Assembly: GCF_002356555.2 (NCBI RefSeq)
Contig: NZ_AP017372.2
Span: forward strand, 682,001 to 746,000
Reading direction: 5' to 3'
DNA: 64,000 nucleotides
Source: Halorhodospira halochloris
GTDB taxonomy: Bacteria > Pseudomonadota > Gammaproteobacteria > Nitrococcales > Halorhodospiraceae
Made by a program: the position numbers and the translations under genes. The notes beneath the pieces are model-generated. The model made no database searches. It was given only the letters and a program-made list of their open reading frames with translations, and was not told where the DNA came from. Shown one piece after another: positions 1-64,000 of this stretch; position 1 is the stretch's first letter; every line of letters starts with the position of its first letter.

Positions 1-436
1 CGGCGCTGCCCTCAAACAGCCGGCCACAGCCGCCGGCGAACAGGGCATCGCCGCTAAACAGGCAGCCGTCGACGTAATAAGCAACATGGCCCTTGGTGTG
101 GCCAGGGACAGGTATCACATCAATACCCGGAAAGCCGTCAAGGGTGATCTGCTCACCGCCATGTAGGGGATGATTGACCCCCCTGATGCCCTCTGCGCCG
201 GGTCCGTATATCGGTGTTCGGCCAGTACCGGCGAGCTCTACGGCAGCCGCGGTGTGATCAGGATGGTGGTGGGTCAGCAGCAGTGCTGATATGGTTGCAC
301 CATGCTTGTTCAGCCACTCATTGACCGGCTGCGCTTCGCCAGGGTCTACTACCAATACCCGAGACTGATCGCCATCGCCTGAGACGATCCAGATATAGTT
401 ATCATTTAGTGCGCTTACTGACTCTACTCTCAGCAT
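1..436 (-). CDS. gloB: Hydroxyacylglutathione hydrolase (glyoxalase II), 3' end outside window
   Basis: Metallo-beta-lactamase-fold thioesterase that hydrolyses S-lactoylglutathione to lactate and glutathione in methylglyoxal detoxification. Translating the minus strand from the ATG at 436 gives MLRVESVSALNDNYIW at the N-terminus, typical of GloB. The metal-binding THHHPDHT motif lies near residues 55-62, followed by GHTKGH and then SGDALFAGGCGR near the window edge. About 145 codons are visible of a usual 250-260; the C-terminal substrate domain is off the window. The gene is divergent from the methyltransferase gene at 542, and gloB-methyltransferase-rnhA is a common proteobacterial order, which supports the call. 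Confidence 0.93.
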   Translation of the reverse strand, partial: MLRVESVSALNDNYIWIVSGDGDQSRVLVVDPGEAQPVNEWLNKHGATISALLLTHHHPDHTAAAVELAGTGRTPIYGPGAEGIRGVNHPLHGGEQITLDGFPGIDVIPVPGHTKGHVAYYVDGCLFSGDALFAGGCGRLFEGSA

Positions 437-541
437 ATTTCCGGATTCTACATAAGTCAAATGGATGGCGTAAAGCTTTAATGACGCGTATAAAATTTAG
501 TGGAATAGGATTTCTTTTTCCTCACCTTTGTTGAGCGAACA

Positions 542-1285
542 ATGCTAGCAAACGGCAAATCCATGCACATGCTACGGCAGTGGTATCAGACTCCCCTCGG
601 CTGTCGGGTGGCTGAAGCCGAACGAGCTGCCCTGAGTGCTGAGTTATCAGCACTGCGCATCGGTTATGCGGTTTGTATTGGGGATCTGAATGATGGCCTT
701 AGTGTGGCGCCTACACTGCGCCAGTGGCAGGGTGGCGAAGCTGGTGACCTGATATTCGACCCTAGTCGACTGCCATTTCAGGCGCAATCACTCGATTGCC
801 TGATCCTTAGGCATGTGCTGGAGCTCGTCGAAGAGCCGCAAGCAGTGCTGCATGAGGCGCATCAAGTTCTGCGTCCGGAGGGCAAATTGCTGGTGTTGAG
901 CTTCAATCCGCTGGGACCGTGGGGGGTGGCGCGGTTGATCGGCCACTGGCGAGGTGCAGAGCCACCGTGGTGCGGGCGGCAGTGGTTGGCTACGGCCATC
1001 GCTATGCGCCTGCGTCAAATCGGTTTTGCCGATATTACTGTGCAGTTCATCTGCCACCGTCTGCCTGTGCAGCGCAGCAGCGTTCAGCAACGCTTCGATT
1101 GCTGGGAGAGCTGGGTGAGGCGCTTGGGGGCGGGGCGGGCTAACGCGGCGGTCCAAATGGTGGCGGCTCGGCGGCGTACACCGGCGGGGTTGAGCGGTCT
1201 GGTGAGTTCGCGACTGGCTCGCGGCAGGCAAGAGCCGGGAGCAGCTCAGCCTGCCTCAGGTCGACAGGGTTGGTTTAATGGGTGA
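542..1285 (+). CDS. Class I SAM-dependent methyltransferase
   Basis: 247-residue protein of the Methyltransf_11 type. The half carrying the conserved motifs is recognisable: [20 protein letters not shown] corresponds to the acidic motif and the D-x-V/L motif IV region, followed by [20 protein letters not shown] with the post-motif helix and LRPEGKL turn, near residues 75-120. The substrate is unknown. Genes of this kind are regularly found between gloB and rnhA in gammaproteobacteria. The stop overlaps the start region of rnhA by a few bases, suggesting one transcript. The N-terminal glycine-rich SAM loop is not obvious, so catalytic activity is inferred from the family. Confidence 0.8.
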
Positions 1286-1307
1286 GCAGGAAACAGGAGA
1301 GGGCGAT

Positions 1308-1739
1308 ATGGTTGAGGCTTTCACGGACGGCGCCTGCCGCGGCAACCCAGGCCCCGGGGGTTGGGGAGTGCTGCTGCGCTATAAGGGGTATGAGCGCGAA
1401 CTGTGGGGTGGTGAACGGCAGACTACTAATAACCGCATGGAGCTGACCGCGGCAATCCGGGCCTTAGAAGAGCTCAGCAGGCCGTGTCAGGTGGTGTTGA
1501 CCACCGACTCGGAGTACGTCCGTAAGGGCATAACCGAGTGGATGGCGGGCTGGAAGCGGCGCGGCTGGGTTACTTCCGCGCGCAAACCGGTCAAGAATAA
1601 GGATCTATGGCAGCGTCTCGATGAGCTGGCCGATTACCATAAAGTCGAGTGGCGCTGGGTTAGGGGCCACTCTGGGCATGAGGAGAATGAGAGGGTTGAT
1701 GAACTTGCTAATCGCGGAGCGGATGAGGTGCAGAACTAA
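1308..1739 (+). CDS. rnhA: Ribonuclease HI
   Basis: Endonuclease that degrades the RNA strand of RNA-DNA hybrids (R-loops, primers). The sequence aligns closely with E. coli RNase HI along its whole length. It has [16 protein letters not shown] with the first catalytic Asp, TTNNRMEL with the catalytic Glu, [11 protein letters not shown] with the second Asp, the basic protrusion WKRRGW, and [17 protein letters not shown] with the fourth catalytic Asp. I chose the ATG at 1308 because GGAGAG lies just upstream and it gives the usual N-terminus. An in-frame ATG at 1278 would add ten poorly conserved residues. It overlaps the following lipoprotein gene by 17 bp. Confidence 0.96.
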
Positions 1740-2058
1740 CAGCCCACTTTGCCTGCTAGCGGCGTTTGCGCTATGCATTGTGGCGTTAACGGGCTGTTCT
1801 GAGCCAGATGTTGACGGCTTGGCGCAGGAGTACTGCGATTATTTTGAGAGCGCCGCAGATATGGATTTTGAGCAAAAGCAGGAGACCATAACCGCGCTCG
1901 ATCGCCGCCTGATAGAGAAGAATGTCCGTCAGGGGCGGATGCGCACTGCCCTGCGGCAGACCTGCCCGGATGTTATTGCGCGTTCGGATGTCGAGATGAT
2001 GGGGATCATGGGTCAGGATCTGCTCGAGATGCAAGAGCAGTTGCGTGAGTTGAGGTAA
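1723..2058 (+). CDS. Small predicted lipoprotein
   Basis: Unrecognised 111-residue protein. The N-terminus has a basic start (MRCRT), a hydrophobic stretch and a lipobox LTGC, so it is probably lipid-anchored after Cys-25. The mature part is acidic and helical, with [12 protein letters not shown] and a second Cys in RQTCPDV. The start at 1723 has GGAG just upstream; an alternative ATG at 1699 would lengthen the signal peptide by eight residues. It overlaps the end of rnhA, which suggests translational coupling. No function can be assigned from sequence. Confidence 0.7.
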
Positions 2059-2079
2059 CTGCTATGTTCCATGGTTGTG

Positions 2080-2096
2080 CGCACCATAACTGTGCA
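2080..2096. promoter_or_regulatory. NtrC-type enhancer site 1
   Basis: CGCACCATAACTGTGCA contains GCAC-N7-GTGC, the dyad recognised by NtrC (GlnG). Its centre is about 175 bp upstream of the expected glnA start point. Confidence 0.72.
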
Positions 2097-2122
2097 CCAA
2101 AACGGGGAGAGTGGCGAGCTGC

Positions 2123-2139
2123 TGCACAAAATGCGTGCA
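2123..2139. promoter_or_regulatory. NtrC-type enhancer site 2
   Basis: TGCACAAAATGCGTGCA is a perfect TGCAC-N7-GTGCA dyad with the same spacing as the classical glnA enhancer sites. It lies 43 bp (about four helical turns) from site 1, so both sites are on the same face of the helix. Confidence 0.8.
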
Positions 2140-2236
2140 TAAGCGATAAATCTCAAGGTTAGTAAGGCAGGGGAGGGAAGTCTTTAACAAAGCCTTCGAG
2201 CCGATTGGCGCCCCTAACCAAGCCTGCGTGCAGTTT

Positions 2237-2252
2237 TGGCACGGCCCTTGCT
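2237..2252 (+). promoter_or_regulatory. Sigma-54 (RpoN) promoter of glnA
   Basis: TGGCACGGCCCTTGCT matches the -24/-12 consensus TGGCACG-N4-TTGCW exactly, with the invariant GG and GC ten bases apart. It lies about 62 bp upstream of the glnA ATG, with two NtrC-type sites further upstream, so glnA is probably induced by nitrogen limitation. Confidence 0.92.
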
Positions 2253-2313
2253 TTATTACAGGGCGACCCCCCTAAGAGCGGGGACACGAAATTACCCAAT
2301 CGGAGGCAGCACT

Positions 2314-3729
2314 ATGGCTAAAAGCGCACAAGAAGTAATGAAGATGATCAAGGACGAGGGCGTGAAGTTTGTCGACCTGCGCTTCACTGATACCCGCGGT
2401 AAGGAGATGCACGTCTCTCTGCCGACAGGTCAGGTCGAGGAGGATCTTTTTGAAGACGGCAAGATGTTCGACGGCTCATCCATCCAGGGCTGGAAGGGGA
2501 TCCAAGAGTCGGATATGATTATGCTGCCCGACCCGGAATCGGCTGTGCTCGACCCGTTTACCGATGAGCCGACCCTCAACCTCGTCTGTGACATCCTGGA
2601 GCCGAGCACCCTTCAGGGTTATGGGCGCGATCCGCGCTCGGCGGCCAAGCGCGCCGAGGCCTATCTGGCCTCAACCGGCATTGGCGATACCGCGCTGTTC
2701 GGCCCCGAACCAGAATTCTTTGTGCTCGACGATGTACGCTGGGGCTCTAGCATGGGCGGGGCTTTCTACGAGGTAGATTCGGCTGAGGCGGGGTGGAATT
2801 CCGAGCGGGTCTACAAAGACGGCAACATCGGTCACCGCCCCGGAGTGAAGGGTGGTTACTTTCCAGTCCCGCCGGTCGATTCGCTGCACAATATCCGCAG
2901 TGCCATGTGCCTGGCTATGGAGGAGATGGGGCTGGTTACCGAGGTCCACCACCACGAGGTGGCCACCGGCGGGCAGTGTGAGATCGGTACCGGTGCCAAC
3001 ACCCTGGTCAAGCGCGCCGATGACCTGCAGACCTTGAAATACTGCGTCAAGAATGTCGCGCACGCCTACGGCAAGACCGCAACCTTTATGCCCAAGCCGC
3101 TGGTCGGCGATAACGGTAACGGCATGCACGTCCACCAGTCGATCGCCAAGGGCGGCAACAACGTATTCAGCGGCGACGGCTACGCTGGGCTCTCCGAGGA
3201 GGCGCTATTCTATATCGGCGGCATCCTCAAGCACGCCAAGGCGATCAACGCCTTCGCCAACGCCTCGACCAACAGCTATAAGCGCCTGGTGCCAGGCTTT
3301 GAGGCCCCGGTGCTGCTCGCCTACTCGGCCCGTAACCGCTCGGCATCAATCCGGGTGCCGTACGTCGCTAACCCCAAAGGGCGGCGGATTGAGGTGCGCT
3401 TCCCCGACTCAACCGGCAATCCTTACTTCGCCTTTACCGCGATGTTAATGGCCGGCCTCGACGGCATCCGCAACAAGATCCACCCTGGTGAGGCGATGGA
3501 CAAAGACCTCTACGACCTGCCACCTGAGGAGGAGAAGGAGATTCCCAAGGTCGCCTTCCAACTCGATGAGGCCCTCGAGGGGCTGGATAACGACCGCGAG
3601 TTCCTCAAGCAGGGCGGGGTGATGTCGGATGATCTGATCGACGCCTACATCGAACTCAAGATGGAAGAGGTAACTCAGCTGCGCATGACAACTCACCCGG
3701 TTGAGTTCGATATGTACTACAGCGTCTAA
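2314..3729 (+). CDS. glnA: Glutamine synthetase, type I
   Basis: 471-residue dodecameric GSI that makes glutamine from glutamate, ammonia and ATP, the entry point of ammonia assimilation. Visible signatures are [12 protein letters not shown] near residue 50, [48 protein letters not shown], and [11 protein letters not shown] with the ATP/ammonia-site residues. The sequence [10 protein letters not shown] carries the tyrosine that GlnE adenylylates in proteobacteria, so post-translational control is expected. The ATG at 2314 follows CGGAGGCAGCACT, a good ribosome site; an upstream in-frame start at 2236 would lie inside the sigma-54 promoter and is rejected. It is transcribed alone and ends at a hairpin terminator. 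Confidence 0.98.
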
Positions 3730-3779
3730 GGCAGATAAAGCAGGGAGGGAATTTCCCTCCAAAATGTGTTATATCTGGT

Positions 3780-3813
3780 AAGGCTAGGCCCCTGAGTGGG
3801 TCTAGCCTTTTCT
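3780..3813 (+). terminator. Rho-independent terminator after glnA
   Basis: AAGGCTAGGCCC pairs with GGGTCTAGCCTT around a short loop and runs into TTTTCT. A second small dyad (GGAGGGAATTTCCCTCC) lies about 25 bp upstream. Confidence 0.75.
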
Positions 3814-3845
3814 GTTCATATTGGGCTGGATAAGAGGCTTGGCGC

Positions 3846-4334
3846 ATGGTGACTTCACCCGCCTACAAGCAGCGTGGACTCACCCTCATTGAACTGATCA
3901 TGGTAATGGTAGTCATTGGGGTGCTTGCAGCCATCTCTGTTCCGTTCATGGCGGGCATCTTCGGCAAGGATAGCGATATTCAGGCAGAGCAGGAGCGGGA
4001 CAGGCTCATTAGCCATCTGCGTATAGCAAGGAGCCATGCTTTGGCTCAGACTGGCGGCGATGCTGGGGCTTTGTTTGTGTTCACCGGCTGTAATGGAAAC
4101 GAGTGCAGTGGGTGGGAGGCTCAAAACGCAAACGATGGTTCACGAAATATCGCCAAGCACCAGCTTGAAGGACTTAGAGTGCAAGTGCCTAGCAGTGCGC
4201 AGGAGATAACTTTTGATTATCCCGATGGGAGCCTCTCCGGAGAGTCAGAAGACAATTATGAATTCTCAATAAAAGATAGGCCTGTTTGCGTCTACTCTTC
4301 AACCGGGTTGATTCGGAGGGGGCCATGCAACTGA
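3846..4334 (+). CDS. Prepilin, GspH/FimT/MshC-like minor pilin
   Basis: 162-residue type IV pilin-like protein. A short basic leader ends in RG and is followed by LTLIELIMVMVVIGVLAAIS, the class III signal with Glu at +5, so it should be cut by a prepilin peptidase and placed in the inner membrane. The C-terminal domain has Cys in CNGNECSGW and in VCVYSSTGLIRRGPCN, a fold end seen in GspH/FimT proteins. It starts a run of four prepilin genes (3846-6273) that resembles the mshC-D-O-P end of MSHA loci. I assign MshC-like by position; the exact orthologue is not certain. Confidence 0.82.
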   Translation: MVTSPAYKQRGLTLIELIMVMVVIGVLAAISVPFMAGIFGKDSDIQAEQERDRLISHLRIARSHALAQTGGDAGALFVFTGCNGNECSGWEAQNANDGSRNIAKHQLEGLRVQVPSSAQEITFDYPDGSLSGESEDNYEFSIKDRPVCVYSSTGLIRRGPCN

Positions 4335-4343
4335 GCGGAACAT

Positions 4344-4490
4344 ATAACTCTCCCAGGAGCCAGTTAATAGCCCCGGTATGGAGGACGCCGTAAATCCATC
4401 CCTGGAGGTTTCTTGGCATCATGTCTGGCGCCAAGAACCTCACGCCGAGTCAGTTGAGTGGCTCCGGTTGAGAGCTTTAGAGGTTCTCTA
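4344..4490. repeat. Fold-back repeat, degenerate copy A
   Basis: Contains the family core (GGAGGACGCCGTAAATCCAT, then CTGGAGG and GGCGCCAAGA) between weakly complementary arms, AGGAGCCAGTTAATAGCCCC on the left and GTCAGTTGAGTGGCTCC on the right. The end keeps the tip TTTAGAGGTTC. It lies between two prepilin genes and fills the whole 181-bp gap. Confidence 0.75.
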
Positions 4491-4515
4491 GGGGGGGCAG
4501 CATAAAGGAGATGCC

Positions 4516-4950
4516 ATGGCAAATTTTTACCGTATAGGCGCTCAAAGGAAGTACGGCTTCACGTTGATTGAATTGATTGTCACTCTGGTAGTGATATCCA
4601 TAACGGTATTGGCTTTCGGAACTAGTATGCGGATTCTGCTATCCATGGATGGGATTGGTGGCGCGCAAGACCATCTAGACCGGCATAGCTGCGCTGAGGC
4701 TATTATTGCGAAGTATGACTACGACGACGACGACGAGGAGGAGGGGGAGATAACAAGAGAAAATTGCGGCGATGATGCATGTGACATAGATCAGTGTGAT
4801 GGCACTTATAATCAAGTAAGCTGTAAAGCAAGTCTCATTTATCTATTACCTGAGAGTGATGAGAGTGATGAACTGCCTGTGTGCAAATTTACAATTGGCG
4901 GGGAGAGTAGAATAGTAATTCATGTTCCTATAAGTGATGACGAAGAATAA
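4516..4950 (+). CDS. Prepilin-like protein, MshD/GspI-like position
   Basis: 144 residues. The leader RKYG is followed by FTLIELIVTLVVISITVLAF, a class III prepilin signal with Glu at +5. The rest is very acidic (YDYDDDDEEEGE near residues 72-83) with several Cys residues (RENCGDDACDIDQCDG), suggesting disulphides in the periplasm and adaptation to high salt. The ATG at 4516 has AAAGGAG upstream. It lies between the GspH-like and GspJ-like prepilin genes, so it is likely a minor pilin of the same fibre. Confidence 0.75.
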   Translation: MANFYRIGAQRKYGFTLIELIVTLVVISITVLAFGTSMRILLSMDGIGGAQDHLDRHSCAEAIIAKYDYDDDDEEEGEITRENCGDDACDIDQCDGTYNQVSCKASLIYLLPESDESDELPVCKFTIGGESRIVIHVPISDDEE

Positions 4951-4973
4951 TGTAATTTTTTGAGGTGGCTCCT

Positions 4974-5435
4974 GTGAGCAAGAGACGGCAAAAGTGGAGC
5001 GGTTTTACACTTATTGAGATGGTGCTAGTGCTGATTATTCTCGGCATAGTCTCGGCTGCTGCTGCCCGCCCCTTAGGCCAGATGATCAGCACATGGTTTG
5101 ATACTCGCGAAGCATATGGCGACGAAGCAGATATGGTCTTTGCCCTGAGTCGGATAGCCAGGGAAGTAAGGCAGCACGGTATAAGTTGTGATAACGGCGA
5201 TAGCGTTACTGATAACGGTGATAGCGTTAAACTGGGAGAAGACAAAAATATAACAATTAACGATGGGGCGCTTAGATTGGACGACGATCCCATTTTCTGG
5301 CCGGAGAGTGGTAGCCCTGTGTTTGAATGTATAAGTAGTGAAGCTGACCCTAGCAGACTCTTCAGGATTCGGATAAGTATCGATCGAACGGATTCTGAAG
5401 ATAGAGAGGTGACAACCTATGTTTATTCGCGCTGA
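4974..5435 (+). CDS. Prepilin-like protein, MshO/GspJ-like
   Basis: About 153 residues. The leader SKRRQKWSG precedes FTLIEMVLVLIILGIVSAAA, a class III signal with Glu at +5. Downstream, FDTREAYGDEADMVFALSRI and AREVRQ match the conserved helix and the Arg-rich element of MshO/GspJ minor pilins. The GTG at 4974 is preceded by GAGGTGG at good distance; an in-frame GTG at 4965 is also possible. The C-terminus overlaps the next gene by 17 bp, so the two are probably translationally coupled. Confidence 0.78.
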   Translation: MSKRRQKWSGFTLIEMVLVLIILGIVSAAAARPLGQMISTWFDTREAYGDEADMVFALSRIAREVRQHGISCDNGDSVTDNGDSVKLGEDKNITINDGALRLDDDPIFWPESGSPVFECISSEADPSRLFRIRISIDRTDSEDREVTTYVYSR

Positions 5436-6273
5436 TAGTGAGTCAAAATCATGGGATAACCCCTTGAGTGGCAGGCAGTCAGGAGGCGTGCTGTTGGTTG
5501 CCCTGGCAGGGTTGGTTGTTGCCTCGGTAGCAGCCGTTGGGGTTGCCCACATTGCCTCATCAACATCACTAGTCTCTAGCACTGACAGTCACTCTGACCG
5601 TGCCTTATATGCTACGGAGAGTGCTCGACTTTTGATAAAAAGCGATATTAGTGAGAGCGAATTAGACAGACTGGATGAAAGACATAACCGTGCAGAAAAC
5701 AACGTAGATATTGAGGGCATCAAAGTTGGCTACAGAGACGAGCAAGGGACATGGGGTTTCGGTAGGGAAAAAGATCCCCGTGAGGGTTACTCAGAGGTAT
5801 GGGTTGGCTGGTCAGGTGGGGCTCGGCCTAGTGAGGCAGCGGCTGTGCATAAGATAGGGCGGCCAATCAGTGAGGCCGGCAAATTAGAAAACTTAAGACA
5901 AGATTCAAAATGTGAGACAAAAAACGACAAAATAGGCCCTAGCCAGCGAGGTGATATTGATGATTGTTGGTTAGATCCTGATGATGAACTGACGTTGCAG
6001 GGAGCTCCAGCAAGTAATGTAGGCGGAAAGATTTGTGTTGTAGGTGATGTCTCGATAAAAGGTGCTGGAGCTATAACCCCAGCAGATTTTTTTGTTGACG
6101 GTAGCGTTATCACGGGTGACTTACACGTATCGGGCCGTTATGGCGCTGAAGACTTTACAATCATATCTAATATAGAGGGCAATTATTGGGAAAATTCGGA
6201 GTGGTTAGACTGTGTAGAAGCCATGATGGAAAATGGTGACAGTCAATCCCAATGGCAATATGTAAGACGCTAA
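5419..6273 (+). CDS. MshP/PilX-like pilus-associated protein
   Basis: 284 residues. The segment SGGVLLVALAGLVVASVAAV near residues 20-40 is a membrane helix of the PilX/MshP kind, in which a GxxL motif replaces the usual FTLIE prepilin signal. It is followed by RALYATESARLLIKSD, typical of these proteins (the E-S-A motif after the helix). The remainder is acidic, with three Cys, and ends in an Ile/Val/Gly-rich beta-like region with a KICVVGDVSIKGAGAI stretch. This is the last gene of the minor-pilin group; no MshQ-like gene follows. Confidence 0.72.
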   Translation: MFIRADSESKSWDNPLSGRQSGGVLLVALAGLVVASVAAVGVAHIASSTSLVSSTDSHSDRALYATESARLLIKSDISESELDRLDERHNRAENNVDIEGIKVGYRDEQGTWGFGREKDPREGYSEVWVGWSGGARPSEAAAVHKIGRPISEAGKLENLRQDSKCETKNDKIGPSQRGDIDDCWLDPDDELTLQGAPASNVGGKICVVGDVSIKGAGAITPADFFVDGSVITGDLHVSGRYGAEDFTIISNIEGNYWENSEWLDCVEAMMENGDSQSQWQYVRR

Positions 6274-6521
6274 ACTATCGTGCCAGGCTAGCTGGTGGCC
6301 CCCATAACCGCCGCTACGGGCATACATCAATACTAGCTCAAAGATCGTGGCGCCAGGGAAGGCGCCACAACAGTCTAAGAGTACATCTGTACGACATCTA
6401 TCCGGATGAGCTAGCGCAGCTCAGTGGTTACCAGTACGCAGCCCACGCCGCGACGCTCGATCAGTGTGAATGCTGGTTGAGTCGCAAGGTTCAGGAACAA
6501 CAGCTGGCGGCAAGAAGTTGA
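6252..6521 (+). other. Open frame of uncertain coding status after the mshP-like gene
   Basis: An 89-codon frame begins inside the previous gene. Its second half (DELAQLSGYQYAAHAATLDQ and the following CECWLSRKV) looks protein-like, but its first half crosses a hairpin. It may be the 3' remnant of an unrelated gene. I cannot assign a family. The rest of 6274-6588 holds only the hairpin at 6347-6368 and GC-rich sequence up to the ISL3 insertion. Confidence 0.25.
6347..6368. repeat. Hairpin resembling the fold-back repeat core
   Basis: GTGGCGCC-AGGGAA-GGCGCCAC, a perfect 8-bp stem. It matches the centre of the dispersed family (GGCGCCAGGGATGGCGCC) with one change, so it may be a core remnant. 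It could also end transcription of the minor-pilin genes. Confidence 0.5.
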
Positions 6522-6580
6522 AGGGATGGGTAGAGCCGCTCTCGCGCGCGGCTTGACGCGGCTATATGGTGAGGCCACTC

Positions 6581-6588
6581 AGTAATTG
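6581..6588. repeat. Target duplication AGTAATTG, left of ISL3 copy 1
   Basis: Exact 8-bp direct repeat with 7993-8000; marks a simple, unrearranged insertion. Confidence 0.93.
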
Positions 6589-7992
6589 GGCACCTTCGCA
6601 ATCTGTGTGGGTGACACCCCCATCTACTCACGCAACCGCCGATCTACATATTGTGCCATAGGGTGAGGCAGGCAGATGGGTGAGCTTGCCAGCGATCAGG
6701 TAGCAGATGGAGATCAGATTCTTCGTGGTGCGAAATCCTCGTGCACGGCCCTTGGCAACTTGAATCTGACCGTTCATGCTTTCGACGGGGCCGTTTGATA
6801 AGCGAGAGTCAAAGGCGTTGAGGATGCCCTGCCAGTGAGCCTTGAGCGTTAACGCTAGGCGCTTGAACGGCTCCAGCCGGCAGCGCCGAGCCCAACTGTA
6901 CCAGGCGTTGAGGTTTTGCTCAGCCTCTCTGCGAGCACCACTGCCGGTCAGTATTTCGCGCAGTGCCTCCTTGAGCCGCCAGGCGCGGGCTGTTTTCAGC
7001 CTCGTCCGTGACAGGTAATGCAGTTCGGTGAGCTGCTTGAGCGTGTGCCGCGAGGCATCCTTAAGCCAGACCCAGCGAGTGCGCTTGAGCGCAGGCTCCA
7101 GGCGCACCTCGGCGCGGCGGACCTCGTCGACTGCCTGATTAGCCAGCTGCACCACATGGAAGGCGTCGAAGGTAATCGCTGCCTCGGGTAGATACCGCTG
7201 CACGCCGGCGATGTAGGCCTTGCTCATATCGATGCATACCGCCTCGACAGAGTCCCTATCGCCGCCGTGATCGTGTAGATCCGCCACAAACGCCCCAATG
7301 GTCGACTGGTTCCGCCCTTCGCAGGCAAAGAGTAGGCGTCGGTCATCAAGGTCCTGGAAGACAGTGATATAGTTATGCCCGCGCCGCGAGGCCGTCTCGT
7401 CGATGCCGACAGCGCGAACGTTGCTGAAGTCCTCCTGAGCACGGGCTGCTTCCACGTAGTGGTTGAGGATTCGCCAAATTGGGTCATCACCAACACCCAG
7501 GTAGTTAGCGACCTTCTGGACCGACATCTGCTGGCAGAGGGTAATGACCATCGCCTCGAACAACTGCGAGAACCCGCTGCCTGGACGCGCCCAAGGCACC
7601 TCGACCTGAGTGGTCTTCCCGCAGTCCTGACATCGCACCCTGGGCACGGCGGCATGGATATAGGCCTGGTGCTCGAAGAAATGCAGGTGCTGCCAGGAAC
7701 GCTGACGGGTGTCATGAACTGCTTGAGCCTCGGCGCCACAGGCCGGGCAGGCGAAGCGGCTGCCGCTGGTGAAGGTGATATCGAAGTCGATGCGCTTGGC
7801 CTGCGCATCAAAGCGGATGTCACTGACTTTCCAGGGTGCACTCAACCCAAGCGCGGCGGTGAACAGGGCGTGCTCAGTAGCCATGGCAACTCCTCGCAAA
7901 AATGGTGTGGCGAGGCACAACATATAGGATCACACCCAGCGTTGACTACCTCGTCTTAAGCTGCTGTCACCCACACAATTCGCGAAGGGACC
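6589..7992 (-). mobile_element. ISL3-family insertion sequence, copy 1 (1,404 bp)
   Basis: The ends are imperfect inverted repeats of about 28 bp, beginning GGCACCTTCGCA on the left and, on the opposite strand, GGTCCCTTCGCG on the right; both run into TGTGTGGGTGACA. The element is flanked by the 8-bp direct repeat AGTAATTG (6581-6588 and 7993-8000), a fresh target duplication of the size made by ISL3 elements. It is identical to copy 2 (14955-16358) in its encoded protein and, wherever I compared them, in DNA. Confidence 0.95.
6628..7884 (-). CDS. ISL3-family transposase (copy 1)
   Basis: 418-residue DDE transposase that moves the surrounding element by cut-and-paste. The N-terminal zinc-finger region (CPACGAEAQAVHDTR, then CQDCGKTTQVEVPW) is followed by a helix-turn-helix (SVQKVANYLGVGDDPIWRIL). 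Next comes the DDE core starting RAVGIDETASRRGHNYITVF, with the second Asp in FDAFHVVQLANQAVDEVRR and the Glu in SNGPVESMNGQIQVAKGRAR. The ATG at 7884 has GAGGAG five bases upstream. The frame is intact, so the element may still be active. Confidence 0.95.
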   Translation of the reverse strand: MATEHALFTAALGLSAPWKVSDIRFDAQAKRIDFDITFTSGSRFACPACGAEAQAVHDTRQRSWQHLHFFEHQAYIHAAVPRVRCQDCGKTTQVEVPWARPGSGFSQLFEAMVITLCQQMSVQKVANYLGVGDDPIWRILNHYVEAARAQEDFSNVRAVGIDETASRRGHNYITVFQDLDDRRLLFACEGRNQSTIGAFVADLHDHGGDRDSVEAVCIDMSKAYIAGVQRYLPEAAITFDAFHVVQLANQAVDEVRRAEVRLEPALKRTRWVWLKDASRHTLKQLTELHYLSRTRLKTARAWRLKEALREILTGSGARREAEQNLNAWYSWARRCRLEPFKRLALTLKAHWQGILNAFDSRLSNGPVESMNGQIQVAKGRARGFRTTKNLISICYLIAGKLTHLPASPYGTICRSAVA

Positions 7993-8000
7993 AGTAATTG
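7993..8000. repeat. Target duplication AGTAATTG, right of ISL3 copy 1
   Basis: Partner of 6581-6588. It lies directly at the edge of the IS200/IS605 element, so the ISL3 copy landed next to that element's tnpB-side end. Confidence 0.93.
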
Positions 8001-8060
8001 GTTGAAGTGACTGCTCCCCGCCCTAAGCGCTCAAGCGCCACGGGCGAGGCTTCCAACTTC

Positions 8061-9243
8061 TCAGGCAGCGGCGAGTGCGTGACTCGTCTTACGCTTGCCT
8101 CCATTGGCAGAGACCGACAGTCCTGCGGCCTTTAATTTCAAAATACCTTGTGCCTTGATATTCAAGGCTGCATCGATGTCTCGATCATGCCTGACTGAAC
8201 AAGCTGGACACTGCCATTCACGGACTTTCAGCGACAACTCTTCCAGCTTGTGTCCACAGCAAGAACAGGTCTTGGAGCTGGCAAGCCACTGATCAATTTT
8301 GATCAGATGCTTACCTTGCGCTTTGGCTTTGTACTCCAGCTTTTCGATTACGCCTGACCAACTGGCATCGGCAATGTGCTTGGACAATTTCTTGTTCTTC
8401 AGCATGTTTTTGACTTTCAGTGTCTCGACAATCACCGCTTGGTTTTCGTCAATAAGTTGTCGAGATAGCTTGTGCTGGAAATCAGCACGAGCATTTGCCA
8501 GACGCTGATGCGCCTTAGCGAGCTTAAGTCGGGCTTTTGCCCGCCTTTTACTGCCTTTTTTGCAGCGTGATACAGCTTTTTGCTTACGGCGCAGATTGGC
8601 ACTGGCTTTCTTTAAAAAGCGTGGATTCGGCTCTTTCGTTCCGCTTGAATCAATGGCTAGGTGTGTTAAACCCATATCCAATCCGAGCACTTTATCTTCA
8701 TTCAGGCTTTGGATGGGTGTAGGGGCTTCTTGCCCATCGTCATGCAGCAGTGAGGCATAGTATTCGCCTGTTACGGGATAGGGTGATGCTTTTCAGCTTG
8801 CCTTCAAGCTTGCGATGAATCCGCGCTTTGATTGGCTCTAGCTTGGGTACTTTGATCCAGTCATCACCACAGCCAACACTCATGCAGTGATAGCTCGATT
8901 GCTTGCCTTGTTTACGTTTGAACTTGGGACAACGGGAGGCAAGCTTCGGATCGAAAAAACGCTGAAAAGCCTGATAAAGATTGATACAGGCTTGCTGGAG
9001 TGCAATTGAATCAAAATCATTGAGCCAATGATACTTGCGGGACTTTTTCGCCACAGCCAGCAAGGGCTTGAGCTCTTTCTTGGCATTCAATTTCAGGCCA
9101 TGACGCTTGTACTGGCTACTGATGATATGCAGAGCCTTGTTGTACGCAAAGCGCACAGCACCGAACTGGCGGTTTAAAAACTCCGCCTGCTCAGGTGTTG
9201 GATAAATGCGTACTTTCGTAGCCTTTAACATTTCAGTGCTCAT
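8061..9243 (-). pseudogene. tnpB: tnpB (RNA-guided nuclease family), frameshifted
   Basis: Two adjacent frames together give a full TnpB/OrfB. The N-terminal part (MLKATKVRIYPTPEQAEFLN ... NKALHIISSQYK) runs from 9243 to about 8780. The reading then has to shift near 8775-8785 (TATCCCGTAACAGGCGAATA on the minus strand) to continue as GEYYASLLHDD. The C-terminal part has RuvC motifs LGLDMGLTHLA (Asp), AVIVETLKVKNM (Glu) and HDRDIDAALNIKAQG (Asp). The zinc finger CSCCGHKLEEL ... CPAC is also present. Apart from the single shift all key residues are kept, so inactivation looks recent. A read error is possible, as tnpA is damaged as well. Confidence 0.88.
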
Positions 9244-9307
9244 TGATATAATTCAATAATTATAAGCCATCAAGGTCATATTTCAAGTAAGTGCATATCA
9301 TAAAGAG

Positions 9308-9717
9308 TTGCTATCAGATTACCTCCGAAAACGCCACAGCGTCACCAAGCTGGTTGTACATCTGGTCTTTACCACCAAGTATACCGGCGAAAACTGTTCG
9401 ATGGTTATATGATTGAGCAGCTGAGCGAAGCGTTTGAGTCTGCTTGTGAAAAACTGGAATGTAACTTGCTGGAAATGGACGGTGAAGCGGATCATGTTCA
9501 TCTGTTGATAGCCTATCCAGCGAAACTGGCGGTAAGCATCATGGTAAACAACCTGAAGTCAGTCTCATCACGCCGGATACGCATACTCAATACCCATATA
9601 CCCCGCCAAAGCAAAAGTGCAGCAATCTGGTCGCGCTCCTACTTTGCCTGTAGCGCAGGCGGGGCAACGATTGAGACTTTGCGTGAGTATGTGCAGAGCC
9701 AAGCCACCCCTGAATAG
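9308..9717 (+). pseudogene. tnpA: tnpA (Y1 HUH transposase of IS200/IS605), frameshifted
   Basis: The N-terminal part reads SDYLRKRHSVTKLVVHLVFT and continues TKY. It must shift near 9380-9385 (AAGTATACCGGCG) to continue as YRRKLFDGYMIEQLSEAFES, then LLEMDGEADHVHLLIAYPAK with the HUH motif (HVH). The catalytic Tyr is probably the one in LREYVQSQ near the C-terminus. The start is probably the TTG at 9308. Length and motifs fit the usual 130-150 residues. Two stray bases at TATA would explain the break. Confidence 0.82.
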
Positions 9718-9857
9718 AACCGCTGCGCGGTTCCCGCTTATATCCCCGCCCGATTGGGCGAGGGTTTACGCGGATTTTGCTAAGGAGCAACTTTCCTCGA
9801 AAAGCACGCAAGTATCGAACCACAGCCGCAAATCAGAACATAGAGGAGCCAAGATAA

Positions 9858-11564
9858 TTGATAGGCCGAGGCCAGCTAGGAGGCGCTGTCAAAAAACACC
9901 TTAAACCCCTTTTGGGATTGGGAGCAGCTACTGTTCTCGTCGTTGCCGCTGGTGGTGTTGGCTCCTACCTCTACTCCGACTCCCGAGAAAAAGATGAGCG
10001 ACTATGGAATCAGGCGCTTGAGGTGGACAGTATCGAGGCCTATGAGGAATACCTGTCTGACTGCGAAGAGCGTTGGATCTGCGGGTACGAGGCGGATGCC
10101 CGGCAAGCAGTTGGGGAACTGGAGGAGATAGAGCTAGCGGCTGCCGAGGACGAACGGCTGTGGTCCGAGGCGCAGGAAGTAGACACTCAAGAGGCTTACG
10201 CAGACTACCTTGAGGGATGCCAGGATCGGTTGGTTTGCGAGCATATGGCGGATGCCAAAGAGGCGCTGGCACTCTTGCATGACCGGAAAGAGGCCCTGAC
10301 TGAGGATGAGCGCCTTTGGTCCAAGGCGCAGGAGAAAGGGAGCCTTGAGGCTTATGAGGACTACCTTGCAGGATGCGAGGAGCGACCGGTCTGCCAGCAT
10401 GAGGCAGATGCCCGGGAAGCGATTGGGGAGCTCGAAACAGAACAGTATGCAGCCGAGGACGAGCGTTTATGGTTCGAGGCGCAAGAGGCGGATAGCCTCG
10501 AGGCTTATCAAGACTACCTAGCAGGCTGCAACAGGCGGCCGTCATGCCAGTATGAGGCTCAGGCCCGAGAAGCCATCGAAGAGCTGGAAGAAGAGCTTTC
10601 TGCAGCAGAGGATGAGCGGTTGTGGTCAGAGGCGCAGGAGGAGGACAGCCTCGAGGCCTATAAAGACTACCTAGCAGGCTGTGATCAGCGACTGGTCTGT
10701 CAATATGAGGCGGATGCCCGGGAGGCGATTGAAGAGCTCGAGGAGGAACTGTCTGCAGTCGAGGACGAGCGTTTGTGGGCCGAGGCTCAGGAAGTGGATA
10801 GCCTCGAGTCTTATGAAGACTACTTAGCAGGCTGCGAGGAGCGGCTGGTTTGCCAGTATGAGGCGGAGGCCCAGGAAGCGATTGAAGAGTTGGAAGAGGA
10901 GTTGGCAGCGGCCAAAAAGGAGGATGAGCGCCTTTGGTCCGAGGCGCAGGAGGCCGATAACCTCGAGGCTTATGAGGGCTATCTAGCAGACTGCGATGAA
11001 CGGTTGGTTTGCCAGTATAAGCAAGATGCGCAAAAAGCGATTGATTCATTTATAGGCCACGGTAACCGGTATCGCGACAACCGCGACGGCACGGTTACTG
11101 ATATAGAGACCGGACTGATGTGGATGCGTTGCTCTTTGGGGCAGAAATGGCGTGATGGGGCCTGTGAGCAAGAGGCAGAAATTTACACCTGGCATGAGGC
11201 CAGGGGCGAGGAGGGATATAGTTTTGCCGGCTACGATGATTGGCGCCTACCTGAGATCGAAGAGTTGAAAGAAATTGTCTTCTGTCCCTCCGGTGAGCCC
11301 AGTTACAGGGGATTGATCCATCGCCCGGATGCGGGCTTCTTTGACCGGGAGACGTGTGAGGGTGATGACGATCAGCCGGCTATTGACGAGAACGCGTTTC
11401 CCGATACGCCTTCGTCCAATTTTTGGTCATCTTCGCCCTATGCCGATAATTCCAGCCGCGCGTGGTATATCGACTTCTATCATGGCTTCGACAACTGGCT
11501 CGATAAGGGTAGCTACGGCAGGGTAAGGTTGGTGCGCAGCGACAGTGGTCGAAGAGACGAGTAG
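9858..11564 (+). CDS. Membrane-anchored protein with seven Cys-pair repeats and a DUF1566/Lcl-like C-terminal domain
   Basis: 568 residues, start TTG at 9858 with GAGGAG upstream. A membrane helix (LLGLGAATVLVVAAGGVGSY, residues 18-37) is followed by seven repeats of about 50 residues (roughly 45-393). Each has the pattern DERLW..AQE.DS.EAY..Y followed by C-x5-C and then .EADAREAIEELE. Every repeat carries the same two cysteines, 14 in all. The C-terminal 165 residues contain NRDGTVTDIETGLMWMRC, YDDWRLPEIEELKEIV and NFWSSSPY ... RLVRS, typical of the DUF1566/Lcl C-terminal domain, a C-type-lectin-like surface module. It is probably exported with the repeats as a stalk. Related helical repeats occur next to caspase-like domains elsewhere; no such domain is present here. 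Function unknown. Confidence 0.75.
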   Translation: MIGRGQLGGAVKKHLKPLLGLGAATVLVVAAGGVGSYLYSDSREKDERLWNQALEVDSIEAYEEYLSDCEERWICGYEADARQAVGELEEIELAAAEDERLWSEAQEVDTQEAYADYLEGCQDRLVCEHMADAKEALALLHDRKEALTEDERLWSKAQEKGSLEAYEDYLAGCEERPVCQHEADAREAIGELETEQYAAEDERLWFEAQEADSLEAYQDYLAGCNRRPSCQYEAQAREAIEELEEELSAAEDERLWSEAQEEDSLEAYKDYLAGCDQRLVCQYEADAREAIEELEEELSAVEDERLWAEAQEVDSLESYEDYLAGCEERLVCQYEAEAQEAIEELEEELAAAKKEDERLWSEAQEADNLEAYEGYLADCDERLVCQYKQDAQKAIDSFIGHGNRYRDNRDGTVTDIETGLMWMRCSLGQKWRDGACEQEAEIYTWHEARGEEGYSFAGYDDWRLPEIEELKEIVFCPSGEPSYRGLIHRPDAGFFDRETCEGDDDQPAIDENAFPDTPSSNFWSSSPYADNSSRAWYIDFYHGFDNWLDKGSYGRVRLVRSDSGRRDE

Positions 11565-11587
11565 CCGGAGCGCTTGACCTCAACAAT

Positions 11588-11860
11588 GTGCAGGGAATAG
11601 CCTTTAAAGGGGGAAGAGGCAGAGAAGTGCTGGATCTGCCGCTGCGATATCTACGACAATTGATCGTCGGTGCGGTAGCCGACCTCGCCAAGCATTTAAA
11701 CATGGAGGTGGTGGCCGAGGGCATTGAAGATGAGTCAACCCTTAACATGGTTAGGGAGCTGGGTTGCGACGTCGCCCAAGGCTACTTTATTGGCAGGCCG
11801 CAGCCTTTGCAGGGCTGGGATTTGCAGCGCGGTGTTAAGCAGGTCAATACCCGGCAATGA
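11588..11860 (+). pseudogene. 3' fragment of an EAL-domain (c-di-GMP phosphodiesterase) gene
   Basis: From about 11630 the frame reads DLPLRYLRQLIVGAVADLAK, then EVVAEGIEDESTLNMVRELG and CDVAQGYFIGRPQP, the last third of an EAL domain, including the EVVAEGIE motif and the QGYFIGRP end. The catalytic EAL/DDFG parts are missing and no membrane or PAS domain precedes it, so this is a remnant. It may have been left when the upstream repeat-protein gene or IS elements replaced its 5' part. The stop overlaps the ATG of the next gene (ATGA), which preserves the original operon junction. Confidence 0.82.
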
Positions 11861-12351
11861 AAGAATTACTGATCATCCGTCACGCCAAGTCGAGTTGGTA
11901 CAATCCCCACCTCAATGACAAAGAGCGACCGCTAGCCCCCCGCGGCGAGAAGGCTGCTCCGATGATGGCCCAGCGGCTAGTCCAGCGCGGCGCTATTCCG
12001 CAACTTATAGTTACCTCGGAGGCGGTTAGGGCTCAGCAGACCGCGCGTTTAATGGCAGCAGCTATGGGCTTAGATGATCAGCTAATTGTGCTTGATAAGA
12101 GGCTATACAACGCCGGACCAGCCGAGTGGCTGGAGATTATTCGAGATCAGCCGGATACCTACCAGAGGATTGCTCTGATCGGCCATAACCCGGCGATAGA
12201 AGAGACTGCACGTAGCCTTTTTTCTCTCCAAGTAGCCAAGGTGCCCACAGCGGCGGTTATTACAGTGCGGTTTGGGTGTGATCGCTGGGTGCAGGTAGAT
12301 CCAAAGTGGTCAGAGGTGGTGGGTTTTGATTATCCGAAGAGGCGGGGTTAG
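11857..12351 (+). CDS. SixA-like histidine phosphatase
   Basis: 164-residue member of the histidine phosphatase superfamily. The phospho-accepting RHAKSSW motif lies at residues 8-14, followed by TSEAVRAQQTARLMA and the second active-site motif IGHNPAIEETAR. In E. coli SixA removes phosphate from phospho-His of ArcB and PTS proteins; the target here is unknown. The ATG overlaps the stop of the EAL fragment, so it was once translated together with an EAL protein. It is followed by a fold-back repeat that may end transcription. Confidence 0.85.
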   Translation: MKELLIIRHAKSSWYNPHLNDKERPLAPRGEKAAPMMAQRLVQRGAIPQLIVTSEAVRAQQTARLMAAAMGLDDQLIVLDKRLYNAGPAEWLEIIRDQPDTYQRIALIGHNPAIEETARSLFSLQVAKVPTAAVITVRFGCDRWVQVDPKWSEVVGFDYPKRRG

Positions 12352-12359
12352 GTGAAGGA

Positions 12360-12509
12360 GGGGGGCGTCCAACTACTTCCCCGTAGCCATTATCTGCCCC
12401 GCTGTGGAGGACGCCGTGAATCCATCCCTGGAGGCTTCATGGCGCCATCCTTGGCGCCAAGACCTCCACATCGGGGCAGATAATGGCTACGGGGAAGTTT
12501 TAGGCCCCC
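12360..12509. repeat. Fold-back repeat, copy B
   Basis: Long inverted repeat. The left arm (ACTTCCCCGTAGCCATTATC, then TGCCCCG) is perfectly complementary to the right arm ending TAATGGCTACGGGGAAGT. The core reads ACGCCGTGAATCCATCCCTG, GAGGCTTCATGGCGCCATCC, TTGGCGCCAAGACCTCCACA. It lies directly after the SixA-like gene. Confidence 0.93.
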
Positions 12510-12646
12510 TTCAGGGTTATGCCAAGTTCTATTTTTCCGTGCCAGAATGTTAATATCTCTGGGCAGAAGGCATGGTTACCTACAAAAAGATCACGAGGGT
12601 GCCATAATGGTTTTTATTGCCTAATTAGTGGTTTGGTCTCATCAGC

Positions 12647-12892
12647 TTAATAATCACCTTGCAAGGAACCATAAAAACGCACCTCTTTGTACGCATCGCT
12701 AATCAAGTTTGTCAACTCAGCATTTGTTGTTACAATATTATTTTGAAGGCAGTAGTCAAATATATCAAATAAGATCTGTCCATACAGAAGGCCTGCATCT
12801 GCCAAATCTACTGCCTTTTCAGGGGTATGTATCCATTCTTCAGTTGTATATGTTTTTTCTCCTTTGTTTTGGTATGCTTCTGGGTTGTTTAA
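12647..12892 (-). pseudogene. AT-rich 3' gene remnant, family not recognised
   Basis: An 81-codon open frame on the minus strand reads AYQNKGEKTYTTEEWIHTPE, then KAVDLADAGLLYGQ, and ends FYGSLQGDY-stop. Composition and sequence look like real protein, but there is no start codon; a stop precedes it at 12893-12895. It is AT-rich compared with neighbouring genes. The surrounding 12510-13236 otherwise shows nothing convincing apart from a small C-rich/G-rich dyad near 13191-13218. Confidence 0.4.
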
Positions 12893-13236
12893 TTAATGTT
12901 TGCTGTATGTTTACTTTTTACTCTTGAGGATCTGTGTAACGCTGGATTTAGATAGCTAACGCACGAGCGCAAAATCAAGCAGAGAGAATAATTTATTAAA
13001 GCAATTTAAGATAGCAGAATCAAGGAGAAGGTTGAGTTTAATATTTTCGGCGGAGCTGGTCAGAATTTCGCTAAATAGCCAAATGATGAATCAAGAATGT
13101 TTGCACAATCGATGCTTAAAGGTTGTCTAAGTTTTAAAAAATCTTCTGTTTGGGTTAATCAGGACTGTGCAGATTTTAAACAAACAATTCCCCCGAGGAT
13201 ACCCCCCAGGGGATATAGGTATAAAGTGACTGTCCG

Positions 13237-13660
13237 TTAGTTGTACCCGATATAGCAGGTTCTGGTTCCTGTTTCAGGATCACCAGTTGAGTCGAACCAT
13301 GTAACAGTAAATCTAGCGCTAGCTTCGTTGAAAGAGCTATTTCCAATGCTAAAATTGCTTAAATAATCAGGAGCTGAACCGTCTTCCTCTAGAAAAAGGT
13401 CTTCAAGATCGTCTTTCCCTAATGCTGTAACAACGTCACAATCGTCAGCAGCGTTCATGAAACTTTCGTTGTTTACGCGTGCTCGGGTATACCCTTCAGT
13501 AGCCAGTGAAGATAATGAAGCTGCTAACCCGCTTGCCCTCGCCTGATCCTGTAGACCCGTGAACTGCGGTACAGCCAGAGACGCCAGTACACCAAGAATC
13601 ACCAACACAATCACCAGCTCAATCAACGAGAAGTTGCCATTTCGGGATAAGCCGCGTCAT
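13237..13660 (-). pseudogene. MshA-like prepilin with defective leader
   Basis: From the codons for LIELVIVLVILGVLASLAVP onward this is a good type IV pilin of about 130 residues. It shares QFTGLQDQARASGLAASLSS with the MshA-like pilin at 19803-20306 and has a C-terminal Cys pair (DDCDVV ... TRTCYIG). The leader is abnormal. In frame it reads RGLSRNGNFSLIEL after a stop codon, so Glu falls at +6 instead of +5 and there is no ATG in frame. The only nearby ATG (13658-13660) is in another frame. A small indel pair in the leader would explain this. I read it as an inactivated or silent pilin copy; a TTG start inside the helix is the alternative. Confidence 0.6.
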
Positions 13661-13870
13661 ATCAGGGTTTAGACGGCAGCGTGCGTTTCGAGTGCGACAT
13701 TACTTATCATATACATATTTTTTGAGTCAGATAACAGGATATATTCGGTTTTAATTCTAAATCGAGTATATCCTAGGAAATCCTCAGATCGCGCCAATTT
13801 TTCGCTAGCAAAATAAAACCAAAGTTAGGCGCGATCAACCTATCCTATGCTTAACAAAAAAATTCAAATT

Positions 13871-14221
13871 CTATTTTCTTTTAAACATACCTCCTCTTGC
13901 AGTTATTGGCTCCCCTTTTTCGTATCGTTCTTTTAAGTATTCTAAAGCCGCAAGGTTTATTTTAATATAAAAACCTTCATTTTTGTTTAAAACCAACTCT
14001 ACGCCGATATTGTTAAAATAGGTTTTTAATCTAACCACAGTTCGGTGCTGGGGAGAGGTTTCCAATCGCTCCAGACGGTTCAATGTAGGAACCGAGATAC
14101 CGCTACCATTGCTTACGTCTTTTTGACTTAATCCCAGGAAAGCTCGGGCTGCACGAAGACCTGCTACGAGGGCCAAAACCTCTAAATCTATCTCAAACAC
14201 CTTGTGTGATGTCTCAGACAT
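13871..14221 (-). CDS. XRE-type HTH protein, probable element repressor
   Basis: 116-residue DNA-binding protein. The HTH region is ARAFLGLSQKDVSNGSGISV, then PTLNRLERLET, near residues 25-57. A C-terminal part of about 50 residues ends in a basic KRK. The start at 14221 (ATG) fits; an upstream GTG would overlap the integrase promoter. The gene is divergent from the integrase gene (14284), with a 25-bp palindrome between them, the layout of a regulator that controls the integrase and itself. AT-rich base use unlike the flanking core genes. Confidence 0.75.
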   Translation of the reverse strand: MSETSHKVFEIDLEVLALVAGLRAARAFLGLSQKDVSNGSGISVPTLNRLERLETSPQHRTVVRLKTYFNNIGVELVLNKNEGFYIKINLAALEYLKERYEKGEPITARGGMFKRK

Positions 14222-14239
14222 CAGTAAAATATCCTCAGA

Positions 14240-14264
14240 CTTATCTCGCGAATAGTGAGATAAG
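14240..14264. promoter_or_regulatory. Palindromic operator candidate between HTH and integrase genes
   Basis: CTTATCTC-GCGAATAGT-GAGATAAG, perfect 8-bp half sites, centred in the divergent promoter region 18-20 bp from each start. Candidate site for the adjacent HTH protein. Confidence 0.6.
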
Positions 14265-14946
14265 GTATAACAGAGGTGAAAAAATGGCAACAAAACTCAC
14301 TGAGGCAAATATCCGCAAGGTATTCAAAAAAGCTAAAGAAAAGAACCAGACACAAAGGCTGTCAGACACAAAGGTTTCTGGGCTTCTCCTGGAGGCTAGG
14401 GCGACTGGCACCGGAACATATTACTATCGATACAGGGATGAAGACAATAAAATCCGTCATCTGAAAGTCGGTAAGTACAACGAAGTTAAAATAAATGATG
14501 CTCGGAGTATCGCACAGGACATAGCGTCAAGAGTTCGTAAAGGAGAGGATCCGCAGCAAGAGCGATCAACACAAAGATCGAGCTACACGTTTGAGGAATA
14601 TTTTTACGAGCAATATCTTTCGCATTCAAGAAAAAACAAGAAGAGCTGGGCAACAGAGGAGAAATTACTAAAGGGGCACGTTGTTCCGCGAATCGGGAGT
14701 AAGAAGATGGCGATCATTCGTAAAAATGATATTCAAGATATCATCGATTACATGAGGAGTGAAGAGTACCAGGAATCATCAATTAAAAGAACAATTGCAA
14801 TTGTTTCTAACGTCTTTACAAAGGCCATAGAGGATCAAGTGCCTGGAGTTACCCAAAACCCGGTGCGCGATGTCAAAAAACCGAAAGATGACAACAAAAA
14901 AGAGAGGCTTCTCTCAAAAGAGGAAATAGAAAAACTTTTAAGGGCT

Positions 14947-14954
14947 GCAAGAAA
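14947..14954. repeat. Target duplication GCAAGAAA, left of ISL3 copy 2
   Basis: Exact partner of 16359-16366, inside the integrase coding sequence. Confidence 0.93.
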
Positions 14955-16358
14955 GGCACCTTCGCAATCTGTGTGGGTGACACCCCCATCTACTCACGCA
15001 ACCGCCGATCTACATATTGTGCCATAGGGTGAGGCAGGCAGATGGGTGAGCTTGCCAGCGATCAGGTAGCAGATGGAGATCAGATTCTTCGTGGTGCGAA
15101 ATCCTCGTGCACGGCCCTTGGCAACTTGAATCTGACCGTTCATGCTTTCGACGGGGCCGTTTGATAAGCGAGAGTCAAAGGCGTTGAGGATGCCCTGCCA
15201 GTGAGCCTTGAGCGTTAACGCTAGGCGCTTGAACGGCTCCAGCCGGCAGCGCCGAGCCCAACTGTACCAGGCGTTGAGGTTTTGCTCAGCCTCTCTGCGA
15301 GCACCACTGCCGGTCAGTATTTCGCGCAGTGCCTCCTTGAGCCGCCAGGCGCGGGCTGTTTTCAGCCTCGTCCGTGACAGGTAATGCAGTTCGGTGAGCT
15401 GCTTGAGCGTGTGCCGCGAGGCATCCTTAAGCCAGACCCAGCGAGTGCGCTTGAGCGCAGGCTCCAGGCGCACCTCGGCGCGGCGGACCTCGTCGACTGC
15501 CTGATTAGCCAGCTGCACCACATGGAAGGCGTCGAAGGTAATCGCTGCCTCGGGTAGATACCGCTGCACGCCGGCGATGTAGGCCTTGCTCATATCGATG
15601 CATACCGCCTCGACAGAGTCCCTATCGCCGCCGTGATCGTGTAGATCCGCCACAAACGCCCCAATGGTCGACTGGTTCCGCCCTTCGCAGGCAAAGAGTA
15701 GGCGTCGGTCATCAAGGTCCTGGAAGACAGTGATATAGTTATGCCCGCGCCGCGAGGCCGTCTCGTCGATGCCGACAGCGCGAACGTTGCTGAAGTCCTC
15801 CTGAGCACGGGCTGCTTCCACGTAGTGGTTGAGGATTCGCCAAATTGGGTCATCACCAACACCCAGGTAGTTAGCGACCTTCTGGACCGACATCTGCTGG
15901 CAGAGGGTAATGACCATCGCCTCGAACAACTGCGAGAACCCGCTGCCTGGACGCGCCCAAGGCACCTCGACCTGAGTGGTCTTCCCGCAGTCCTGACATC
16001 GCACCCTGGGCACGGCGGCATGGATATAGGCCTGGTGCTCGAAGAAATGCAGGTGCTGCCAGGAACGCTGACGGGTGTCATGAACTGCTTGAGCCTCGGC
16101 GCCACAGGCCGGGCAGGCGAAGCGGCTGCCGCTGGTGAAGGTGATATCGAAGTCGATGCGCTTGGCCTGCGCATCAAAGCGGATGTCACTGACTTTCCAG
16201 GGTGCACTCAACCCAAGCGCGGCGGTGAACAGGGCGTGCTCAGTAGCCATGGCAACTCCTCGCAAAAATGGTGTGGCGAGGCACAACATATAGGATCACA
16301 CCCAGCGTTGACTACCTCGTCTTAAGCTGCTGTCACCCACACAATTCGCGAAGGGACC
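14955..16358 (-). mobile_element. ISL3-family insertion sequence, copy 2 (1,404 bp)
   Basis: Same length and ends as copy 1 (6589-7992). Flanked by the 8-bp direct repeat GCAAGAAA (14947-14954 and 16359-16366). The two copies look identical, so they transposed recently relative to the age of their targets. Confidence 0.95.
14994..16250 (-). CDS. ISL3-family transposase (copy 2)
   Basis: Identical to the copy 1 transposase over all 418 residues, with the N-terminal zinc finger, HTH, and DDE core intact. It reads opposite to the integrase gene it interrupts. Start ATG at 16250 with GAGGAG upstream. Confidence 0.95.
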   Translation of the reverse strand: MATEHALFTAALGLSAPWKVSDIRFDAQAKRIDFDITFTSGSRFACPACGAEAQAVHDTRQRSWQHLHFFEHQAYIHAAVPRVRCQDCGKTTQVEVPWARPGSGFSQLFEAMVITLCQQMSVQKVANYLGVGDDPIWRILNHYVEAARAQEDFSNVRAVGIDETASRRGHNYITVFQDLDDRRLLFACEGRNQSTIGAFVADLHDHGGDRDSVEAVCIDMSKAYIAGVQRYLPEAAITFDAFHVVQLANQAVDEVRRAEVRLEPALKRTRWVWLKDASRHTLKQLTELHYLSRTRLKTARAWRLKEALREILTGSGARREAEQNLNAWYSWARRCRLEPFKRLALTLKAHWQGILNAFDSRLSNGPVESMNGQIQVAKGRARGFRTTKNLISICYLIAGKLTHLPASPYGTICRSAVA

Positions 16359-16366
16359 GCAAGAAA
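16359..16366. repeat. Target duplication GCAAGAAA, right of ISL3 copy 2
   Basis: Exact partner of 14947-14954; joining across it restores the integrase frame. Confidence 0.93.
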
Positions 16367-16867
16367 TCATTGCCATCCGCACCTATACAATATTTTAAGG
16401 CTACTCATATTAACTGGAGCTAGACGCGGGGAGGTTTTGAATGCCAGATTCAAAGATTTCGATCTTGAGCACAAAATATGGTATTTGCCAGATGGTAAGA
16501 CAGGTGCGAGACAGATCGTGTTATCAGATAATGCGGCTTGCCTTGTGAGCAATTTACCAAGACACAGCGGAACAGATCTCCTTTTCCCGCAGCCAGGGAC
16601 AAACAAACCATATAGCTGCATCAATAACCCTTTCAAACGGGTTCTTGGGAAAGCTGAACTAGATAAAAGCATTCGTGTCCATGACTTGAGGCATAGTTTT
16701 GCTTCTCATGCGCTAAAAAACGGTGCCAAGCTTCCCGAGCTTCAGAGAATGTTGGGCCACACACAAATTACAACTACTATGCGTTATATTCATCTTCAAG
16801 ATGATGATGTAAGGGATAGGTGCAATGCTGTCGCATCACATCTCGACGTCTAAGAGGCCACTAAAAG

Positions 16868-16905
16868 AAACCCCTCATCTTCTAATAAGCCAAGATGAGG
16901 GGTTT
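16868..16905 (+). terminator. Strong hairpin after the integrase gene
   Basis: AAACCCCTCATCTT pairs perfectly with AAGATGAGGGGTTT around a 10-base loop: a 14-bp stem with T-rich 3' side and A-rich 5' side, so it can act in both directions. The following 16906-17133 shows nothing else convincing. Confidence 0.8.
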
Positions 16906-17133
16906 GATATGTTTGGCGAACCGCTTACCACAACCTTTGCATTGAAGGCTCACACACAACCTAGCATCTCACCCTCATCATCTACTCAGAAGCTCTGTGC
17001 GGCTCTCTGTGGCTTCATTGTTGGGGAGGCAGTGCACCCCTACCGACCCCTCTGCTAAACACAGCTCTTGTCTTCTCTATCCATTCCCTACGAAAAAATA
17101 GAAGTCGTCCCTGACTTCATCACATCCAGAGAG

Positions 17134-17796
17134 TCATATCAGTTTGTTATACCTCCCATCAAGATTCATCAAATCGAAGGCGAAAACCTCCGATCCAACA
17201 GAACCAAGTTGTTTCGTTAAGTACTGGTAAAGAGCCTCGTCATTGTATATATGCTGGAAGCTTGATTCAAAAGAGTGGAAGTCTGGTTTCCCTGTTCTTT
17301 GATCAACATTGTTCCAAGTCTTTTCTAATATATATTTGAACAACTCTTCATTCCCGCATCTCCTTATTTGGCTATCCGTAGATAATTTTTCAAAGAAATC
17401 CCCAATTATCAAATGAACATGGTAACCATGATATTGTGACTTCTCTATAAAAACCAACCATTGAAGACTTTTCTTAGATCTTTTGCCGAAGATTTCATTG
17501 TTGAGGTTCTTCAGGAATTTGCTAACAACATTCTTGGACTCTTCGTAGGATGTAATCTCATTCCTGAAAGTTAATGTTACGAAGTATTCCCATTTTATGT
17601 TGTTGAGGTTAGAGACCGTAGTTAACCAATTTCTTACCTCTGATCTTGCAAATTGTTTCTTGTTAGCTTGAACAAGCTCCTGGTTAGGTAAGATCTCTGT
17701 GAAATCTTTTTTATTAACGATTCCATTGAATGCTTTATGTTGGCAGTGTTTTTTATTTTTTAGAAGGCTATATTGATGTGATTGCTGATGTATCAT
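17134..17796 (-). CDS. HUH-endonuclease-like replication initiator (Rep)
   Basis: 220 residues. Three elements fit rolling-circle Rep proteins: motif-1-like YFVTLTFRNE (residues 71-80), the HUH motif in QYHGYHVHLII (His-126, His-128), and a C-terminal Tyr in ALYQYLTKQ (Tyr-190 or 192) as candidate nucleophile. The ATG at 17796 follows GGGAG. The gene is AT-rich and sits between an integrase and an AlpA-like gene, so it probably starts replication or mobilisation of this small element, as in phage satellites and integrative elements that replicate from a nick. The exact family is not certain, and a relaxase is the alternative. Confidence 0.65.
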   Translation of the reverse strand: MIHQQSHQYSLLKNKKHCQHKAFNGIVNKKDFTEILPNQELVQANKKQFARSEVRNWLTTVSNLNNIKWEYFVTLTFRNEITSYEESKNVVSKFLKNLNNEIFGKRSKKSLQWLVFIEKSQYHGYHVHLIIGDFFEKLSTDSQIRRCGNEELFKYILEKTWNNVDQRTGKPDFHSFESSFQHIYNDEALYQYLTKQLGSVGSEVFAFDLMNLDGRYNKLI

Positions 17797-18063
17797 TTTT
17801 TATTCTCCCTTTTTTGTTATTTCTTCTTGGTTATCAATGATCTAGACACTATTAAACCAAGGAAAGCTCTCAGGTAGCTTTCGCGGTTTCATTCGTTGTT
17901 GAGGCCCAGCTAACGTCAACAACCAATCGCCTATAGCGTTAGAGGTTGCTCAACTTGTTAATAACATCGTTCAAAATCAAACACAGGGAAGGTAAGCAAG
18001 ACAGCAAAGAGGAAGGGAGCATCTATAAAATTATCTGGCTTGCTAAAAGAAAGTGATATCTAA

Positions 18064-18357
18064 ATGGCCTTAAAAGACAGTAGGCGCCTATCTGTCATAA
18101 ATATTTATAGCAAAAAGAAAATATACGAAATGAGCAAAGAAAATTTTTATATCATCATCGCTGGTGAAGAGATCGGGGCAGACGAGCTTGTAAACGGTCA
18201 AATGGCTGCAAAGATAACAGGCTTATCTGTCCGTCAGCTTCAGAGGCTTCGTCTTGAAGGGCGCCTTCCTTACTACCAGTACTCAGACAACTGTATTCGC
18301 TACCTTGTGCGAGACATCGTTGAGTTCTCTGAATACTCAAGGCATGAGAAAAACTAA
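18064..18357 (+). CDS. AlpA/excisionase-like MerR-type HTH protein
   Basis: Up to 97 residues. The core QMAAKITGLSVRQLQRLRLE followed by GRLPYYQY and RYLVRDIVEFSE is a winged HTH of the AlpA/excisionase group, which activates or directs excision of integrated elements. A second ATG at 18130 would give 75 residues, closer to the usual AlpA length, but neither start has a strong ribosome site. It is divergent from the Rep-like gene and convergent with the small gene at 18354, overlapping by 4 bp. Confidence 0.7.
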   Translation: MALKDSRRLSVINIYSKKKIYEMSKENFYIIIAGEEIGADELVNGQMAAKITGLSVRQLQRLRLEGRLPYYQYSDNCIRYLVRDIVEFSEYSRHEKN

Positions 18358-18542
18358 CGATAATAAACTTCTATCATGGCTACATGCAGCAACTCATGCA
18401 AAGTATGGTTGGATAGCTCTATATCTTCGTGAAAGCAATAGTACGATATATCAATAAAAGTTTGTTCCGGTGTAAGACCGTGGTGCAATAAATCAACAAA
18501 TTTCATATAAACAAACGCCCAGTCTTCAAATTTTTCTTTCAT
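18354..18542 (-). CDS. Small hypothetical protein (62 aa)
   Basis: Unrecognised, acidic, with many His and aromatic residues (MKEKFEDWAFVYMKFVDLLH ... HTLHELLHVAMIEVYYR). I accept it as real because the ATG follows AAAGGAGGAACA, a near-perfect ribosome site, and its start overlaps the end of an upstream frame as ATGA. Part of the same AT-rich element. Confidence 0.55.
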   Translation of the reverse strand: MKEKFEDWAFVYMKFVDLLHHGLTPEQTFIDISYYCFHEDIELSNHTLHELLHVAMIEVYYR

Positions 18543-18824
18543 TGTTCCTCCTTTTGTAGTGCGTGTTCCAAAAAATTTATATTAATGTTATTCTGCTCCT
18601 TTTCCGCTCTAGAGATTCCAAGTATAATTGGTTCAGATTCTCGGTCAAGAGACGCAAGAGAAATTGACCAGGAAGGAATTTTGTTATAAAGATTTTCTGA
18701 ACAAAAAGGGGAAGGTTTATATTAATACTATTGTTGGCCGCTTATGTTCTGGAATTTGGTGATAGGTCCTTGGTGTTCCCTCAATGGAAGGAGGTTTTAT
18801 AGTAATAATTTCGGGTTCAGGTTG
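18539..18824 (-). pseudogene. Decayed coding sequence upstream of the 62-aa gene
   Basis: Two neighbouring minus-strand frames look like parts of one protein. One reads PEIITIKPPSIEGTPRTYHQ and then IPEHKRP. The other reads NLYNKIPSWSISLASLDRES, EPIILGISRAEKEQ, and ends in a stop overlapping the next gene's ATG. A frameshift and in-frame stops separate them, and neither has a convincing start. Family not recognised. Confidence 0.4.
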
Positions 18825-19610
18825 TCATCAAGATGTTTGTACGAACCAGAGATAGCAGAGCAGGGCGAAAAAGGAGAGAATGGATTAATTATTTTATCGT
18901 AGAGGGGAGGGATAATAGAAATGATCGGATGTGGCGATGGTGAGATCTTAAAAGAACGAATTTGAGATCAAGAAACGAAAGGCCTACGATACTCCTGAAA
19001 ACAATAAAGCACGGCAGCAAGAAGCAATGTGGCAGCAATGAGTTCTATGGATTCTTCTACGAGGCCATCCATGAACTGAAAAGAAGAGATAGAGGTGTCA
19101 GTTGTAGACCTCATCACTCCAGCGTAGAGATATTGCGCGGCCTTCTATTAGGCGTTCTTGGAGTTCATGGGTTCATGAGCCAAAGAATCTGCACCAGTCG
19201 CTAAGGTTCCGTGTGGCTGATGCAATGGCTTTTTACACCGCAGAGAAAGAGACTAGGCGATCAGTAGAGGCCTTTGCTGGGATGAGAGGGCGTTTCTGCG
19301 CGCCGACGAAAAGATAGGGCCAAGAGCAGGAAAGAGGGTACAAGGGATAATACTCTTGATTCTTCTACGGCTCAGGAAGACAGAGAGCCCGGTTCATGGC
19401 TTCTCATGGCTTCATTGCGGCAGTTGTAGAGGGCTATAACTGAGGGCACCCTTTGTGGTTGCTGATGCCCTTGAGGATAGCCGAATCGTTGCACCGAGAT
19501 TGCCATGATTGTTTGCTTACCGCTTGATTAGCCAAGCATTTTTTAAGCGTATCTTGAGGTTTTTAATTAAAAAACGGTGCCAAGAAAATTTAATATAAAA
19601 ATTATAGGCC
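18825..19610. other. Accessory stretch with no convincing gene
   Basis: Short plus-strand frames exist (for example 18962-19204, and an overlapping one ending near 19317). They lack ribosome sites and typical starts and do not resemble a family I know. Base composition is mixed. I see no repeats, tRNA or terminators; it is probably degraded element sequence. Confidence 0.4.
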
Positions 19611-19733
19611 GACCTGGACCGGCTGTCGTCCTCCATCGAGCCCATCGTGATCAGCATTATCGGCGTGCTGGTGTTGGTCCTGGCGCTGGGGATCTTCCTG
19701 CCAATGTGGCAGTTGGGGCAGGCGGCGATGTAG
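19611..19733 (+). pseudogene. 3' remnant of a second mshG (GspF-family) gene
   Basis: Forty codons plus TAG read DLDRLSSSIEPIVISIIGVL, VLVLALGIFLPMWQLGQAAM, the exact C-terminus of a GspF/MshG platform protein. It differs from the intact mshG end at 20458 (DLEKLSSSIEPIVISFIAVL ...) by a few residues and many silent bases, and it is more GC-rich than its AT-rich left flank. The orientation is opposite to the intact gene. The break at 19611 is abrupt. Evidence for a second, deleted MSHA-type locus or a rearrangement. Confidence 0.88.
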
Positions 19734-19747
19734 TTGGTGACATTAGA

Positions 19748-19772
19748 AAAGGCCCCCATAAGGGGACCTTTA
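19748..19772. terminator. Bidirectional hairpin terminator between mshG remnant and mshA
   Basis: AAAGGCCCCC-ATAA-GGGGACCTTT, with one mismatch and T-runs on both sides. It would end the minus-strand mshA transcript and also follows the mshG remnant on the plus strand. Confidence 0.65.
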
Positions 19773-19802
19773 TACTTACTATGAAGTATCAATTAATCAT
19801 CA

Positions 19803-20306
19803 CTACTTTTGTACACAGCGGTAAGTGGTCCCTCCAGTTAAATTACCATCATCAGTGTCTACTTCAGGAAAAGAAAACTCGGCCTCAACATCGTTGCTGC
19901 CATCACACTCGCTCCCGTCTACTGAGAATCCCTGATCATCCAATGGAGTTCCATCGAGGTAATTATCCCAATCATCTGGCTCTGACCATTCGTTGCCTTG
20001 TGCGGCAGCCTTAGTTGCCTCAGCGGTCGCCGCAGAACTTAGTGAACTTGCCAAGCCTGAAGCGCGGGCTTGATCTTGAATACCTGTGAACTGCGGAATG
20101 GCAATTGAGGCCAGGATGCCGAGCACCACCAGCACAATGACCAGCTCAATCAACGTGAACCCCTCTTCAAGCTGACGTCTCCGGCGCTTGGCACTGCTAT
20201 TGCGGTGGACAAAGTTCTTAGCTAGCTCAACGAGCCCGACTCTACCTGTAGCCTGCTCGGGGCTCGAACTGCAACTATTTTCATCTAGATGGATTTGCTC
20301 TTTCAT
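19803..20306 (-). CDS. mshA: Major type IV prepilin, MshA-like
   Basis: Structural subunit of an MSHA-type pilus. The mature part starts FTLIELVIVLVVLGILASIA after EEG, with Glu at +5, and continues QFTGIQDQARASGLASSLSS. The C-terminal domain has a Cys pair (GSECDGSND ... TYRCVQK) that should form the pilin D-loop disulphide. The ATG at 20306 follows AGAGGAAAAG. It gives an unusually long leader of about 45 residues with a basic RRRRQ just before the cut site, whereas common leaders are 6-25. It lies downstream of mshG in the same direction; position and similarity to MshA support the name. Confidence 0.82.
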   Translation of the reverse strand: MKEQIHLDENSCSSSPEQATGRVGLVELAKNFVHRNSSAKRRRRQLEEGFTLIELVIVLVVLGILASIAIPQFTGIQDQARASGLASSLSSAATAEATKAAAQGNEWSEPDDWDNYLDGTPLDDQGFSVDGSECDGSNDVEAEFSFPEVDTDDGNLTGGTTYRCVQK

Positions 20307-20457
20307 CTCTTTTCCTCTCTTCGGCCGTGCTGCCAAAGTAGATTGGCAAGCCATTAATCAAAACAATTAGCATGTAAGCATAACTGTAACTATTAGATTA
20401 TACCCCAAAACACACAAGTAAACTGTTTACCTCCATGAAATCTCCAATCATCAACCA

Positions 20458-21687
20458 TCACATCGCCGCTGTTCCCAACTGCCACATCGGCAGAAAGACC
20501 CCGAGTGCAAGTACCAAGATCAGCACCGCTATGAACGAAATCACAATGGGCTCGATGGAAGAGGAGAGCTTCTCCAGATCGACCTCAACCTCGCGCTCAT
20601 AGAACTCAGCGACCTGATCCATCATGTCCGAAATCTGCCCAGTCTCTTCACCGACCGCAAGCATCTGCAACACCAGCGGTGTAAACAGCCCGCTGCGCTC
20701 GCTGACCGCATAGAGACCCTCGCCGCGCTCGATGCCATCGCGTAAACCGTTGATGCCTTGACTAATGTAGGCGTTATCGGTCGATTCGGCGACCGAACTC
20801 ATGGCGCTGAGGATCGGTACCCCTGAGCGCAACGCCATAGAAAAGGTACGAGCGAAGCGGGCGAGTAGAGCGCGCAGTAGGATGTTGCCGACTACCGGGA
20901 TGCGCAGCTTAAGACGGTCCCACAGCAGGCGACCGTTAACGGTATTGATGTAGGCGCGCACACCGAAAAATACCCCGGCTAAGCCGGCGAAAATATACAG
21001 CCAATAGTTAGTAAAAAACTCCGAGGAATTGATAAGGATAACCGTGGTTAACGGTAGGTCGGCATCCATTTGGGCGAAGATATCTGAAAAGGCCGGGATA
21101 ACAAACAGATTGATAATAACCAGCGCAGCAAGAATCGCTACCAAGACAAAACTCGGGTAGCGCAGCGCCTGCTTAACCCGATCGCGGGTAGTGCGCTCCT
21201 GATCGAGACTGGCAGCCATCCTTTGCAGTGATTCCTCAAGGCGGCCCGAGTCCTCGCCGACGCGGATCATGGCCAGCAGCAGGGTAGGGAAGACCTTGGG
21301 GTGCTCACGCATCGCCTCAGTTAGCGACTGACCGCTCTCCAAGCCGCTGGCCACCTCGCGCAGGGTGCGCTTTAGCTTAGGGTTGGAGGAGTTGTCTGCA
21401 AGCCCGCGCAAGGCACGGATGATCGGTACACCGGCGTGGATCAAGGCGTGGAGCTGACGCACGAAGGTAACCAGATCCTCCAGCGAAACCGATTTTTCTG
21501 TCCAACTTCTCAGCAGGGCGTTGAGGTCGGTGTGGGCGACACTCTCCGGCGGTTTTTCCTTGATGTCGATAGGGGTTATATCGAGTGCCACTATCTCATT
21601 GATGGCGGCGTCTAGCGAGGGTGCCTCGACGCTGCCGCGTATCGACTTGCCATCTCGGCTGCGGCCTTGATAGATAAACTCAGCCAT
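20458..21687 (-). CDS. mshG: MSHA pilus inner-membrane platform protein, GspF/PilC family
   Basis: 409-residue polytopic protein that anchors the assembly ATPase and the growing pilus. N-terminal MAEFIYQGRSRDGKSIRGSV is the usual opening of the family. It has two T2SSF domains (around 70-195 and 270-400), three membrane helices (for example LVAILAALVIINLFVIPAF) and the C-terminal helix ending FLPMWQLGTAAM. The ATG at 21687 overlaps the mshE stop (ATGGCTGA), so the two are coupled; an earlier start at 21714 is rejected for this reason. Confidence 0.93.
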   Translation of the reverse strand: MAEFIYQGRSRDGKSIRGSVEAPSLDAAINEIVALDITPIDIKEKPPESVAHTDLNALLRSWTEKSVSLEDLVTFVRQLHALIHAGVPIIRALRGLADNSSNPKLKRTLREVASGLESGQSLTEAMREHPKVFPTLLLAMIRVGEDSGRLEESLQRMAASLDQERTTRDRVKQALRYPSFVLVAILAALVIINLFVIPAFSDIFAQMDADLPLTTVILINSSEFFTNYWLYIFAGLAGVFFGVRAYINTVNGRLLWDRLKLRIPVVGNILLRALLARFARTFSMALRSGVPILSAMSSVAESTDNAYISQGINGLRDGIERGEGLYAVSERSGLFTPLVLQMLAVGEETGQISDMMDQVAEFYEREVEVDLEKLSSSIEPIVISFIAVLILVLALGVFLPMWQLGTAAM

Positions 21688-23656
21688 GCCTATCCTTGCG
21701 GTCGATTGGCGCATTGAGGGCGTCGAGTAGCGAGCGGTTATCTATCGGTGCTCGGTCCTCTGCTGGCGGGGATTGGTCGCTGCGCTCCTCACTATTAACT
21801 GCTGGACCACTCCCATCAGCGGCTCCTTGCTCGGCTGCCGGATCAGGCTGTGCCACTTCCGGTTGATCTCCGGCCTCATGGTCAAGTTGCTGTTCAGCCG
21901 CCTGGCTATCCAACTCGGCGATCAGCGAGTCGATCTTGGTCTGGTGCAGACGCAGTTCGCTCTCATCGATCTCGCCGAGCACGCGGAAGACCTCCTCAAG
22001 GGTAGTTAGCCCCTTGCTGGCATAGGCCAGGGCGACATTGCTCATCGGTTGATAGTTGGGGTCGGCAGCGCAGGCGGCGGCAAATCCAGCCTGATCATTG
22101 TGGCGGAGGGCGTTGATCATATCCGGGGTCAGTTCAAGCAGCTCGAAGACGCCGACCCGGCCGCTGTAACCGGTATTGCTGCAGGCATTGCAACCCTTGC
22201 CGACATAGAGCTGATAGTCACTGGTGCCGAATGCCGCCTCCAGCCAGAGCTGTTCCAGTTCAGAGGGGGTGTAAGGCTCGCGACACTGGGTACAAATGCG
22301 GCGCAGCAGGCGCTGCGCAAGTATGGCGCGCAGAGCCGAAACCAGCATATACGGCTCAATACCCATATCCAGCAGGCGGTTGGCGGTGGCGACAGCATCG
22401 TTGGTATGCAGGGTAGAGAAGACCAGGTGCCCGGTGATCGCCGCGCGCATGCCGATCTCGGCAGTCTCCTCATCGCGCATCTCGCCAACCATGAGGATAT
22501 CCGGATCTTGGCGCAGGCAGGTACGTAGGACTCGGGAAAAGGTTAGCCCGATCTTCTCGTTGACCTGCACCTGATTGATGCGCGAGAGGCGGTACTCGAC
22601 AGGGTCCTCGACGGTAATAATCTTCACCCCAGACTTGTTGAGCTCCTGCAAGGCGCCGTAGAGGGTCGTCGATTTACCCGATCCGGTCGGGCCTGTTACC
22701 AGAATCATGCCGTAGGGCATGTGGATCAATCGGCGAAGCCGACGCAGCATATCCTCCGGGATGCCGGTCTTCTCCAGCGAGGCCAGTCCGCCGCTGAGAT
22801 CGAGCAGGCGCATTACTACCCCCTCGCCGTGCTGCAAAGGCAGTGTCGAGAGGCGGACATCGACGCTGCGGCCGTGGACCCGGATATGGAAACGGCCGTC
22901 CTGCGGTAGGCGTCGCTCGGTGATGTCCAGACCGCTCATGATCTTGAGCAGCGAAACCATGGCGGAGTGGATATTACGCTGGCGGAAGATCTGCTCTTGG
23001 AGGACACCGTCGCGGCGCATGCGGATGCGCAGGGCGTTTTCATCCGGTTCGATATGCAGGTCAGAGGCGCCGATTTGCAAGGCGTCCTCGAATAGCGATT
23101 GGAGTAAGCGAACAACCGGGGCACTGGCCGCGCTCTCGCCGATATTGAGGGTGGCCAGATCTATGTCATCGCCCTTGTTAAGCTCACTGGCGAGCTCCTC
23201 GGCGATGTTGCTGATCTCTTCGGTGCGCCGGTAGACGAGGTTAATCAGATCGTTGATGGCCGATTCGCGCGCTACCCCGATGCGCGGCGGCTTTTTGAGG
23301 ACACGGTTGATCTCGTCAATGGCGATAAGATCGCTTGGATCGGCCATAGCAACAAGAAAATCACTCCCCGTCTCCTCCAGAACCAGGGCGGTGAAGCGGC
23401 GGGCATAGCTCTCTGGCAAGTTGGCGGCGGTCTCCGGGTCTATCCAGTAGTTGTTGGGGTTGACGCGGGGGACTTGGAGCTGTTGGGAGAGTAGGTCAAG
23501 GATCTGATCCTCGGTTACGTAGCCGAGTTCGATAAGCTGGTGGCCGAGCTTGTTGCCGGTCTGCTTTTGGACGCGCAGGGCCTGTTGCATATTCTCTTCG
23601 GTGATGAGCCCCTCTTGGATCAGCAGATCACCGATTCGTATCTTCTTGCGCAGCAT
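21680..23656 (-). CDS. mshE: MSHA pilus extension ATPase with N-terminal MshEN domain
   Basis: 658-residue GspE/PilB-type ATPase powering pilus extension. Residues 5-60 (RIGDLLIQEGLITEENMQQA ... KLGHQLIELGYVTEDQI) form the two-part MshEN motif, which binds c-di-GMP in MshE of Vibrio. Walker A is GPTGSGKST (322-330). The Asp box, Walker B (ILMVGEMRDEETAE) and His box (TGHLVFSTLHTND) follow. Zinc cysteines are CTQC and CNAC. A tail of about 80 residues after the core is acidic and Ala/Pro-rich, an extension not usual in the family. It is followed by mshG with an 8-bp overlap. Confidence 0.95.
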   Translation of the reverse strand: MLRKKIRIGDLLIQEGLITEENMQQALRVQKQTGNKLGHQLIELGYVTEDQILDLLSQQLQVPRVNPNNYWIDPETAANLPESYARRFTALVLEETGSDFLVAMADPSDLIAIDEINRVLKKPPRIGVARESAINDLINLVYRRTEEISNIAEELASELNKGDDIDLATLNIGESAASAPVVRLLQSLFEDALQIGASDLHIEPDENALRIRMRRDGVLQEQIFRQRNIHSAMVSLLKIMSGLDITERRLPQDGRFHIRVHGRSVDVRLSTLPLQHGEGVVMRLLDLSGGLASLEKTGIPEDMLRRLRRLIHMPYGMILVTGPTGSGKSTTLYGALQELNKSGVKIITVEDPVEYRLSRINQVQVNEKIGLTFSRVLRTCLRQDPDILMVGEMRDEETAEIGMRAAITGHLVFSTLHTNDAVATANRLLDMGIEPYMLVSALRAILAQRLLRRICTQCREPYTPSELEQLWLEAAFGTSDYQLYVGKGCNACSNTGYSGRVGVFELLELTPDMINALRHNDQAGFAAACAADPNYQPMSNVALAYASKGLTTLEEVFRVLGEIDESELRLHQTKIDSLIAELDSQAAEQQLDHEAGDQPEVAQPDPAAEQGAADGSGPAVNSEERSDQSPPAEDRAPIDNRSLLDALNAPIDRKDRHG

Positions 23657-23660
23657 TGCC

Positions 23661-24392
23661 TCAGTCCCTTAACTGCTCAATTCTGGATTCGGCATAGCTG
23701 GCGATCTCGGCGCTCAGTCCTAGCTCCACTGCCCTTTGCCAGGCCCGCAGGGCGGACTCCTTATCGCCCATCGCTTCGGCCGCCAATGCTTGACCAGCCG
23801 GCCAGATCCCGTTATCCGGTTCGTGGCGGGCAAGGCGCGAGTAGTACATCAGCGCCTGGTCGTGCTGGCCGATCTGACGGTGGAGAGCGGCGAGGTGCGC
23901 CTCGATGGCCCCAGCTTCGCTGTCATTGCGTGCGCTAAACCTTTTCAAGATGCTTATCGCCTCGTCTTGCTCGCCGGCCTGTTCTGCCAAGTGAGCGTAA
24001 AAGCGGGCGCTAAACTCGCTGTTATCGCCCTCCTCAATGCCTTCGCGTAAGACCTGGCGAGCACGTTCACTGCGGTTGCTCATCATCAGGATGCGGGCGT
24101 AGCCTTGCCGTGCGCTGCTCAGGGCAGGCTGGAGTTCGAGGGCACGCTGATAGGCGCGCGCGGCACTCAGCTCATCACCCGCCTGGGCATGGGCCTCGGC
24201 ATTTTCGACCAGCTGTTGGGCGCGTATTTCAGGGTCGGGATCGCTCGGGTTACGCTCGAAATGGCCTGCCTCTTGCGCTGAGGAATCCTCTGCCTGCCCC
24301 GAGTTGTCGGCTGTCGCCACGCTGCCCACTCCAATCGCGAACCCAGCCAGACAAAACACCTTCACCAAAAGTGTTAGCGAATATTTTGCCAT
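23661..24392 (-). CDS. mshN: TPR protein of the MSHA locus, MshN-like
   Basis: 243 residues. An N-terminal signal-like helix (SLTLLVKVFCLAGFAIGVGS) precedes an acidic linker. Tetratricopeptide repeats follow from about residue 60 to the end (AYQRALELQPALSSARQGYA, YYSRLARHEPDNGIWPAGQA, AWQRAVELG). MshN proteins carry C-terminal TPRs and sit between mshL/M and mshE, as here. The ATG shares a base with the mshL stop. The ATPase gene mshM usually found next to it is absent. The periplasmic location is inferred. Confidence 0.75.
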   Translation of the reverse strand: MAKYSLTLLVKVFCLAGFAIGVGSVATADNSGQAEDSSAQEAGHFERNPSDPDPEIRAQQLVENAEAHAQAGDELSAARAYQRALELQPALSSARQGYARILMMSNRSERARQVLREGIEEGDNSEFSARFYAHLAEQAGEQDEAISILKRFSARNDSEAGAIEAHLAALHRQIGQHDQALMYYSRLARHEPDNGIWPAGQALAAEAMGDKESALRAWQRAVELGLSAEIASYAESRIEQLRD

Positions 24393-26059
24393 CAGCGTCT
24401 CCCCGGGGTTGTCCCGTACATCCCCCGAATCCTCTCGGAGTGGGCATCGATTTCGCTGCGCCAGGTATCTTCGTTGACTATGCGTGGGCGCAGCAGGATG
24501 ACCAGTTCATACTTCTGCGACTCAACTCGCTCATACGAAAAGAGGCGACCGAGCAGGGGCAGGTTGCCGAGCAATGGGACTTGTCCGGTGATGTTTTTAT
24601 CGCGTTCCTCAATGAGCCCACCGATGATGATCATCTCGCCATCCTGGGCGCGGACGATGGAGTCTGATTGGCGCACATCGCTCCGGGCCAGATTAAACTC
24701 GGTGGTATCACCGCCTGATTCGAGCTGGCGGGGTTCTTCTTGGACCTCGGTCACGGAGGGCTGGACGTGCATGGTTATCCAGCCATTAGCGTCGATCGCC
24801 GGGGTGACATCCAAGGCGATGCCGGAGAAGAACGGCTCGAAGGTCGGGTCGAGTTCGGTGACGATAGTGTTATCAATCACCCTTTGGTTTAGATCGATGC
24901 CGGTTTGGTAAAACTCATCGGTGCCGACCTTTATGACCGCCTTCTGATGGTTGAGGGTTGAAACCCGTGGCGCGGAGAGCACCTGGACGTCACCTTGACG
25001 TTGCAGGGCGCTGATAGTTGCCGAGAAAGATCCCTCGCGGTCAATTCCTAGACCAAAGGTTCCTGAGGGTTCTATACCAACGTCCGCTCCAGTGCTAAGG
25101 CTCCCGCTAAGTGGACTTCCTAAGGTCTCCCATTCGATGCCCATGCGGTGCTGGTCACTGAGCTCAACTTCAAGGATACGGGCCTCAAGAACCACTTGTC
25201 GGGTGATTGTGCCTTGCAGATTCTCAATAAACTGCTCAACCTGGCGGAGGGTGGCAGGTGTGGCGCGCACGGCTACCGTGCTAGCCTCAGGGCTTACTAC
25301 CGCGCTGGCGTTGTCACGGTCATGCGCAATAATGCCCTCAATAACCTCCTTAACGTCCTGCCACATCTTTGATTCGGACTCTGTCCTGACACTGCTCCCG
25401 GCTAGGGAGTCGCCATCATCACCATCCTGGAGTTCACCTGCTGTGATTCTAGAGCCCGACTCACCGCTGCGCAGGACATTCAAGTAATCGAGTTGGAAGA
25501 GGCGCGATTCAAGCCTTGGCGGCAGGACGAGATAGGCCACATCGGTTTGACGGTACTCATAGCCATAAACCTCGCGGGCCAATTCCATGACCTCGGGCAC
25601 GGAGACATCGCGTAGGGTCATCGACAGGGTCCCTTCGACATCGGGGTGGACAATGATGTTGTAGGGGGTATCTTCAACCAGGCCCTGGAAGAATGGCACA
25701 GCGGGGACGTCTTGGGCTTTGATGTCGAACCTTGGCTCTTCGGTCCTGAGCTCGAAGGGGTCGAGCAGAGGTGGGCCGGCAAGCTGCTCTTCCAGCTCGC
25801 GCGGAATATCTGGGAGCTGTGCAGGTCCACTGCTAGCCTCCGGTGTCAGCCGTTCCTCAGCCTGTTGTGCCCGCTGTTCAGGGGTTTTGCCCATGCCGGC
25901 GCAGCCGGATAGTAAAGTGCCCCCAAGGAGTGTTGTTACTACCAGCGTGAGCACAGCAATATTCGGCTTTGCGGGGGGCAAGGCGAGCGCTACGCTTGGG
26001 CCATTTAAGTTGTCTGATCTTTTTATTTGTGTGCACTGCTGTGCATGGATGGATCTCAT
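24392..26059 (-). CDS. mshL: MSHA pilus outer-membrane secretin
   Basis: 555-residue lipoprotein forming the outer-membrane pore for the pilus. The signal peptide ends at the lipobox LLSGC (about residue 53). An STN/secretin N domain (IKAQDVPAVPFFQGLVEDTP) is followed by N1 and then the secretin C domain with RQVVLEARILEVELSDQHRM, VLSAPRVSTLNHQKAVIKVG and the end motif GEMIIIGGLIEERDKN ... PLLGNLPLLGRLF. The start at 26059 overlaps the mshK stop as ATGA; the long stretch before the hydrophobic core suggests the true start may be a little further in. Confidence 0.93.
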   Translation of the reverse strand: MRSIHAQQCTQIKRSDNLNGPSVALALPPAKPNIAVLTLVVTTLLGGTLLSGCAGMGKTPEQRAQQAEERLTPEASSGPAQLPDIPRELEEQLAGPPLLDPFELRTEEPRFDIKAQDVPAVPFFQGLVEDTPYNIIVHPDVEGTLSMTLRDVSVPEVMELAREVYGYEYRQTDVAYLVLPPRLESRLFQLDYLNVLRSGESGSRITAGELQDGDDGDSLAGSSVRTESESKMWQDVKEVIEGIIAHDRDNASAVVSPEASTVAVRATPATLRQVEQFIENLQGTITRQVVLEARILEVELSDQHRMGIEWETLGSPLSGSLSTGADVGIEPSGTFGLGIDREGSFSATISALQRQGDVQVLSAPRVSTLNHQKAVIKVGTDEFYQTGIDLNQRVIDNTIVTELDPTFEPFFSGIALDVTPAIDANGWITMHVQPSVTEVQEEPRQLESGGDTTEFNLARSDVRQSDSIVRAQDGEMIIIGGLIEERDKNITGQVPLLGNLPLLGRLFSYERVESQKYELVILLRPRIVNEDTWRSEIDAHSERIRGMYGTTPGRR

Positions 26060-26481
26060 TGCCCTTTTGCTCCCGGCATTTTATCTGGCTGCAGCCTCTT
26101 TTTACCTACTCCGTGCCCGCTGACCGGCAGAAAAAAATCCTCGCCTCTGGCTGTTACCTTTACCCCGTTGGATTCGATGGCTTCGATGCGGAATCCCGCC
26201 ACTGTCTCACCTTCGCCCTTCCACTGGCCGCCGATATAGGCACTGCTCTTGCCGGCTCTTTGCATCACCATCTGCACCTGGGGCAGCGATCTCTCGACCT
26301 GCTCTCTGCTGGGGGCAGACGGGGCTGGGCTAGGACTGGTGCCGGGCCCTGAACCCGGTGGCGCAGTTGGGTCAGAGCGCTGCTGGGCGGGGAGATTTGT
26401 GGTCAGGCTGAAGATGGTCAAGCAAACGGCCAATACTGCCAGATACCGCAGTATTCTTTTACTGGAGCTGCCATAATCCAT
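26056..26481 (-). CDS. mshK: MshK-like pilus protein (PilP-type)
   Basis: About 142 residues. A signal segment (YLAVLAVCLTIFSLTTNLPA) is followed by a Pro/Ser-rich linker, then a small beta domain (SAYIGGQWKGEGETVAGFRI ... GVKVTARGEDFFLPV) like the GspC/PilP homology region. This region links the inner-membrane complex to the secretin. The ATG at 26481 lies six bases after AAGGTG; an adjacent ATG at 26484 is also possible. Gene order between mshJ and mshL supports the name. Confidence 0.78.
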   Translation of the reverse strand: MDYGSSSKRILRYLAVLAVCLTIFSLTTNLPAQQRSDPTAPPGSGPGTSPSPAPSAPSREQVERSLPQVQMVMQRAGKSSAYIGGQWKGEGETVAGFRIEAIESNGVKVTARGEDFFLPVSGHGVGKKRLQPDKMPGAKGQ

Positions 26482-26491
26482 CATAGTCACC

Positions 26492-27169
26492 TTACAGGCC
26501 CAGCCACTGGCGGTGGCCACTGAGGGTGTGCAAGCGTAGTTTTACCCTAGCCCGCGGATGGTCGATCACCTGGTAATCGATCATCTCCCATGCAAATTGC
26601 CAGGGCAGATCCTCAAGCTCTTCCAGGTAGTCTATTGTAGACATGAAGTCGGCCTCAATGACCAGTTCTATGCGGTGCCGGAAGACCTCCGGGGTTGCCG
26701 AGTCGTTCTCCTCGTCGGGCTTAATGGCGAGTTCGGGGGGCATCCGCTGGAGGCTAACAAGATCCGCTCCGGATCTTTCGGCGAGGATCTCCTCGAGTAC
26801 TCGGCGCATCATCTGCGGTTGAATAAAGCTGGGTATATCGGCCGCAGCGCTGTCATGCAGCTCCTCCAACTCATCTTCTAGTTCAGCTATCTCAGCACGG
26901 AGCTGATCGTCAGGATCTTCTATCGGGTCCTCTTCCAGGCTCTGTTTTTCACTGCGTAATTCTTCGACTTGCGATTTTACCTCAGTGAGTTGGGTTTGCG
27001 CCGTGTTGATCCGTTGCTGTGTCGGCTGATAAGAGCCGTAATACCACAAGGCCCCAACAAGGGCGATTGCGGCGCCGAGTAGGAGGACTCGCTCGCGGGT
27101 AGTTCTTTGCTCAATGGCGTCTACCACAGGCTGCAAGAGGGTCTTGATCTTGGTGCGGGGCGCTGCCAT
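26492..27169 (-). CDS. mshJ: MshJ-like pilus protein (PilO/GspM-type)
   Basis: 225 residues with one N-terminal membrane helix (VLLLGAAIALVGALWYYGSY). A coiled coil of roughly 60 residues follows (QTQLTEVKSQVEELRSEKQS ... AEIAELEDELEELH), then a ferredoxin-like domain ending with LHTLSGHRQWLGL. This layout is that of PilO/GspM subunits of the inner-membrane alignment complex. It starts 4 bp after mshI. Confidence 0.82.
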   Translation of the reverse strand: MAAPRTKIKTLLQPVVDAIEQRTTRERVLLLGAAIALVGALWYYGSYQPTQQRINTAQTQLTEVKSQVEELRSEKQSLEEDPIEDPDDQLRAEIAELEDELEELHDSAAADIPSFIQPQMMRRVLEEILAERSGADLVSLQRMPPELAIKPDEENDSATPEVFRHRIELVIEADFMSTIDYLEELEDLPWQFAWEMIDYQVIDHPRARVKLRLHTLSGHRQWLGL

Positions 27170-27173
27170 TACT

Positions 27174-28742
27174 CTATTCGCTCGGGTCAGTAGTTATGGT
27201 TGAGGCGCGAAACTCCAACGCGCCCGGGAAGCTGTTTTCCTGTTCAGGACGGTAAATGGAAAGATCATCAAAGTAGCGCCCTCTGAAGGTTTCCTCATTG
27301 GCGAGTCGGTTTACTAGATCAGCGACGTTACGGGGGGTTAGGGTTCCTCCAGTGAGGGATATGTCATTCCCTGCAATGGTTATGCGGGTCAGCCACAAAC
27401 CCGTGACGCGCTGGTTGGCTAGGGTGTTCAAAGTCTGCGAGAAACCGCCGAGGGCTTCTTGTTCGATGCCGTGGATTTGTTCAAGGAATTTTGTGCGCAG
27501 TTCCCTTTCCCGTTCAAGCTCGTCGCGTTTGGCGATGAGATCGGAGTCCGGTTCGCCCGTGCCGCGTTCATCTTTGATTGTGGCTATAGCAGCGGTGAGC
27601 TCTTGGCGCTGCTCCTCGCCAGTAGCTAACTGAGCTTCTAGTGCCGCTGCGCGCCATACCATGACGATGGAAAATAGAGCCAACAAGACGATGCTGCCGA
27701 GAAGATATGCGCCCAGCGCTCTAGCCCCCAGGGGGTTAATGCGTTTGCGCTCCGGAGCATACATCGAGGCGCTGGCAAGCTCCGGATGGGGTAGGGCGGC
27801 AGCGAGGGCGAGCAGGCAGTGGCCTTGGGTGGCCGGTTCCGATGTAGGAGCTCCCCGGCCTTCTTCTCCGGCAGCCAGCGTTGGCTGCTGGAGCAGGTCG
27901 TAGGGGTTTAGCCTGTCAGACTTTATCGGTAATGCCTGATCGAGGTGGTCGATCAGGCGATCTCTGCCGCTGCCGTTGAGCGGCGGCACCACGCAGAGGC
28001 TGGTCGGGGAGGATGAGAGCTGGCCGTCATGGTAGTCGAGAGAGTATTGCAGTTCGGTGGCAATGGACTGGAGTGGTTGATCATTGCCATGGGCGGCGGC
28101 GATCTGCTCTGTGCCAGTGTTATGGCGTCGGGCGAGCCCCAGCCTGGAGCCGCGACAGATGGCAATAACCCCATCATTATCGCCAACATAGACTATAGCG
28201 ACACCACCTTCGGCTGCCGGCATTTTGGCCGCCAAGTTACTTAGGGCGGTCTCGCGCATGAGAACGGCCTGCAGTTCGAGGTCCGCCCCGTGGACCGTTC
28301 GCGCTATTGCGGCTATGCGTTCTTGCCGTGCAATGCCGGCTAGGGCAATTTGGTGGTCGGCTTGGCGGCGGTCGCTGTATTGCAGCTGCGCCGCTACTGC
28401 CATCTGCTCAAATGGGATCTCCACCATGTCCTTGAGCCGAAAGCGCAGGGCTGAGGCAATCTCAGCCGGCGGCACTTGAGGTGCATCGATATGGCGTATC
28501 TCGTAATCGCTGCCATCAAGTACCACATAGGCCGGCGAGCCAGCGCAGTCATTGCGCTCGACCAATTCAGCGAGGGCCTTTTCCTGGGTCTGGGGAGTAG
28601 ATTTGAGATAATCGGAGCTGATCAGCTCACTACCATCCGCCGAGACTATAGTGATGGCCACAAACCGTGGTGCCAGATGTACGCCCACGCGCATCTGCGC
28701 ACTCTCCTGTTGCCACCACTCCTTTAGCTTGTCGTAATACAT
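27174..28742 (-). CDS. mshI: MshI-like pilus protein (PilM-PilN fusion type)
   Basis: About 522 residues. The N-terminal half is an actin-like PilM-type domain (VGVHLAPRFVAITIVSADGS, then FRLKDMVEIPFEQMAVAA). The C-terminal part has a membrane helix (LLGSIVLLALFSIVMVWRAA), a coiled coil, and a PilN-like domain (LANQRVTGLWLTRITIAGND). It belongs to the cytoplasmic/inner-membrane assembly complex. I prefer the ATG at 28742 because AGGTGG lies at good distance; a GTG at 28754 is the alternative. This is the first gene of the operon; 28755-28931 should hold its promoter. Confidence 0.85.
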   Translation of the reverse strand: MYYDKLKEWWQQESAQMRVGVHLAPRFVAITIVSADGSELISSDYLKSTPQTQEKALAELVERNDCAGSPAYVVLDGSDYEIRHIDAPQVPPAEIASALRFRLKDMVEIPFEQMAVAAQLQYSDRRQADHQIALAGIARQERIAAIARTVHGADLELQAVLMRETALSNLAAKMPAAEGGVAIVYVGDNDGVIAICRGSRLGLARRHNTGTEQIAAAHGNDQPLQSIATELQYSLDYHDGQLSSSPTSLCVVPPLNGSGRDRLIDHLDQALPIKSDRLNPYDLLQQPTLAAGEEGRGAPTSEPATQGHCLLALAAALPHPELASASMYAPERKRINPLGARALGAYLLGSIVLLALFSIVMVWRAAALEAQLATGEEQRQELTAAIATIKDERGTGEPDSDLIAKRDELERERELRTKFLEQIHGIEQEALGGFSQTLNTLANQRVTGLWLTRITIAGNDISLTGGTLTPRNVADLVNRLANEETFRGRYFDDLSIYRPEQENSFPGALEFRASTITTDPSE

Positions 28743-28931
28743 GTCGGCATCCACCTAGGGGGGCAAGGTGCTGCGCATTTCAGGTTTAATTCCTCCTCTT
28801 GAGAGCCTCTATAGATAGTTACGTATGGCTATTCGACTCCTGCGATAAAGGTGTCCGTAAACCGGTAGGTTTTGCAGCGCATAAAAACCCACATACATTA
28901 AGGTAATATCTTTTTTTGAATTAAGCAAATC

Positions 28932-30239
28932 TTATTGCGCTCCGCTCGATGCTATTTGCAGAGCCTCGCGGATGTGGCCTTGAAGCCCGACAAAGTCGCT
29001 GTTTGCCAGTGCCTTTTCGGCCTCTATAAGGTGTTTGTTGAGCCTGTGTAGGATAGCCTTTTGCTCGCCGAGAGCGTTGCGACTGGGTTGCCTTTGAGCC
29101 TGTTCCGGCTCATAGCGCGGCAGTTGGCGATAGAGTCTTTGTAGTGCTATGCGGGCATGTGCAGAATCTATATCCTCGCCGCGCAGGCCATCTAAGTTGC
29201 GTCGGGCGGCGGCTATCCTTTGGCTAGTTGGTTCGCCCCGCTGCGGATTAAATTCCTTAGTCAACTTCTCCAGCTCACGACGCGCTCGGCTTGCTTCGCT
29301 GTTGGTGCTGACAGTTTTGGTCAGTGCTCTTATATTCGCTTGGCGAAAGCGTCGCTGGAGCGCAGCTTCTGGGGGTTGCGGTAGCGCATGCCAGCGGGCA
29401 GTTAGGTTACGCCGCCGACTCTGCAGATTAGGCAGGTAGCTAACCGAGGCTAAACCGTGCATAGCGCGGCACAGTGCCTCTGGCATATTGCTAGCCCCGG
29501 CTTGGCTGGTCGGTTTGTGGATGTTTTCGGCTGGCTGGGCAATTGGGGCACTACTCTTGAGTGAATCCGGTTGCTGGTGGTAACCCTTGGGCCGGGCTTC
29601 GGCAACTGCTGCTTGTGGTGTGGCCGCGACGTCATCATCCGCTGTTGCTGTTGCATCTGTCTCGGTTTCTATCTCTGATTGTGGGCAGTTTGCCGTCGCC
29701 CGGTAACCTTCGTCCCCTTTGCTTTGGGCGCGCTGAGCGAGGTCGCTGAGGGTCTTATCGTCTTCGATTAATTGGGCTGCAAGGCAGCGATTGCGCTCTT
29801 CGTCGTCGTGCAGAGCTATCTCAGCGAGCAGTGCCGGTTGCTCTATGCGCCGAATGGCGTGGCGGCGCGCTTCGGGGTCGCGCGCTTTCTGGGCGACATA
29901 AGCAATTATGGTGGGGTCGTTGCATAGACCAAGTTCGCGATCGAGCGTGGTTGCATCGCAATCCCCGACTAGGAGTTGGCGGTAGCGGACCGAGGCAGCA
30001 TTGCGTACCCGCGGGTCGGCCTCCCCGTGCAGATATGCTCGGAGTAGGTCGAGGTCGTTCACGCGCTTTATCGCTGCCTCGCGGACTTGGGGGCTGTTGT
30101 CCTGTATCAAACGCCCCAGAACCATGCCGCGGTCAGGATTCTGGATGGACAATTTCATTGCCGCCTGGCGGCGCACCTCCGGGTCTGGGCTGAGCCAGCG
30201 AGGCTGGAACAAGCTGGTGAAATTCTTCCAATGCGCCAT
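28932..30239 (-). CDS. HEAT-repeat protein of unknown function
   Basis: 435 residues. The N-terminal 150 residues are helical HEAT-type repeats (FQPRWLSPDPEVRRQAAMKL, VREAAIKRVNDLDLLRAYLH, DPRVRNAASVRYRQLLVGDC, DPEARRHAIRRIEQPALLAE). A low-complexity linker follows (about 165-260), then a long helical region rich in Arg, Gln and Leu (about 270-430). No signal peptide. It is preceded 5 bp away by a NfeD-like gene, so the pair is likely one operon. Similar HEAT-plus-coil proteins occur in halophilic gammaproteobacteria, but I cannot name a function. Confidence 0.65.
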   Translation of the reverse strand: MAHWKNFTSLFQPRWLSPDPEVRRQAAMKLSIQNPDRGMVLGRLIQDNSPQVREAAIKRVNDLDLLRAYLHGEADPRVRNAASVRYRQLLVGDCDATTLDRELGLCNDPTIIAYVAQKARDPEARRHAIRRIEQPALLAEIALHDDEERNRCLAAQLIEDDKTLSDLAQRAQSKGDEGYRATANCPQSEIETETDATATADDDVAATPQAAVAEARPKGYHQQPDSLKSSAPIAQPAENIHKPTSQAGASNMPEALCRAMHGLASVSYLPNLQSRRRNLTARWHALPQPPEAALQRRFRQANIRALTKTVSTNSEASRARRELEKLTKEFNPQRGEPTSQRIAAARRNLDGLRGEDIDSAHARIALQRLYRQLPRYEPEQAQRQPSRNALGEQKAILHRLNKHLIEAEKALANSDFVGLQGHIREALQIASSGAQ

Positions 30240-30243
30240 AGGT

Positions 30244-30651
30244 TTACGTGGTCGGCTTAACGAACGCGGTCAGACCGTCGACACCGAATACCTCAACGTC
30301 CTCCCCTGGTTTAAAAGAGTGGTGATCAACACTGCGAGCCTGCCAAATCTCACCTTTGACGCGTACCTGGCCCGGTTTGTTGGGGGTGATTTCCCGCACC
30401 ACCTCCCCGCGCTCGCCGATCAATGCCTCCTGGCCCATAGGATAGTACAGCCAGGCGGTACGTGCGAATACCGGGTATAAGATTAGGTCCTTTATCAGCC
30501 ATGCTATGAATATGAGAATCGCAGTGCTGGCACTGACCAGGTTGTGATTAGCTGCAATAGCCGCCAGGATTGCGATAAGCAGCAGTCCTGGCAACTGGAT
30601 AAGCCAATAGCTTATGGCCGGGTGCGTTCCTTGTTGGGTGCGCTTCAACAT
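30244..30651 (-). CDS. NfeD-like membrane protein, short form
   Basis: 135 residues with two membrane helices (LIQLPGLLLIAILAAIAANH and TAILIFIAWLIKDLILYPVF). A C-terminal OB-fold of the NfeD type follows: EALIGERGEVVREITPNKPG, QVRVKGEIWQARS, DVEVFGVDGLTAFV. NfeD proteins associate with SPFH membrane proteins, but no SPFH or ClpP-class gene is next to it here. It overlaps nothing and ends 5 bp before the HEAT gene. Role in membrane quality control is inferred only from the family. Confidence 0.78.
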   Translation of the reverse strand: MLKRTQQGTHPAISYWLIQLPGLLLIAILAAIAANHNLVSASTAILIFIAWLIKDLILYPVFARTAWLYYPMGQEALIGERGEVVREITPNKPGQVRVKGEIWQARSVDHHSFKPGEDVEVFGVDGLTAFVKPTT

Positions 30652-30685
30652 AATCTATGCCTTCATCCCAGGCGCCAGCCAAGAG

Positions 30686-32350
30686 TTAAATTTTGCCCTT
30701 CAGGCGCAACAATTTCTGCTCATGACGAAGACCGAGGAAGAGGCTTGCACAGATTAACAGAAGGACTACGGTGAATGGTAAGCCGGCTGTTACTGCCCCG
30801 GATTGCAGCGCCTCGAGGGCGGCATCGCCACCGGCGTAGAGCAGTGTGCCGGCGATTAGCCCCTGCAGGATTACCCAATAGATGCGCTGAACCTCGGGGG
30901 CATTGGTCTTGCCTCCGGAGGTAATACTGTCGATTACCAGCGAGCCTGAATCTGATGAAGTAACGAAGAAGATCAGTACCAGGAAGACCCCGATGGCTGA
31001 GGTCAGCATAGCCAGCGGCAGTTCGTTGAGCATGTGGAACAGGGCCATCGACTCATCGTCGCCTAGTCCCGCGGCAAGGTTACCTATACCTTCACGGGCC
31101 TGCTCTACCCCTGTGCCGCCGAAGGCAGCTATCCAGAAGATTGTAACCGCGGTAGGGACGATTAGCACAGCGGTCATGAACTCGCGTACACTGCGTCCGC
31201 GCGAGACTCGGGCGATAAACATGCCGACGAACGGCGACCAGGATATCCACCAGGCCCAGTAAAATACTGTCCAGTCATGGAGGAATTTGGTGTCCTCGCG
31301 CCCCACCGGGTTGCTCAGCGGTAGGAACGTTTCGAGATAGCCTGTGCCGGTGGTGTAGACGTAGCCGGCAAAGGCGATCGCCCCGGCGTTGACTATGATA
31401 TAGAGCATCAGCAGTCCGGCGATCGAGATATTGATGTTGCTCAAGATCTTAATGCCTCGATCAATGCCGCGCAGGACTGAGATCAGGGCGATTGAGGTTA
31501 CTGCCACTATGACCGCGATCTGTGTGGCCAGGGTGTTGGGTACGCCAGTAAATATGTAACTCAACCCGCTCGCTGCCTGTTGCGCACCTAGGCCAAGCGA
31601 GGTTGCGAGGCCGAAGACGGTAGCCAGTACGGCCAGTAAGTCGATTATATGCCCTATTGGGCCCCAGGTGCGCTCGCCCAGTAGCGGGTAGAATGCTGAG
31701 CGCACGGTCATCGGCAGACCTTTGTTGTAGGCAAAGAAGGCCAAGGCCAGGGCCATGATCCCGTATATAGCCCAGGGGTGCAGTCCCCAGTGATAAATCG
31801 TGGCACCGAGGGCGGCACGAGCACCCTGTTCGGTTTCGGCCTCGACGTTAAGCGGGGTGCCCCACCAGTCGGTGTAGAAGGCCACCGGTTCGGCGACGCT
31901 CCAGAACATCAGGCCGATACCCATGCCGGCGGCAAAAAGCATTGCAAACCAGGACAGTACTGAGAAATCCGGTTTGGCATCGGGACCGCCGATACGTACC
32001 TTGCCGACCGGTAAGACAATGAGCAGCAGGCAGAAGATGACAAAGATGTTGCCGGCGATTAGGAACAGCCAGTCGAAGTTGACGCGGGAGAATTCGAGTG
32101 CGGCATCTAGGGCCACTTTGGCCATGCCGCCGTCATCGGCAGCAGGATCGGTGAATATCAACGCTCCAATGACAAAGACTATTATCAGCAGCGAGCTGAC
32201 TACGAAGACCGGGTTATGTAGTTCCAGCCCAAGTGGCTTTATGTTCTGGTCATCAAGGTGGCTGCGGGTGTCGTACTCGCGCTCTAGGGCGGCTATTTGA
32301 TCTTGCGCCTGCCCATTCTGGTCCGGTTTTTGGCTGTTGTGATCGCTCAC
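30686..32350 (-). CDS. BCCT-family compatible-solute transporter
   Basis: 554 residues, twelve predicted helices. Family signatures are FAAGMGIGLMFWSVAEPVAF (the Gly-rich TM3), the substrate-cage WAWWISWSPFVGMFIARVSR in TM8, and LVLIFFVTSSDSGSLVIDSI in TM10. BCCT carriers take up glycine betaine, choline or carnitine with Na+ or H+; the exact substrate cannot be read from sequence. A short acidic N-terminal tail precedes TM1. Fits life at high salt. It lies next to a tRNA-Ser gene on the other strand. Confidence 0.93.
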   Translation of the reverse strand: MSDHNSQKPDQNGQAQDQIAALEREYDTRSHLDDQNIKPLGLELHNPVFVVSSLLIIVFVIGALIFTDPAADDGGMAKVALDAALEFSRVNFDWLFLIAGNIFVIFCLLLIVLPVGKVRIGGPDAKPDFSVLSWFAMLFAAGMGIGLMFWSVAEPVAFYTDWWGTPLNVEAETEQGARAALGATIYHWGLHPWAIYGIMALALAFFAYNKGLPMTVRSAFYPLLGERTWGPIGHIIDLLAVLATVFGLATSLGLGAQQAASGLSYIFTGVPNTLATQIAVIVAVTSIALISVLRGIDRGIKILSNINISIAGLLMLYIIVNAGAIAFAGYVYTTGTGYLETFLPLSNPVGREDTKFLHDWTVFYWAWWISWSPFVGMFIARVSRGRSVREFMTAVLIVPTAVTIFWIAAFGGTGVEQAREGIGNLAAGLGDDESMALFHMLNELPLAMLTSAIGVFLVLIFFVTSSDSGSLVIDSITSGGKTNAPEVQRIYWVILQGLIAGTLLYAGGDAALEALQSGAVTAGLPFTVVLLLICASLFLGLRHEQKLLRLKGKI

Positions 32351-32437
32351 GACTTATCTGACCTTTCAGCAGTTCGTCTAACTCTTAGTTTGCGTAGCGT
32401 CGTGCGCTAGTTTAGAGTATATCAGCTAAACATGCGA

Positions 32438-32526
<89 letters not shown>

Positions 32527-32532
32527 GGCGAT

Positions 32533-32643
32533 GGTGGCCGCATTGGTCCCCCCGCGACGACACGCTGCGAACCCCGTCAGGCCCGGAAGGGAGCAGCGGC
32601 AGCAGCGCCCGTCGGGCGCCGGGGTGTGGCTGGTGTGGCCGCC
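32533..32643 (+). ncRNA. ffs: 4.5S RNA (signal recognition particle RNA)
   Basis: Contains the conserved apical domain GTCAGGCCCGGAAGGGAGCA with GGAA-type tetraloop and the symmetric loop partner GGGGTGTGGCTGG. The 5' end GGTGGCC pairs with the 3' GGCCGCC. Its place between tRNA-Ser and dnaX matches other gammaproteobacteria. Ends are set by pairing and may be off by a few bases. Confidence 0.93.
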
Positions 32644-32674
32644 TCCATCTTGCTAGTGGAGCCGCTCCAGGCCA

Positions 32675-34393
32675 ATGACCTATCAAGCCCTTGCGCGAAA
32701 ATGGCGTCCCCGCCGGTTCGAAGATGTGGCGGGTCAAGAGCATATACTGCGCGCCCTGAGTAACGCCCTCGCGGACGGGCGCATCCATCACGCCTATCTG
32801 TTCAGCGGTACCCGCGGTATAGGTAAGACCACGGTAGCCCGAATCCTTGCCAAGTGTCTGAATTGTGAAGAGGGCATCACTGCTACTCCGTGTCGGGAGT
32901 GTCCAAGCTGTCGCGAGATAGACCAGGGCCGATTCGTCGATTTGATCGAGGTAGATGCCGCCTCGCGCACCCGGGTCGAGGATACTCGCGAGCTGCTCGA
33001 TAATGTGCAGTATTCACCCAGCCGGGGGCGCTTCAAGGTCTATATCATTGATGAGGTGCACATGCTCTCGGGCAGTAGCTTCAATGCGCTGCTCAAGACC
33101 CTTGAAGAGCCGCCTGATCACGTCAAGTTTCTGCTTGCCACTACCGATCCACAGAAATTGCCGGTTACAGTCCTCTCGCGCTGTCTGCAATTTCATCTGC
33201 GCCGTTTGCCGAGTGCCCTGATCTGTGAGCGGTTGCTTAAGATTGCCGGCGATGAAGGCGTCGAGGTCGATAGCGGCGCAGCGCTGCGCTTAGCCCGTGC
33301 CGCTGATGGCAGCATGCGTGACTCTCTGAGTTTGCTCGATCAGGCCCTCGCCTATGGCGATGGCGCGGCTCGCGAAGACGAAGTGGCCGCCATGCTTGGT
33401 TCCCTGGAGGGCAGCCAGGTGCTTGATATCATTGAGGCCCTGGCTGGAGGGGATAGTGATAGGGTGGTCCGCGCAGCGCGCGATCTAGCTGAGCAGGCAG
33501 CGGATTTCGATGCCATCCTGAGCGAGGTCGTGGCTACGGTACACACTCTGGCGTTGGCTCAGCAGGCGCCCGGGGTTATAGCTGAGGATGAGCCCGAGCG
33601 CGAACGGTTGTTGCGTCTGGCTCAGCAAATCAGTGGCGAGGATCTGCAGCTTTACTATCAGATTGGCATCCATGCCCGCCGCGACCTGCCTTATGCGCCC
33701 GATCCGGCAACCGGTTTCGAGATGGCGTTATTGCGGATGCTGGCGTTCCGCCCGGCGCAGATGCCACCTCGCGATGGTCGGGCCCAAGGCAGCGGGTCCC
33801 GGGACAGCAGGCCCGAGGATGGCGGACCCGGCAATAGCGGCGGGGGATCGCCGATCTCCTCAGCAGGCGCAGGGCGCACCCTTGCACAGCAGGGCGCAAC
33901 GCAGCAGCAAGCAGGCAATAAAGTGCAGCAGCATGGCGCCAGTCAGCAGCCAGCGGCCCCAGAGCCAGGTCAGCTCGGCGGGCAGCAGGGTGCTGCATCC
34001 GCAGCGGCCGACTACTGGCGTAATGTTGTTGGCCAGCTTGATGGTATGCTGTACGCACTGGCCAGCCATTGCCAATGGGGCGGCAGGGATGGTAACCGTA
34101 TAACCTTGCATCTTGATCAGGCGCAGCGCTATCTGCTCAATGATGAGCGCCGCCAGAGGTTGTGTGAGGCCTTACAGAGTAGTTTTGGCGAGGGGCAGCT
34201 TGAGTTGCGTATTGAGGTGATGGATACTCAGCTTACCCCAGCACAACAGGAGCAGCAGCGTCAGCAGGAGTTGCAGCAGCAGGCTGAAGAGAGCCTGCGC
34301 CAAGATCCGGGCCTGCAAGGGTTGCAGGATGCTTTCGATGCGCAGGTGCAAGGTGTACGGCCGATAGATGATTTACAGCAGAAACAGAGGTAG
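32675..34393 (+). CDS. dnaX: DNA polymerase III subunits gamma/tau
   Basis: 572-residue clamp-loader ATPase. The start MTYQALARKWRPRRFEDVAG is typical. Walker A GTRGIGKTT lies near residue 45, zinc cysteines are CLNCEEG, PCRECPSC, Walker B is VYIIDEVHMLS, and the sensor/arginine finger is VTVLSRCLQFHLR. Domain III ends near 370. A Gln/Gly/Ser/Ala-rich linker follows (about 370-445) and then a short tau-like domain ending with a Gln-rich tail. I see no A-AAA-AAG slippery site, so a separate gamma product by frameshifting is not supported here. It is followed by ybaB and recR, the usual order. Confidence 0.96.
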   Translation: MTYQALARKWRPRRFEDVAGQEHILRALSNALADGRIHHAYLFSGTRGIGKTTVARILAKCLNCEEGITATPCRECPSCREIDQGRFVDLIEVDAASRTRVEDTRELLDNVQYSPSRGRFKVYIIDEVHMLSGSSFNALLKTLEEPPDHVKFLLATTDPQKLPVTVLSRCLQFHLRRLPSALICERLLKIAGDEGVEVDSGAALRLARAADGSMRDSLSLLDQALAYGDGAAREDEVAAMLGSLEGSQVLDIIEALAGGDSDRVVRAARDLAEQAADFDAILSEVVATVHTLALAQQAPGVIAEDEPERERLLRLAQQISGEDLQLYYQIGIHARRDLPYAPDPATGFEMALLRMLAFRPAQMPPRDGRAQGSGSRDSRPEDGGPGNSGGGSPISSAGAGRTLAQQGATQQQAGNKVQQHGASQQPAAPEPGQLGGQQGAASAAADYWRNVVGQLDGMLYALASHCQWGGRDGNRITLHLDQAQRYLLNDERRQRLCEALQSSFGEGQLELRIEVMDTQLTPAQQEQQRQQELQQQAEESLRQDPGLQGLQDAFDAQVQGVRPIDDLQQKQR

Positions 34394-34402
34394 GCAGTCG
34401 TG

Positions 34403-34726
34403 ATGAAAGGTGGACTTGGCAACATTATGAAGCAGGCGCAGAAGATGCAGGAAGATATGCAGAAGGCGCAGGAAGAGATAGCAGCTATGGAGATAACCGG
34501 CGAGGCCGGTGCCGGCATGGTTAAGGTCTTAATGACCGGCAAACAAGAGGTGCGCAAGGTAGATATAGATCCCTCGCTGTTCGAGGATGACCGGGAGATG
34601 GTTGAGGACCTGGTCGCTGCGGCGTTCAACGATGCGGTGCAGAAGGTCCAGCGCGAAAGCCAGGAGAGAATGTCCGGCATGGCCGAAAGCATGGGGTTGC
34701 CGCCCGGGATGAAGATGCCGTTTTGA
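34403..34726 (+). CDS. ybaB: YbaB/EbfC nucleoid-associated protein
   Basis: 107 residues: [20 protein letters not shown], then [36 protein letters not shown], and the C-terminal [11 protein letters not shown] typical of the family. Forms a tweezer-like dimer that binds DNA; probably linked in function to RecR/DnaX. The ATG at 34403 is preferred over the overlapping GTG at 34400. It starts 10 bp after dnaX, in the same operon. Confidence 0.95.
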
Positions 34727-34796
34727 TCTTTTCTGACTGCTGTTTAGGTATTTCCCGGTAGTGCTCACAGGGATTTGATGGGGCCAATTAAAGCCC

Positions 34797-35414
34797 ATGG
34801 GTAGCGCTTTTTCACCAGGATTGACTGAGCTTATCGACTCGTTGCGCCGGCTGCCTGGTGTTGGTGCCCGGACCGCGCAGCGGATGGCGTTGCATCTAAT
34901 GCAGCGCGATCGTGATGGGGCTCGGCGGCTTGCAGCGGCCCTGAGCAACGCTGCAGACAGGGTCGGCGAGTGCCGTGATTGCGGTATTCTCACCGAGCAG
35001 CAGCTGTGCAGTATTTGCTCTAGCCCCAAGCGCGACCGTTCCCTGTTGTGCATCGTTGAGAGTAGCGCCGATGTTATCGCCCTGGAGCAGGCTACTGATT
35101 TTAGCGGCGTCTACTTGGTGCTCGGAGGCCAATTATCCCCGTTGGATGGTATCGGGCCCGAGGAGTTAGGGTTGGATCGCCTCGAGCAACGCCTTGCAGC
35201 TGGGCAGATAAGCGAGATAATCCTCGCCACCAGCCCTACGGTTGAAGGCGAGGCCACCGCTCATTATGTTCGCGAAATGGCTTGCGAGTATGCCGTGCGC
35301 ACTACCCGTATAGCCCACGGGGTTCCCATGGGCGGTGCACTTGAGCAAGTCGATCAGGGGACACTTTCTCACGCCTTCCTGGGTAGGCAAGAATATGGTG
35401 GTAGCTCACAATAG
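34797..35414 (+). CDS. recR: Recombination mediator RecR
   Basis: 205 residues. HhH motif LIDSLRRLPGVGARTAQRMA, the four-Cys zinc finger CRDCGILTEQQLCSIC, the Toprim domain LLCIVESSADVIALEQ with YLVLGGQLSPLDGIGP, and the C-terminal Walker-like THRIAHGVPMGGALEQVD-type end (here TRIAHGVPMGGALEQVD) are all present. With RecO and RecF it loads RecA at gaps. It is the last gene of the dnaX-ybaB-recR run; a nested pair of fold-back repeats follows. Confidence 0.97.
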   Translation: MGSAFSPGLTELIDSLRRLPGVGARTAQRMALHLMQRDRDGARRLAAALSNAADRVGECRDCGILTEQQLCSICSSPKRDRSLLCIVESSADVIALEQATDFSGVYLVLGGQLSPLDGIGPEELGLDRLEQRLAAGQISEIILATSPTVEGEATAHYVREMACEYAVRTTRIAHGVPMGGALEQVDQGTLSHAFLGRQEYGGSSQ

Positions 35415-35420
35415 GGGACT

Positions 35421-35655
35421 ATCCCTGGGCCACTTAACCGCTCCGGAGTGGAGGACGCCGTAAATCCGTCCCTGGAGGGTGCCTCTAAAACTTCGCCGGC
35501 GCCACTCATCCGCCCCGGTGTGGAGGTCTTGGCGCCAGGGATGGCGCCATGAAGCCTCCAGGGATGGATTCACGGCGTCCTCCACAACGGGGCGGATGGT
35601 GGCGCCGGCGAAGTTTTTAGAGGTTCCCTGGAGCGGTTGAGTGGCCCCGGGGGAT
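35421..35655. repeat. Nested fold-back repeats (copy C inner inside C outer)
   Basis: The outer element has arms GGGCCACTTAACCGCTCC (about 35437-35454) and GGAGCGGTTGAGTGGCCCC (about 35630-35648). Its core is cut after TCCCTGGAG by a complete second element (about 35479-35630). That inner element has its own arms, AAAACTTCGCCGGCGCC and GGCGCCGGCGAAGTTTTT, and the core in reverse orientation. TCCCTGGAG occurs on both sides of the inner element. The tips are GGTGCCTCTAAAA and TTTAGAGGTTCC. Confidence 0.9.
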
Positions 35656-35706
35656 TTAATGGTTCCGAATATAGTCCACTGTTCATATTCAGCTTGAGGA
35701 TGCAGG

Positions 35707-36054
35707 ATGTCAGTTGAGGAAATCTTCGCGCAGATTGCACGTGGCGAGGGTGACGCCGATGTCGTTTATGAGTCGGAGCAGGTGGTAGCCTTTCGCGACA
35801 TCAACCCGCAGGCCCCGGTACACGTGCTGGTCATTCCGCGTCGCCAGATCCAGACCCTGGAAGAGCTAACCCCCGAGGATGGTGATCTGTTGGGGGAGAT
35901 GTTCACTGCGGCGCGTGAAGTAGCCCGCCGTGAGGGCATAGCCCAGAGCGGTTATCGGACTGTATTTAACTGCGGCCCGGATGGTGGCCAGGAAGTCTAT
36001 CATCTTCATCTGCACGTAATCGGCGGCCGCCCGTTAAAGTGGCCTCCAGGCTGA
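35707..36054 (+). CDS. HIT-family protein, HinT-like
   Basis: 115 residues. Typical HinT path: SVEEIFAQIARGEGDADVVY, VAFRDINPQAPVHVLVIPRR, and the catalytic His triad in YHLHLHVIGGRPLKWPPG. HinT proteins hydrolyse purine nucleoside phosphoramidates. It stands alone between two fold-back repeats, with its own short upstream region and a ribosome site TTGAGGATGCAGG before the ATG. Confidence 0.93.
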   Translation: MSVEEIFAQIARGEGDADVVYESEQVVAFRDINPQAPVHVLVIPRRQIQTLEELTPEDGDLLGEMFTAAREVARREGIAQSGYRTVFNCGPDGGQEVYHLHLHVIGGRPLKWPPG

Positions 36055-36079
36055 AAGAATGGGCGCTGAAAGCTTAGCG

Positions 36080-36233
36080 TTCTCCGAGAAAAACTTCGCC
36101 GGCGCCACCATCTGCCCCGGTGTGGAGGTCTTGGCGCCAGGGATGGCGCCATGAAGCCTCCAGGGATGGATCCACGGCGTCCTCCACACCGGGGCATATG
36201 ATGGCGCCGGCGAAGTTTTAGAGGTTCCCCGAG
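36080..36233. repeat. Fold-back repeat, copy D
   Basis: Arms AAACTTCGCCGGCGCCACCA and (right) ATGGCGCCGGCGAAGTTTTA; core in reverse orientation (GGTCTTGGCGCCAGGGATGG ... GGATCCACGGCGTCCTCCAC). Right tip TTTAGAGGTTCCCC is intact, left tip altered. It separates the convergent HIT and HDOD genes. Confidence 0.93.
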
Positions 36234-36257
36234 GCTGACTTGCCGCCTTGGAGAGGG

Positions 36258-37733
36258 TTATTTGCTGAGCTCTTTCAGGCGCACGCTGGCGAGTGCACAG
36301 AGTCGGCGAAACCTCTTGAAGCTCGTCTCGTCGAGGCGGTTGTCAACTCTGTGCCGGTCGGCGTAAAAAATGCCGCGCGGCACTTCACCGACATAGAGCG
36401 AGGCTAGGAAAAACGAACGCCCTGCAGCTATCCCTATCAAGGGGGCTGGGGCCCGGCCGCGCATGCGGTCAAAGCGATTGGGCTGCAGCCATACTGCCGC
36501 CGGTTTTGCCATGAGATCCTGGATAAGCGAAGGGCGCGATATGTCGACGCGGAAGCGGTGAAAGAGAGGATCACCTGTAGCGCCCAATACGAACTTTGCG
36601 GCTAGGGTCTCACGATCGGGCCTCAGTTCGGCATAAAGGACCCTGCTCAACCCCAAGCCATCGTATAGTCCGCTCATAGCCAAGTTCAGCACTGCGTCGT
36701 CCTGCTTGGCAGGCTCATTGCGTATCTTCAGTTTTTCTATTGAACGGGAATAGTCGCGCCGCTCAAGTTCGTTGCGGACTCGATTAAAGATATTCAGTCG
36801 TGGTGCCAAGCAGACACCGCCCTTCGCTTGACCATGGGAGAGGTACGGATTGGGGGCGGCGTCGACAGAGCCCTCTTCGCCCTCGCCAAGGAGCAATGGG
36901 GCGAAGGTTACCGGTTTCCAGGGCAATAGCGAGCTGGCATCGCGCGCTCCGGCTGTTATCTCCTCCTGGATACTATCTTCGCTAATCTCCAGTAGCTCAC
37001 TAATCGCTTCAATTAGCGGCTTCATCTCGGGGTGCTCCCAACCCTGACGGGCTAGTGCGGCTAAACGCGCCGCTAGCCCAACCGCCCAGCTGCGCGGTGA
37101 GCGGGTGTCGGCGGCCATTGAGTGGCTTGATTCGGCGACTAGATTGGGTAACTTCCAGGCCTGCGCCAGGGCTTGATTCAGCTCTCCTAAGGAAAAGCCG
37201 AGAGTGACGTACTCTGCTTCAGAGGCGTATGTTGGCTCTGGGGCCATTTCATGGATGGCGCGCATTACCGCGCCGTGATCATGGATCCACATGGCCAGCT
37301 CAGCACTATGGCGCAGCATGGCGGCAGTGAATACCTCATTGGGCAACATATCGGCCAATTTGAATGCCCAGCGCCGTGCCTGACAGGCGGCGTGTATTGC
37401 CCGCTCACAGGTGAATAGATAGCCGCGGTAGTTGTCAGCATTGAGAGTATCCTGTGCCCCCGTCATGCTAGCGATGACCTTCTGCAGGCCGCCGGTACCG
37501 CGCATTAAGACGGCCTCTTCCATGCTGTGTATGCCGCCTTCAAAATGTCGCGGGGCAATGGCGTTAACGTCTCTGATCAAGTTCAAGACCAGCGCTGGGT
37601 CCCCATATACTTGTTCGGCCAAATCTCTGGGAGAGAGATCGAAATCGATGCTATGGGTGGGGATCCGCGGCAGCCGTGTCTCAGATAAGATGGCAACCCA
37701 GTCTGTAATTCTTTGCGTATAATGCTGAGCCAT
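36258..37733 (-). CDS. HDOD-domain protein
   Basis: About 491 residues. The N-terminal region (LPRIPTHSIDFDLSPRDLAE ... EEAVLMRGTGGLQKVIASMT) follows the HDOD pattern seen in signalling proteins, with HSAELAMWIHDHGAV and LGFSLGELNQALAQAWKLPN. The rest, about 250-490, is a poorly defined region that ends like a GAF-type sensor (RSFFLASLYVGEVPRGIFYA). No enzymatic motif is visible. HDOD proteins take part in c-di-GMP and motility control. It is divergent from motA, which fits such a role. Start ATG at 37733; an upstream in-frame start at 37760 is less likely. Confidence 0.7.
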   Translation of the reverse strand: MAQHYTQRITDWVAILSETRLPRIPTHSIDFDLSPRDLAEQVYGDPALVLNLIRDVNAIAPRHFEGGIHSMEEAVLMRGTGGLQKVIASMTGAQDTLNADNYRGYLFTCERAIHAACQARRWAFKLADMLPNEVFTAAMLRHSAELAMWIHDHGAVMRAIHEMAPEPTYASEAEYVTLGFSLGELNQALAQAWKLPNLVAESSHSMAADTRSPRSWAVGLAARLAALARQGWEHPEMKPLIEAISELLEISEDSIQEEITAGARDASSLLPWKPVTFAPLLLGEGEEGSVDAAPNPYLSHGQAKGGVCLAPRLNIFNRVRNELERRDYSRSIEKLKIRNEPAKQDDAVLNLAMSGLYDGLGLSRVLYAELRPDRETLAAKFVLGATGDPLFHRFRVDISRPSLIQDLMAKPAAVWLQPNRFDRMRGRAPAPLIGIAAGRSFFLASLYVGEVPRGIFYADRHRVDNRLDETSFKRFRRLCALASVRLKELSK

Positions 37734-37951
37734 AGAGATCCTGTTATTGTATGGGAGCATTCGACTATTTCATTGGGGGGTGCTCTACCCAAACAGCTTT
37801 CGTAGCCCCCGTGCCAGGGGGTTAAGGGTAACAGAATACTAGTAACGCCTGAGTTTATAAATCAAACATCAAGCCCCGAGCCTTATTAGCGCACATAGGT
37901 TACACTGTGCGACGGCGATTTGCTTAGGTGCGAGGGTAGGATAAGCAGACC

Positions 37952-38824
37952 ATGATAGTACTAATCGGCGCCGCTATCGCGTTCTTCTCGGTTATAGTTG
38001 GCTATGCAGCGCACGGCGGCCACCTGACCATCCTGTGGCAGCCTTATGAGTTTTTGATCATCTTCGGTGCGGCGATTGGCGGCTTTTTGATCGCCAATCC
38101 TATGAAGATCATCCGCCAAGTTATATCGACCGTGCCGAAGATACCTGGTGGTGCGCCCTATTCGCGCGAACATTATATGGACTTGCTGGCGCTGCTCTAC
38201 GAGATATTTCAGCGTGCTCAGAAGGATGGGCTGCTTTCGATCGAGGATGATGTAGATAACCCGCACGAGAGCGAACTCTTTCAGTCATATCCGCGGATCC
38301 TAAATGATCATGTGGCGCTGGAATTTCTCTGTGATTATCTGCGCCTCATGGTGGGTGGCAATATGAACCCCTTTGAGATGGAAAATCTCATGGATGTCGA
38401 GATAGAGACCCACCATAAAGAGGCCGAAAGACCAGCGGCAGCAGTCAATAAAGTAGCTGACGCTATGCCAGGGTTCGGTATTGTGGCAGCGCTTTTGGGC
38501 GTAGTTATTGCGTTGGGTTCACTCGACGCTGATGTTATGACAATCGGTGGACTGGTGGCCTCTGCGCTGATAGGTACGTTTACCGGTATTTTTGCCGGCT
38601 ATGCCTTTATTGGTCCGGTCGGGCAGGCGATGGAGCATCGAGTCACTGAACAGACCAAATTCCTTGAGACAATTAAGGTGACATTGCTGGCTGTGCTCAA
38701 CGGATATAAGCCGGTTGTGGCTGTGGAGTTTGGCCGTAAGGCGATGTTCGAGGCCGAGCGCCCGACCTTCTTTGAGCTGGAAGAGCATGTGAAGATGATG
38801 GCCGCCAAGAAGCAGGAAGGATAG
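37952..38824 (+). CDS. motA: Flagellar stator protein MotA
   Basis: 290 residues, four membrane helices. The opening MIVLIGAAIAFFSVIVGYAA, the cytoplasmic loop with ALLYEIFQRAQKDGLLSIED (charged residues that contact FliG), and the third and fourth helices with MPGFGIVAALLGVVIALGSL and GPVGQAMEHR (the conserved prolines) are present. Length and form match H+-type MotA rather than short PomA. With MotB it forms the ion-driven stator. No other flagellar genes are in the window. motB follows 15 bp later. Confidence 0.95.
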   Translation: MIVLIGAAIAFFSVIVGYAAHGGHLTILWQPYEFLIIFGAAIGGFLIANPMKIIRQVISTVPKIPGGAPYSREHYMDLLALLYEIFQRAQKDGLLSIEDDVDNPHESELFQSYPRILNDHVALEFLCDYLRLMVGGNMNPFEMENLMDVEIETHHKEAERPAAAVNKVADAMPGFGIVAALLGVVIALGSLDADVMTIGGLVASALIGTFTGIFAGYAFIGPVGQAMEHRVTEQTKFLETIKVTLLAVLNGYKPVVAVEFGRKAMFEAERPTFFELEEHVKMMAAKKQEG

Positions 38825-38839
38825 GGCGGATCGATACCC

Positions 38840-39919
38840 ATGGTCGATGAGAATAAGACCCGCCCGATAGTAGTAAAACGGGTTAAGAAGGCAGAGCACG
38901 GCCATCACGGAGGGTCGTGGAAGATAGCCTTTGCCGACTTCATGACGGCGATGTTTGCTATCTTTCTGGTGCTTTGGTTGTTGTTGGCGCTGGATGATGA
39001 TCAGCGCCGGGGGATTGGTCAGTATTTCCAAGATCCGACGGCATTTAAGGATCCGGCGAGTCGTGAGGTGATTGATTTTGAGGGCGAGCGGCAGGCTCCA
39101 ATCGACCTAGAAGGTATGCCTATTGGTCGGGATTGGTTGGAGACCGAAGAGATGCGCGAACTCGCCGAAGACTTCCATGAGAGGGTCATGGGGATTCCCG
39201 AGCTGGAAGATTATCACGACCAAATCCTCATGGATCTGACAGAAGATGGGCTCCGTATTCAGCTAGTCGATGAAGAAGGGCGGCCCATGTATGAGTCGGG
39301 TAGTGCTCAGCCTGAACCGCACACCCAAAGGATACTCCGTGCTCTGGCCGAGGCCTTCGAGGGAATCCCTAATCCGATATCCATTTCCGGACACACTGAT
39401 GCCCGTCCCTTTGTGCGCGATGACTACGATAATTGGTTCCTTTCGGCAGATCGGGCCAATGAGGCACGGGTGATTCTGCGTGACGCCGGTTTAGGCAGCG
39501 ATCGCGTGGCTCAGGTCTCGGGCTATGCTGATACTATTCCCTTTGATAGAGAAGATCCTCGTTCGCCGGTAAACAGGCGTATATCTCTTACCCTGCTTAG
39601 CCCCGATGCGATATCAAGAATTGCCGAGCGGGAGGGATCGGTAGGTGAGTCGTTGGATATGGGACAGCTAGAAGAGGGTGGTCCAGTTGACCTGCTGACC
39701 CCGGAGGAGCGCCGCGAACGTGATGAGGGGGCGCAGTTAAGGCGTGAGCAGCCGCCTGACGTTGAAGACCCGGAACCGGAGCAAGAGGCTGAGGACCCGG
39801 AACCGGAGCGAGAGGCTGAAGAGCCGGAGGGCGAGCCTGATGGAGAGGATGCGGAAGGGGAGCCGCGTGATCTGTTAACCCCGGAGGAGAGAAGGCGGCC
39901 TGAGCCGGAGACTTGGTGA
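38840..39919 (+). CDS. motB: Flagellar stator protein MotB with acidic C-terminal extension
   Basis: 359 residues. Cytoplasmic basic start, one membrane helix FADFMTAMFAIFLVLWLLLA with the ion-binding Asp-33, plug region, then the OmpA-like peptidoglycan domain (ISISGHTDARPFVRDDYDNW, LSADRANEARVILRDAGLGS, NRRISLTLLS). After about residue 265 comes an unusual acidic tail with the near-duplicated unit DLLTPEERR (about 284-292 and 347-355) and between them repeats of DPEPE-type. The tail is not part of standard MotB and may be a salt adaptation or interact with the cell wall. Confidence 0.94.
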   Translation: MVDENKTRPIVVKRVKKAEHGHHGGSWKIAFADFMTAMFAIFLVLWLLLALDDDQRRGIGQYFQDPTAFKDPASREVIDFEGERQAPIDLEGMPIGRDWLETEEMRELAEDFHERVMGIPELEDYHDQILMDLTEDGLRIQLVDEEGRPMYESGSAQPEPHTQRILRALAEAFEGIPNPISISGHTDARPFVRDDYDNWFLSADRANEARVILRDAGLGSDRVAQVSGYADTIPFDREDPRSPVNRRISLTLLSPDAISRIAEREGSVGESLDMGQLEEGGPVDLLTPEERRERDEGAQLRREQPPDVEDPEPEQEAEDPEPEREAEEPEGEPDGEDAEGEPRDLLTPEERRRPEPETW

Positions 39920-39967
39920 TGTCAGTGGGCCGTTTTTGTCGTTAGTCGAGCATTATTTGGAGATTAT

Positions 39968-40519
39968 ATGGGCCTTTCGAAATGGAACTTGATTTGGATC
40001 GACCTTGAGATGACCGGGCTCGATCCGAGTCAGGATCGCATAATCGAGATGGCGGCAATTGTTACAGATAGCAACCTGGATGTTATTGCTGAAAGCCCAA
40101 TTCTGGTGATCAATCAATCTCAGCAAGTGCTGCAGAACATGGATGAATGGAATACCAAGCAGCATAATCAGTCGGGTTTGATAGAGAGGGTTCGCTCTAG
40201 CACTATGGATGAGGTTCAAGCCGAGGATGAGATGCTGCGGTTCCTCGGTCAGTATGTGCCGGCAGGTGTCTCACCTATGTGCGGGAATAGTATATGTCAG
40301 GATCGGCGCTTTATGGCGCGCTGGATGCCGCGCTTGGAGGCTTATTTCCATTACCGCCACATAGATGTTAGCACCCTTAAAGAGCTGGCACGGCGTTGGG
40401 CTCCAGGCGTTGCTCAGGGAGTCTCCAAAAGTGGTTCCCATTTGGCGCTCGACGATGTGCGCGACTCAATCGCAGAGTTACGTCACTATAGGCGCGAGTT
40501 TATGCGCTTGCCCGTCTAA
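39968..40519 (+). CDS. orn: Oligoribonuclease
   Basis: 183-residue DEDDh exonuclease that degrades 2-5-nt RNAs, including pGpG from c-di-GMP turnover. Catalytic motifs are [20 protein letters not shown] (Asp, Glu), [20 protein letters not shown] (Asp) and [20 protein letters not shown] (His, Asp). Length and start [19 protein letters not shown] match the family. Its presence complements the GGDEF/HDOD and MshE genes nearby. Confidence 0.97.
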
Positions 40520-40557
40520 GGTAGGCCAGGTTTTCGCTCAGGAAGAAAGATCACCCT

Positions 40558-41364
40558 ATGCTTTTATCTCCCCAACAGCTGAATGATCGACTCGGATCCG
40601 CGGGTGTGCTAGTCGTCGATGTCGGCGACCGCTCACGTTATCAAAAGACGCACATACCGGGGGCTGTTCAGCTCGACTATGAAGTCCTTGTTAAACGCGA
40701 GCCGCCGGCGATGGGCTTGGCCCCGGAGCCTGATTGTTTGGCTCGGGATTTGGCGGCTGTCGGGATAAGTGACGACATTGAGGTCGTGGCCTACGACTCG
40801 GACGGTTGTGGCAAGGCCAGCCGCCTTGCCTGGAGCCTGGATTGGCTTGGCCATCCGCGTCATTTCATTCTAGATGGCGGATTGCAGGGGTGGTTGGAAA
40901 GTGATCTGCCGGTTGGCAGAGAGCCGACTCAACCTAAACCGGCCTATCTGGATGAACAGGCGCGCGCACCTCATTGCTTGGTTGATTCGCAGTGGGTGTT
41001 ACAGCGGCTGAATGATCCTGAGGTAGTGTTGCTCGACTGCCGTACCCGTGAGGAGTACACCGGGGAGCAATCCTTAGCTGAACGCGGCGGGCATATACCT
41101 GGGGCTGTCCACTTGGACTGGGCTGATCTTAAGGATCCCGAGGCAGCCCCAGCCTTGCGCAGCGAGGCTGAGCTGCGTGCCATGCTGGCCGAGCGGGGAG
41201 TGACAGCGGAGCAAGATATAGTGGTCTACTGTCAAAGCCACCACCGTTCGTCGTTGATGTACGTCGTCTTGCGCACCCTCGGCTTTGCTGGCGTGCGGGC
41301 CTATGCGGGGTCTTGGTCGGAGTGGGGTAATAATCCGGATCTGCCGGTTGCGGTGACAGAATAA
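40558..41364 (+). CDS. Two-domain rhodanese-type sulfurtransferase
   Basis: 268 residues with two rhodanese modules. The inactive N-terminal module (SRYQKTHIPGAVQLDYEVLV ... AYDSDGCGKASRLAWSLDWL) precedes the active C-terminal module (VVLLDCRTREEYTGEQ, GHIPGAVHLDWADLKDPEAA). Its loop CQSHHRSS holds the catalytic Cys. The CxxxxR-S loop differs from CGSGVTA of mercaptopyruvate sulfurtransferases and resembles thiosulfate sulfurtransferases, so the donor is probably thiosulfate. It faces ppsA across a terminator. Confidence 0.87.
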   Translation: MLLSPQQLNDRLGSAGVLVVDVGDRSRYQKTHIPGAVQLDYEVLVKREPPAMGLAPEPDCLARDLAAVGISDDIEVVAYDSDGCGKASRLAWSLDWLGHPRHFILDGGLQGWLESDLPVGREPTQPKPAYLDEQARAPHCLVDSQWVLQRLNDPEVVLLDCRTREEYTGEQSLAERGGHIPGAVHLDWADLKDPEAAPALRSEAELRAMLAERGVTAEQDIVVYCQSHHRSSLMYVVLRTLGFAGVRAYAGSWSEWGNNPDLPVAVTE

Positions 41365-41377
41365 CGGCGGCCAATTA

Positions 41378-41420
41378 GGGAAACTCTAAAACTCCCCGTG
41401 GGGAGATTTTAGATGTCCCC
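41378..41420. repeat. Tip-only fold-back repeat (mini copy)
   Basis: GGGAAACTCTAAAACTCCCC is followed after GT by GGGGAGATTTTAGATGTCCC. Both tips of the family are present back to back, and the arms and core (about 110 bp) are gone. Confidence 0.75.
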
Positions 41421-41448
41421 ATCAGTAGGGCTAGTCATAGCTAAAATA

Positions 41449-41476
41449 AGCCCCCGCCCAAGTTAGGGCGGGGACG
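41449..41476. terminator. Hairpin between convergent sulfurtransferase and ppsA genes
   Basis: GCCCCCGCCC-AAGTTA-GGGCGGGG: eight GC pairs with a six-base loop. Likely ends transcription from one or both sides. Confidence 0.6.
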
Positions 41477-41500
41477 GCGGCTTTGGCTGGCTCCTTTGGC

Positions 41501-43870
41501 TTACTCCTGGCCAGCTAGATAGAGCCACGTCTCAACCACCGAGTCGGGGTTTAACGAGACGCTCTCAATCCCCTGTTCCATCAGCCAGCGGGCCAGATCT
41601 GGATGGTCCGAGGGGCCTTGGCCGCAAATACCGACGTATTTGCTGTGCCGGTTACAGGCTTGGATGGCCATCGATAGCATGCGTTTGACAGCCTCATCGC
41701 GCTCATCGAATAGGTGAGCGATTGTTCCCGAGTCGCGGTCAAGGCCCAGGGTAAGCTGGGTAAGGTCGTTCGAGCCAATGGAGAAACCGTCGAACATCTC
41801 CAGAAACTCGTCGGCGAGTACCGCGTTCGATGGCAGCTCGCACATCATCATGACCTTCAAGCCATTCTTGCCTCGTTCCAGACCGTTTTCGGCCAGCAGG
41901 CTGATGGCGCGCTCGCCTTCGCTGAGCGTGCGTACGAACGGCACCATGATCCAGACGTTATCCAGGGCCATATCATCGCGCACCTTGCGTAAGGCCCGGC
42001 ACTCAAGCTTGAAGCAGTCCTGGAAATGCGGTGCTATGTAGCGCGAGGCGCCGCGGAAACCGATCATCGGGTTCTCTTCGTGCGGCTCGTACTTCTCACC
42101 GCCGATCAGGTTGGCGTACTCGTTAGACTTGAAGTCCGAGAGGCGCACTATGACCGGCTTGGGATAGAACGCTGCACCGAGCATTGAGATGCCCTCGGCG
42201 AGCTTATCTACGTAGAACTCTTCGGGGTTTATGTAGCCGGCGGTCTGTGAATCTATGACCCGCTTAACCGATGGTTCCTGCTGATCGTACTCGAGAAGAG
42301 CTTTGGGGTGAATGCCGATCATGCGGTTGATGATGAACTCTACCCGGGCCAGTCCGACTCCCTCATTAGGCAGGAAGCTAAAATCGAAGGCCCGGTCGGG
42401 GTTGCCGACGTTCATCATAATCTTGAACGGGATTTCGGGCATATCCTTCAAAGAGACCTCGCGGACCTCAAAGTCCTGCAGGCCTTCGTAGATAAAGCCG
42501 GTGTCACCTTCAGCGCAGGAGGCTGTAACCTCGACGCTATCGGGGATCTTCTCGGTGGCATCGCCGCAGCCGACAATGGCCGGAATGCCTAGCTCCCGGG
42601 CAATTATGGCAGCGTGGCAAGTGCGCCCGCCGCGATTGGTGACAATAGCCGCGGCGCGCTTCATGATCGGCTCCCAGTCGGGGTCGGTCATGTCGGTTAC
42701 GAGCACATCACCGGGTTGGACACGGTTGATTTCATCAATGCTGGCCACCACCCGTGACGGCCCGGCGCCGATGCGCTGGCCGATGGAGCGCCCTTCGGCG
42801 AGAACTTCACCGCGGTTTTTGAGGTGGTAGCGCTCGAGGACTTGGCCACCATCGCGGCTTTTGACAGTTTCAGGGCGAGCTTGGAGGATATATATACGCC
42901 CATCGTTGCCGTCTTTGCCCCACTCGATATCCATCGGCCGGCCGTAGTGCTGCTCGATTGTTACCGCCTGCCGGGCAAGGCTATTAATGTCCTCGTCGGT
43001 CAAGCAAAACCGCATCCGGTCTTGTTCAGGAACATCCACGGTTTCGACCGTCTTGCCATGGCCGGTTTCGCCCGAGTAGACCATCTTGATGGCCTTACCG
43101 CCGAGGCTGCGGCGTAAAATGGCGGGGCGTCCGGCCTCCAGGTTGGGCTTGTAGACGTAGAACTCGTCGGGGTTTACTGCTCCCTGCACGACGGTCTCGC
43201 CCAATCCCCAGGCGGCGGTGATGAAGACTGCCTGGTCGAAGCCAGATTCAGTGTCTATGGTGAACATTACGCCTGAGGCGCCGATATCGGAGCGCACCAT
43301 GCGCTGGATGCCGGCGGACAATGCGACCTGCTCGTGATCAAAACCGTGATGAACCCGGTAGGATATGGCCCGATCGGTGAACAGCGAGGCGAAGACGTGA
43401 TGGATTGCTTCGCGGATGCCGTCGAGTCCGCGCACGTTGAGGAAGGTCTCCTGCTGGCCGGCGAATGAGGCGTCAGGCAGGTCTTCTGCGGTAGCAGATG
43501 AGCGCACTGCGAAAGATGCCTCGCCCGGTGTTTGGGCCTCAAGCTTCTCGTAGCTCTGGCGAATGGCAGCATCGAGGCTTTCCGGCAGCGGGGCATCAAG
43601 GATCATCTTACGGATGCGCGCGCCGGTGTTGGCTAGCTGCTCCACATCGTCGACATCCAGGCCGGATAGGGCCTCGCGGATTGCCTCGCGCAGGCCGTTG
43701 GCGTCGAGAAATGCCCAGTAAGCGGCTGATGTCGTTGCAAAGCCGCCAGGCACTTGGACACCGGCGCTACTAAGATTGCTGATCATTTCACCGAGAGATG
43801 CGTTCTTGCCACCGACTCGATCCACGTCGCCCATTCCTAGGGCGTCTAACTCTACTACATATTCTTGCAA
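41501..43870 (-). CDS. ppsA: Phosphoenolpyruvate synthase
   Basis: About 789 residues. Converts pyruvate and ATP to phosphoenolpyruvate, AMP and phosphate in gluconeogenesis. N-terminal ATP-binding domain ([20 protein letters not shown]), phosphohistidine motif [20 protein letters not shown] with the swivelling His, and C-terminal PEP/pyruvate domain ending [20 protein letters not shown] are all present. I choose the TTG at 43870 because GGGGAG precedes it at good distance and it gives the family's usual N-terminus; a GTG at 43915 is also in frame. It is divergent from its regulator ppsR, 111 bp away. Confidence 0.96.
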
Positions 43871-43981
43871 GGCTTTGCTCCCCTGAAGCTTCACTTTCGT
43901 GTGTCTGCGATCCACTGTGTCGTAACCGACTCTATGGTCTAATATGACCAGCCGGCTTAAGCGATACTAGGAACGCTACCG

Positions 43982-44815
43982 ATGAGTGACGTGCGCAGGG
44001 TGTTTTTTGTTTCAGATCGAACCGGGATAACTGCCGAGGCTCTCGGGCACTCGTTGTTGACCCAGTTCGATGTGGTTACCGAACAAGCAACCATCCCGTT
44101 TATCGATTCGGTGGAAAAGTCTCGCGGGGCGCTAAAACGCATCAGAGCAGCCTCTGCTCGTGACCTTAACCGCCCCATCGTCTTCTCTACCATCATCGAT
44201 CAAGATGTCTTGGCCGTCCTGCGCGACAGCAAGGACATCGTCTTATACGACTTTTTCGACACCTTTATAAAATCGCTAGAGAGCGAGTTGAAGGTGCCGC
44301 CACAGCAAATCATCGGCCGTTCCCACGGCATGGCAGATGATAGCATGTACGACATAAGAATTGAGGCCATGAATTTTGCACTGCATCACGATGATGGTGC
44401 AACTCTCCGTCACTATGGCCGCTCCGACATAATCCTCGTGGGAGTATCGCGTAGCGGTAAGACCCCGGCAGCGCTCTATTTAGCGCTGCAATACGGTATA
44501 TACGCAGCTAACTATCCGCTGACCGCTGACGATCTGGTGGATAATCGCTTTGGCTCGGGTTTGCCGCAAGGCCTGCGCCACCAGAAAGACAAATTGTTCG
44601 GTTTGACCATCGATCCTGATAGGCTTCATCAGATCCGTCAGGAGAGGCGACCTAATAGTCGCTACGCCGAGTTGCGTCAGTGTGAGTACGAAGTGGCCCG
44701 AGCCGAGGCCATGTTTCGCCGCGAGCGGGTTCCTTATCTTGATATAACGACTATGTCCATCGAGGAGATCGCCTCGACCCTCATCCATCAACGCGGTCTT
44801 AGTCGGCGAGTTTAG
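43982..44815 (+). CDS. ppsR: PEP synthase regulatory kinase/pyrophosphorylase
   Basis: 277-residue DUF299 protein. It inactivates PpsA by ADP-dependent phosphorylation of a Thr next to the catalytic His and reactivates it by phosphorolysis. The start VRRVFFVSDRTGITAEALGH is typical, and the P-loop GVSRSGKTPAALYLALQYGI lies near residue 155. The family's C-terminal YLDITTMSIEEIASTL is present. Divergence from ppsA is the standard layout. Confidence 0.96.
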   Translation: MSDVRRVFFVSDRTGITAEALGHSLLTQFDVVTEQATIPFIDSVEKSRGALKRIRAASARDLNRPIVFSTIIDQDVLAVLRDSKDIVLYDFFDTFIKSLESELKVPPQQIIGRSHGMADDSMYDIRIEAMNFALHHDDGATLRHYGRSDIILVGVSRSGKTPAALYLALQYGIYAANYPLTADDLVDNRFGSGLPQGLRHQKDKLFGLTIDPDRLHQIRQERRPNSRYAELRQCEYEVARAEAMFRRERVPYLDITTMSIEEIASTLIHQRGLSRRV

Positions 44816-44850
44816 TAGCTGGCATGGTCGATGAAGGAGCCGTTCCCTTT

Positions 44851-45004
44851 AGGGCGCCTCTAATAACTCCCCTCAGAGCCACTTGGTTGCCCCGCTGTGG
44901 AGGCAGCCGTAAATCCATCCCTGGAGGCTTCATGTGGTCACCCCTGGCGCCAAGACCTCCACAGCGGGGCAACCAAGTGGCTCTGAGGGGGAGGTTTAGG
45001 AGTT
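44851..45004. repeat. Fold-back repeat, copy E
   Basis: Arms AACTCCCCTCAGAGCCACTT and (right) AAGTGGCTCTGAGGGGGAGG, then GGTTGCCCCGC/GCGGGGCAACC. Core forward with GGAGGCAGCCGTAAATCCAT and CATGTGGTCACCCCTGGCGC, so the inner palindrome is altered. Left tip GGGCGCCTCTAATAAC. Confidence 0.93.
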
Positions 45005-45017
45005 TCGTACAGGTTAC

Positions 45018-45047
45018 TAGTTGAGACTAGTTAAGAGTGGTTGAGAA
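45018..45047. promoter_or_regulatory. Three 10-bp tandem repeats upstream of the DUF1249 gene
   Basis: TAGTTGAGAC, TAGTTAAGAG, TGGTTGAGAA head to tail, period 10 bp (one helical turn), 40 bp upstream of the start codon. Candidate protein-binding iterons; no known motif recognised. Confidence 0.4.
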
Positions 45048-45087
45048 GTTGTCCCCTTTTTCTTAAGAGCATGTTATTCTCCCGCGC

Positions 45088-45531
45088 ATGATGGAGATCA
45101 CCTTACCGCCCAAGGGTTCTTTAGAGGCGCCGCCATGTAGCTTTGCGGCGCTTATGGAACTCTGTGAAATCAACTATATCTATATGCGCCGCCTGGCTCC
45201 TGACTTGAGAACCGGGTTTAACTCGGGGGGCAAAGTCTCTGTCTCCCGCCATGGGGTAGAGCTCTGCCTAGAGGTTCTTGAGTGCAGCCGCTACACTACC
45301 ACTACTTTGTTAACTCATCGCTTTCAAGGCGCTGACGGTAACCGTGAGGCCATCCCGGACCTAACAGTGCGCGTATATCATGATGCCCGGGTGGCAGAGG
45401 TAATAGAGATGGGCGGGGGCGGCGCACGCTATGCGTCGCTGAGCTTGGCTAAGCGTTGGGCTGAGAACCGATTTTTAAATCGTTGGTTGCTTTTTAGCCT
45501 CGGTGAAGGGCACTCTTTTGATCTTGGGTAG
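45088..45531 (+). CDS. DUF1249 (YqiB-like) protein
   Basis: 147-residue cytoplasmic protein of a conserved gammaproteobacterial family without known function. Recognisable parts are ALMELCEINYIYMRRLAPDL, LEVLECSRYTTTTLLTHRFQ, and PDLTVRVYHDARVAEVIEMG. The E. coli relative yqiB lies near cpdA/parE; here the gene is alone, after a fold-back repeat and before an IscR-like gene. Two ATG codons in tandem (45088, 45091). Confidence 0.82.
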   Translation: MMEITLPPKGSLEAPPCSFAALMELCEINYIYMRRLAPDLRTGFNSGGKVSVSRHGVELCLEVLECSRYTTTTLLTHRFQGADGNREAIPDLTVRVYHDARVAEVIEMGGGGARYASLSLAKRWAENRFLNRWLLFSLGEGHSFDLG

Positions 45532-45562
45532 TTAGCCTGAATTTGCAGCATTTTTCGAGGGG

Positions 45563-45591
45563 TTGACTTAGCACGGCTGTTGGGATAGATA
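45563..45591 (+). promoter_or_regulatory. Possible sigma-70 promoter of the IscR-like gene
   Basis: TTGACT at 45563-45568 and TAGATA at 45586-45591, spacing 17 bp, about 40 bp before the start codon. The -10 is a weak match. Confidence 0.4.
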
Positions 45592-45631
45592 TGAAGTGTA
45601 TATTTCCCTCCACCGCTGAAGGTCATGAGCT

Positions 45632-46156
45632 ATGAGATTATCTACAAGAGGTCGCTATGCAGTATCCGCAATGGTCGAGCTGACCCGGAATGTCGGCAAA
45701 CGTCCGGTAACGCTGGCTGAGATATCTGCAAGCCAGGGTATATCGCTCTCCTATTTGGAGCAGCTGTTTGCGCCGATGCGGCGCGAGAATCTGGTCTACG
45801 GAGTGCGAGGTCCAGGAGGTGGATACCGCTTGGCAAAGTCAGCCGACCAGATTACCGTAGCGCAGATCATAATGGCCGTTGATGGCTACGTAGGCGCGCG
45901 TACTGAACAAGATACAGGTCAGCCAGCAGCAAGTAGCGAGGAGCAAAAGCAGGCTGTATGGGCGGACTTGAGCAAGCAGGTTTATGAGTTGCTCAACCGC
46001 ATAACGTTGCAGCAAATGGCTGATGGGTCAGGAGAGATTGCCGCAGTAAGGGGCGATCAAGCGGCAGAGGGGATTGATGAAACCCGAGATCGAGAAGCGT
46101 CTCGAACGGGCACAGAGCCTGCCCACAATACCTGGCGTCGCACAGCGAATCGTTGA
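45632..46156 (+). CDS. Rrf2/IscR-family regulator lacking the cluster cysteines
   Basis: 174 residues. The N-terminal winged helix is a clear IscR type: MRLSTRGRYAVSAMVELTRN, VTLAEISASQGISLSYLEQL, FAPMRRENLVYGVRGPGGGY. IscR normally follows with three Cys that bind a 2Fe-2S cluster. Here that loop reads GARTEQDTGQPAASSEEQKQ with no Cys, while the next helix AVWADLSKQVYELLNRITLQ is kept. So it cannot sense clusters the usual way. No isc genes follow. The last 80 bp overlap the HDOD-GGDEF gene in another frame. Confidence 0.88.
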   Translation: MRLSTRGRYAVSAMVELTRNVGKRPVTLAEISASQGISLSYLEQLFAPMRRENLVYGVRGPGGGYRLAKSADQITVAQIIMAVDGYVGARTEQDTGQPAASSEEQKQAVWADLSKQVYELLNRITLQQMADGSGEIAAVRGDQAAEGIDETRDREASRTGTEPAHNTWRRTANR

Positions 46157-47606
46157 GCTTGGCCAACAAGCTGAGGTAGATACAACCGAGGTAAGTGAAG
46201 TACTGTCACGTGATCCTGCTCTGACCGCTAAGATATTACGTGCAGCCAATTCGCCTATTTTTGCCCACCGACGCAAAGCGAGCAGCTTGCGTGAGGCAAT
46301 AATGGCCCTGGGGCTAGAGGCTACCTTGACTCTGGCCCTGGGGTTTGTGCTTGTGCGCAACCTGAACTCAGTTTCGGGACGTCTCGACTACCACGCCTTT
46401 TGGCGGCGGGCCATGGTCAGTGGCGCTGCTGCTCAGTCCATATCCGAACGTATTGGCAGGTTAAACTCCGAAGAGGTGTTGCTTGCCGGGATGCTACAGG
46501 ATATCGGCATGCTCGTTTTCGATGCTCTGATGCCGCGGGAGTACGGTCGCTTGGCGGCAGAGGCGGAAGATCATGAGTCTTTACGCCTGGCTGAAAAAAA
46601 TATCCTTGAGGTCGACCACGCCGAGCTCGGCCTCTGGCTTATGCAGCGCTGGAATTTGCCTGAGTATTTGCAATGTGCAGCATTCGCAAGCCATGAACCA
46701 GAGCTTATGGATCTGCCCGAGAATGAGGGTAACCTGTGCCAGCAAAAAGAGTTAGGCAAGATAGTCGCTTTATCGAGTCGGATGGCCGATATCTGGGTCA
46801 CCCGAGATAGCGATAGTGCCACTATGCAGGCGGCTTCTTTGGCTTATGAGTTCTATGGATGGGATCAAGAAGCGTTTGGAGAAGTGCTGAGTAAAGTGGC
46901 TGAACTGGTCAGGCATCTCACTGATGTCTACGAAATTGAGAATACCTCAGTGGAAGATCTGGCTGCCATCTCTGATCAGGCGCGTGAGACTTTGACGCTG
47001 CGCAGCCTGCATATGATTCATGAGGCAGCTCAGGAGAGGCGCAGAAACCAAGAGCTCGAGGCTCAGAATAGTATCCTTAAGGATCAGGCGGAAAAAGATG
47101 CCCTAACCGAGTTATACAATCGCCGGCACTTAGAGAAACGACTCAAGCAGGCATTTGCCCAGGCGCGCAAGCACAATAAGACTATGGCCTTAGCCTTGAT
47201 CGACCTCGATTACTTTAAACGGGTAAATGATGAGCTGGGCCATCAGGCTGGCGATGCTGTCCTTTACGGCGTAGCACAAGTGTTACGTCAACAAGTGCGT
47301 GATGACGACATCCTGGCGCGTTATGGCGGTGAAGAGTTTTTGCTGGCTCTGCCGGATGTCGGAGAGTTGGCGGCTAAAGGCATAATGCAGCGAATACGCA
47401 AGGCTATCGCTGAGACAGAATACTCCCCTGGTGCAGGTGCCCCTGCAAGGCGGATTACTACCTCGATTGGTTATGCGATCAGCGATGGTTCGGATAGTAG
47501 GTTGGATAGTGTAGAAGCACTCATTGAGGCTGCCGACAAGGCGCTGTATAGGGCTAAAGTTGGCGGGCGGAATAGGGTCGAGTTGTTTGGGCCAGAAGTT
47601 CATTGA
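46077..47606 (+). CDS. HDOD-GGDEF protein, predicted diguanylate cyclase
   Basis: 509 residues. The N-terminal HDOD domain (RAQSLPTIPGVAQRIVELGQ, LSRDPALTAKILRAANSPIF, LREAIMALGLEATLTLALGF) runs to about residue 270. A coiled-coil linker (AQERRRNQELEAQNSILKDQ) leads into a GGDEF domain (LTELYNRRHLEKRLKQAFAQ, IDLDYFKRVNDELGHQAGDA). The active-site loop is YGGEEF, a functional variant. No RxxD inhibitory site is obvious directly before it. It should make c-di-GMP, the ligand expected for the MshE N-domain. The ATG at 46077 follows GCAGAGGGG, with the start inside the IscR-like gene. Confidence 0.9.
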   Translation: MKPEIEKRLERAQSLPTIPGVAQRIVELGQQAEVDTTEVSEVLSRDPALTAKILRAANSPIFAHRRKASSLREAIMALGLEATLTLALGFVLVRNLNSVSGRLDYHAFWRRAMVSGAAAQSISERIGRLNSEEVLLAGMLQDIGMLVFDALMPREYGRLAAEAEDHESLRLAEKNILEVDHAELGLWLMQRWNLPEYLQCAAFASHEPELMDLPENEGNLCQQKELGKIVALSSRMADIWVTRDSDSATMQAASLAYEFYGWDQEAFGEVLSKVAELVRHLTDVYEIENTSVEDLAAISDQARETLTLRSLHMIHEAAQERRRNQELEAQNSILKDQAEKDALTELYNRRHLEKRLKQAFAQARKHNKTMALALIDLDYFKRVNDELGHQAGDAVLYGVAQVLRQQVRDDDILARYGGEEFLLALPDVGELAAKGIMQRIRKAIAETEYSPGAGAPARRITTSIGYAISDGSDSRLDSVEALIEAADKALYRAKVGGRNRVELFGPEVH

Positions 47607-47649
47607 TTTGTTTATCTTTGCGGCTATGCTAAGAGCAGTGGAGTGAGGT

Positions 47650-49179
47650 GTGGGAGCTGATTTCGGTGAGCAGGTAGTAGCCGCGGTAGATCTCGGCTCG
47701 AATAGCTTTCACATGATCGTTGCCGGGTTGTCCCCCGAGACTGGTACCCTGCGGGTGATAGATCGGCTGCGTGAGACGGTGCGCCTGGCTGAGGGGCTGA
47801 CCGACCAGGAGAAGAATCTCAATTGCCAGGCCCGCGAGCGGGCCCTGGCCTGCTTGCAGCGTTTCGGCGAGCGCCTGCGCCATTTCGATCCGGGCAACGT
47901 TCGGGTTGTCGGCACCAACACCTTGCGCCGTGCCCGTGACGCGGATCAACTCATGAGAGAGGCAGAGCAGGTGCTAGGCCACCCGATTGAGGTTGTCTCG
48001 GGCTACGAAGAGGCCCGACTGGTCTACCTAGGTGTAGCCCATAGTCTCGGTTTTGATAGTAGTCGGCGCTTGGTTGTCGACATAGGTGGTGGCAGTACGG
48101 AGATTATCATCGGTGAAGGTGAGTCGCCACTGCAGATGGAGAGCATGCATTTAGGGTGTGTGCGGCTAAATAACGAATTTTTCGGCGATGGCAGGATAAC
48201 CGCTCAGCGAATGGAGCAGGCTGTTCTGCAAGGGAGGCTGGAGCTGGAGCCGGTAGAGGGTAAGTTCCGTGCCTCCGGCTGGCAGAGTGCTGTCGGGGCC
48301 TCAGGGACTGTGCGGGCCGTTGCTCATTTTTGCACTCATATGTACGCGACCCCGCCCGGGGTTATTACCGCCGATGCCCTGCTGCGGCTGCGTAAGGCTT
48401 TGGTTGAAGATGGCAGCTGTAAGAAGTTGGCCGCCCAAGTTGGCTTGTCTGCAGATCGACAGATAGTCTTCCCGCCAGGAGTTGCGGCGTTGAGCGCCGT
48501 CTTCGAGGCCTTGGATATCGATCGCATGGAGGTCTCGGATGGCGCCATGCGCGAGGGCCTACTCTACGATCTCGGCGGTCGGGCTGGTCTGGTTGCGGGG
48601 GCCGAGGACGCTCGCGATGCCAGTGTGGCTGCCCTGCGGCGGCGTTATTCGGTAGACGCTGAGCAGGCTGACCGGGTCAGTAGGACAGCCATGCGCTTGC
48701 ATAGCCAGGTGGCCTCTACCTGGGGGGTAGCCGATCAATTTTGCTGCGATATCCTCGATTGGGCGGCACAACTCCATGAGGTCGGTTTGGATATCTCCCA
48801 CGCCCAGTATCACAAGCACGGCGCTTACATCCTCAATAACGCCGATATGGCCGGTTTCTCGCGGCAGGAACAGCAGTTGCTGGCTTTCCTGGTGCGAGTG
48901 CATAGGCGTAAGCTGGCGCGCAGCCAAATCAGTGCGCTGCCGCAGCGCTGGACGCAGATCGGTACCAGGCTGGCACTGCTATTGCGGCAAGCGGTCCTTT
49001 TGCACCGCAGTCGCAGTGAGGAGGATATTGCTGAACCGCGTATCCAGCCCCTTGAGGACGGCTTAAGGGTTTCCTTTGCAGGGAGTGCTTTGGAGGACAA
49101 TCCTCTGCTGCGCGCTGATCTTGAGCAGGAGCAGCGCTATTTAAGTAAGGCCGGCTGGCGACTTGAGTTTGTTCCATAG
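47650..49179 (+). CDS. ppx: Exopolyphosphatase (Ppx/GppA family)
   Basis: 509 residues, GTG start. Actin-like phosphohydrolase: QVVAAVDLGSNSFHMIVAGL (phosphate 1), VRVVGTNTLRRARDADQL, VDIGGGSTEIIIGEGE (phosphate 2), and the C-terminal HD-like domain (QLHEVGLDISHAQYHKHGAY). Degrades polyphosphate from the ends; GppA activity on pppGpp is the close alternative. It is convergent with ppk; the 150-bp space between the two stop codons is exactly one fold-back repeat. Confidence 0.93.
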   Translation: MGADFGEQVVAAVDLGSNSFHMIVAGLSPETGTLRVIDRLRETVRLAEGLTDQEKNLNCQARERALACLQRFGERLRHFDPGNVRVVGTNTLRRARDADQLMREAEQVLGHPIEVVSGYEEARLVYLGVAHSLGFDSSRRLVVDIGGGSTEIIIGEGESPLQMESMHLGCVRLNNEFFGDGRITAQRMEQAVLQGRLELEPVEGKFRASGWQSAVGASGTVRAVAHFCTHMYATPPGVITADALLRLRKALVEDGSCKKLAAQVGLSADRQIVFPPGVAALSAVFEALDIDRMEVSDGAMREGLLYDLGGRAGLVAGAEDARDASVAALRRRYSVDAEQADRVSRTAMRLHSQVASTWGVADQFCCDILDWAAQLHEVGLDISHAQYHKHGAYILNNADMAGFSRQEQQLLAFLVRVHRRKLARSQISALPQRWTQIGTRLALLLRQAVLLHRSRSEEDIAEPRIQPLEDGLRVSFAGSALEDNPLLRADLEQEQRYLSKAGWRLEFVP

Positions 49180-49328
49180 GGAGCCGCTATAAACTCCCCA
49201 CTGAGCCTGGCTGCCTCGATGTGGAGGTCTTGGCGCCAAGGATGGCGCCATGAAGCCTCCAAGGAAGGATTCACGGCGTCCTCCACATCGAGGCAGCCAG
49301 GCTCAGTGGGGAGTTTATAGTGGTTTTT
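49180..49328. repeat. Fold-back repeat, copy F, between ppx and ppk stops
   Basis: Arms AAACTCCCCACTGAGCCTGG, CTGCCTCGATGTGG and (right) CCACATCGAGGCAGCCAGGC, TCAGTGGGGAGTTT; complementary throughout. Core reversed. It starts one base after the ppx stop and ends one base before the ppk stop, so it probably serves both genes as a terminator. Confidence 0.95.
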
Positions 49329-49329
49329 A

Positions 49330-51420
49330 TTAACTATCTTCGCTGAGCGTCTCCAGCAACACCTGCTGGGCGTTAAAGGGCTCCTCTTCTAAGTCTGGTT
49401 GTGAGCGGGTGTAAGTGCCGTCGCTACCCAGGAGCCAGGCTTGGCGGTTGTCCCGAAGATAGCAGTTTAAGTCATCAACAATCCTTTGCCGGGTCTGCGG
49501 GTCTATAACCGGGAAGGCCGATTCGACGCGGCGAAAGAAGTTCCGATCCATCCAGTCGGCGCTGGAGCAGAATATGTCCGGGTTACCATCGTTGCCAAAG
49601 TAGAAGACCCGGGTGTGCTCCAGGAATCGACCGACTATCGAGCGCACCCGGATGTTATCTGAGACTCCTTCAATTCCAGGGCGCAGAACACATATACCGC
49701 GGACGATTAAGTCTATCTCGGCTCCGGCCTGGGAGGCGCGATAGAGGGCTTGGATGGTGCGTGGTTCAGTTAAGGCGTTGACCTTGGCTATAACTCTGCC
49801 CGTTTTGCCCGCTTCGGCCAGCTCCGCCTCACGGTTTATGCGAGTGATTACCTGCTCATGGAGGGTAAAAGGGGCCTGTAGTAGCCGATGCAAGTCTTTA
49901 AAGCGTCCGAGGCTAGTCAGCTGCAAGAAGATCCGATGGACATCTTCGGCTACGGACTTTTCCGCGGTGAGTAGGCCGTAATCGGTATATAGCCGTGCGG
50001 TTCTGGAGTGGTAGTTGCCTGTGCCGAGGTGGACGTAGTTGCGGAGCTTGGCGCCTTCGCGGCGGACAACTAGCAGCATCTTGCAGTGGGTTTTATAGCC
50101 AACCACACCATATACGACATGAGCACCGGCCTCTTGCAGGCGATTGGCGAGGACGATGTTCTCGCGCTCGTCGAAGCGGGCGAGTAGTTCAATGACAACT
50201 GTGACCTCTTTGCCAGCCTGGGCGGCCTTAACCAGGTTTTCGACAATCGCCGAGTCAGGGCCGGTGCGATACAGGGTTTGCTTGATGGCTAGGACATTTT
50301 GATCCTCGGCGGCCTGGCGAACGAGTTCTATTACCGGCAAAAAGGATTGGAAAGGGTGGTGGAGGAGGATATCTCTCTTATGTATAGCTTTGAATATGTC
50401 TGCTCCGCTGCTTAGCGCGGTGGGCAGTGCCGGGGTGAAAGAGGGGTACTTAAGGTCAGTGCGTTCTACCAGGTCGTATACTGCCATTAAGCGGTTGAGG
50501 TTTACGGGTCCATCTACCTGATAGAGGTCGTCGCGGCTCAACTCGAACTCGTTGAGCAGTAAGTCGGCCATATCATCGGGGCAGTTGGCAGCGACCTCTA
50601 GGCGCACTGCTTGGCCGTAGCGGCGCTGAGGCAGTTCGCCTTCCAGGGCGCGCATGAGATCGTCGACCTCTTCTTCGTCGATGAAAAGGTCACTGTTGCG
50701 GGTAACCCGGAATTGGTAGCAGTCGCGAACCGTCATGCCGGGGAAGAGGTCGTTGACAAAGGCGTGGATTACTGAGGAGAGGAAGACGAAATCGTGCGGG
50801 CCGCCGCCCGCAATCTCCTCTTCGGGTAGCTGGATGACGCGCGGCAGCGAGCGGGGTGCCTGGACTATGGCGAAGCCGGAGTTGCGTCCGAAGGCGTCTT
50901 TGCCTTCCAGCGATAAGATGAAGTTAAGGCTCTTATTTAGCACTTTGGGGAACGGGTGGGCGGGATCCAGGCCGAGGGGGCTGAGCACCGGTAGCAGTTG
51001 TTCTTCGAAATAGCAGCGTAACCAATCTCGCTGGGCCTGGCTCCAGTGGTTGCGACGGACGAAGTGGATCGAGTTCTCGGCCAGTGCCGGTATCACTTGC
51101 TCGTTGAGGACCTGATACTGTTCATGGACGATCTCGTGGGCCAGTGTGCCGGTGGAGCGCAAAACCTCTTGCGGGCTGCGGCCATCAATATCGGTCTGTA
51201 CCGAGCCGAGCTCTGCTTTCTGCTTTATCCCCGAGAGGCGAATCTCGAAAAACTCATCCATGTTGGTGCTCAGGATGCACAGGAACTTGAGCCGCTCCAG
51301 CAAAGGCACCTCAGGATCCTTGGCCTGTTCTAGAACACGGCGGTTGAATTCAAGCAGGCTTATTAGGCGGTTGGTATAGAGTTCGGGGCTTTTGAGATCG
51401 ATGTTTGATGGTTGCTGCAT
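49330..51420 (-). CDS. ppk: Polyphosphate kinase 1
   Basis: 696 residues. Makes polyphosphate from ATP. N domain ELYTNRLISLLEFNRRVLEQ, head domain, and two phospholipase-D-like C domains. The autophosphorylated His is in YGVVGYKTHCKMLLVV; LRNYVHLGTGNYHSRTARLY and the second conserved His in LEHTRVFYFGNDGNPDIFCS are also present. The ATG at 51420 is the only good start. Opposite ppx across the repeat; control of polyphosphate level by both genes at one locus is common. Confidence 0.97.
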   Translation of the reverse strand: MQQPSNIDLKSPELYTNRLISLLEFNRRVLEQAKDPEVPLLERLKFLCILSTNMDEFFEIRLSGIKQKAELGSVQTDIDGRSPQEVLRSTGTLAHEIVHEQYQVLNEQVIPALAENSIHFVRRNHWSQAQRDWLRCYFEEQLLPVLSPLGLDPAHPFPKVLNKSLNFILSLEGKDAFGRNSGFAIVQAPRSLPRVIQLPEEEIAGGGPHDFVFLSSVIHAFVNDLFPGMTVRDCYQFRVTRNSDLFIDEEEVDDLMRALEGELPQRRYGQAVRLEVAANCPDDMADLLLNEFELSRDDLYQVDGPVNLNRLMAVYDLVERTDLKYPSFTPALPTALSSGADIFKAIHKRDILLHHPFQSFLPVIELVRQAAEDQNVLAIKQTLYRTGPDSAIVENLVKAAQAGKEVTVVIELLARFDERENIVLANRLQEAGAHVVYGVVGYKTHCKMLLVVRREGAKLRNYVHLGTGNYHSRTARLYTDYGLLTAEKSVAEDVHRIFLQLTSLGRFKDLHRLLQAPFTLHEQVITRINREAELAEAGKTGRVIAKVNALTEPRTIQALYRASQAGAEIDLIVRGICVLRPGIEGVSDNIRVRSIVGRFLEHTRVFYFGNDGNPDIFCSSADWMDRNFFRRVESAFPVIDPQTRQRIVDDLNCYLRDNRQAWLLGSDGTYTRSQPDLEEEPFNAQQVLLETLSEDS

Positions 51421-51468
51421 TTATCCAGTCCGTTTATGTGACTCATGAGCAGGGTTAGTGGTTCCATT

Positions 51469-51619
51469 AGGGAACCTCTAAAACTTCGCCGGCGCCACCA
51501 TCCGCCCCGGTGTGGAGGACGCCGTGAATCCATCCCTGGAGGCTTCATGGCGCCATCCCTGGCGACAAGACCTCTACTGCGAGGCAGTTGGGCTCAGTGG
51601 GGAGTTCTTAGAGGCGCCC
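51469..51619. repeat. Fold-back repeat, copy G, with mismatched arms
   Basis: Left arm AACTTCGCCGGCGCCACCAT matches copies C-inner and D. The right arm GAGGCAGTTGGGCTCAGTGG, GGAGTTCTTAGAGG matches copy F instead. The two arms cannot pair over their variable part; only tips and core are complementary. Core forward. Confidence 0.9.
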
Positions 51620-51713
51620 ATGCTGCTAATAACCTATCAGTATCTGCTATTTGCGTCATGACAGTTTTATGACATTATGTGAATATTATCTGGTCGTTTG
51701 GTAAGGAGCGGCG

Positions 51714-52049
51714 ATGAGTGAAGAGAGCGAGTCTCAGGATCCAAGTGAGCAGCGGCGGCTACAGCGCAAGCTCGATCAGGCCCTCGAGGGGCTAGTCTTA
51801 TATGAGCGCAAATGGTGTCCATTCTGTATGCGGGTTAACCTGTCAATGCGTAGCCTCGGTATAGACCTTGAGCGCGTCGATATAGGCGAGGACCCCGAGG
51901 CAGCCAAGCGCTTGGAGCAGGAGGGCGGCAAGCGCATGGTGCCATGCCTGTTTATCCCCGACGGTCAGTCGGGTCAGTGGCTGTATGAGTCGGCCGATAT
52001 CGTTGACTACCTGCGCGCCTTGGTTGAGGAGATGGCCCCGCGTGAATAG
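51714..52049 (+). CDS. Glutaredoxin-like thiol-disulphide protein
   Basis: 111 residues. After a charged N-terminal tail of about 25 residues comes a thioredoxin fold: LVLYERKWCPFCMRVNLSMR with the CPFC active site, then GKRMVPCLFIPD with cis-Pro, and a C-terminal ESADIVDYLRALVEEM that resembles GST N-domains. Reduces disulphides or glutathione mixed disulphides. The ATG follows AAGGAGCGGCG. Neighbours give no hint of a partner. Confidence 0.87.
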   Translation: MSEESESQDPSEQRRLQRKLDQALEGLVLYERKWCPFCMRVNLSMRSLGIDLERVDIGEDPEAAKRLEQEGGKRMVPCLFIPDGQSGQWLYESADIVDYLRALVEEMAPRE

Positions 52050-52112
52050 CCAGGAGTACTGCGCTCTGCCGGCGAATACCTGATTAATGCCGCTGTGTGG
52101 CTAGCGGAGAAA

Positions 52113-53387
52113 CTAGGCTTCGCCGGTCTCCTCGCGCAGGCGCTCGTAGATGTCGCGGTCCGGAAAACCATCAGCAGGTATGCCGTTCTCCTGTTGGAAG
52201 CTGCGTGTTGCCCGGCGGGTTTTGGGGCCGAGCAAGCCGTCTGGGTTACCGGCATCGTGACCTAGCTCGTTGAGCATTTGCTGTACTGCACGCATCTGCT
52301 CAAAGTCGAGCAGCTGATCGGAATCAGGGTTTTGTGACCGCAGCTCAGGTGCGCCATCAATCAGATCGGCCAGATAGCCGACGGCCAGGGCAAAAGATTG
52401 CGACGGGTTCCAGCGCAGTATTTTTCTAAAGTTCTCATAGACTAGAAATGCCGGCCCGTTGCGTCCCATAGGCAAGAGCAAGGATGCCTCTATCTCACTA
52501 TCTGGCAGATAGGAACCGTCGGCGCGGCGAATGCCCAGTTCGCTCCACTCGTTAACCGTGAGTTTTTCGTTTAGCCCTAAGTGCTGAAACTCGAAGTTAT
52601 CGCTAAGGCTTACCTCGCGGCCCCAGCGTTCACCGCTACGCCAGCCTATTTCGTTAAGAAAGTTGGCAGCTGAGGCCAGGGCGTCGGGGACGCTATCACG
52701 CAGGTCTATGCTGCCTGAACCGTCGTAATCGATGGCATGAGCGCGCATGGTGCTGGGCATAAACTGGGTGTGGCCCATTGCCCCTGCCCATGAGCCGTAG
52801 AGTTGATCCGTCTGGAGTTTGCCCTTTTCGAGCAGCGCTATGATGTCGGCAAGTTCGCCGCGAAAGAACTGCGGCCGACGCTCGTCGCAAGACAGGGTGA
52901 CTATGGCATCGACTATCGGTACCTGACCAAAGTAGGCACCGTAGTGGGTCTCCATCCCCCACAGGGCGACCAGATAGCGAGGGCTAATGCCGAAATCATC
53001 ATGTATCTTCCAGAGTAAATCGGCATAGACATCATATATCAACCGGCCCCGCTCTATGCGCTGTTCGGTAACCCGGTTGTCTAGGTATTCACTGAAGTGC
53101 TGTAATGTTTCTGGTTGCGAGCGGTCGAGTTCGACGATGCGCTCTCGTCTTTCAACGTCAGCGAGTGTCTTATCTACCAGCGATGGGCTGAAGCCGGCCT
53201 CTTGCAGTTCATCGCCAAGTTCTTGCACGCACTGAGCGAACTGTTCATCGGCACTCTTTTCTGCTTTCGCCGCAGGGTTGGTGGTGAAAGCGAAGAGCAT
53301 TAGTATAATCGCGACGGCTGTGAGGATATTGCGCTGAGGTTTTGCGGTCGACCGCTGATTTCGTGTCATGATTGGTATGGCTACCAT
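52113..53387 (-). CDS. mltB: MltB-family lytic murein transglycosylase with peptidoglycan-binding domain
   Basis: 424 residues. Signal peptide (NILTAVAIILMLFAFTTNPA), then a transglycosylase domain: catalytic Glu in LVALWGMETHYGAYFGQVPI, GSWAGAMGHTQFMPSTMRAH, DYDGSGSIDLRDSVPDALAS. The end has a PG_binding_1 domain (VQQMLNELGHDAGNPDGLLG, PKTRRATRSFQQENGIPADG). Cuts murein with formation of 1,6-anhydro ends in the periplasm. No lipobox Cys is seen, so this is a soluble MltB/SltB-type protein. Confidence 0.93.
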   Translation of the reverse strand: MVAIPIMTRNQRSTAKPQRNILTAVAIILMLFAFTTNPAAKAEKSADEQFAQCVQELGDELQEAGFSPSLVDKTLADVERRERIVELDRSQPETLQHFSEYLDNRVTEQRIERGRLIYDVYADLLWKIHDDFGISPRYLVALWGMETHYGAYFGQVPIVDAIVTLSCDERRPQFFRGELADIIALLEKGKLQTDQLYGSWAGAMGHTQFMPSTMRAHAIDYDGSGSIDLRDSVPDALASAANFLNEIGWRSGERWGREVSLSDNFEFQHLGLNEKLTVNEWSELGIRRADGSYLPDSEIEASLLLPMGRNGPAFLVYENFRKILRWNPSQSFALAVGYLADLIDGAPELRSQNPDSDQLLDFEQMRAVQQMLNELGHDAGNPDGLLGPKTRRATRSFQQENGIPADGFPDRDIYERLREETGEA

Positions 53388-53500
53388 AAGTTACCTGTTC
53401 ACTCGTTACTAGCAGTTTAGGATACCGTAACCTTGTGGTCGAGAGTTATACTTGCGAATAATTACGTGCAGATGATCCGTGTCATAACTGAGGAGAGGGA

Positions 53501-54574
53501 ATGTTCTACTCGCTGCTTCGTCCGTTGTTGTTTCAGTTTGATCCGGAGAGGGCGCACGGCTTGGCGCTCGATATGGCTCGGGTCGGTACGCACTTTGGCC
53601 TGGCGCGTGGGGCACGCCGGTTGCGGGTGGTGCCAAGGCGGATAATGGGGGTGGAGTTCCCTAACCCGGTGGGGTTGGCGGCTGGCTTTGATAAGGACGG
53701 GCGCTATTTGAACGTAATTGGCCGTCTCGGCTTCGGTTTTGTTGAACTCGGCACGGTTACTCCTCGTCCGCAGCAAGGTAATCCGCCACCGCGCCTGTTT
53801 CGTTTGCCGCATCAGGAGGCCCTTATCAATAGGATGGGCTTTAACAATGGCGGAGCTAACGCCCTGGTGCGGAATATCCAAAAGTCCAATTTTGATGGGG
53901 TAATCGGCATTAACATCGGCAAGAACAAAGAGACCCCGCCGCAGCGGGCAGCCGATGATTACGCTAGTGCCTTGGGGAGTGTCTATGCGGTTGCTGACTA
54001 TGTGGCGATCAATATCTCTTCCCCGAATACTCCAGGCCTGCGGGCGCTGCAACGTGAGGAGGGAGTGCTGCGCAGTATTCTCTATAGGTTGCGTAATGAG
54101 CGACAGCGTTTGGCTCTAGTGCACCAGAAGCATGTGCCGCTGGTGGTAAAATTGGCCCCTGACTGGGATCAAGGTGAGTTGGAGCGCACCCTTGATATCT
54201 TGCTGGAGTTCGGTGTTGACGGCATTGTTGCTACCAACACCACGGTTGATCGCGAAGGCATTGCCCTTGAGTCGGCGGCCCGTGAGCAAGGCGGTCTAAG
54301 CGGTAGACCGCTGCATGATAAGGCTGAGCACGTGCTTGAACGTATTGCCGATCACATCGACGGTCAGATGACCTTGATCGGGGTGGGTGGTATCTTTTCC
54401 GGTAAGGACGTCATCAGCCGTTTCCATGCAGGCGCCGACCTGGTTCAATTGTATACCGGCTTGGTCTATCGAGGTCCGGGCTTGATTGCCGAATCTATTA
54501 AAGCAGCAAATGAGGTGCGCCAAAAGGTTGTATATCGGCGCCGACATGCGCAGAATATGCACCCGGCGGCTTAG
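53501..54574 (+). CDS. pyrD: Dihydroorotate dehydrogenase (quinone), class 2
   Basis: 357 residues. Membrane-associated flavoenzyme that oxidises dihydroorotate to orotate in pyrimidine synthesis. The N-terminal helix pair (FYSLLRPLLFQFDPERAHGL) for quinone access marks class 2. Also present are NPVGLAAGFDKDGRYLNVIG, LINRMGFNNGGANALV, ADYVAINISSPNTPGLRALQ with the catalytic Ser region, VKLAPDW, and the FMN-phosphate loop GVGGIFSGKDV. The ATG follows GAGGAGAGGGA. Confidence 0.97.
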   Translation: MFYSLLRPLLFQFDPERAHGLALDMARVGTHFGLARGARRLRVVPRRIMGVEFPNPVGLAAGFDKDGRYLNVIGRLGFGFVELGTVTPRPQQGNPPPRLFRLPHQEALINRMGFNNGGANALVRNIQKSNFDGVIGINIGKNKETPPQRAADDYASALGSVYAVADYVAINISSPNTPGLRALQREEGVLRSILYRLRNERQRLALVHQKHVPLVVKLAPDWDQGELERTLDILLEFGVDGIVATNTTVDREGIALESAAREQGGLSGRPLHDKAEHVLERIADHIDGQMTLIGVGGIFSGKDVISRFHAGADLVQLYTGLVYRGPGLIAESIKAANEVRQKVVYRRRHAQNMHPAA

Positions 54575-54615
54575 TTTAGAAGCTGTGCAGTGCTGCAGCG
54601 CTAGAGAAATCTTCA

Positions 54616-54705
54616 GGAGAGGTGGCTGAGTGGTCGAAAGCACCCGACTTGAAATCGGGTGAGGGCATGCGCCCTCCGGGGGTTCGAATCCCTCCCTCTC
54701 CGCCA
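54616..54705 (+). tRNA. tRNA-Ser (anticodon TGA)
   Basis: 90 nt with encoded CCA. Acceptor GGAGAGG/CCTCTCC, anticodon loop CTTGAAA, long variable arm, T-loop GGTTCGAATCC. Reads UCA and other UCN codons. Confidence 0.96.
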
Positions 54706-54737
54706 AACACAGCAACTTATCCGGCAAGGCCTAGGCA

Positions 54738-55103
54738 TTGCTCTACGGAATAACCATCCTGCTCAGCTTTCAGTTGCTCGGTGAACTGCTCTCCCGCCTA
54801 CTCGGTCTGCCTCTGCCTGGGCCGGTTATTGGTCTAGCCCTGCTCTTTGCGGTATTGATCGCTTTTGGGAGGGTGCCAGCAGGACTGCGCACTGCAGCTG
54901 AAGGGCTGTTGCGCTATCTGGCCCTGCTCTTTGTGCCGGCAGGTGTCGGTTTGATGGTTCACTATCAGCGCCTCGAGGCCGATGCTGTTGCTATAGCCGC
55001 TGCCCTGGTGGTTAGCACTGCACTAGCCTTGGCGTTGACCGGGCTGGTTTTTCAGTGGCGGCGCCTGCATCCTCGACGCAATGTAGATGAAGAAGATGGC
55101 TGA
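54738..55103 (+). CDS. CidA/LrgA-family holin-like protein
   Basis: 121 residues, four membrane helices: ILLSFQLLGELLSRLLGLPL, PGPVIGLALLFAVLIAFGRV, YLALLFVPAGVGLMVHYQRL, and a C-terminal helix. The PGPVIG motif and the VPAGVG loop are typical of CidA/LrgA. Works with the following LrgB-type protein; proposed roles are control of murein hydrolases and export of small acids. The start is a TTG at 54738, in the space after the tRNA. Overlaps the next gene by 17 bp. Confidence 0.88.
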   Translation: MLYGITILLSFQLLGELLSRLLGLPLPGPVIGLALLFAVLIAFGRVPAGLRTAAEGLLRYLALLFVPAGVGLMVHYQRLEADAVAIAAALVVSTALALALTGLVFQWRRLHPRRNVDEEDG

Positions 55104-55827
55104 GGATTTCGAAGATATCTGGGCATATCTAGCCGAAAGTCCGCTGCTCGGTTTAACCGCGACCTTGTTTGCCTTTCTGGTAGCGCAGTTGCTGTGGGAG
55201 AGGATAGGCCGACCGCCCATACTGCATCCTGTCCTTATGGCCATGGCGCTGTTAATGGCCTTCCTGGTAATGGCTGATATCGACTACGATACCTATTTTG
55301 AGGGTGCTCAATTCATCCACTTTCTCCTCGGCCCGGCGACTGTAGCCTTGGCTATACCGCTATTCGATCAACTGCACAGGATCCGCCGCCTACTATTGCC
55401 GATCAGCGTTGCTGTAGTGGTCGGCAGCCTTAGCGCTGCGCTGTCGGCTATCTTGGTTGGTGCAGCCTTGGGTGCCTCCTATGAGACGCTGCTGTCGCTA
55501 GCTCCTAAATCGGTTACCTCGCCGATAGCGATGGGGATCACCGAACGCTTGGGTGGGTTGCCGTCTTTGACCGCTGGATTGGTCTTAGTGACTGGCGCTT
55601 TGGGGTGCCTGATGGCGCCGCTGATCTTTCGGCTACTGGGGATTCGCGATGAGACAGCGCAGGGCTTTGCTCTCGGCCTGGCGGCACATGGTTTCGGCAC
55701 GGCGCAGGCGTTTGGTATTGGTGCAGCGGCAGGTGCGTTCGCCGGCTTGGCATTGGGTTTAGGGGGGTTGGTAACAGCTGTCTTTGTGCCGTTGCTGTTG
55801 CCGATTATGGAGTTTTTATTTGTCTAG
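55087..55827 (+). CDS. LrgB/CidB-family membrane protein
   Basis: 246 residues, polytopic. Family motifs: PLLGLTATLFAFLVAQLLWE, FLLGPATVALAIPLFDQLHR, LAPKSVTSPIAMGITERLGG (the most conserved stretch), and GLAAHGFGTAQAFGIGAAAG. Partner of the preceding CidA/LrgA-like protein. Followed 2 bp later by a fold-back repeat. Confidence 0.92.
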   Translation: MKKMAEDFEDIWAYLAESPLLGLTATLFAFLVAQLLWERIGRPPILHPVLMAMALLMAFLVMADIDYDTYFEGAQFIHFLLGPATVALAIPLFDQLHRIRRLLLPISVAVVVGSLSAALSAILVGAALGASYETLLSLAPKSVTSPIAMGITERLGGLPSLTAGLVLVTGALGCLMAPLIFRLLGIRDETAQGFALGLAAHGFGTAQAFGIGAAAGAFAGLALGLGGLVTAVFVPLLLPIMEFLFV

Positions 55828-55828
55828 T

Positions 55829-56057
55829 CGAGAACCTCTAAAAACCTCCCCCGGCGCCATAATCTGCCCCGGTGTGGAGGACGCCGTGAATCCTTCCCTG
55901 GAGGCTTCATGGCGCCTACGGCAACTTTTTAATAACAAAAAATGGTAACCTATACGGGGAGTCCAAAAAGCCTGCCTTTTGGTCTCGGGCAAGCCAGTGA
56001 TGGATTCGTGGCGTTATCCACACCGGGGTACCTAGACGCAGGGGGAGTCTTGGTTCC
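55829..56057. repeat. Fold-back repeat, copy H, enlarged and with mismatched arms
   Basis: Left tip GAACCTCTAAAAACC and left arm CCCCCGGCGCCATAATCTGC, then the forward core up to CTTCATGGCGCC. After about 95 bp of AT-rich sequence, core pieces (AGTGATGGATTCGTGGCGTT, ATCCACACCGGGG) and a right arm TACCTAGACGCAGGGGGAGT follow. The right arm does not pair with the left beyond the CCCCGGTGTGG part. Confidence 0.8.
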
Positions 56058-56109
56058 TTTATGTGATTGTTTCTGCATGTAACATTTATTACTAGATAGA
56101 GATTGCCTG

Positions 56110-57336
56110 ATGACAGAGAAAGACCCGAACAAAGGCTACGTAGCGATCCTCGGCTGGAGCATAAACTGTATAGATGCCCTGGAGCGGTTTGACCGCCGCT
56201 ATGTGGTCGTAGCGCCGTACTGGGCGGAGGAGTATGCCAAGGAGCATAACATCCCATACATACCGTGGGACTTTGAGCGGCTCAACGACCGTTCTATGGA
56301 GATCGCCGAGAGGCTTAAGGAGGAGGGGGTTGACGTAGCTATTCCTCTATTCGAAGAGACGGTTGAGTGGGCGGGGGCAATCAACGCCGTGTTGATGAGC
56401 AATCCGCGCTTGCACGGACAGGCGGTGCTGTTTCGCGATAAAGCACTGATGAAACGGCGCGCGCAGCTCGGCGGCATTCGGGTCGGAATATTTGAAGAGG
56501 CACATGATCGTGAGGATGTCGTTCGCTTCCTCAAGCGGGTTAATCAGACCCTGCTCAAGTTGGATGGCGATCCCGACGATCCGATCCACCTCAAGGCCTT
56601 TGATAAGGCAGGCTGTTTGGGGCACCGGGTTATCCGTGCTCCGGATGAGATCGATCAGATCCCCGATGATGAGTTCCCGGTCTTGATGGAGAGCCATCTC
56701 GACGGCTGGGAGTTTGCGGTTGAGGCCTGGATCTATAATGGCAAGATCCGCTTCCTGAATATCTCCGAATATGTAACGTTGGGCTATTCGGTCTTTGTGC
56801 CGGCGACACCTGAACTGGAGAGCTGGCGTAATCTGATCACCAAAGAAATTGAGAAGCTGATCAAGACCTTTGATATAGAGTTCGGCTTTATCCACCCAGA
56901 GTATTTTGTCACCAGTGACGGTACTATGTACTTTGGTGAAGTTGCATACCGCCCACCCGGTTTCAAGGTCTTTGAGTTGCTCGAGCGAGCCTACGGCTTT
57001 AATGCCTACCAAGGCATGGTGCTCTGCTTCGATCCGAAGACCACCGAAGAAGAGCTCGATGCCTTCTTCCCGCGGGAAGTCGTGGATGCCAAGGGCCATG
57101 CCGGTTGCTTCGGGGTATATCCGCGGCGTCGGGTTGTATCAAAGCTGGAGATGCCCGAAGAGACGGTCAATCATGAATACTATGAGTACCATGAGTTGAC
57201 TCCGCCCATTGAGGAAACGGTGACTAAGCGGACTGCTTTCGGCACCCACTGGGGACTGGTCTACTTCTTCGGCGACAATCCGCACCAACTGCGCGATCTG
57301 CTGCGCCATCAGGAAGAGCTGGATTTCTACGTTTAA
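56110..57336 (+). CDS. ATP-grasp-fold ligase of unknown substrate
   Basis: 408 residues. An N-terminal Rossmann-like domain (YVAILGWSINCIDALERFDR, GVDVAIPLFEETVEWAGAIN) precedes an ATP-grasp domain: lysine-containing ALMKRRAQLGGIRVG, then PVLMESHLDGWEFAVEAWIY and FGFIHPEYFVTSDGTMYFGE with VAYRPPGFKVFELLERAYGF, where Mg-binding acidic residues are expected. The layout recalls carboxylate-amine ligases that join amino acids or modify carboxylates. It is a free-standing gene, convergent with the 664-residue protein that follows. The ATG at 56110 is the only suitable start. Confidence 0.82.
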   Translation: MTEKDPNKGYVAILGWSINCIDALERFDRRYVVVAPYWAEEYAKEHNIPYIPWDFERLNDRSMEIAERLKEEGVDVAIPLFEETVEWAGAINAVLMSNPRLHGQAVLFRDKALMKRRAQLGGIRVGIFEEAHDREDVVRFLKRVNQTLLKLDGDPDDPIHLKAFDKAGCLGHRVIRAPDEIDQIPDDEFPVLMESHLDGWEFAVEAWIYNGKIRFLNISEYVTLGYSVFVPATPELESWRNLITKEIEKLIKTFDIEFGFIHPEYFVTSDGTMYFGEVAYRPPGFKVFELLERAYGFNAYQGMVLCFDPKTTEEELDAFFPREVVDAKGHAGCFGVYPRRRVVSKLEMPEETVNHEYYEYHELTPPIEETVTKRTAFGTHWGLVYFFGDNPHQLRDLLRHQEELDFYV

Positions 57337-57357
57337 TCTGACTGGAAATCAAGCAGA

Positions 57358-59352
57358 CTAACGCCCGGCTCCCCAACTTCCCTCTACCATGGCCCGGATA
57401 CGGGCCATGGCATCGTCTGCGACGACAATTCCCGGCGCCTCATCACGCGGGTCAAAGTGGAATATATAAAGCCTAGAGACAAACTCCTCGAAGGGTAGCG
57501 ACGACTCGCCGTGGTACTCGCCGCAGCCTTCGGTGGAAACCAAGACCCCGTTGCCCCAATCCTGGGTGCTGTCGTTGTTCGGATTGAAGAAATAGACCCG
57601 AGTCACCCCTTCTGGGTCGAGGCTGACCCTCTCAATAGAGATTGCGTGCCAGCCCACGAAGCGTCCAGAGGCGTCAGTAACTGCTATTCCTGCTGGTTGG
57701 GAGTGGATGACCGGGTTGTTGCCGTTGTAGAGGGGGTGATAACAGGCGTAGAAGCGCCTCACGAATCCTTCAAGATCGTGCAGGTTACCACTTGCCACAT
57801 CGACGGCAATGGCAAAGCCACGGCCAACCCACCAGCCATGGAACTCCATATTAACCCAGCGGTGGGGGTCTTCGCCGCGCCCGATACAGCGTCTGCCCAT
57901 CTCCATATAGATTACATCAAGATGAGGCACGGCCACCGCTGAAACCGGATCTACGTCGGTCAGCTCATCAGGCTGATGGGCCTCAAGCAGTTTAGCAGAG
58001 GAGAGTTCGCGCCCCTCGAAATGCGAGATAACGTCGTTATCCCTTGCCGCCCAGGCGATCACTTGGAGCAGATAATCCGGATCGTTAGTCGACCACATGG
58101 AAAGTGCTCGGGCTGATTGGCAGGTGGGGTTATTGCCTTGGCCAACCCCGAGTGGGTGACCGAGGATGTTGATGACCCCAGCGAGCAAGCGAACCCGTGC
58201 GGTGGGCCCTGTTGCATCATCGGCTAGGGGGTTAGCGAGCTGGTTAAGGCGCTGCTGGGCAGCTGGGCAGAGCTCAAGATGGATTTGCCGCCACAGCGAT
58301 GGTGGCACGGGGGAGTTGTAGAGGACGCCGCGTTCGATCAGGCCAGCTAGGCCGAGAATGGACTGGGCGGTTTGGGGCCAAACGGCCTCACGAATCAGGC
58401 GGTGGATCAGCTCGCTGAAGCAGCCGAGCACCTCGACACCGGTGCTGCTTAGGCCTAAAGTGGCTGGGATTAGGTCGGGGTAGTGATCGGTTATATAGCG
58501 TAAAAAGATCGCGTGGTAGGGTGAGACCAGTCCGGTATCGTGCATGGAGCGCCCAAAACCCAGGGCTTCGTTACGCAGGGTCTGCTCATCCATGCTGGTG
58601 ATCCGCTCAGCGAAGACATCCAGGCCGGGGTCTTCGTGGCAGCCGCGGGTGGGGCCATAAAGGGCGCTTATCAAGCGCTCAGCGCCGCGGGTGCTGGCAA
58701 TCGGCACTCCGGGGTGGTCGCTGTTGAGGTAGACAGCGACGTTGGTGATCATCAGCTTGACATGTTCGATCTGGATGGGGCGCTGTTGCAGTATGCGCCA
58801 AATCTCGGTGATTAGCTCTTCGACAACGGCATCAAAGCCGACCCGTTCAAGGATAAAGCTTTGATGCTGGCGAACCAGCTCAATATTACGGCCCAGCCTG
58901 ACTCGCTCTGCTTCACCAGTTTCGCCAAAGATCAGATGAATATTCAGGGCTAGTACTCGAGCCAGGAAATTCTTCGCCTCCTGCACAGAGATTCTTTCAG
59001 CCGGCAGTTCACCCTCAAGAATGGCCAGCAGCCGCAACTCGCTCAGGCACTCGAGGATAAGCGTGTGGTCACTACTCAATTTAAGGGTGTTAGCAGCCAT
59101 CTCCGGTTGGAGTATTTCCGGGGTCTCCCAGTCACTCCCGGAGAATATGCCAGCATCCGTCAGTTCGCCTATGCGTTGATAGACAGCAGCCGCGCCTCCT
59201 GGGTCGTTGAGCGCCCGACGTGCTGCCTCGATAACTTCTGAGCTGTGGGTGAATTTGGCGAAAGAAGAGGTCTGGGCGAGGCGGTGGCAGGCTTGGTCAA
59301 GACGCTCCAGGCGGAGCTTGAGTTTTTGCTGTTCATCAATACTGTCAGTCAT
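57358..59352 (-). CDS. Large protein of unknown function with possible Cys-His-Asn triad
   Basis: 664 residues, not recognised. No signal peptide or membrane segment; N-terminal 390 residues mostly helical. The C-terminal part shows GQGNNPTCQSARALSMW with Cys-411, RFVGWHAISIERVS with His-569, and RVYFFNPNNDSTQDWG with Asn-590. Order and surroundings resemble papain/transglutaminase-like active sites (Cys at a helix start, His before a strand, Asn/Asp in the next). Highly polar, with EFHGWWVGRGFAIAVDVASG and VDPVSAVAVPHLDVIYMEMG as other conserved-looking stretches. The ATG at 59352 has AGGGA upstream; a start at 59394 is possible. Convergent with the ATP-grasp gene, 21 bp apart. The triad is inference. 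Confidence 0.55.
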   Translation of the reverse strand: MTDSIDEQQKLKLRLERLDQACHRLAQTSSFAKFTHSSEVIEAARRALNDPGGAAAVYQRIGELTDAGIFSGSDWETPEILQPEMAANTLKLSSDHTLILECLSELRLLAILEGELPAERISVQEAKNFLARVLALNIHLIFGETGEAERVRLGRNIELVRQHQSFILERVGFDAVVEELITEIWRILQQRPIQIEHVKLMITNVAVYLNSDHPGVPIASTRGAERLISALYGPTRGCHEDPGLDVFAERITSMDEQTLRNEALGFGRSMHDTGLVSPYHAIFLRYITDHYPDLIPATLGLSSTGVEVLGCFSELIHRLIREAVWPQTAQSILGLAGLIERGVLYNSPVPPSLWRQIHLELCPAAQQRLNQLANPLADDATGPTARVRLLAGVINILGHPLGVGQGNNPTCQSARALSMWSTNDPDYLLQVIAWAARDNDVISHFEGRELSSAKLLEAHQPDELTDVDPVSAVAVPHLDVIYMEMGRRCIGRGEDPHRWVNMEFHGWWVGRGFAIAVDVASGNLHDLEGFVRRFYACYHPLYNGNNPVIHSQPAGIAVTDASGRFVGWHAISIERVSLDPEGVTRVYFFNPNNDSTQDWGNGVLVSTEGCGEYHGESSLPFEEFVSRLYIFHFDPRDEAPGIVVADDAMARIRAMVEGSWGAGR

Positions 59353-59431
59353 GCAATTTTCCCTGGGGCGCGGGTAACTTCCCAATCTCTGCATATTGGC
59401 CTGTCGCGGCTTATGTGTCTACCTTTAATCT

Positions 59432-59477
59432 AGGGGGACAGGCACTCTTCCAGCTCTCCCAAAGTGCCTGTCCCCCT
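59432..59477. repeat. Inverted repeat with GTGCCTGTCCCC motif
   Basis: AGGGGGACAGGCACT pairs with AGTGCCTGTCCCCCT across 16 bases. Two more copies of the motif follow (CACCTGTCCCCCT near 59491 and AGTGCCTGTCCCTCT near 59686). REP-like; the nearby fold-back repeat lies between the last two. Confidence 0.7.
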
Positions 59478-59526
59478 ATGGCCCCGTATTGGGCACCTGT
59501 CCCCCTGTGGTGTGGTGCCTCTTCTA

Positions 59527-59681
59527 GAGAGTGCCTTTAAGAACTCCCTGCGGTGCCATTAGCTGCCCTGGTGTGGAGGTCTTGGCGCCAGGGATGGCGC
59601 CATGAAGCCTCCAGGGATGGATTCACGGCGTCCTCCACACCAGGGCATCTAATGGCACCGCAGGGAGTTTTTAAAGGCGTC
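59527..59681. repeat. Fold-back repeat, copy I
   Basis: Arms AACTCCCTGCGGTGCCATTA and (right) TAATGGCACCGCAGGGAGTT; inner CTGCCCTGGTGTGGAGG/CCTCCACACCAGGGCA. Tips GTGCCTTTAAG and TTAAAGGCGTC. Core reversed. Copy-specific changes in one arm are matched in the other. Confidence 0.95.
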
Positions 59682-59777
59682 TGAAAGTGCCTGTCCCTCT
59701 AACCGTTGAAGAGGGCGGCGTGTGTTAATATACCGGCAGTTTTTGGTAACCGCGGATTGGATTGGGAAGGGAATAGT

Positions 59778-60248
59778 ATGAGCAAGACTGACTCAAGTGA
59801 ATTGCCAGAAGAGTTGGTTGTCCAGGGCGAATGGGTAAGGACTCCAGCTAATGCATTCAGGGTTGCCAACATAAAGGCAGTCGAGGTTGATGAGGACAAA
59901 TTCCATATCTTTGAATACAAAGATGGGTATAGAAAAGTAGCCCTCTATATAATCTTGATTCTAATATTCATTGCCTCACCAGCCTCGGTAGTAGTTTTTG
60001 TCGATACCCCGCTACTGGCGATATTCTCTGGTGTCTTTATCCTTGTTGCAGGGCTTGCCCTGTTGGTCAGCTTTCGCTTTATGCCCCGTCACTGCAGAGT
60101 CCTAGAGGTGCGGACTAAAATTGGTTTGATTGATCGTTCGGTCTGGCGCCAGGGCAAGGCAAAGCGGGGCAAACCGGATGTTATTCGTAACGCTGAGCAG
60201 TATTTAAGAAAGCTGGCTGAGCAAAGCGAGAAAGAGGCAAGCGATTAA
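59778..60248 (+). CDS. Hypothetical membrane protein
   Basis: 156 residues, not recognised. Two adjacent membrane helices (VALYIILILIFIASPASVVV and LLAIFSGVFILVAGLALLVS) lie between a soluble N-terminal part of about 50 residues (RVANIKAVEVDEDKFHIFEY) and a basic C-terminal tail (RQGKAKRGKPDVIRNAEQYL). The ATG at 59778 follows GGGAAGGGAATAGT. Ends in a hairpin terminator. It stands between two fold-back repeats. Confidence 0.72.
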   Translation: MSKTDSSELPEELVVQGEWVRTPANAFRVANIKAVEVDEDKFHIFEYKDGYRKVALYIILILIFIASPASVVVFVDTPLLAIFSGVFILVAGLALLVSFRFMPRHCRVLEVRTKIGLIDRSVWRQGKAKRGKPDVIRNAEQYLRKLAEQSEKEASD

Positions 60249-60252
60249 CAAA

Positions 60253-60298
60253 GAAGGGGCAGAATGGGGATGGCGCCCCAGTTTCTGCCCCTTTTCTC
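60253..60298 (+). terminator. Rho-independent terminator after the membrane protein gene
   Basis: AGAAGGGGCAGAA pairs with TTTCTGCCCCTTTT; inside it a second short stem (GGGGATGGCGCCCC). Ends in a T-run. Confidence 0.8.
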
Positions 60299-60339
60299 GT
60301 CCTTGTCGGGTGGAGTAAGTCTGCTTGGCAGGCCGTGTA

Positions 60340-60476
60340 AGGCGCCTCTAAAAACTTCCGGGGCCATCATCTGCCCCAGTAATGAGGTCTTGGCGCCATG
60401 AAGCCTCCAAGGACGGATTCACGGCGCCCCCCACACCGGGGCAGATGATGGCCCCGGGGAGGTTTTAGAGGTTCCC
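60340..60476. repeat. Fold-back repeat, copy J, shortened core
   Basis: Tips GGCGCCTCTAAAAAC and TTTTAGAGGTTCCC. Arms CTTCCGGGGCCATCATCTGC and (right) GCAGATGATGGCCCCGGGGA. The core lacks the 13 bases CAGGGATGGCGCC, so the inner hairpin is missing. Lies downstream of htpX. Confidence 0.93.
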
Positions 60477-60500
60477 TTTAGCAGGCCTCGCAACCCGCTA

Positions 60501-61418
60501 TTAAGCGGCGCGGCGCAGTGCCTCGATGCGCTCCTCAAGCGGCGGATGGGACATGAACAGCCTGCCGAATGAGCTCCCGCCGCTGCGGATGCCGAAGGCG
60601 CGCATCGAAGATGGCATATCCTCGGGGGCATCCTGCATGGCCTTTAGACGGCCCAAGGCGTTGGCCATTGCTTCCCGGCTGGTCAGTGCGGCACCGCCGC
60701 TGTCGGCGCGGAACTCGCGCTGGCGTGAGAACCACATGACTATGGTTGAAGCCAGGATAGCGAAGATTATCTCGGCGATGATGGAGGTTACAAAGTAGCC
60801 AACACCGTAGCCATCTTCATTACCGAATACATGGCGATCAACCATGACGCCTACTACTCTGGCTAAGGCAATAACGAAGGTGTTAACTACGCCTTGAATA
60901 AGCGCCAGCGTCACCATGTCACCGTTGGCAACGTGGCTGACTTCGTGGCCTAGTACCGCATCGACCTCATCATCGCTCATGTTCTGCAGCAGGCCGGTGC
61001 TTACTGCAACCAGTGACTTGTCGCGACGTGCACCGGTGGCAAAGGCGTTCGGGGTGGGCGAGTCGAAAACGCCTATCTCCGGTTCGCCGATACCCTTGCG
61101 TTTGGCTTGTTGCTTGACGGTTTGCACAACCCGCTGCAGTTTTGGGTCAAGTGATGCGGTGTTTACCCCGCCGTCGGGGGTGCTGATTATCTGAACCCCC
61201 ATGGACTTTTTAGCAATGAACTTCGACATTGCCAGGGATATGAAGGATCCCCCGAAACCGAACAGCGCGGCAAACAGCATCAATCCGGCGATGTTGATTT
61301 GTCCTTGTGCATCAAGGATGCCCGGTATGCCCAGGAATACGAACAGTATGTTCAAGACTATCCCGAGCACGACGATTACAGCCAGGTTTGTTGCTAGAAA
61401 CAGAAACACCCGCTTCAT
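60501..61418 (-). CDS. htpX: Membrane zinc metalloprotease HtpX
   Basis: 305 residues of the M48 family. Two N-terminal helices (FLFLATNLAVIVVLGIVLNI, NIAGLMLFAALFGFGGSFIS), the zinc site VDAVLGHEVSHVANGDM, two further helices, and the third ligand in REFRADSGGAAL. Cleaves misfolded inner-membrane proteins together with FtsH. The ATG follows GAGGAGAG. Usually controlled by CpxR or heat shock; I see no clear box. Confidence 0.97.
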   Translation of the reverse strand: MKRVFLFLATNLAVIVVLGIVLNILFVFLGIPGILDAQGQINIAGLMLFAALFGFGGSFISLAMSKFIAKKSMGVQIISTPDGGVNTASLDPKLQRVVQTVKQQAKRKGIGEPEIGVFDSPTPNAFATGARRDKSLVAVSTGLLQNMSDDEVDAVLGHEVSHVANGDMVTLALIQGVVNTFVIALARVVGVMVDRHVFGNEDGYGVGYFVTSIIAEIIFAILASTIVMWFSRQREFRADSGGAALTSREAMANALGRLKAMQDAPEDMPSSMRAFGIRSGGSSFGRLFMSHPPLEERIEALRRAA

Positions 61419-61511
61419 ACTGAAGGCTCTCCTCTAATGTCCAACCTACTCTCTCCTGACAGTATATGGATGCTATTTTCTCCGTTTTAAAGCCTTGAAC
61501 CTGACCGAGCC

Positions 61512-61940
61512 CTATTCGAAAAGCGATACTGAGTCGAGCACATTTATCTGTGCCCCTTCCAGGGTGGTAATGGCACCGTCGGTATCGTTGAAGCGCATTA
61601 TCATGATCGCCTTGCCGCTAGGTCCGGAGGTAAAGGCGTACATGTACTCTATGTTATGACCGCCGCTCTCGAGAGTGCCTAGCACCTTGGCTAGGCCACC
61701 AACCTCATCGTTGATCTCCAGTGCTACTACCTCATCGACCCGTACCGCGCAGCCGGCCTCTTCAAGCACCTGTTTTGCCTGCTGCCACTGCGGCACGATC
61801 AGGCGGAGGATGCCGAACTGCTCGGAGTCGGCCAGCGAGAGGGTCCGAATATTTATCCCGGCTGCTGCTAGGGCATCACACGGATGCTTTAAATGGGCCG
61901 GTTGGTTCTCCAGGAACAGAGAAAGTTGCTGAATCTTCAT
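61512..61940 (-). CDS. Tandem ACT-domain protein
   Basis: 142 residues made of two ACT domains: LSLFLENQPAHLKHPCDALA, INIRTLSLADSEQFGILRLI, and VVALEINDEVGGLAKVLGTL, HNIEYMYAFTSGPSGKAIMI. Such proteins bind amino acids and are often found beside paaK and iorAB genes in bacteria and archaea. It is therefore likely a sensor of aromatic or branched amino acids for this pathway. The ATG follows AGAGGTG. Spaced 65 bp from paaK in the same direction. Confidence 0.9.
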   Translation of the reverse strand: MKIQQLSLFLENQPAHLKHPCDALAAAGINIRTLSLADSEQFGILRLIVPQWQQAKQVLEEAGCAVRVDEVVALEINDEVGGLAKVLGTLESGGHNIEYMYAFTSGPSGKAIMIMRFNDTDGAITTLEGAQINVLDSVSLFE

Positions 61941-62005
61941 ATGTGCACCTCTTTAATCCACGATACTCGCGAGCCCTGCAAACCACTCAAGTCCTTTACC
62001 AAGGT

Positions 62006-63343
62006 TTACTGCTCGCGCCGATCGATTACCCTCTTAGCCTTGCCTTCGCTGCGGGGCAAGGTCTGCGGCTCGACCAGCCTCACTGTGGCACGAACTCCGA
62101 TGATTCGCTCAATGGCTTGGGCAATGCGCTGGTGCAACTCCTCCATGCCGCGTACTGTGTCACTGAGGATATCCTGATTGACCTCTACGGCAACCTCCAG
62201 TTGGTCCAGGCCCTGTTCGCGGCTGAGTTCGATCTGATAGTGGGGCATTGTGCCTTCAACTTGCAGCAAAGCCGTCTCGATCTGTGACGGGAAGACATTG
62301 ACCCCGCGGATTATGAGCATGTCGTCACTGCGCCGGCCAATCCTCTTGATGCGTCGGACAGTTCTACCGCAAGCGCAAGTAGCTGTGTGAATTGAGGTGA
62401 TATCCCTAGTCCGATAGCGGATCATAGGCATAGCCTGCTTGGTTAGGGTGGTCAGCACCAGCTCACCCTCCTCGCCGTCGGCGAGCACTTCGCCGCTCTC
62501 TGGGTCGATAACTTCAGGATAGAAATGGTCCTCGAAGATGTGTGGTCCGTCTTGTTCGGTGCACTCGACACCAACCCCGGGGCCAATGATCTCGGAGAGC
62601 CCATAGATATCGAAAGCGCGGATGCCGCTTTGCTGTTCGATGCGTTGGCGCATATTATCGGTCCAGGGCTCAGCACCGAAGATGCCTACGCGCAGGGGCA
62701 GATTTTGCCAGTCGACCTCCAAATCATCGGCGCGTTCGAGCAGGTGCAGGAAGTAACTCGGGGTACAGCATAAGGCAGTTACGCCAAAATCGCGCATGAC
62801 CATGATTTGCCGGTCACTTTGACCGCCAGATATAGGGATAACCGTGGCGCCCAGGGCTTCGGCGCCATAGTGAGCACCGAGGCCACCGGTAAATAGACCG
62901 TAGCCATAGGCGTTCTGGACGATATCGCCGGGGTGTACCCCACAGGCTGCGAATGAGCGCTCCATGACGTGAGCCCAGAGCGCGATGTCGGATTCCGTAT
63001 AAGCAACCACTATGGGTTTGCCGGTGGTGCCGCTGGAGGCGTGCAACCGGACAATCTCTTCCATGGGGCTGGCAAAGAGACCGTAGGGGTAGGTTTCGCG
63101 CAGGTCGTTTTTGACCGTAAACGGTAGGTGTCTGATGTCTTCGAGCTGCCGTATGTCATCAGGCTTGATGCCGCGTTCATCGCAACGCTGCCTAAACAGT
63201 GAGACTCGCTCATAAGTGCGCTTGACTATTGCCCGCAGGCGATCAAGCTGGAGGGCCCGGAGTTGGGGCAGGGGGAGGTAGTCGGGTGCGCTGGCTACAT
63301 TGAAAGCCTGTTTGGTGGAGTTATCCATACGTCGCTCAAGCAT
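62006..63343 (-). CDS. paaK: Phenylacetate-CoA ligase
   Basis: 445-residue AMP-forming ligase that makes phenylacetyl-CoA (or another aryl-acetyl-CoA) from the acid, ATP and CoA. Motifs: P-loop [40 protein letters not shown] (A5), [20 protein letters not shown] (A7) and [20 protein letters not shown] (A8). The C-terminal lysine is in [13 protein letters not shown]. The ATG at 63343 follows GGGGAG. Next to iorAB it probably acts on aryl-acetic acids formed from aryl-pyruvates, not in the aerobic paa pathway, of which no gene is seen. Confidence 0.94.
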
Positions 63344-63410
63344 GTCTGGCTCCCCGGTTACTGTGGATGTGGGTGTTTTATGTTGGGTAATGAGTAATCT
63401 ATGTCACCCG

Positions 63411-63956
63411 TTAGGCAACACCTTCGGTCGAATTCAGGCCGTTGATTATCTGCTCAATCCTGCGTGCATGGAGGAATACGCGACAGTTCATATCGTGCAG
63501 ATGCGGTGAAAGCGCTGCACGTATTGCCTCCAGCCAGACCTCCTCCTCAATCGGCAAGTGGGCGCTGAGCACCCCGAGCAGGGCGACGTTGATCATGCGG
63601 GCTGCGTAAGCAGCGCTTTTGGGGTCGTCATCCTGGAAGAGAAAGGGGACATCATCAGGGGTTATCATGCGCCCCTTGGGATGCAGGCGGTGGCGGTTGG
63701 GCTCGATCTGGGTGCTCTCGGTGATAACCAAAAAGTCGGCGCTTGCCGCTGGCACCATCGGGCTGTTGACCCGCCTACCGAAGCGGATATCGCTGCATAC
63801 CGACCCGCCGCGCTGGCTCATGCCGTGTATTTCGCTCTTTTTAACATCGTAGCCGGCTTTGAACAGCGCTCCTGAGAGGATGTCTGAACCGGTTACTATG
63901 CCTTGCCCGCCGAGTCCGGCTATAACTATGTTGGTTACCTGATTGGGCACAGTCAT
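63411..63956 (-). CDS. iorB: Indolepyruvate:ferredoxin oxidoreductase beta subunit
   Basis: 181 residues of the gamma-type (POR) domain. The start NIVIAGLGGQGIVTGSDILS with GLGGQG, then SEIHGMSQRGGSVCSDIRFG, are highly typical. With IorA it oxidises aryl-pyruvates from aromatic amino acid transamination to aryl-acetyl-CoA, giving reduced ferredoxin. The ATG overlaps the stop of iorA (ATGA), which means close coupling. Confidence 0.94.
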   Translation of the reverse strand: MTVPNQVTNIVIAGLGGQGIVTGSDILSGALFKAGYDVKKSEIHGMSQRGGSVCSDIRFGRRVNSPMVPAASADFLVITESTQIEPNRHRLHPKGRMITPDDVPFLFQDDDPKSAAYAARMINVALLGVLSAHLPIEEEVWLEAIRAALSPHLHDMNCRVFLHARRIEQIINGLNSTEGVA

Positions 63957-64000
63957 TTCTGCTCTGATCCGTCGCTAGGAGAGGCTTGATTGAGCTTGGC
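63953..64000 (-). CDS. iorA: Indolepyruvate:ferredoxin oxidoreductase alpha subunit, C-terminal end only
   Basis: The last 15 codons read AKLNQASPSDGSEQK-stop, with the TGA overlapping the iorB ATG. The stretch itself is not diagnostic. The name rests on position: iorA precedes iorB in the great majority of such loci. Confidence 0.55.
   Translation of the reverse strand, partial: AKLNQASPSDGSEQK

Follow-up and report, generated by a model that had tools for sequence, protein, structure and literature searches.

The Yersinia palindromic repeat YPAL/RU-2 is a mobile intergenic element of 168 bp that forms a long hairpin and whose sequence is printed in table 1b of PMC2759123. As described in PMC2229807, it occurs in Yersinia and Erwinia carotovora, inserts at targets with dyad symmetry, produces duplications of 3–26 bp and possesses internal instead of terminal inverted repeats. 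Table 1 of the latter paper also contains ERIC/RU-1, Correia/NEMIS and RUP, that is hairpin elements of 100–200 bp with a target duplication; in its account they have TA ends, and RUP is tied to IS630. The GTAG and CGTC REPs are described in PMC3733652 as repeated and mostly intergenic palindromes of 20–40 bp with stems of 5–13 bp.

Here, we analyze a nested repeat of Halorhodospira halochloris whose core, judged from its sequence, is homologous to the core of YPAL/RU-2 and which is likewise mobile, intergenic and able to form a long hairpin. In contrast with YPAL/RU-2 its terminal repeats are of IS5 type, its duplications measure 4 bp and its target is CNNNNG, and the combination of missing terminal inverted repeats with duplications of 3–26 bp was not found among 62 copies of the family. 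It resembles ERIC/RU-1, Correia/NEMIS and RUP in size, hairpin and target duplication but differs from them in its ends and in its sequence. With the GTAG/CGTC REPs it shares only the general character of a repeated intergenic palindrome; the account of these REPs in PMC3733652 describes no such core, and identity with them was rejected as the stem and loop descriptions given there do not fit.

The source genome consists of one contig with 2,834,560 bp, and the window, i.e. the whole stretch of 64 kb that was analyzed, has a G+C content of 54.9%. A single long fold-back structure lies between two genes that we take to be recR (end at 35414) and a HIT-family gene (start at 35707). It spans 35414–35667 and is composed of a younger fold-back copy inserted within an older copy of its own family (Table 1). 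The nesting is real and all parts described in the initial annotation are present: the inner copy is complete with long and paired arms, and the outer arms (35423–35444 and 35630–35651, separated by 185 nt) pair to 91% over 22 nt. That annotation had given the extent as 35421–35655, but the copies reach 35414 and 35667. The outer right arm does resume beyond the inner copy and pairs as claimed, but the outer core lacks its right half, which means that the arm resumes only after a deletion. Perhaps this half was lost between GGAG repeats, before or after the inner insertion. The outer copy aligns to the family up to the junction only, and its boundaries rest on the duplication and the alignment because its ends are degenerate. 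In the recR stop codon TAG the TA stems from the target duplication and the G is the first base of the outer element; the rejoined empty site would read through.

Table 1. Features of the nested locus and of the next family copy (window coordinates)
Feature	Position	Strand	Basis or remark
Outer-copy left target-site duplication AATA	35410–35413	no strand	overlaps recR stop codon 35412–35414
Left part of the outer (older) copy, with degenerate end GGGGAC, arm and one half of the core (GTGGAGGACGCCGTAAATCCGTCCCTGGA)	35414–35476	-	family match up to junction
Inner-copy left target-site duplication TGGA, in hairpin-2 loop of outer core	35473–35476	no strand	family flank statistics
Inner copy, complete 152-bp element, GGGTGCCTCT...AGAGGTTCCC	35477–35628	+	ends, folding
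Inner-copy core hairpin 1	35530–35549	+	sequence, alignment, folding
Inner-copy core hairpin 2 = 26-nt signature AGCCTCCAGGGATGGATTCACGGCGT	35553–35578	+	sequence, pattern scan
Inner-copy right target-site duplication TGGA	35629–35632	no strand	flank comparison
Outer copy, surviving right arm and end (GCGGTTGAGTGGCC...TTTAATGGTTCCG); right half of core absent	35633–35667	-	arm pairing, family alignment
Outer-copy right target-site duplication AATA	35668–35671	no strand	flank comparison
Next family copy, downstream of HIT-family gene; left tip (GGGNNCCTCT) clipped or missing, CGAG on both flanks (by eye)	36090–36229	+	sequence

The 9-mer TCCCTGGAG is found at 35469–35477 and 35625–35633, thus on both sides of the inner copy, but its interpretation as a 9-bp target duplication has to be corrected to the 4 bp TGGA. 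The preceding CCC of the right 9-mer is the inner element's own end. The opposite reading of the 9-mer as a mere part of both copies is half right: the element end, the preferred target and the outer core supply its five remaining letters, but the TGGA duplication inside stands. Folded as single-stranded DNA the nested unit of 254 nt reaches -104.7 kcal/mol (z = -15.0) and the inner 152 nt reach -75.3 kcal/mol (z = -16.0). In both cases none of 200 shuffles was equally stable, so the folding is far beyond chance.

With up to three mismatches tolerated, the genome contains the core 26-mer at 282 places (158 + 124, against 0 in the reversed control), and about ten family copies lie within the window. 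The copies have a long stem that carries an asymmetric core, whose two hairpins possess AGGGAT-like loops; the stems vary between copies yet mostly pair within each copy. The own copies analyzed are a sample of the 282 places. From 102 core places in the fetched loci 62 copies with two recognisable tips entered the duplication statistics, and 40 were excluded that had no two tips within 2 mismatches or too little flank. Each left-flank column was compared with each right-flank column, and the agreement above that of shuffled partners was recorded. The excess amounts to +33, +33, +39 and +26 points in four successive columns on one diagonal, with 0 and +2 beside them and a maximum of +17 elsewhere. 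The preferred base before the target is C (44 of 62) and after it G (39 of 62). This four-column agreement defines the element as GGGNNCCTCT...AGAGGNNCCC with a duplication of 4 bp and the target C-NNNN-G, while the initial annotation had suggested a test of other copies for 9-bp duplications. All four columns match in 28 copies, three in 8, two in 5 and none or one in 21, compared with expected values of 1.08 for four and 4.68 for three (binomial P about 1e-32 for the 28). The 21 copies with none or one matching column probably reflect age or misplaced ends. Inner TGGA and outer AATA at 35414–35667 both fall on the four duplication columns of the family.

Two copies deviate in their architecture. 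Copy L063 contains a tandem duplication within its core (ATGAAGCCTCC twice). A chimeric copy at 51469–51619 of the window (by eye) has a left arm like the arm type at 49211–49295 and a right arm like that of the inner copy; with such unlike arm types the arms are not paired along their length. This suggests recombination between copies.

For comparison of the recR–HIT region eight genomes of the same genus (G001–G008) were available from genome sets that by description contain one genome per species. In six of them the gap between both genes is 25–37 bp; the remaining two are not comparable, as one (77% complete) gave no RecR match and the other has no HIT gene in the stretch. The corresponding gap in H. 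halochloris is 292 bp and shrinks to 35 bp once the element and one AATA are removed, with CACAATATAG as the reconstructed element-free sequence of the locus. Of four genomes outside the family but within the order, two have the HIT gene adjacent to recR (49 and 116 bp) and two do not.

Nesting is not confined to this locus. In 7 of the 62 copies the flanks, once freed of the insert and one duplication, reconstitute another family member that continues across the junction. Five of these have perfect 4-bp duplications, namely L006, L022, L023, L027 and L222, with rejoined alignments of 38, 107, 114, 82 and 37 bp that extend 17, 48, 55, 12 and 9 bp beyond the junction, respectively. The outer copy is fully continuous across the junction in L022 and L023, and L027 was inserted at the same TGGA site as the inner copy of the window. 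The sixth (L220) has a duplication of only three matching columns, and the seventh (L240) is dubious because its ends are probably misassigned. Eleven more copies, the inner copy of the window included, show a family match on one side only. Of the 28 copies flanked by perfect duplications six, the window copy among them, are located inside another copy. Measured against the 1.5% of the genome that the copies occupy (282 × about 150 bp) this is a clear excess (P 3e-6), whereas against an assumed intergenic share of 12% there is no significant enrichment (P 0.11). Some of the insertion targets are hairpin loops of other family copies. Nested copies date each other since every nest shows the order of insertion.

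The element is with high probability a non-autonomous DNA transposon (MITE), presumably moved in trans by an IS5-family DDE transposase. Such an enzyme would cut the ends and join them to a 4-bp staggered break. The older copy would have come first, inserting at the end of recR and duplicating AATA, and the younger one would have followed into the hairpin-2 loop of the older copy, thereby duplicating TGGA. Sites of the C-NNNN-G type are present in the loops of the element's own core (CCCTGGAGG, CATCCTTGG). They were hit by several insertions, and this would account for the nest. The passenger would be a three-way junction with two hairpins of similar loops, homologous to the YPAL/RU-2 core.

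In principle the locus could be a static terminator or a hairpin at mRNA 3'-ends that merely seems nested via local duplication or slippage. Such a role would suit the very stable folding, the intergenic position of 46 of the 47 own copies (crude gene calls), the listing of a Yersinia relative as sRNA in Rfam RF02770 and the statement in PMC2229807 that YPAL/RU-2 is expressed with upstream genes and perhaps affects RNA stability. It is nevertheless very unlikely in the face of target duplications, empty-site spacing and rejoinable outer copies. The only intrinsic terminator detected between 35300 and 36300 is located at 35742, i.e. outside the element, and no T-run terminator occurs within it. 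Copies outside open frames are found between genes in all three arrangements (9 of 46 own non-genic copies between divergent genes), and their orientation relative to genes is unbiased (same in 27 and opposite in 40 cases from three sets, P 0.14). Long open frames, as crudely called and some of them possibly spurious, contain 1 of 47 own copies, 2 of 32 from Methylotuvimicrobium buryatense and 22 of 83 from other genomes. The initial annotation regarded the unit as mobile and MITE-like and not merely as a static terminator, a view upheld by the 4-bp duplication, the empty-site spacing in six of eight relatives and the five other nests. An origin of the nest through recombination among copies or through template switching, instead of transposition, is likewise very improbable in our view. 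The chimeric copy with two unlike arms (by eye) and the missing right half of the outer core could be read in this way, but both borders of the inner copy coincide with exact element ends plus the 4-bp duplication, and the other nests keep the outer copy continuous, either fully (L022, L023) or for 17, 12 and 9 bp on the short side (L006, L027, L222).

Two further types of mobile element were weighed against the IS5-type MITE. Hairpins and high copy number are also properties of REP/REPIN-type elements moved by a RAYT tyrosine transposase on single-stranded hairpins, and Y1 transposases are present at six places in the own genome and at four in M. buryatense. However, none of the four Y1 genes of M. 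buryatense has a core (up to 5 mismatches) within 1.5 kb, and in the own genome only one of six has a single core about 1.5 kb off, while cores on both sides occur at none of them. A 4-bp duplication with inverted ends is typical of DDE transposition and, to our knowledge, Y1 transposition creates no target duplication, which leaves this origin scarcely credible. The GGG tips suggest a miniature element of the Tn3 family (TIME), and the genome does encode a Tn3-family transposase with an end that likewise begins GGGG. But this end (GGGGTCGTCTCAGAAAACGG) is unlike the family ends, and Tn3 transposition yields 5-bp duplications while the family shows exactly 4 bp; descent from Tn3 is thus extremely unlikely.

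The ends and the 4-bp duplication appear to resemble a subgroup of the IS5 family, and a 4-bp target duplication, as in IS5-family elements, is supported by the flank statistics given above. That an IS5-family transposase is the mobiliser is what we infer, because only a broken relative was found in the genome. A profile search with PF01609 gave six places. One of them (L089) is a broken IS5-like transposase gene, interrupted by three stops in the matched frame, and behind it lies the inward-facing end TTTATAGAGGCTCCC. This gene is the only one of the six with an inward-facing tip of this type (up to 2 mismatches), and a left end could not be found for it; at a second place (L084) a nearby tip-like sequence faces away from the gene. 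The initial annotation had suggested looking for a transposase gene with matching ends, and searches with PF01609, PF01797 and PF01526 revealed no intact one in this genome but solely the broken L089. A DNA search of the own genome for further copies of this gene returned the self-match only.

Among 141 plasmid records the ten matches listed have 39.7–42.6% identity to the L089 fragment and are mostly annotated as IS5 family. Four relatives were fetched, two with recognisable ends (GGGCGCCTCGAAAAACC or GGGCACCTCGAAAAACC) and two with none. The IS5-family elements of the Acidithiobacillus caldus SM-1 plasmid have the ends GGGCGCCTCGAAAAACC / GGGCGGCTCGAAAAACC, and the A. caldus-type ends read GGGNNCCTCNAAAAAC. 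Three of five full A. caldus copies have 4-bp duplications (TCTA, CGTA and TATA) together with a less similar tip GGGCGGCTCG on one side; a matching 4-bp duplication is absent from the two others and from the pWW0 copy. In two of the four relatives the terminal repeat GGGNNCCTCTAAAAAC of the H. halochloris element resembles GGGCGCCTCGAAAAAC / GGGCACCTCGAAAAAC, a likeness of only about 17 bp. The tips of these insertion sequences, GGGNN(C/G)CTCGAAAAAC in the IS5-family comparison, and the 4-bp duplications in three of five A. caldus copies are the shared features. On the other hand the A. caldus insertion sequence encodes a transposase, whereas the H. halochloris element has none and contains an unrelated, structured interior. 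The IS5-like remnants at L089 lie, as does L215, at 2.24–2.26 Mb of the genome beside a gene which is presumably a transposase of another family, and about 12 kb beyond them a Tn21-like Tn3 transposase gene (605-aa frame) is located. The window itself contains at 6628–9717 an ORF of 431 aa that we take to be an ISL3-like transposase, presumably followed by TnpB-like pieces and a fragment of a Y1 transposase; a PF01797 match lies at 9382–9702.

The distribution of the core was followed with a pattern scan of genome_contigs that gave at least 118 stretches, among them ones from Xanthomonas, Stenotrophomonas, Marinobacter, Microbulbifer, Ectothiorhodospira and methanotrophs. With up to 2 mismatches the core is present in 45 of the 369 gammaproteobacterial genomes searched, representing 40 of 272 genera, the own included (reversed control 0). 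The maximum in one genome is reached in M. buryatense with 454 places (446 by a second pattern). The predicted three-way-junction core ranges much wider than ends of the H. halochloris type. On plasmids and phages no blastn match was obtained at E 1e-3 with a single 86-base query, a weak test with its variable arms, and a search for core sequence strings in paper texts gave no match.

Arm pairing was evaluated in an unpicked set of 114 copies, with at least five omitted that were too close to the stretch end. In 102 of them pairing within the copy beats 95% of the cross-copy controls (median 22 vs 4). For covariation a core alignment of 44 rows was used, comprising 43 of the 118 stretches picked by hand after viewing 80 and one window copy; its counts are biased toward paired copies because truncated or unpaired stretches were among those dropped. 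It shows double changes at 24 of 29 predicted pairs. In the variable pairs 92.8% of the cells are Watson–Crick, 2.3% G-T and 0.9% A-C, i.e. 24 G-T and 9 A-C among 1048 cells (P 0.027 vs shuffled partners, with cells that are not independent). These patterns indicate that the pairing is maintained, and it may be so as DNA or as RNA alike.

The homology with YPAL/RU-2 is based on agreement at 21 of 22 fixed signature bases and on a score of 40.7 bits against the 44-row profile, compared with at most 11.7 in 500 shuffles. The H. halochloris element therefore seems to present a known type of core in a new setting of IS5-like ends and 4-bp duplication. No paper tying YPAL to non-enteric species was found within the limited literature collection searched. 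The consensus of Rfam family RF02770, Ysr224 (Yersinia sRNA 224), includes the reverse complement of the core. Against this model the window scores 22.2 and 19.1 bits, which is below the gathering score of 70 and does not make it a member; three of six other stretches gave 26–28 bits. RF02770 shares the core with the element but is catalogued as sRNA and not as mobile DNA, and the Ysr224 entry may describe transcripts of the mobile element YPAL/RU-2. The present case connects a repeat known from Yersinia, with a relative listed as sRNA, both to elements from 40 of the 272 sampled genera of Gammaproteobacteria (the own included) and to transposon ends of a definite class.

In other genomes the same core is combined with other tips. 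Among 36 distinct copies from M. buryatense 17 have TATACC...GGTATA-like tips, 4 have GGAACGAGCATG-like tips and 15 have neither or partial ones. In one of its copies (L342) a GTTAGCA tandem repeat reappears when the element is taken out together with one TA; this single TA duplication tested represents, in one copy, a second type of duplication. A third type of end, TTACTAACCTTTCGG...CCGAAAGGTTAGTAA, is found in the copies of genome G009 (L295–L308). The tips of H. halochloris, M. buryatense and G009 thus show one core with unrelated types of ends. Tentatively, as a serious possibility that falls somewhat short of probable, we propose that the YPAL-type three-way-junction core is a portable module of miniature transposons with unrelated ends across Gammaproteobacteria. 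It would be moved by different transposase families, its outer stem would be rebuilt by complementary changes and the core would aid the spread or the tolerance of its carrier. Alternatively, the ends have simply diverged. If the core is portable, one can test why a non-coding fold stays while its surroundings change, and in which form, DNA or RNA, it acts.

Two observations concern the arms of these copies. In L295–L308 a base change near the tip is often matched by a complementary change on the other side (by eye). Among L334–L363 of M. buryatense, where at least two unrelated sets of ends occur, L334, L350 and L355 carry an extra segment in the left arm with CGCCATCCATGGCG.
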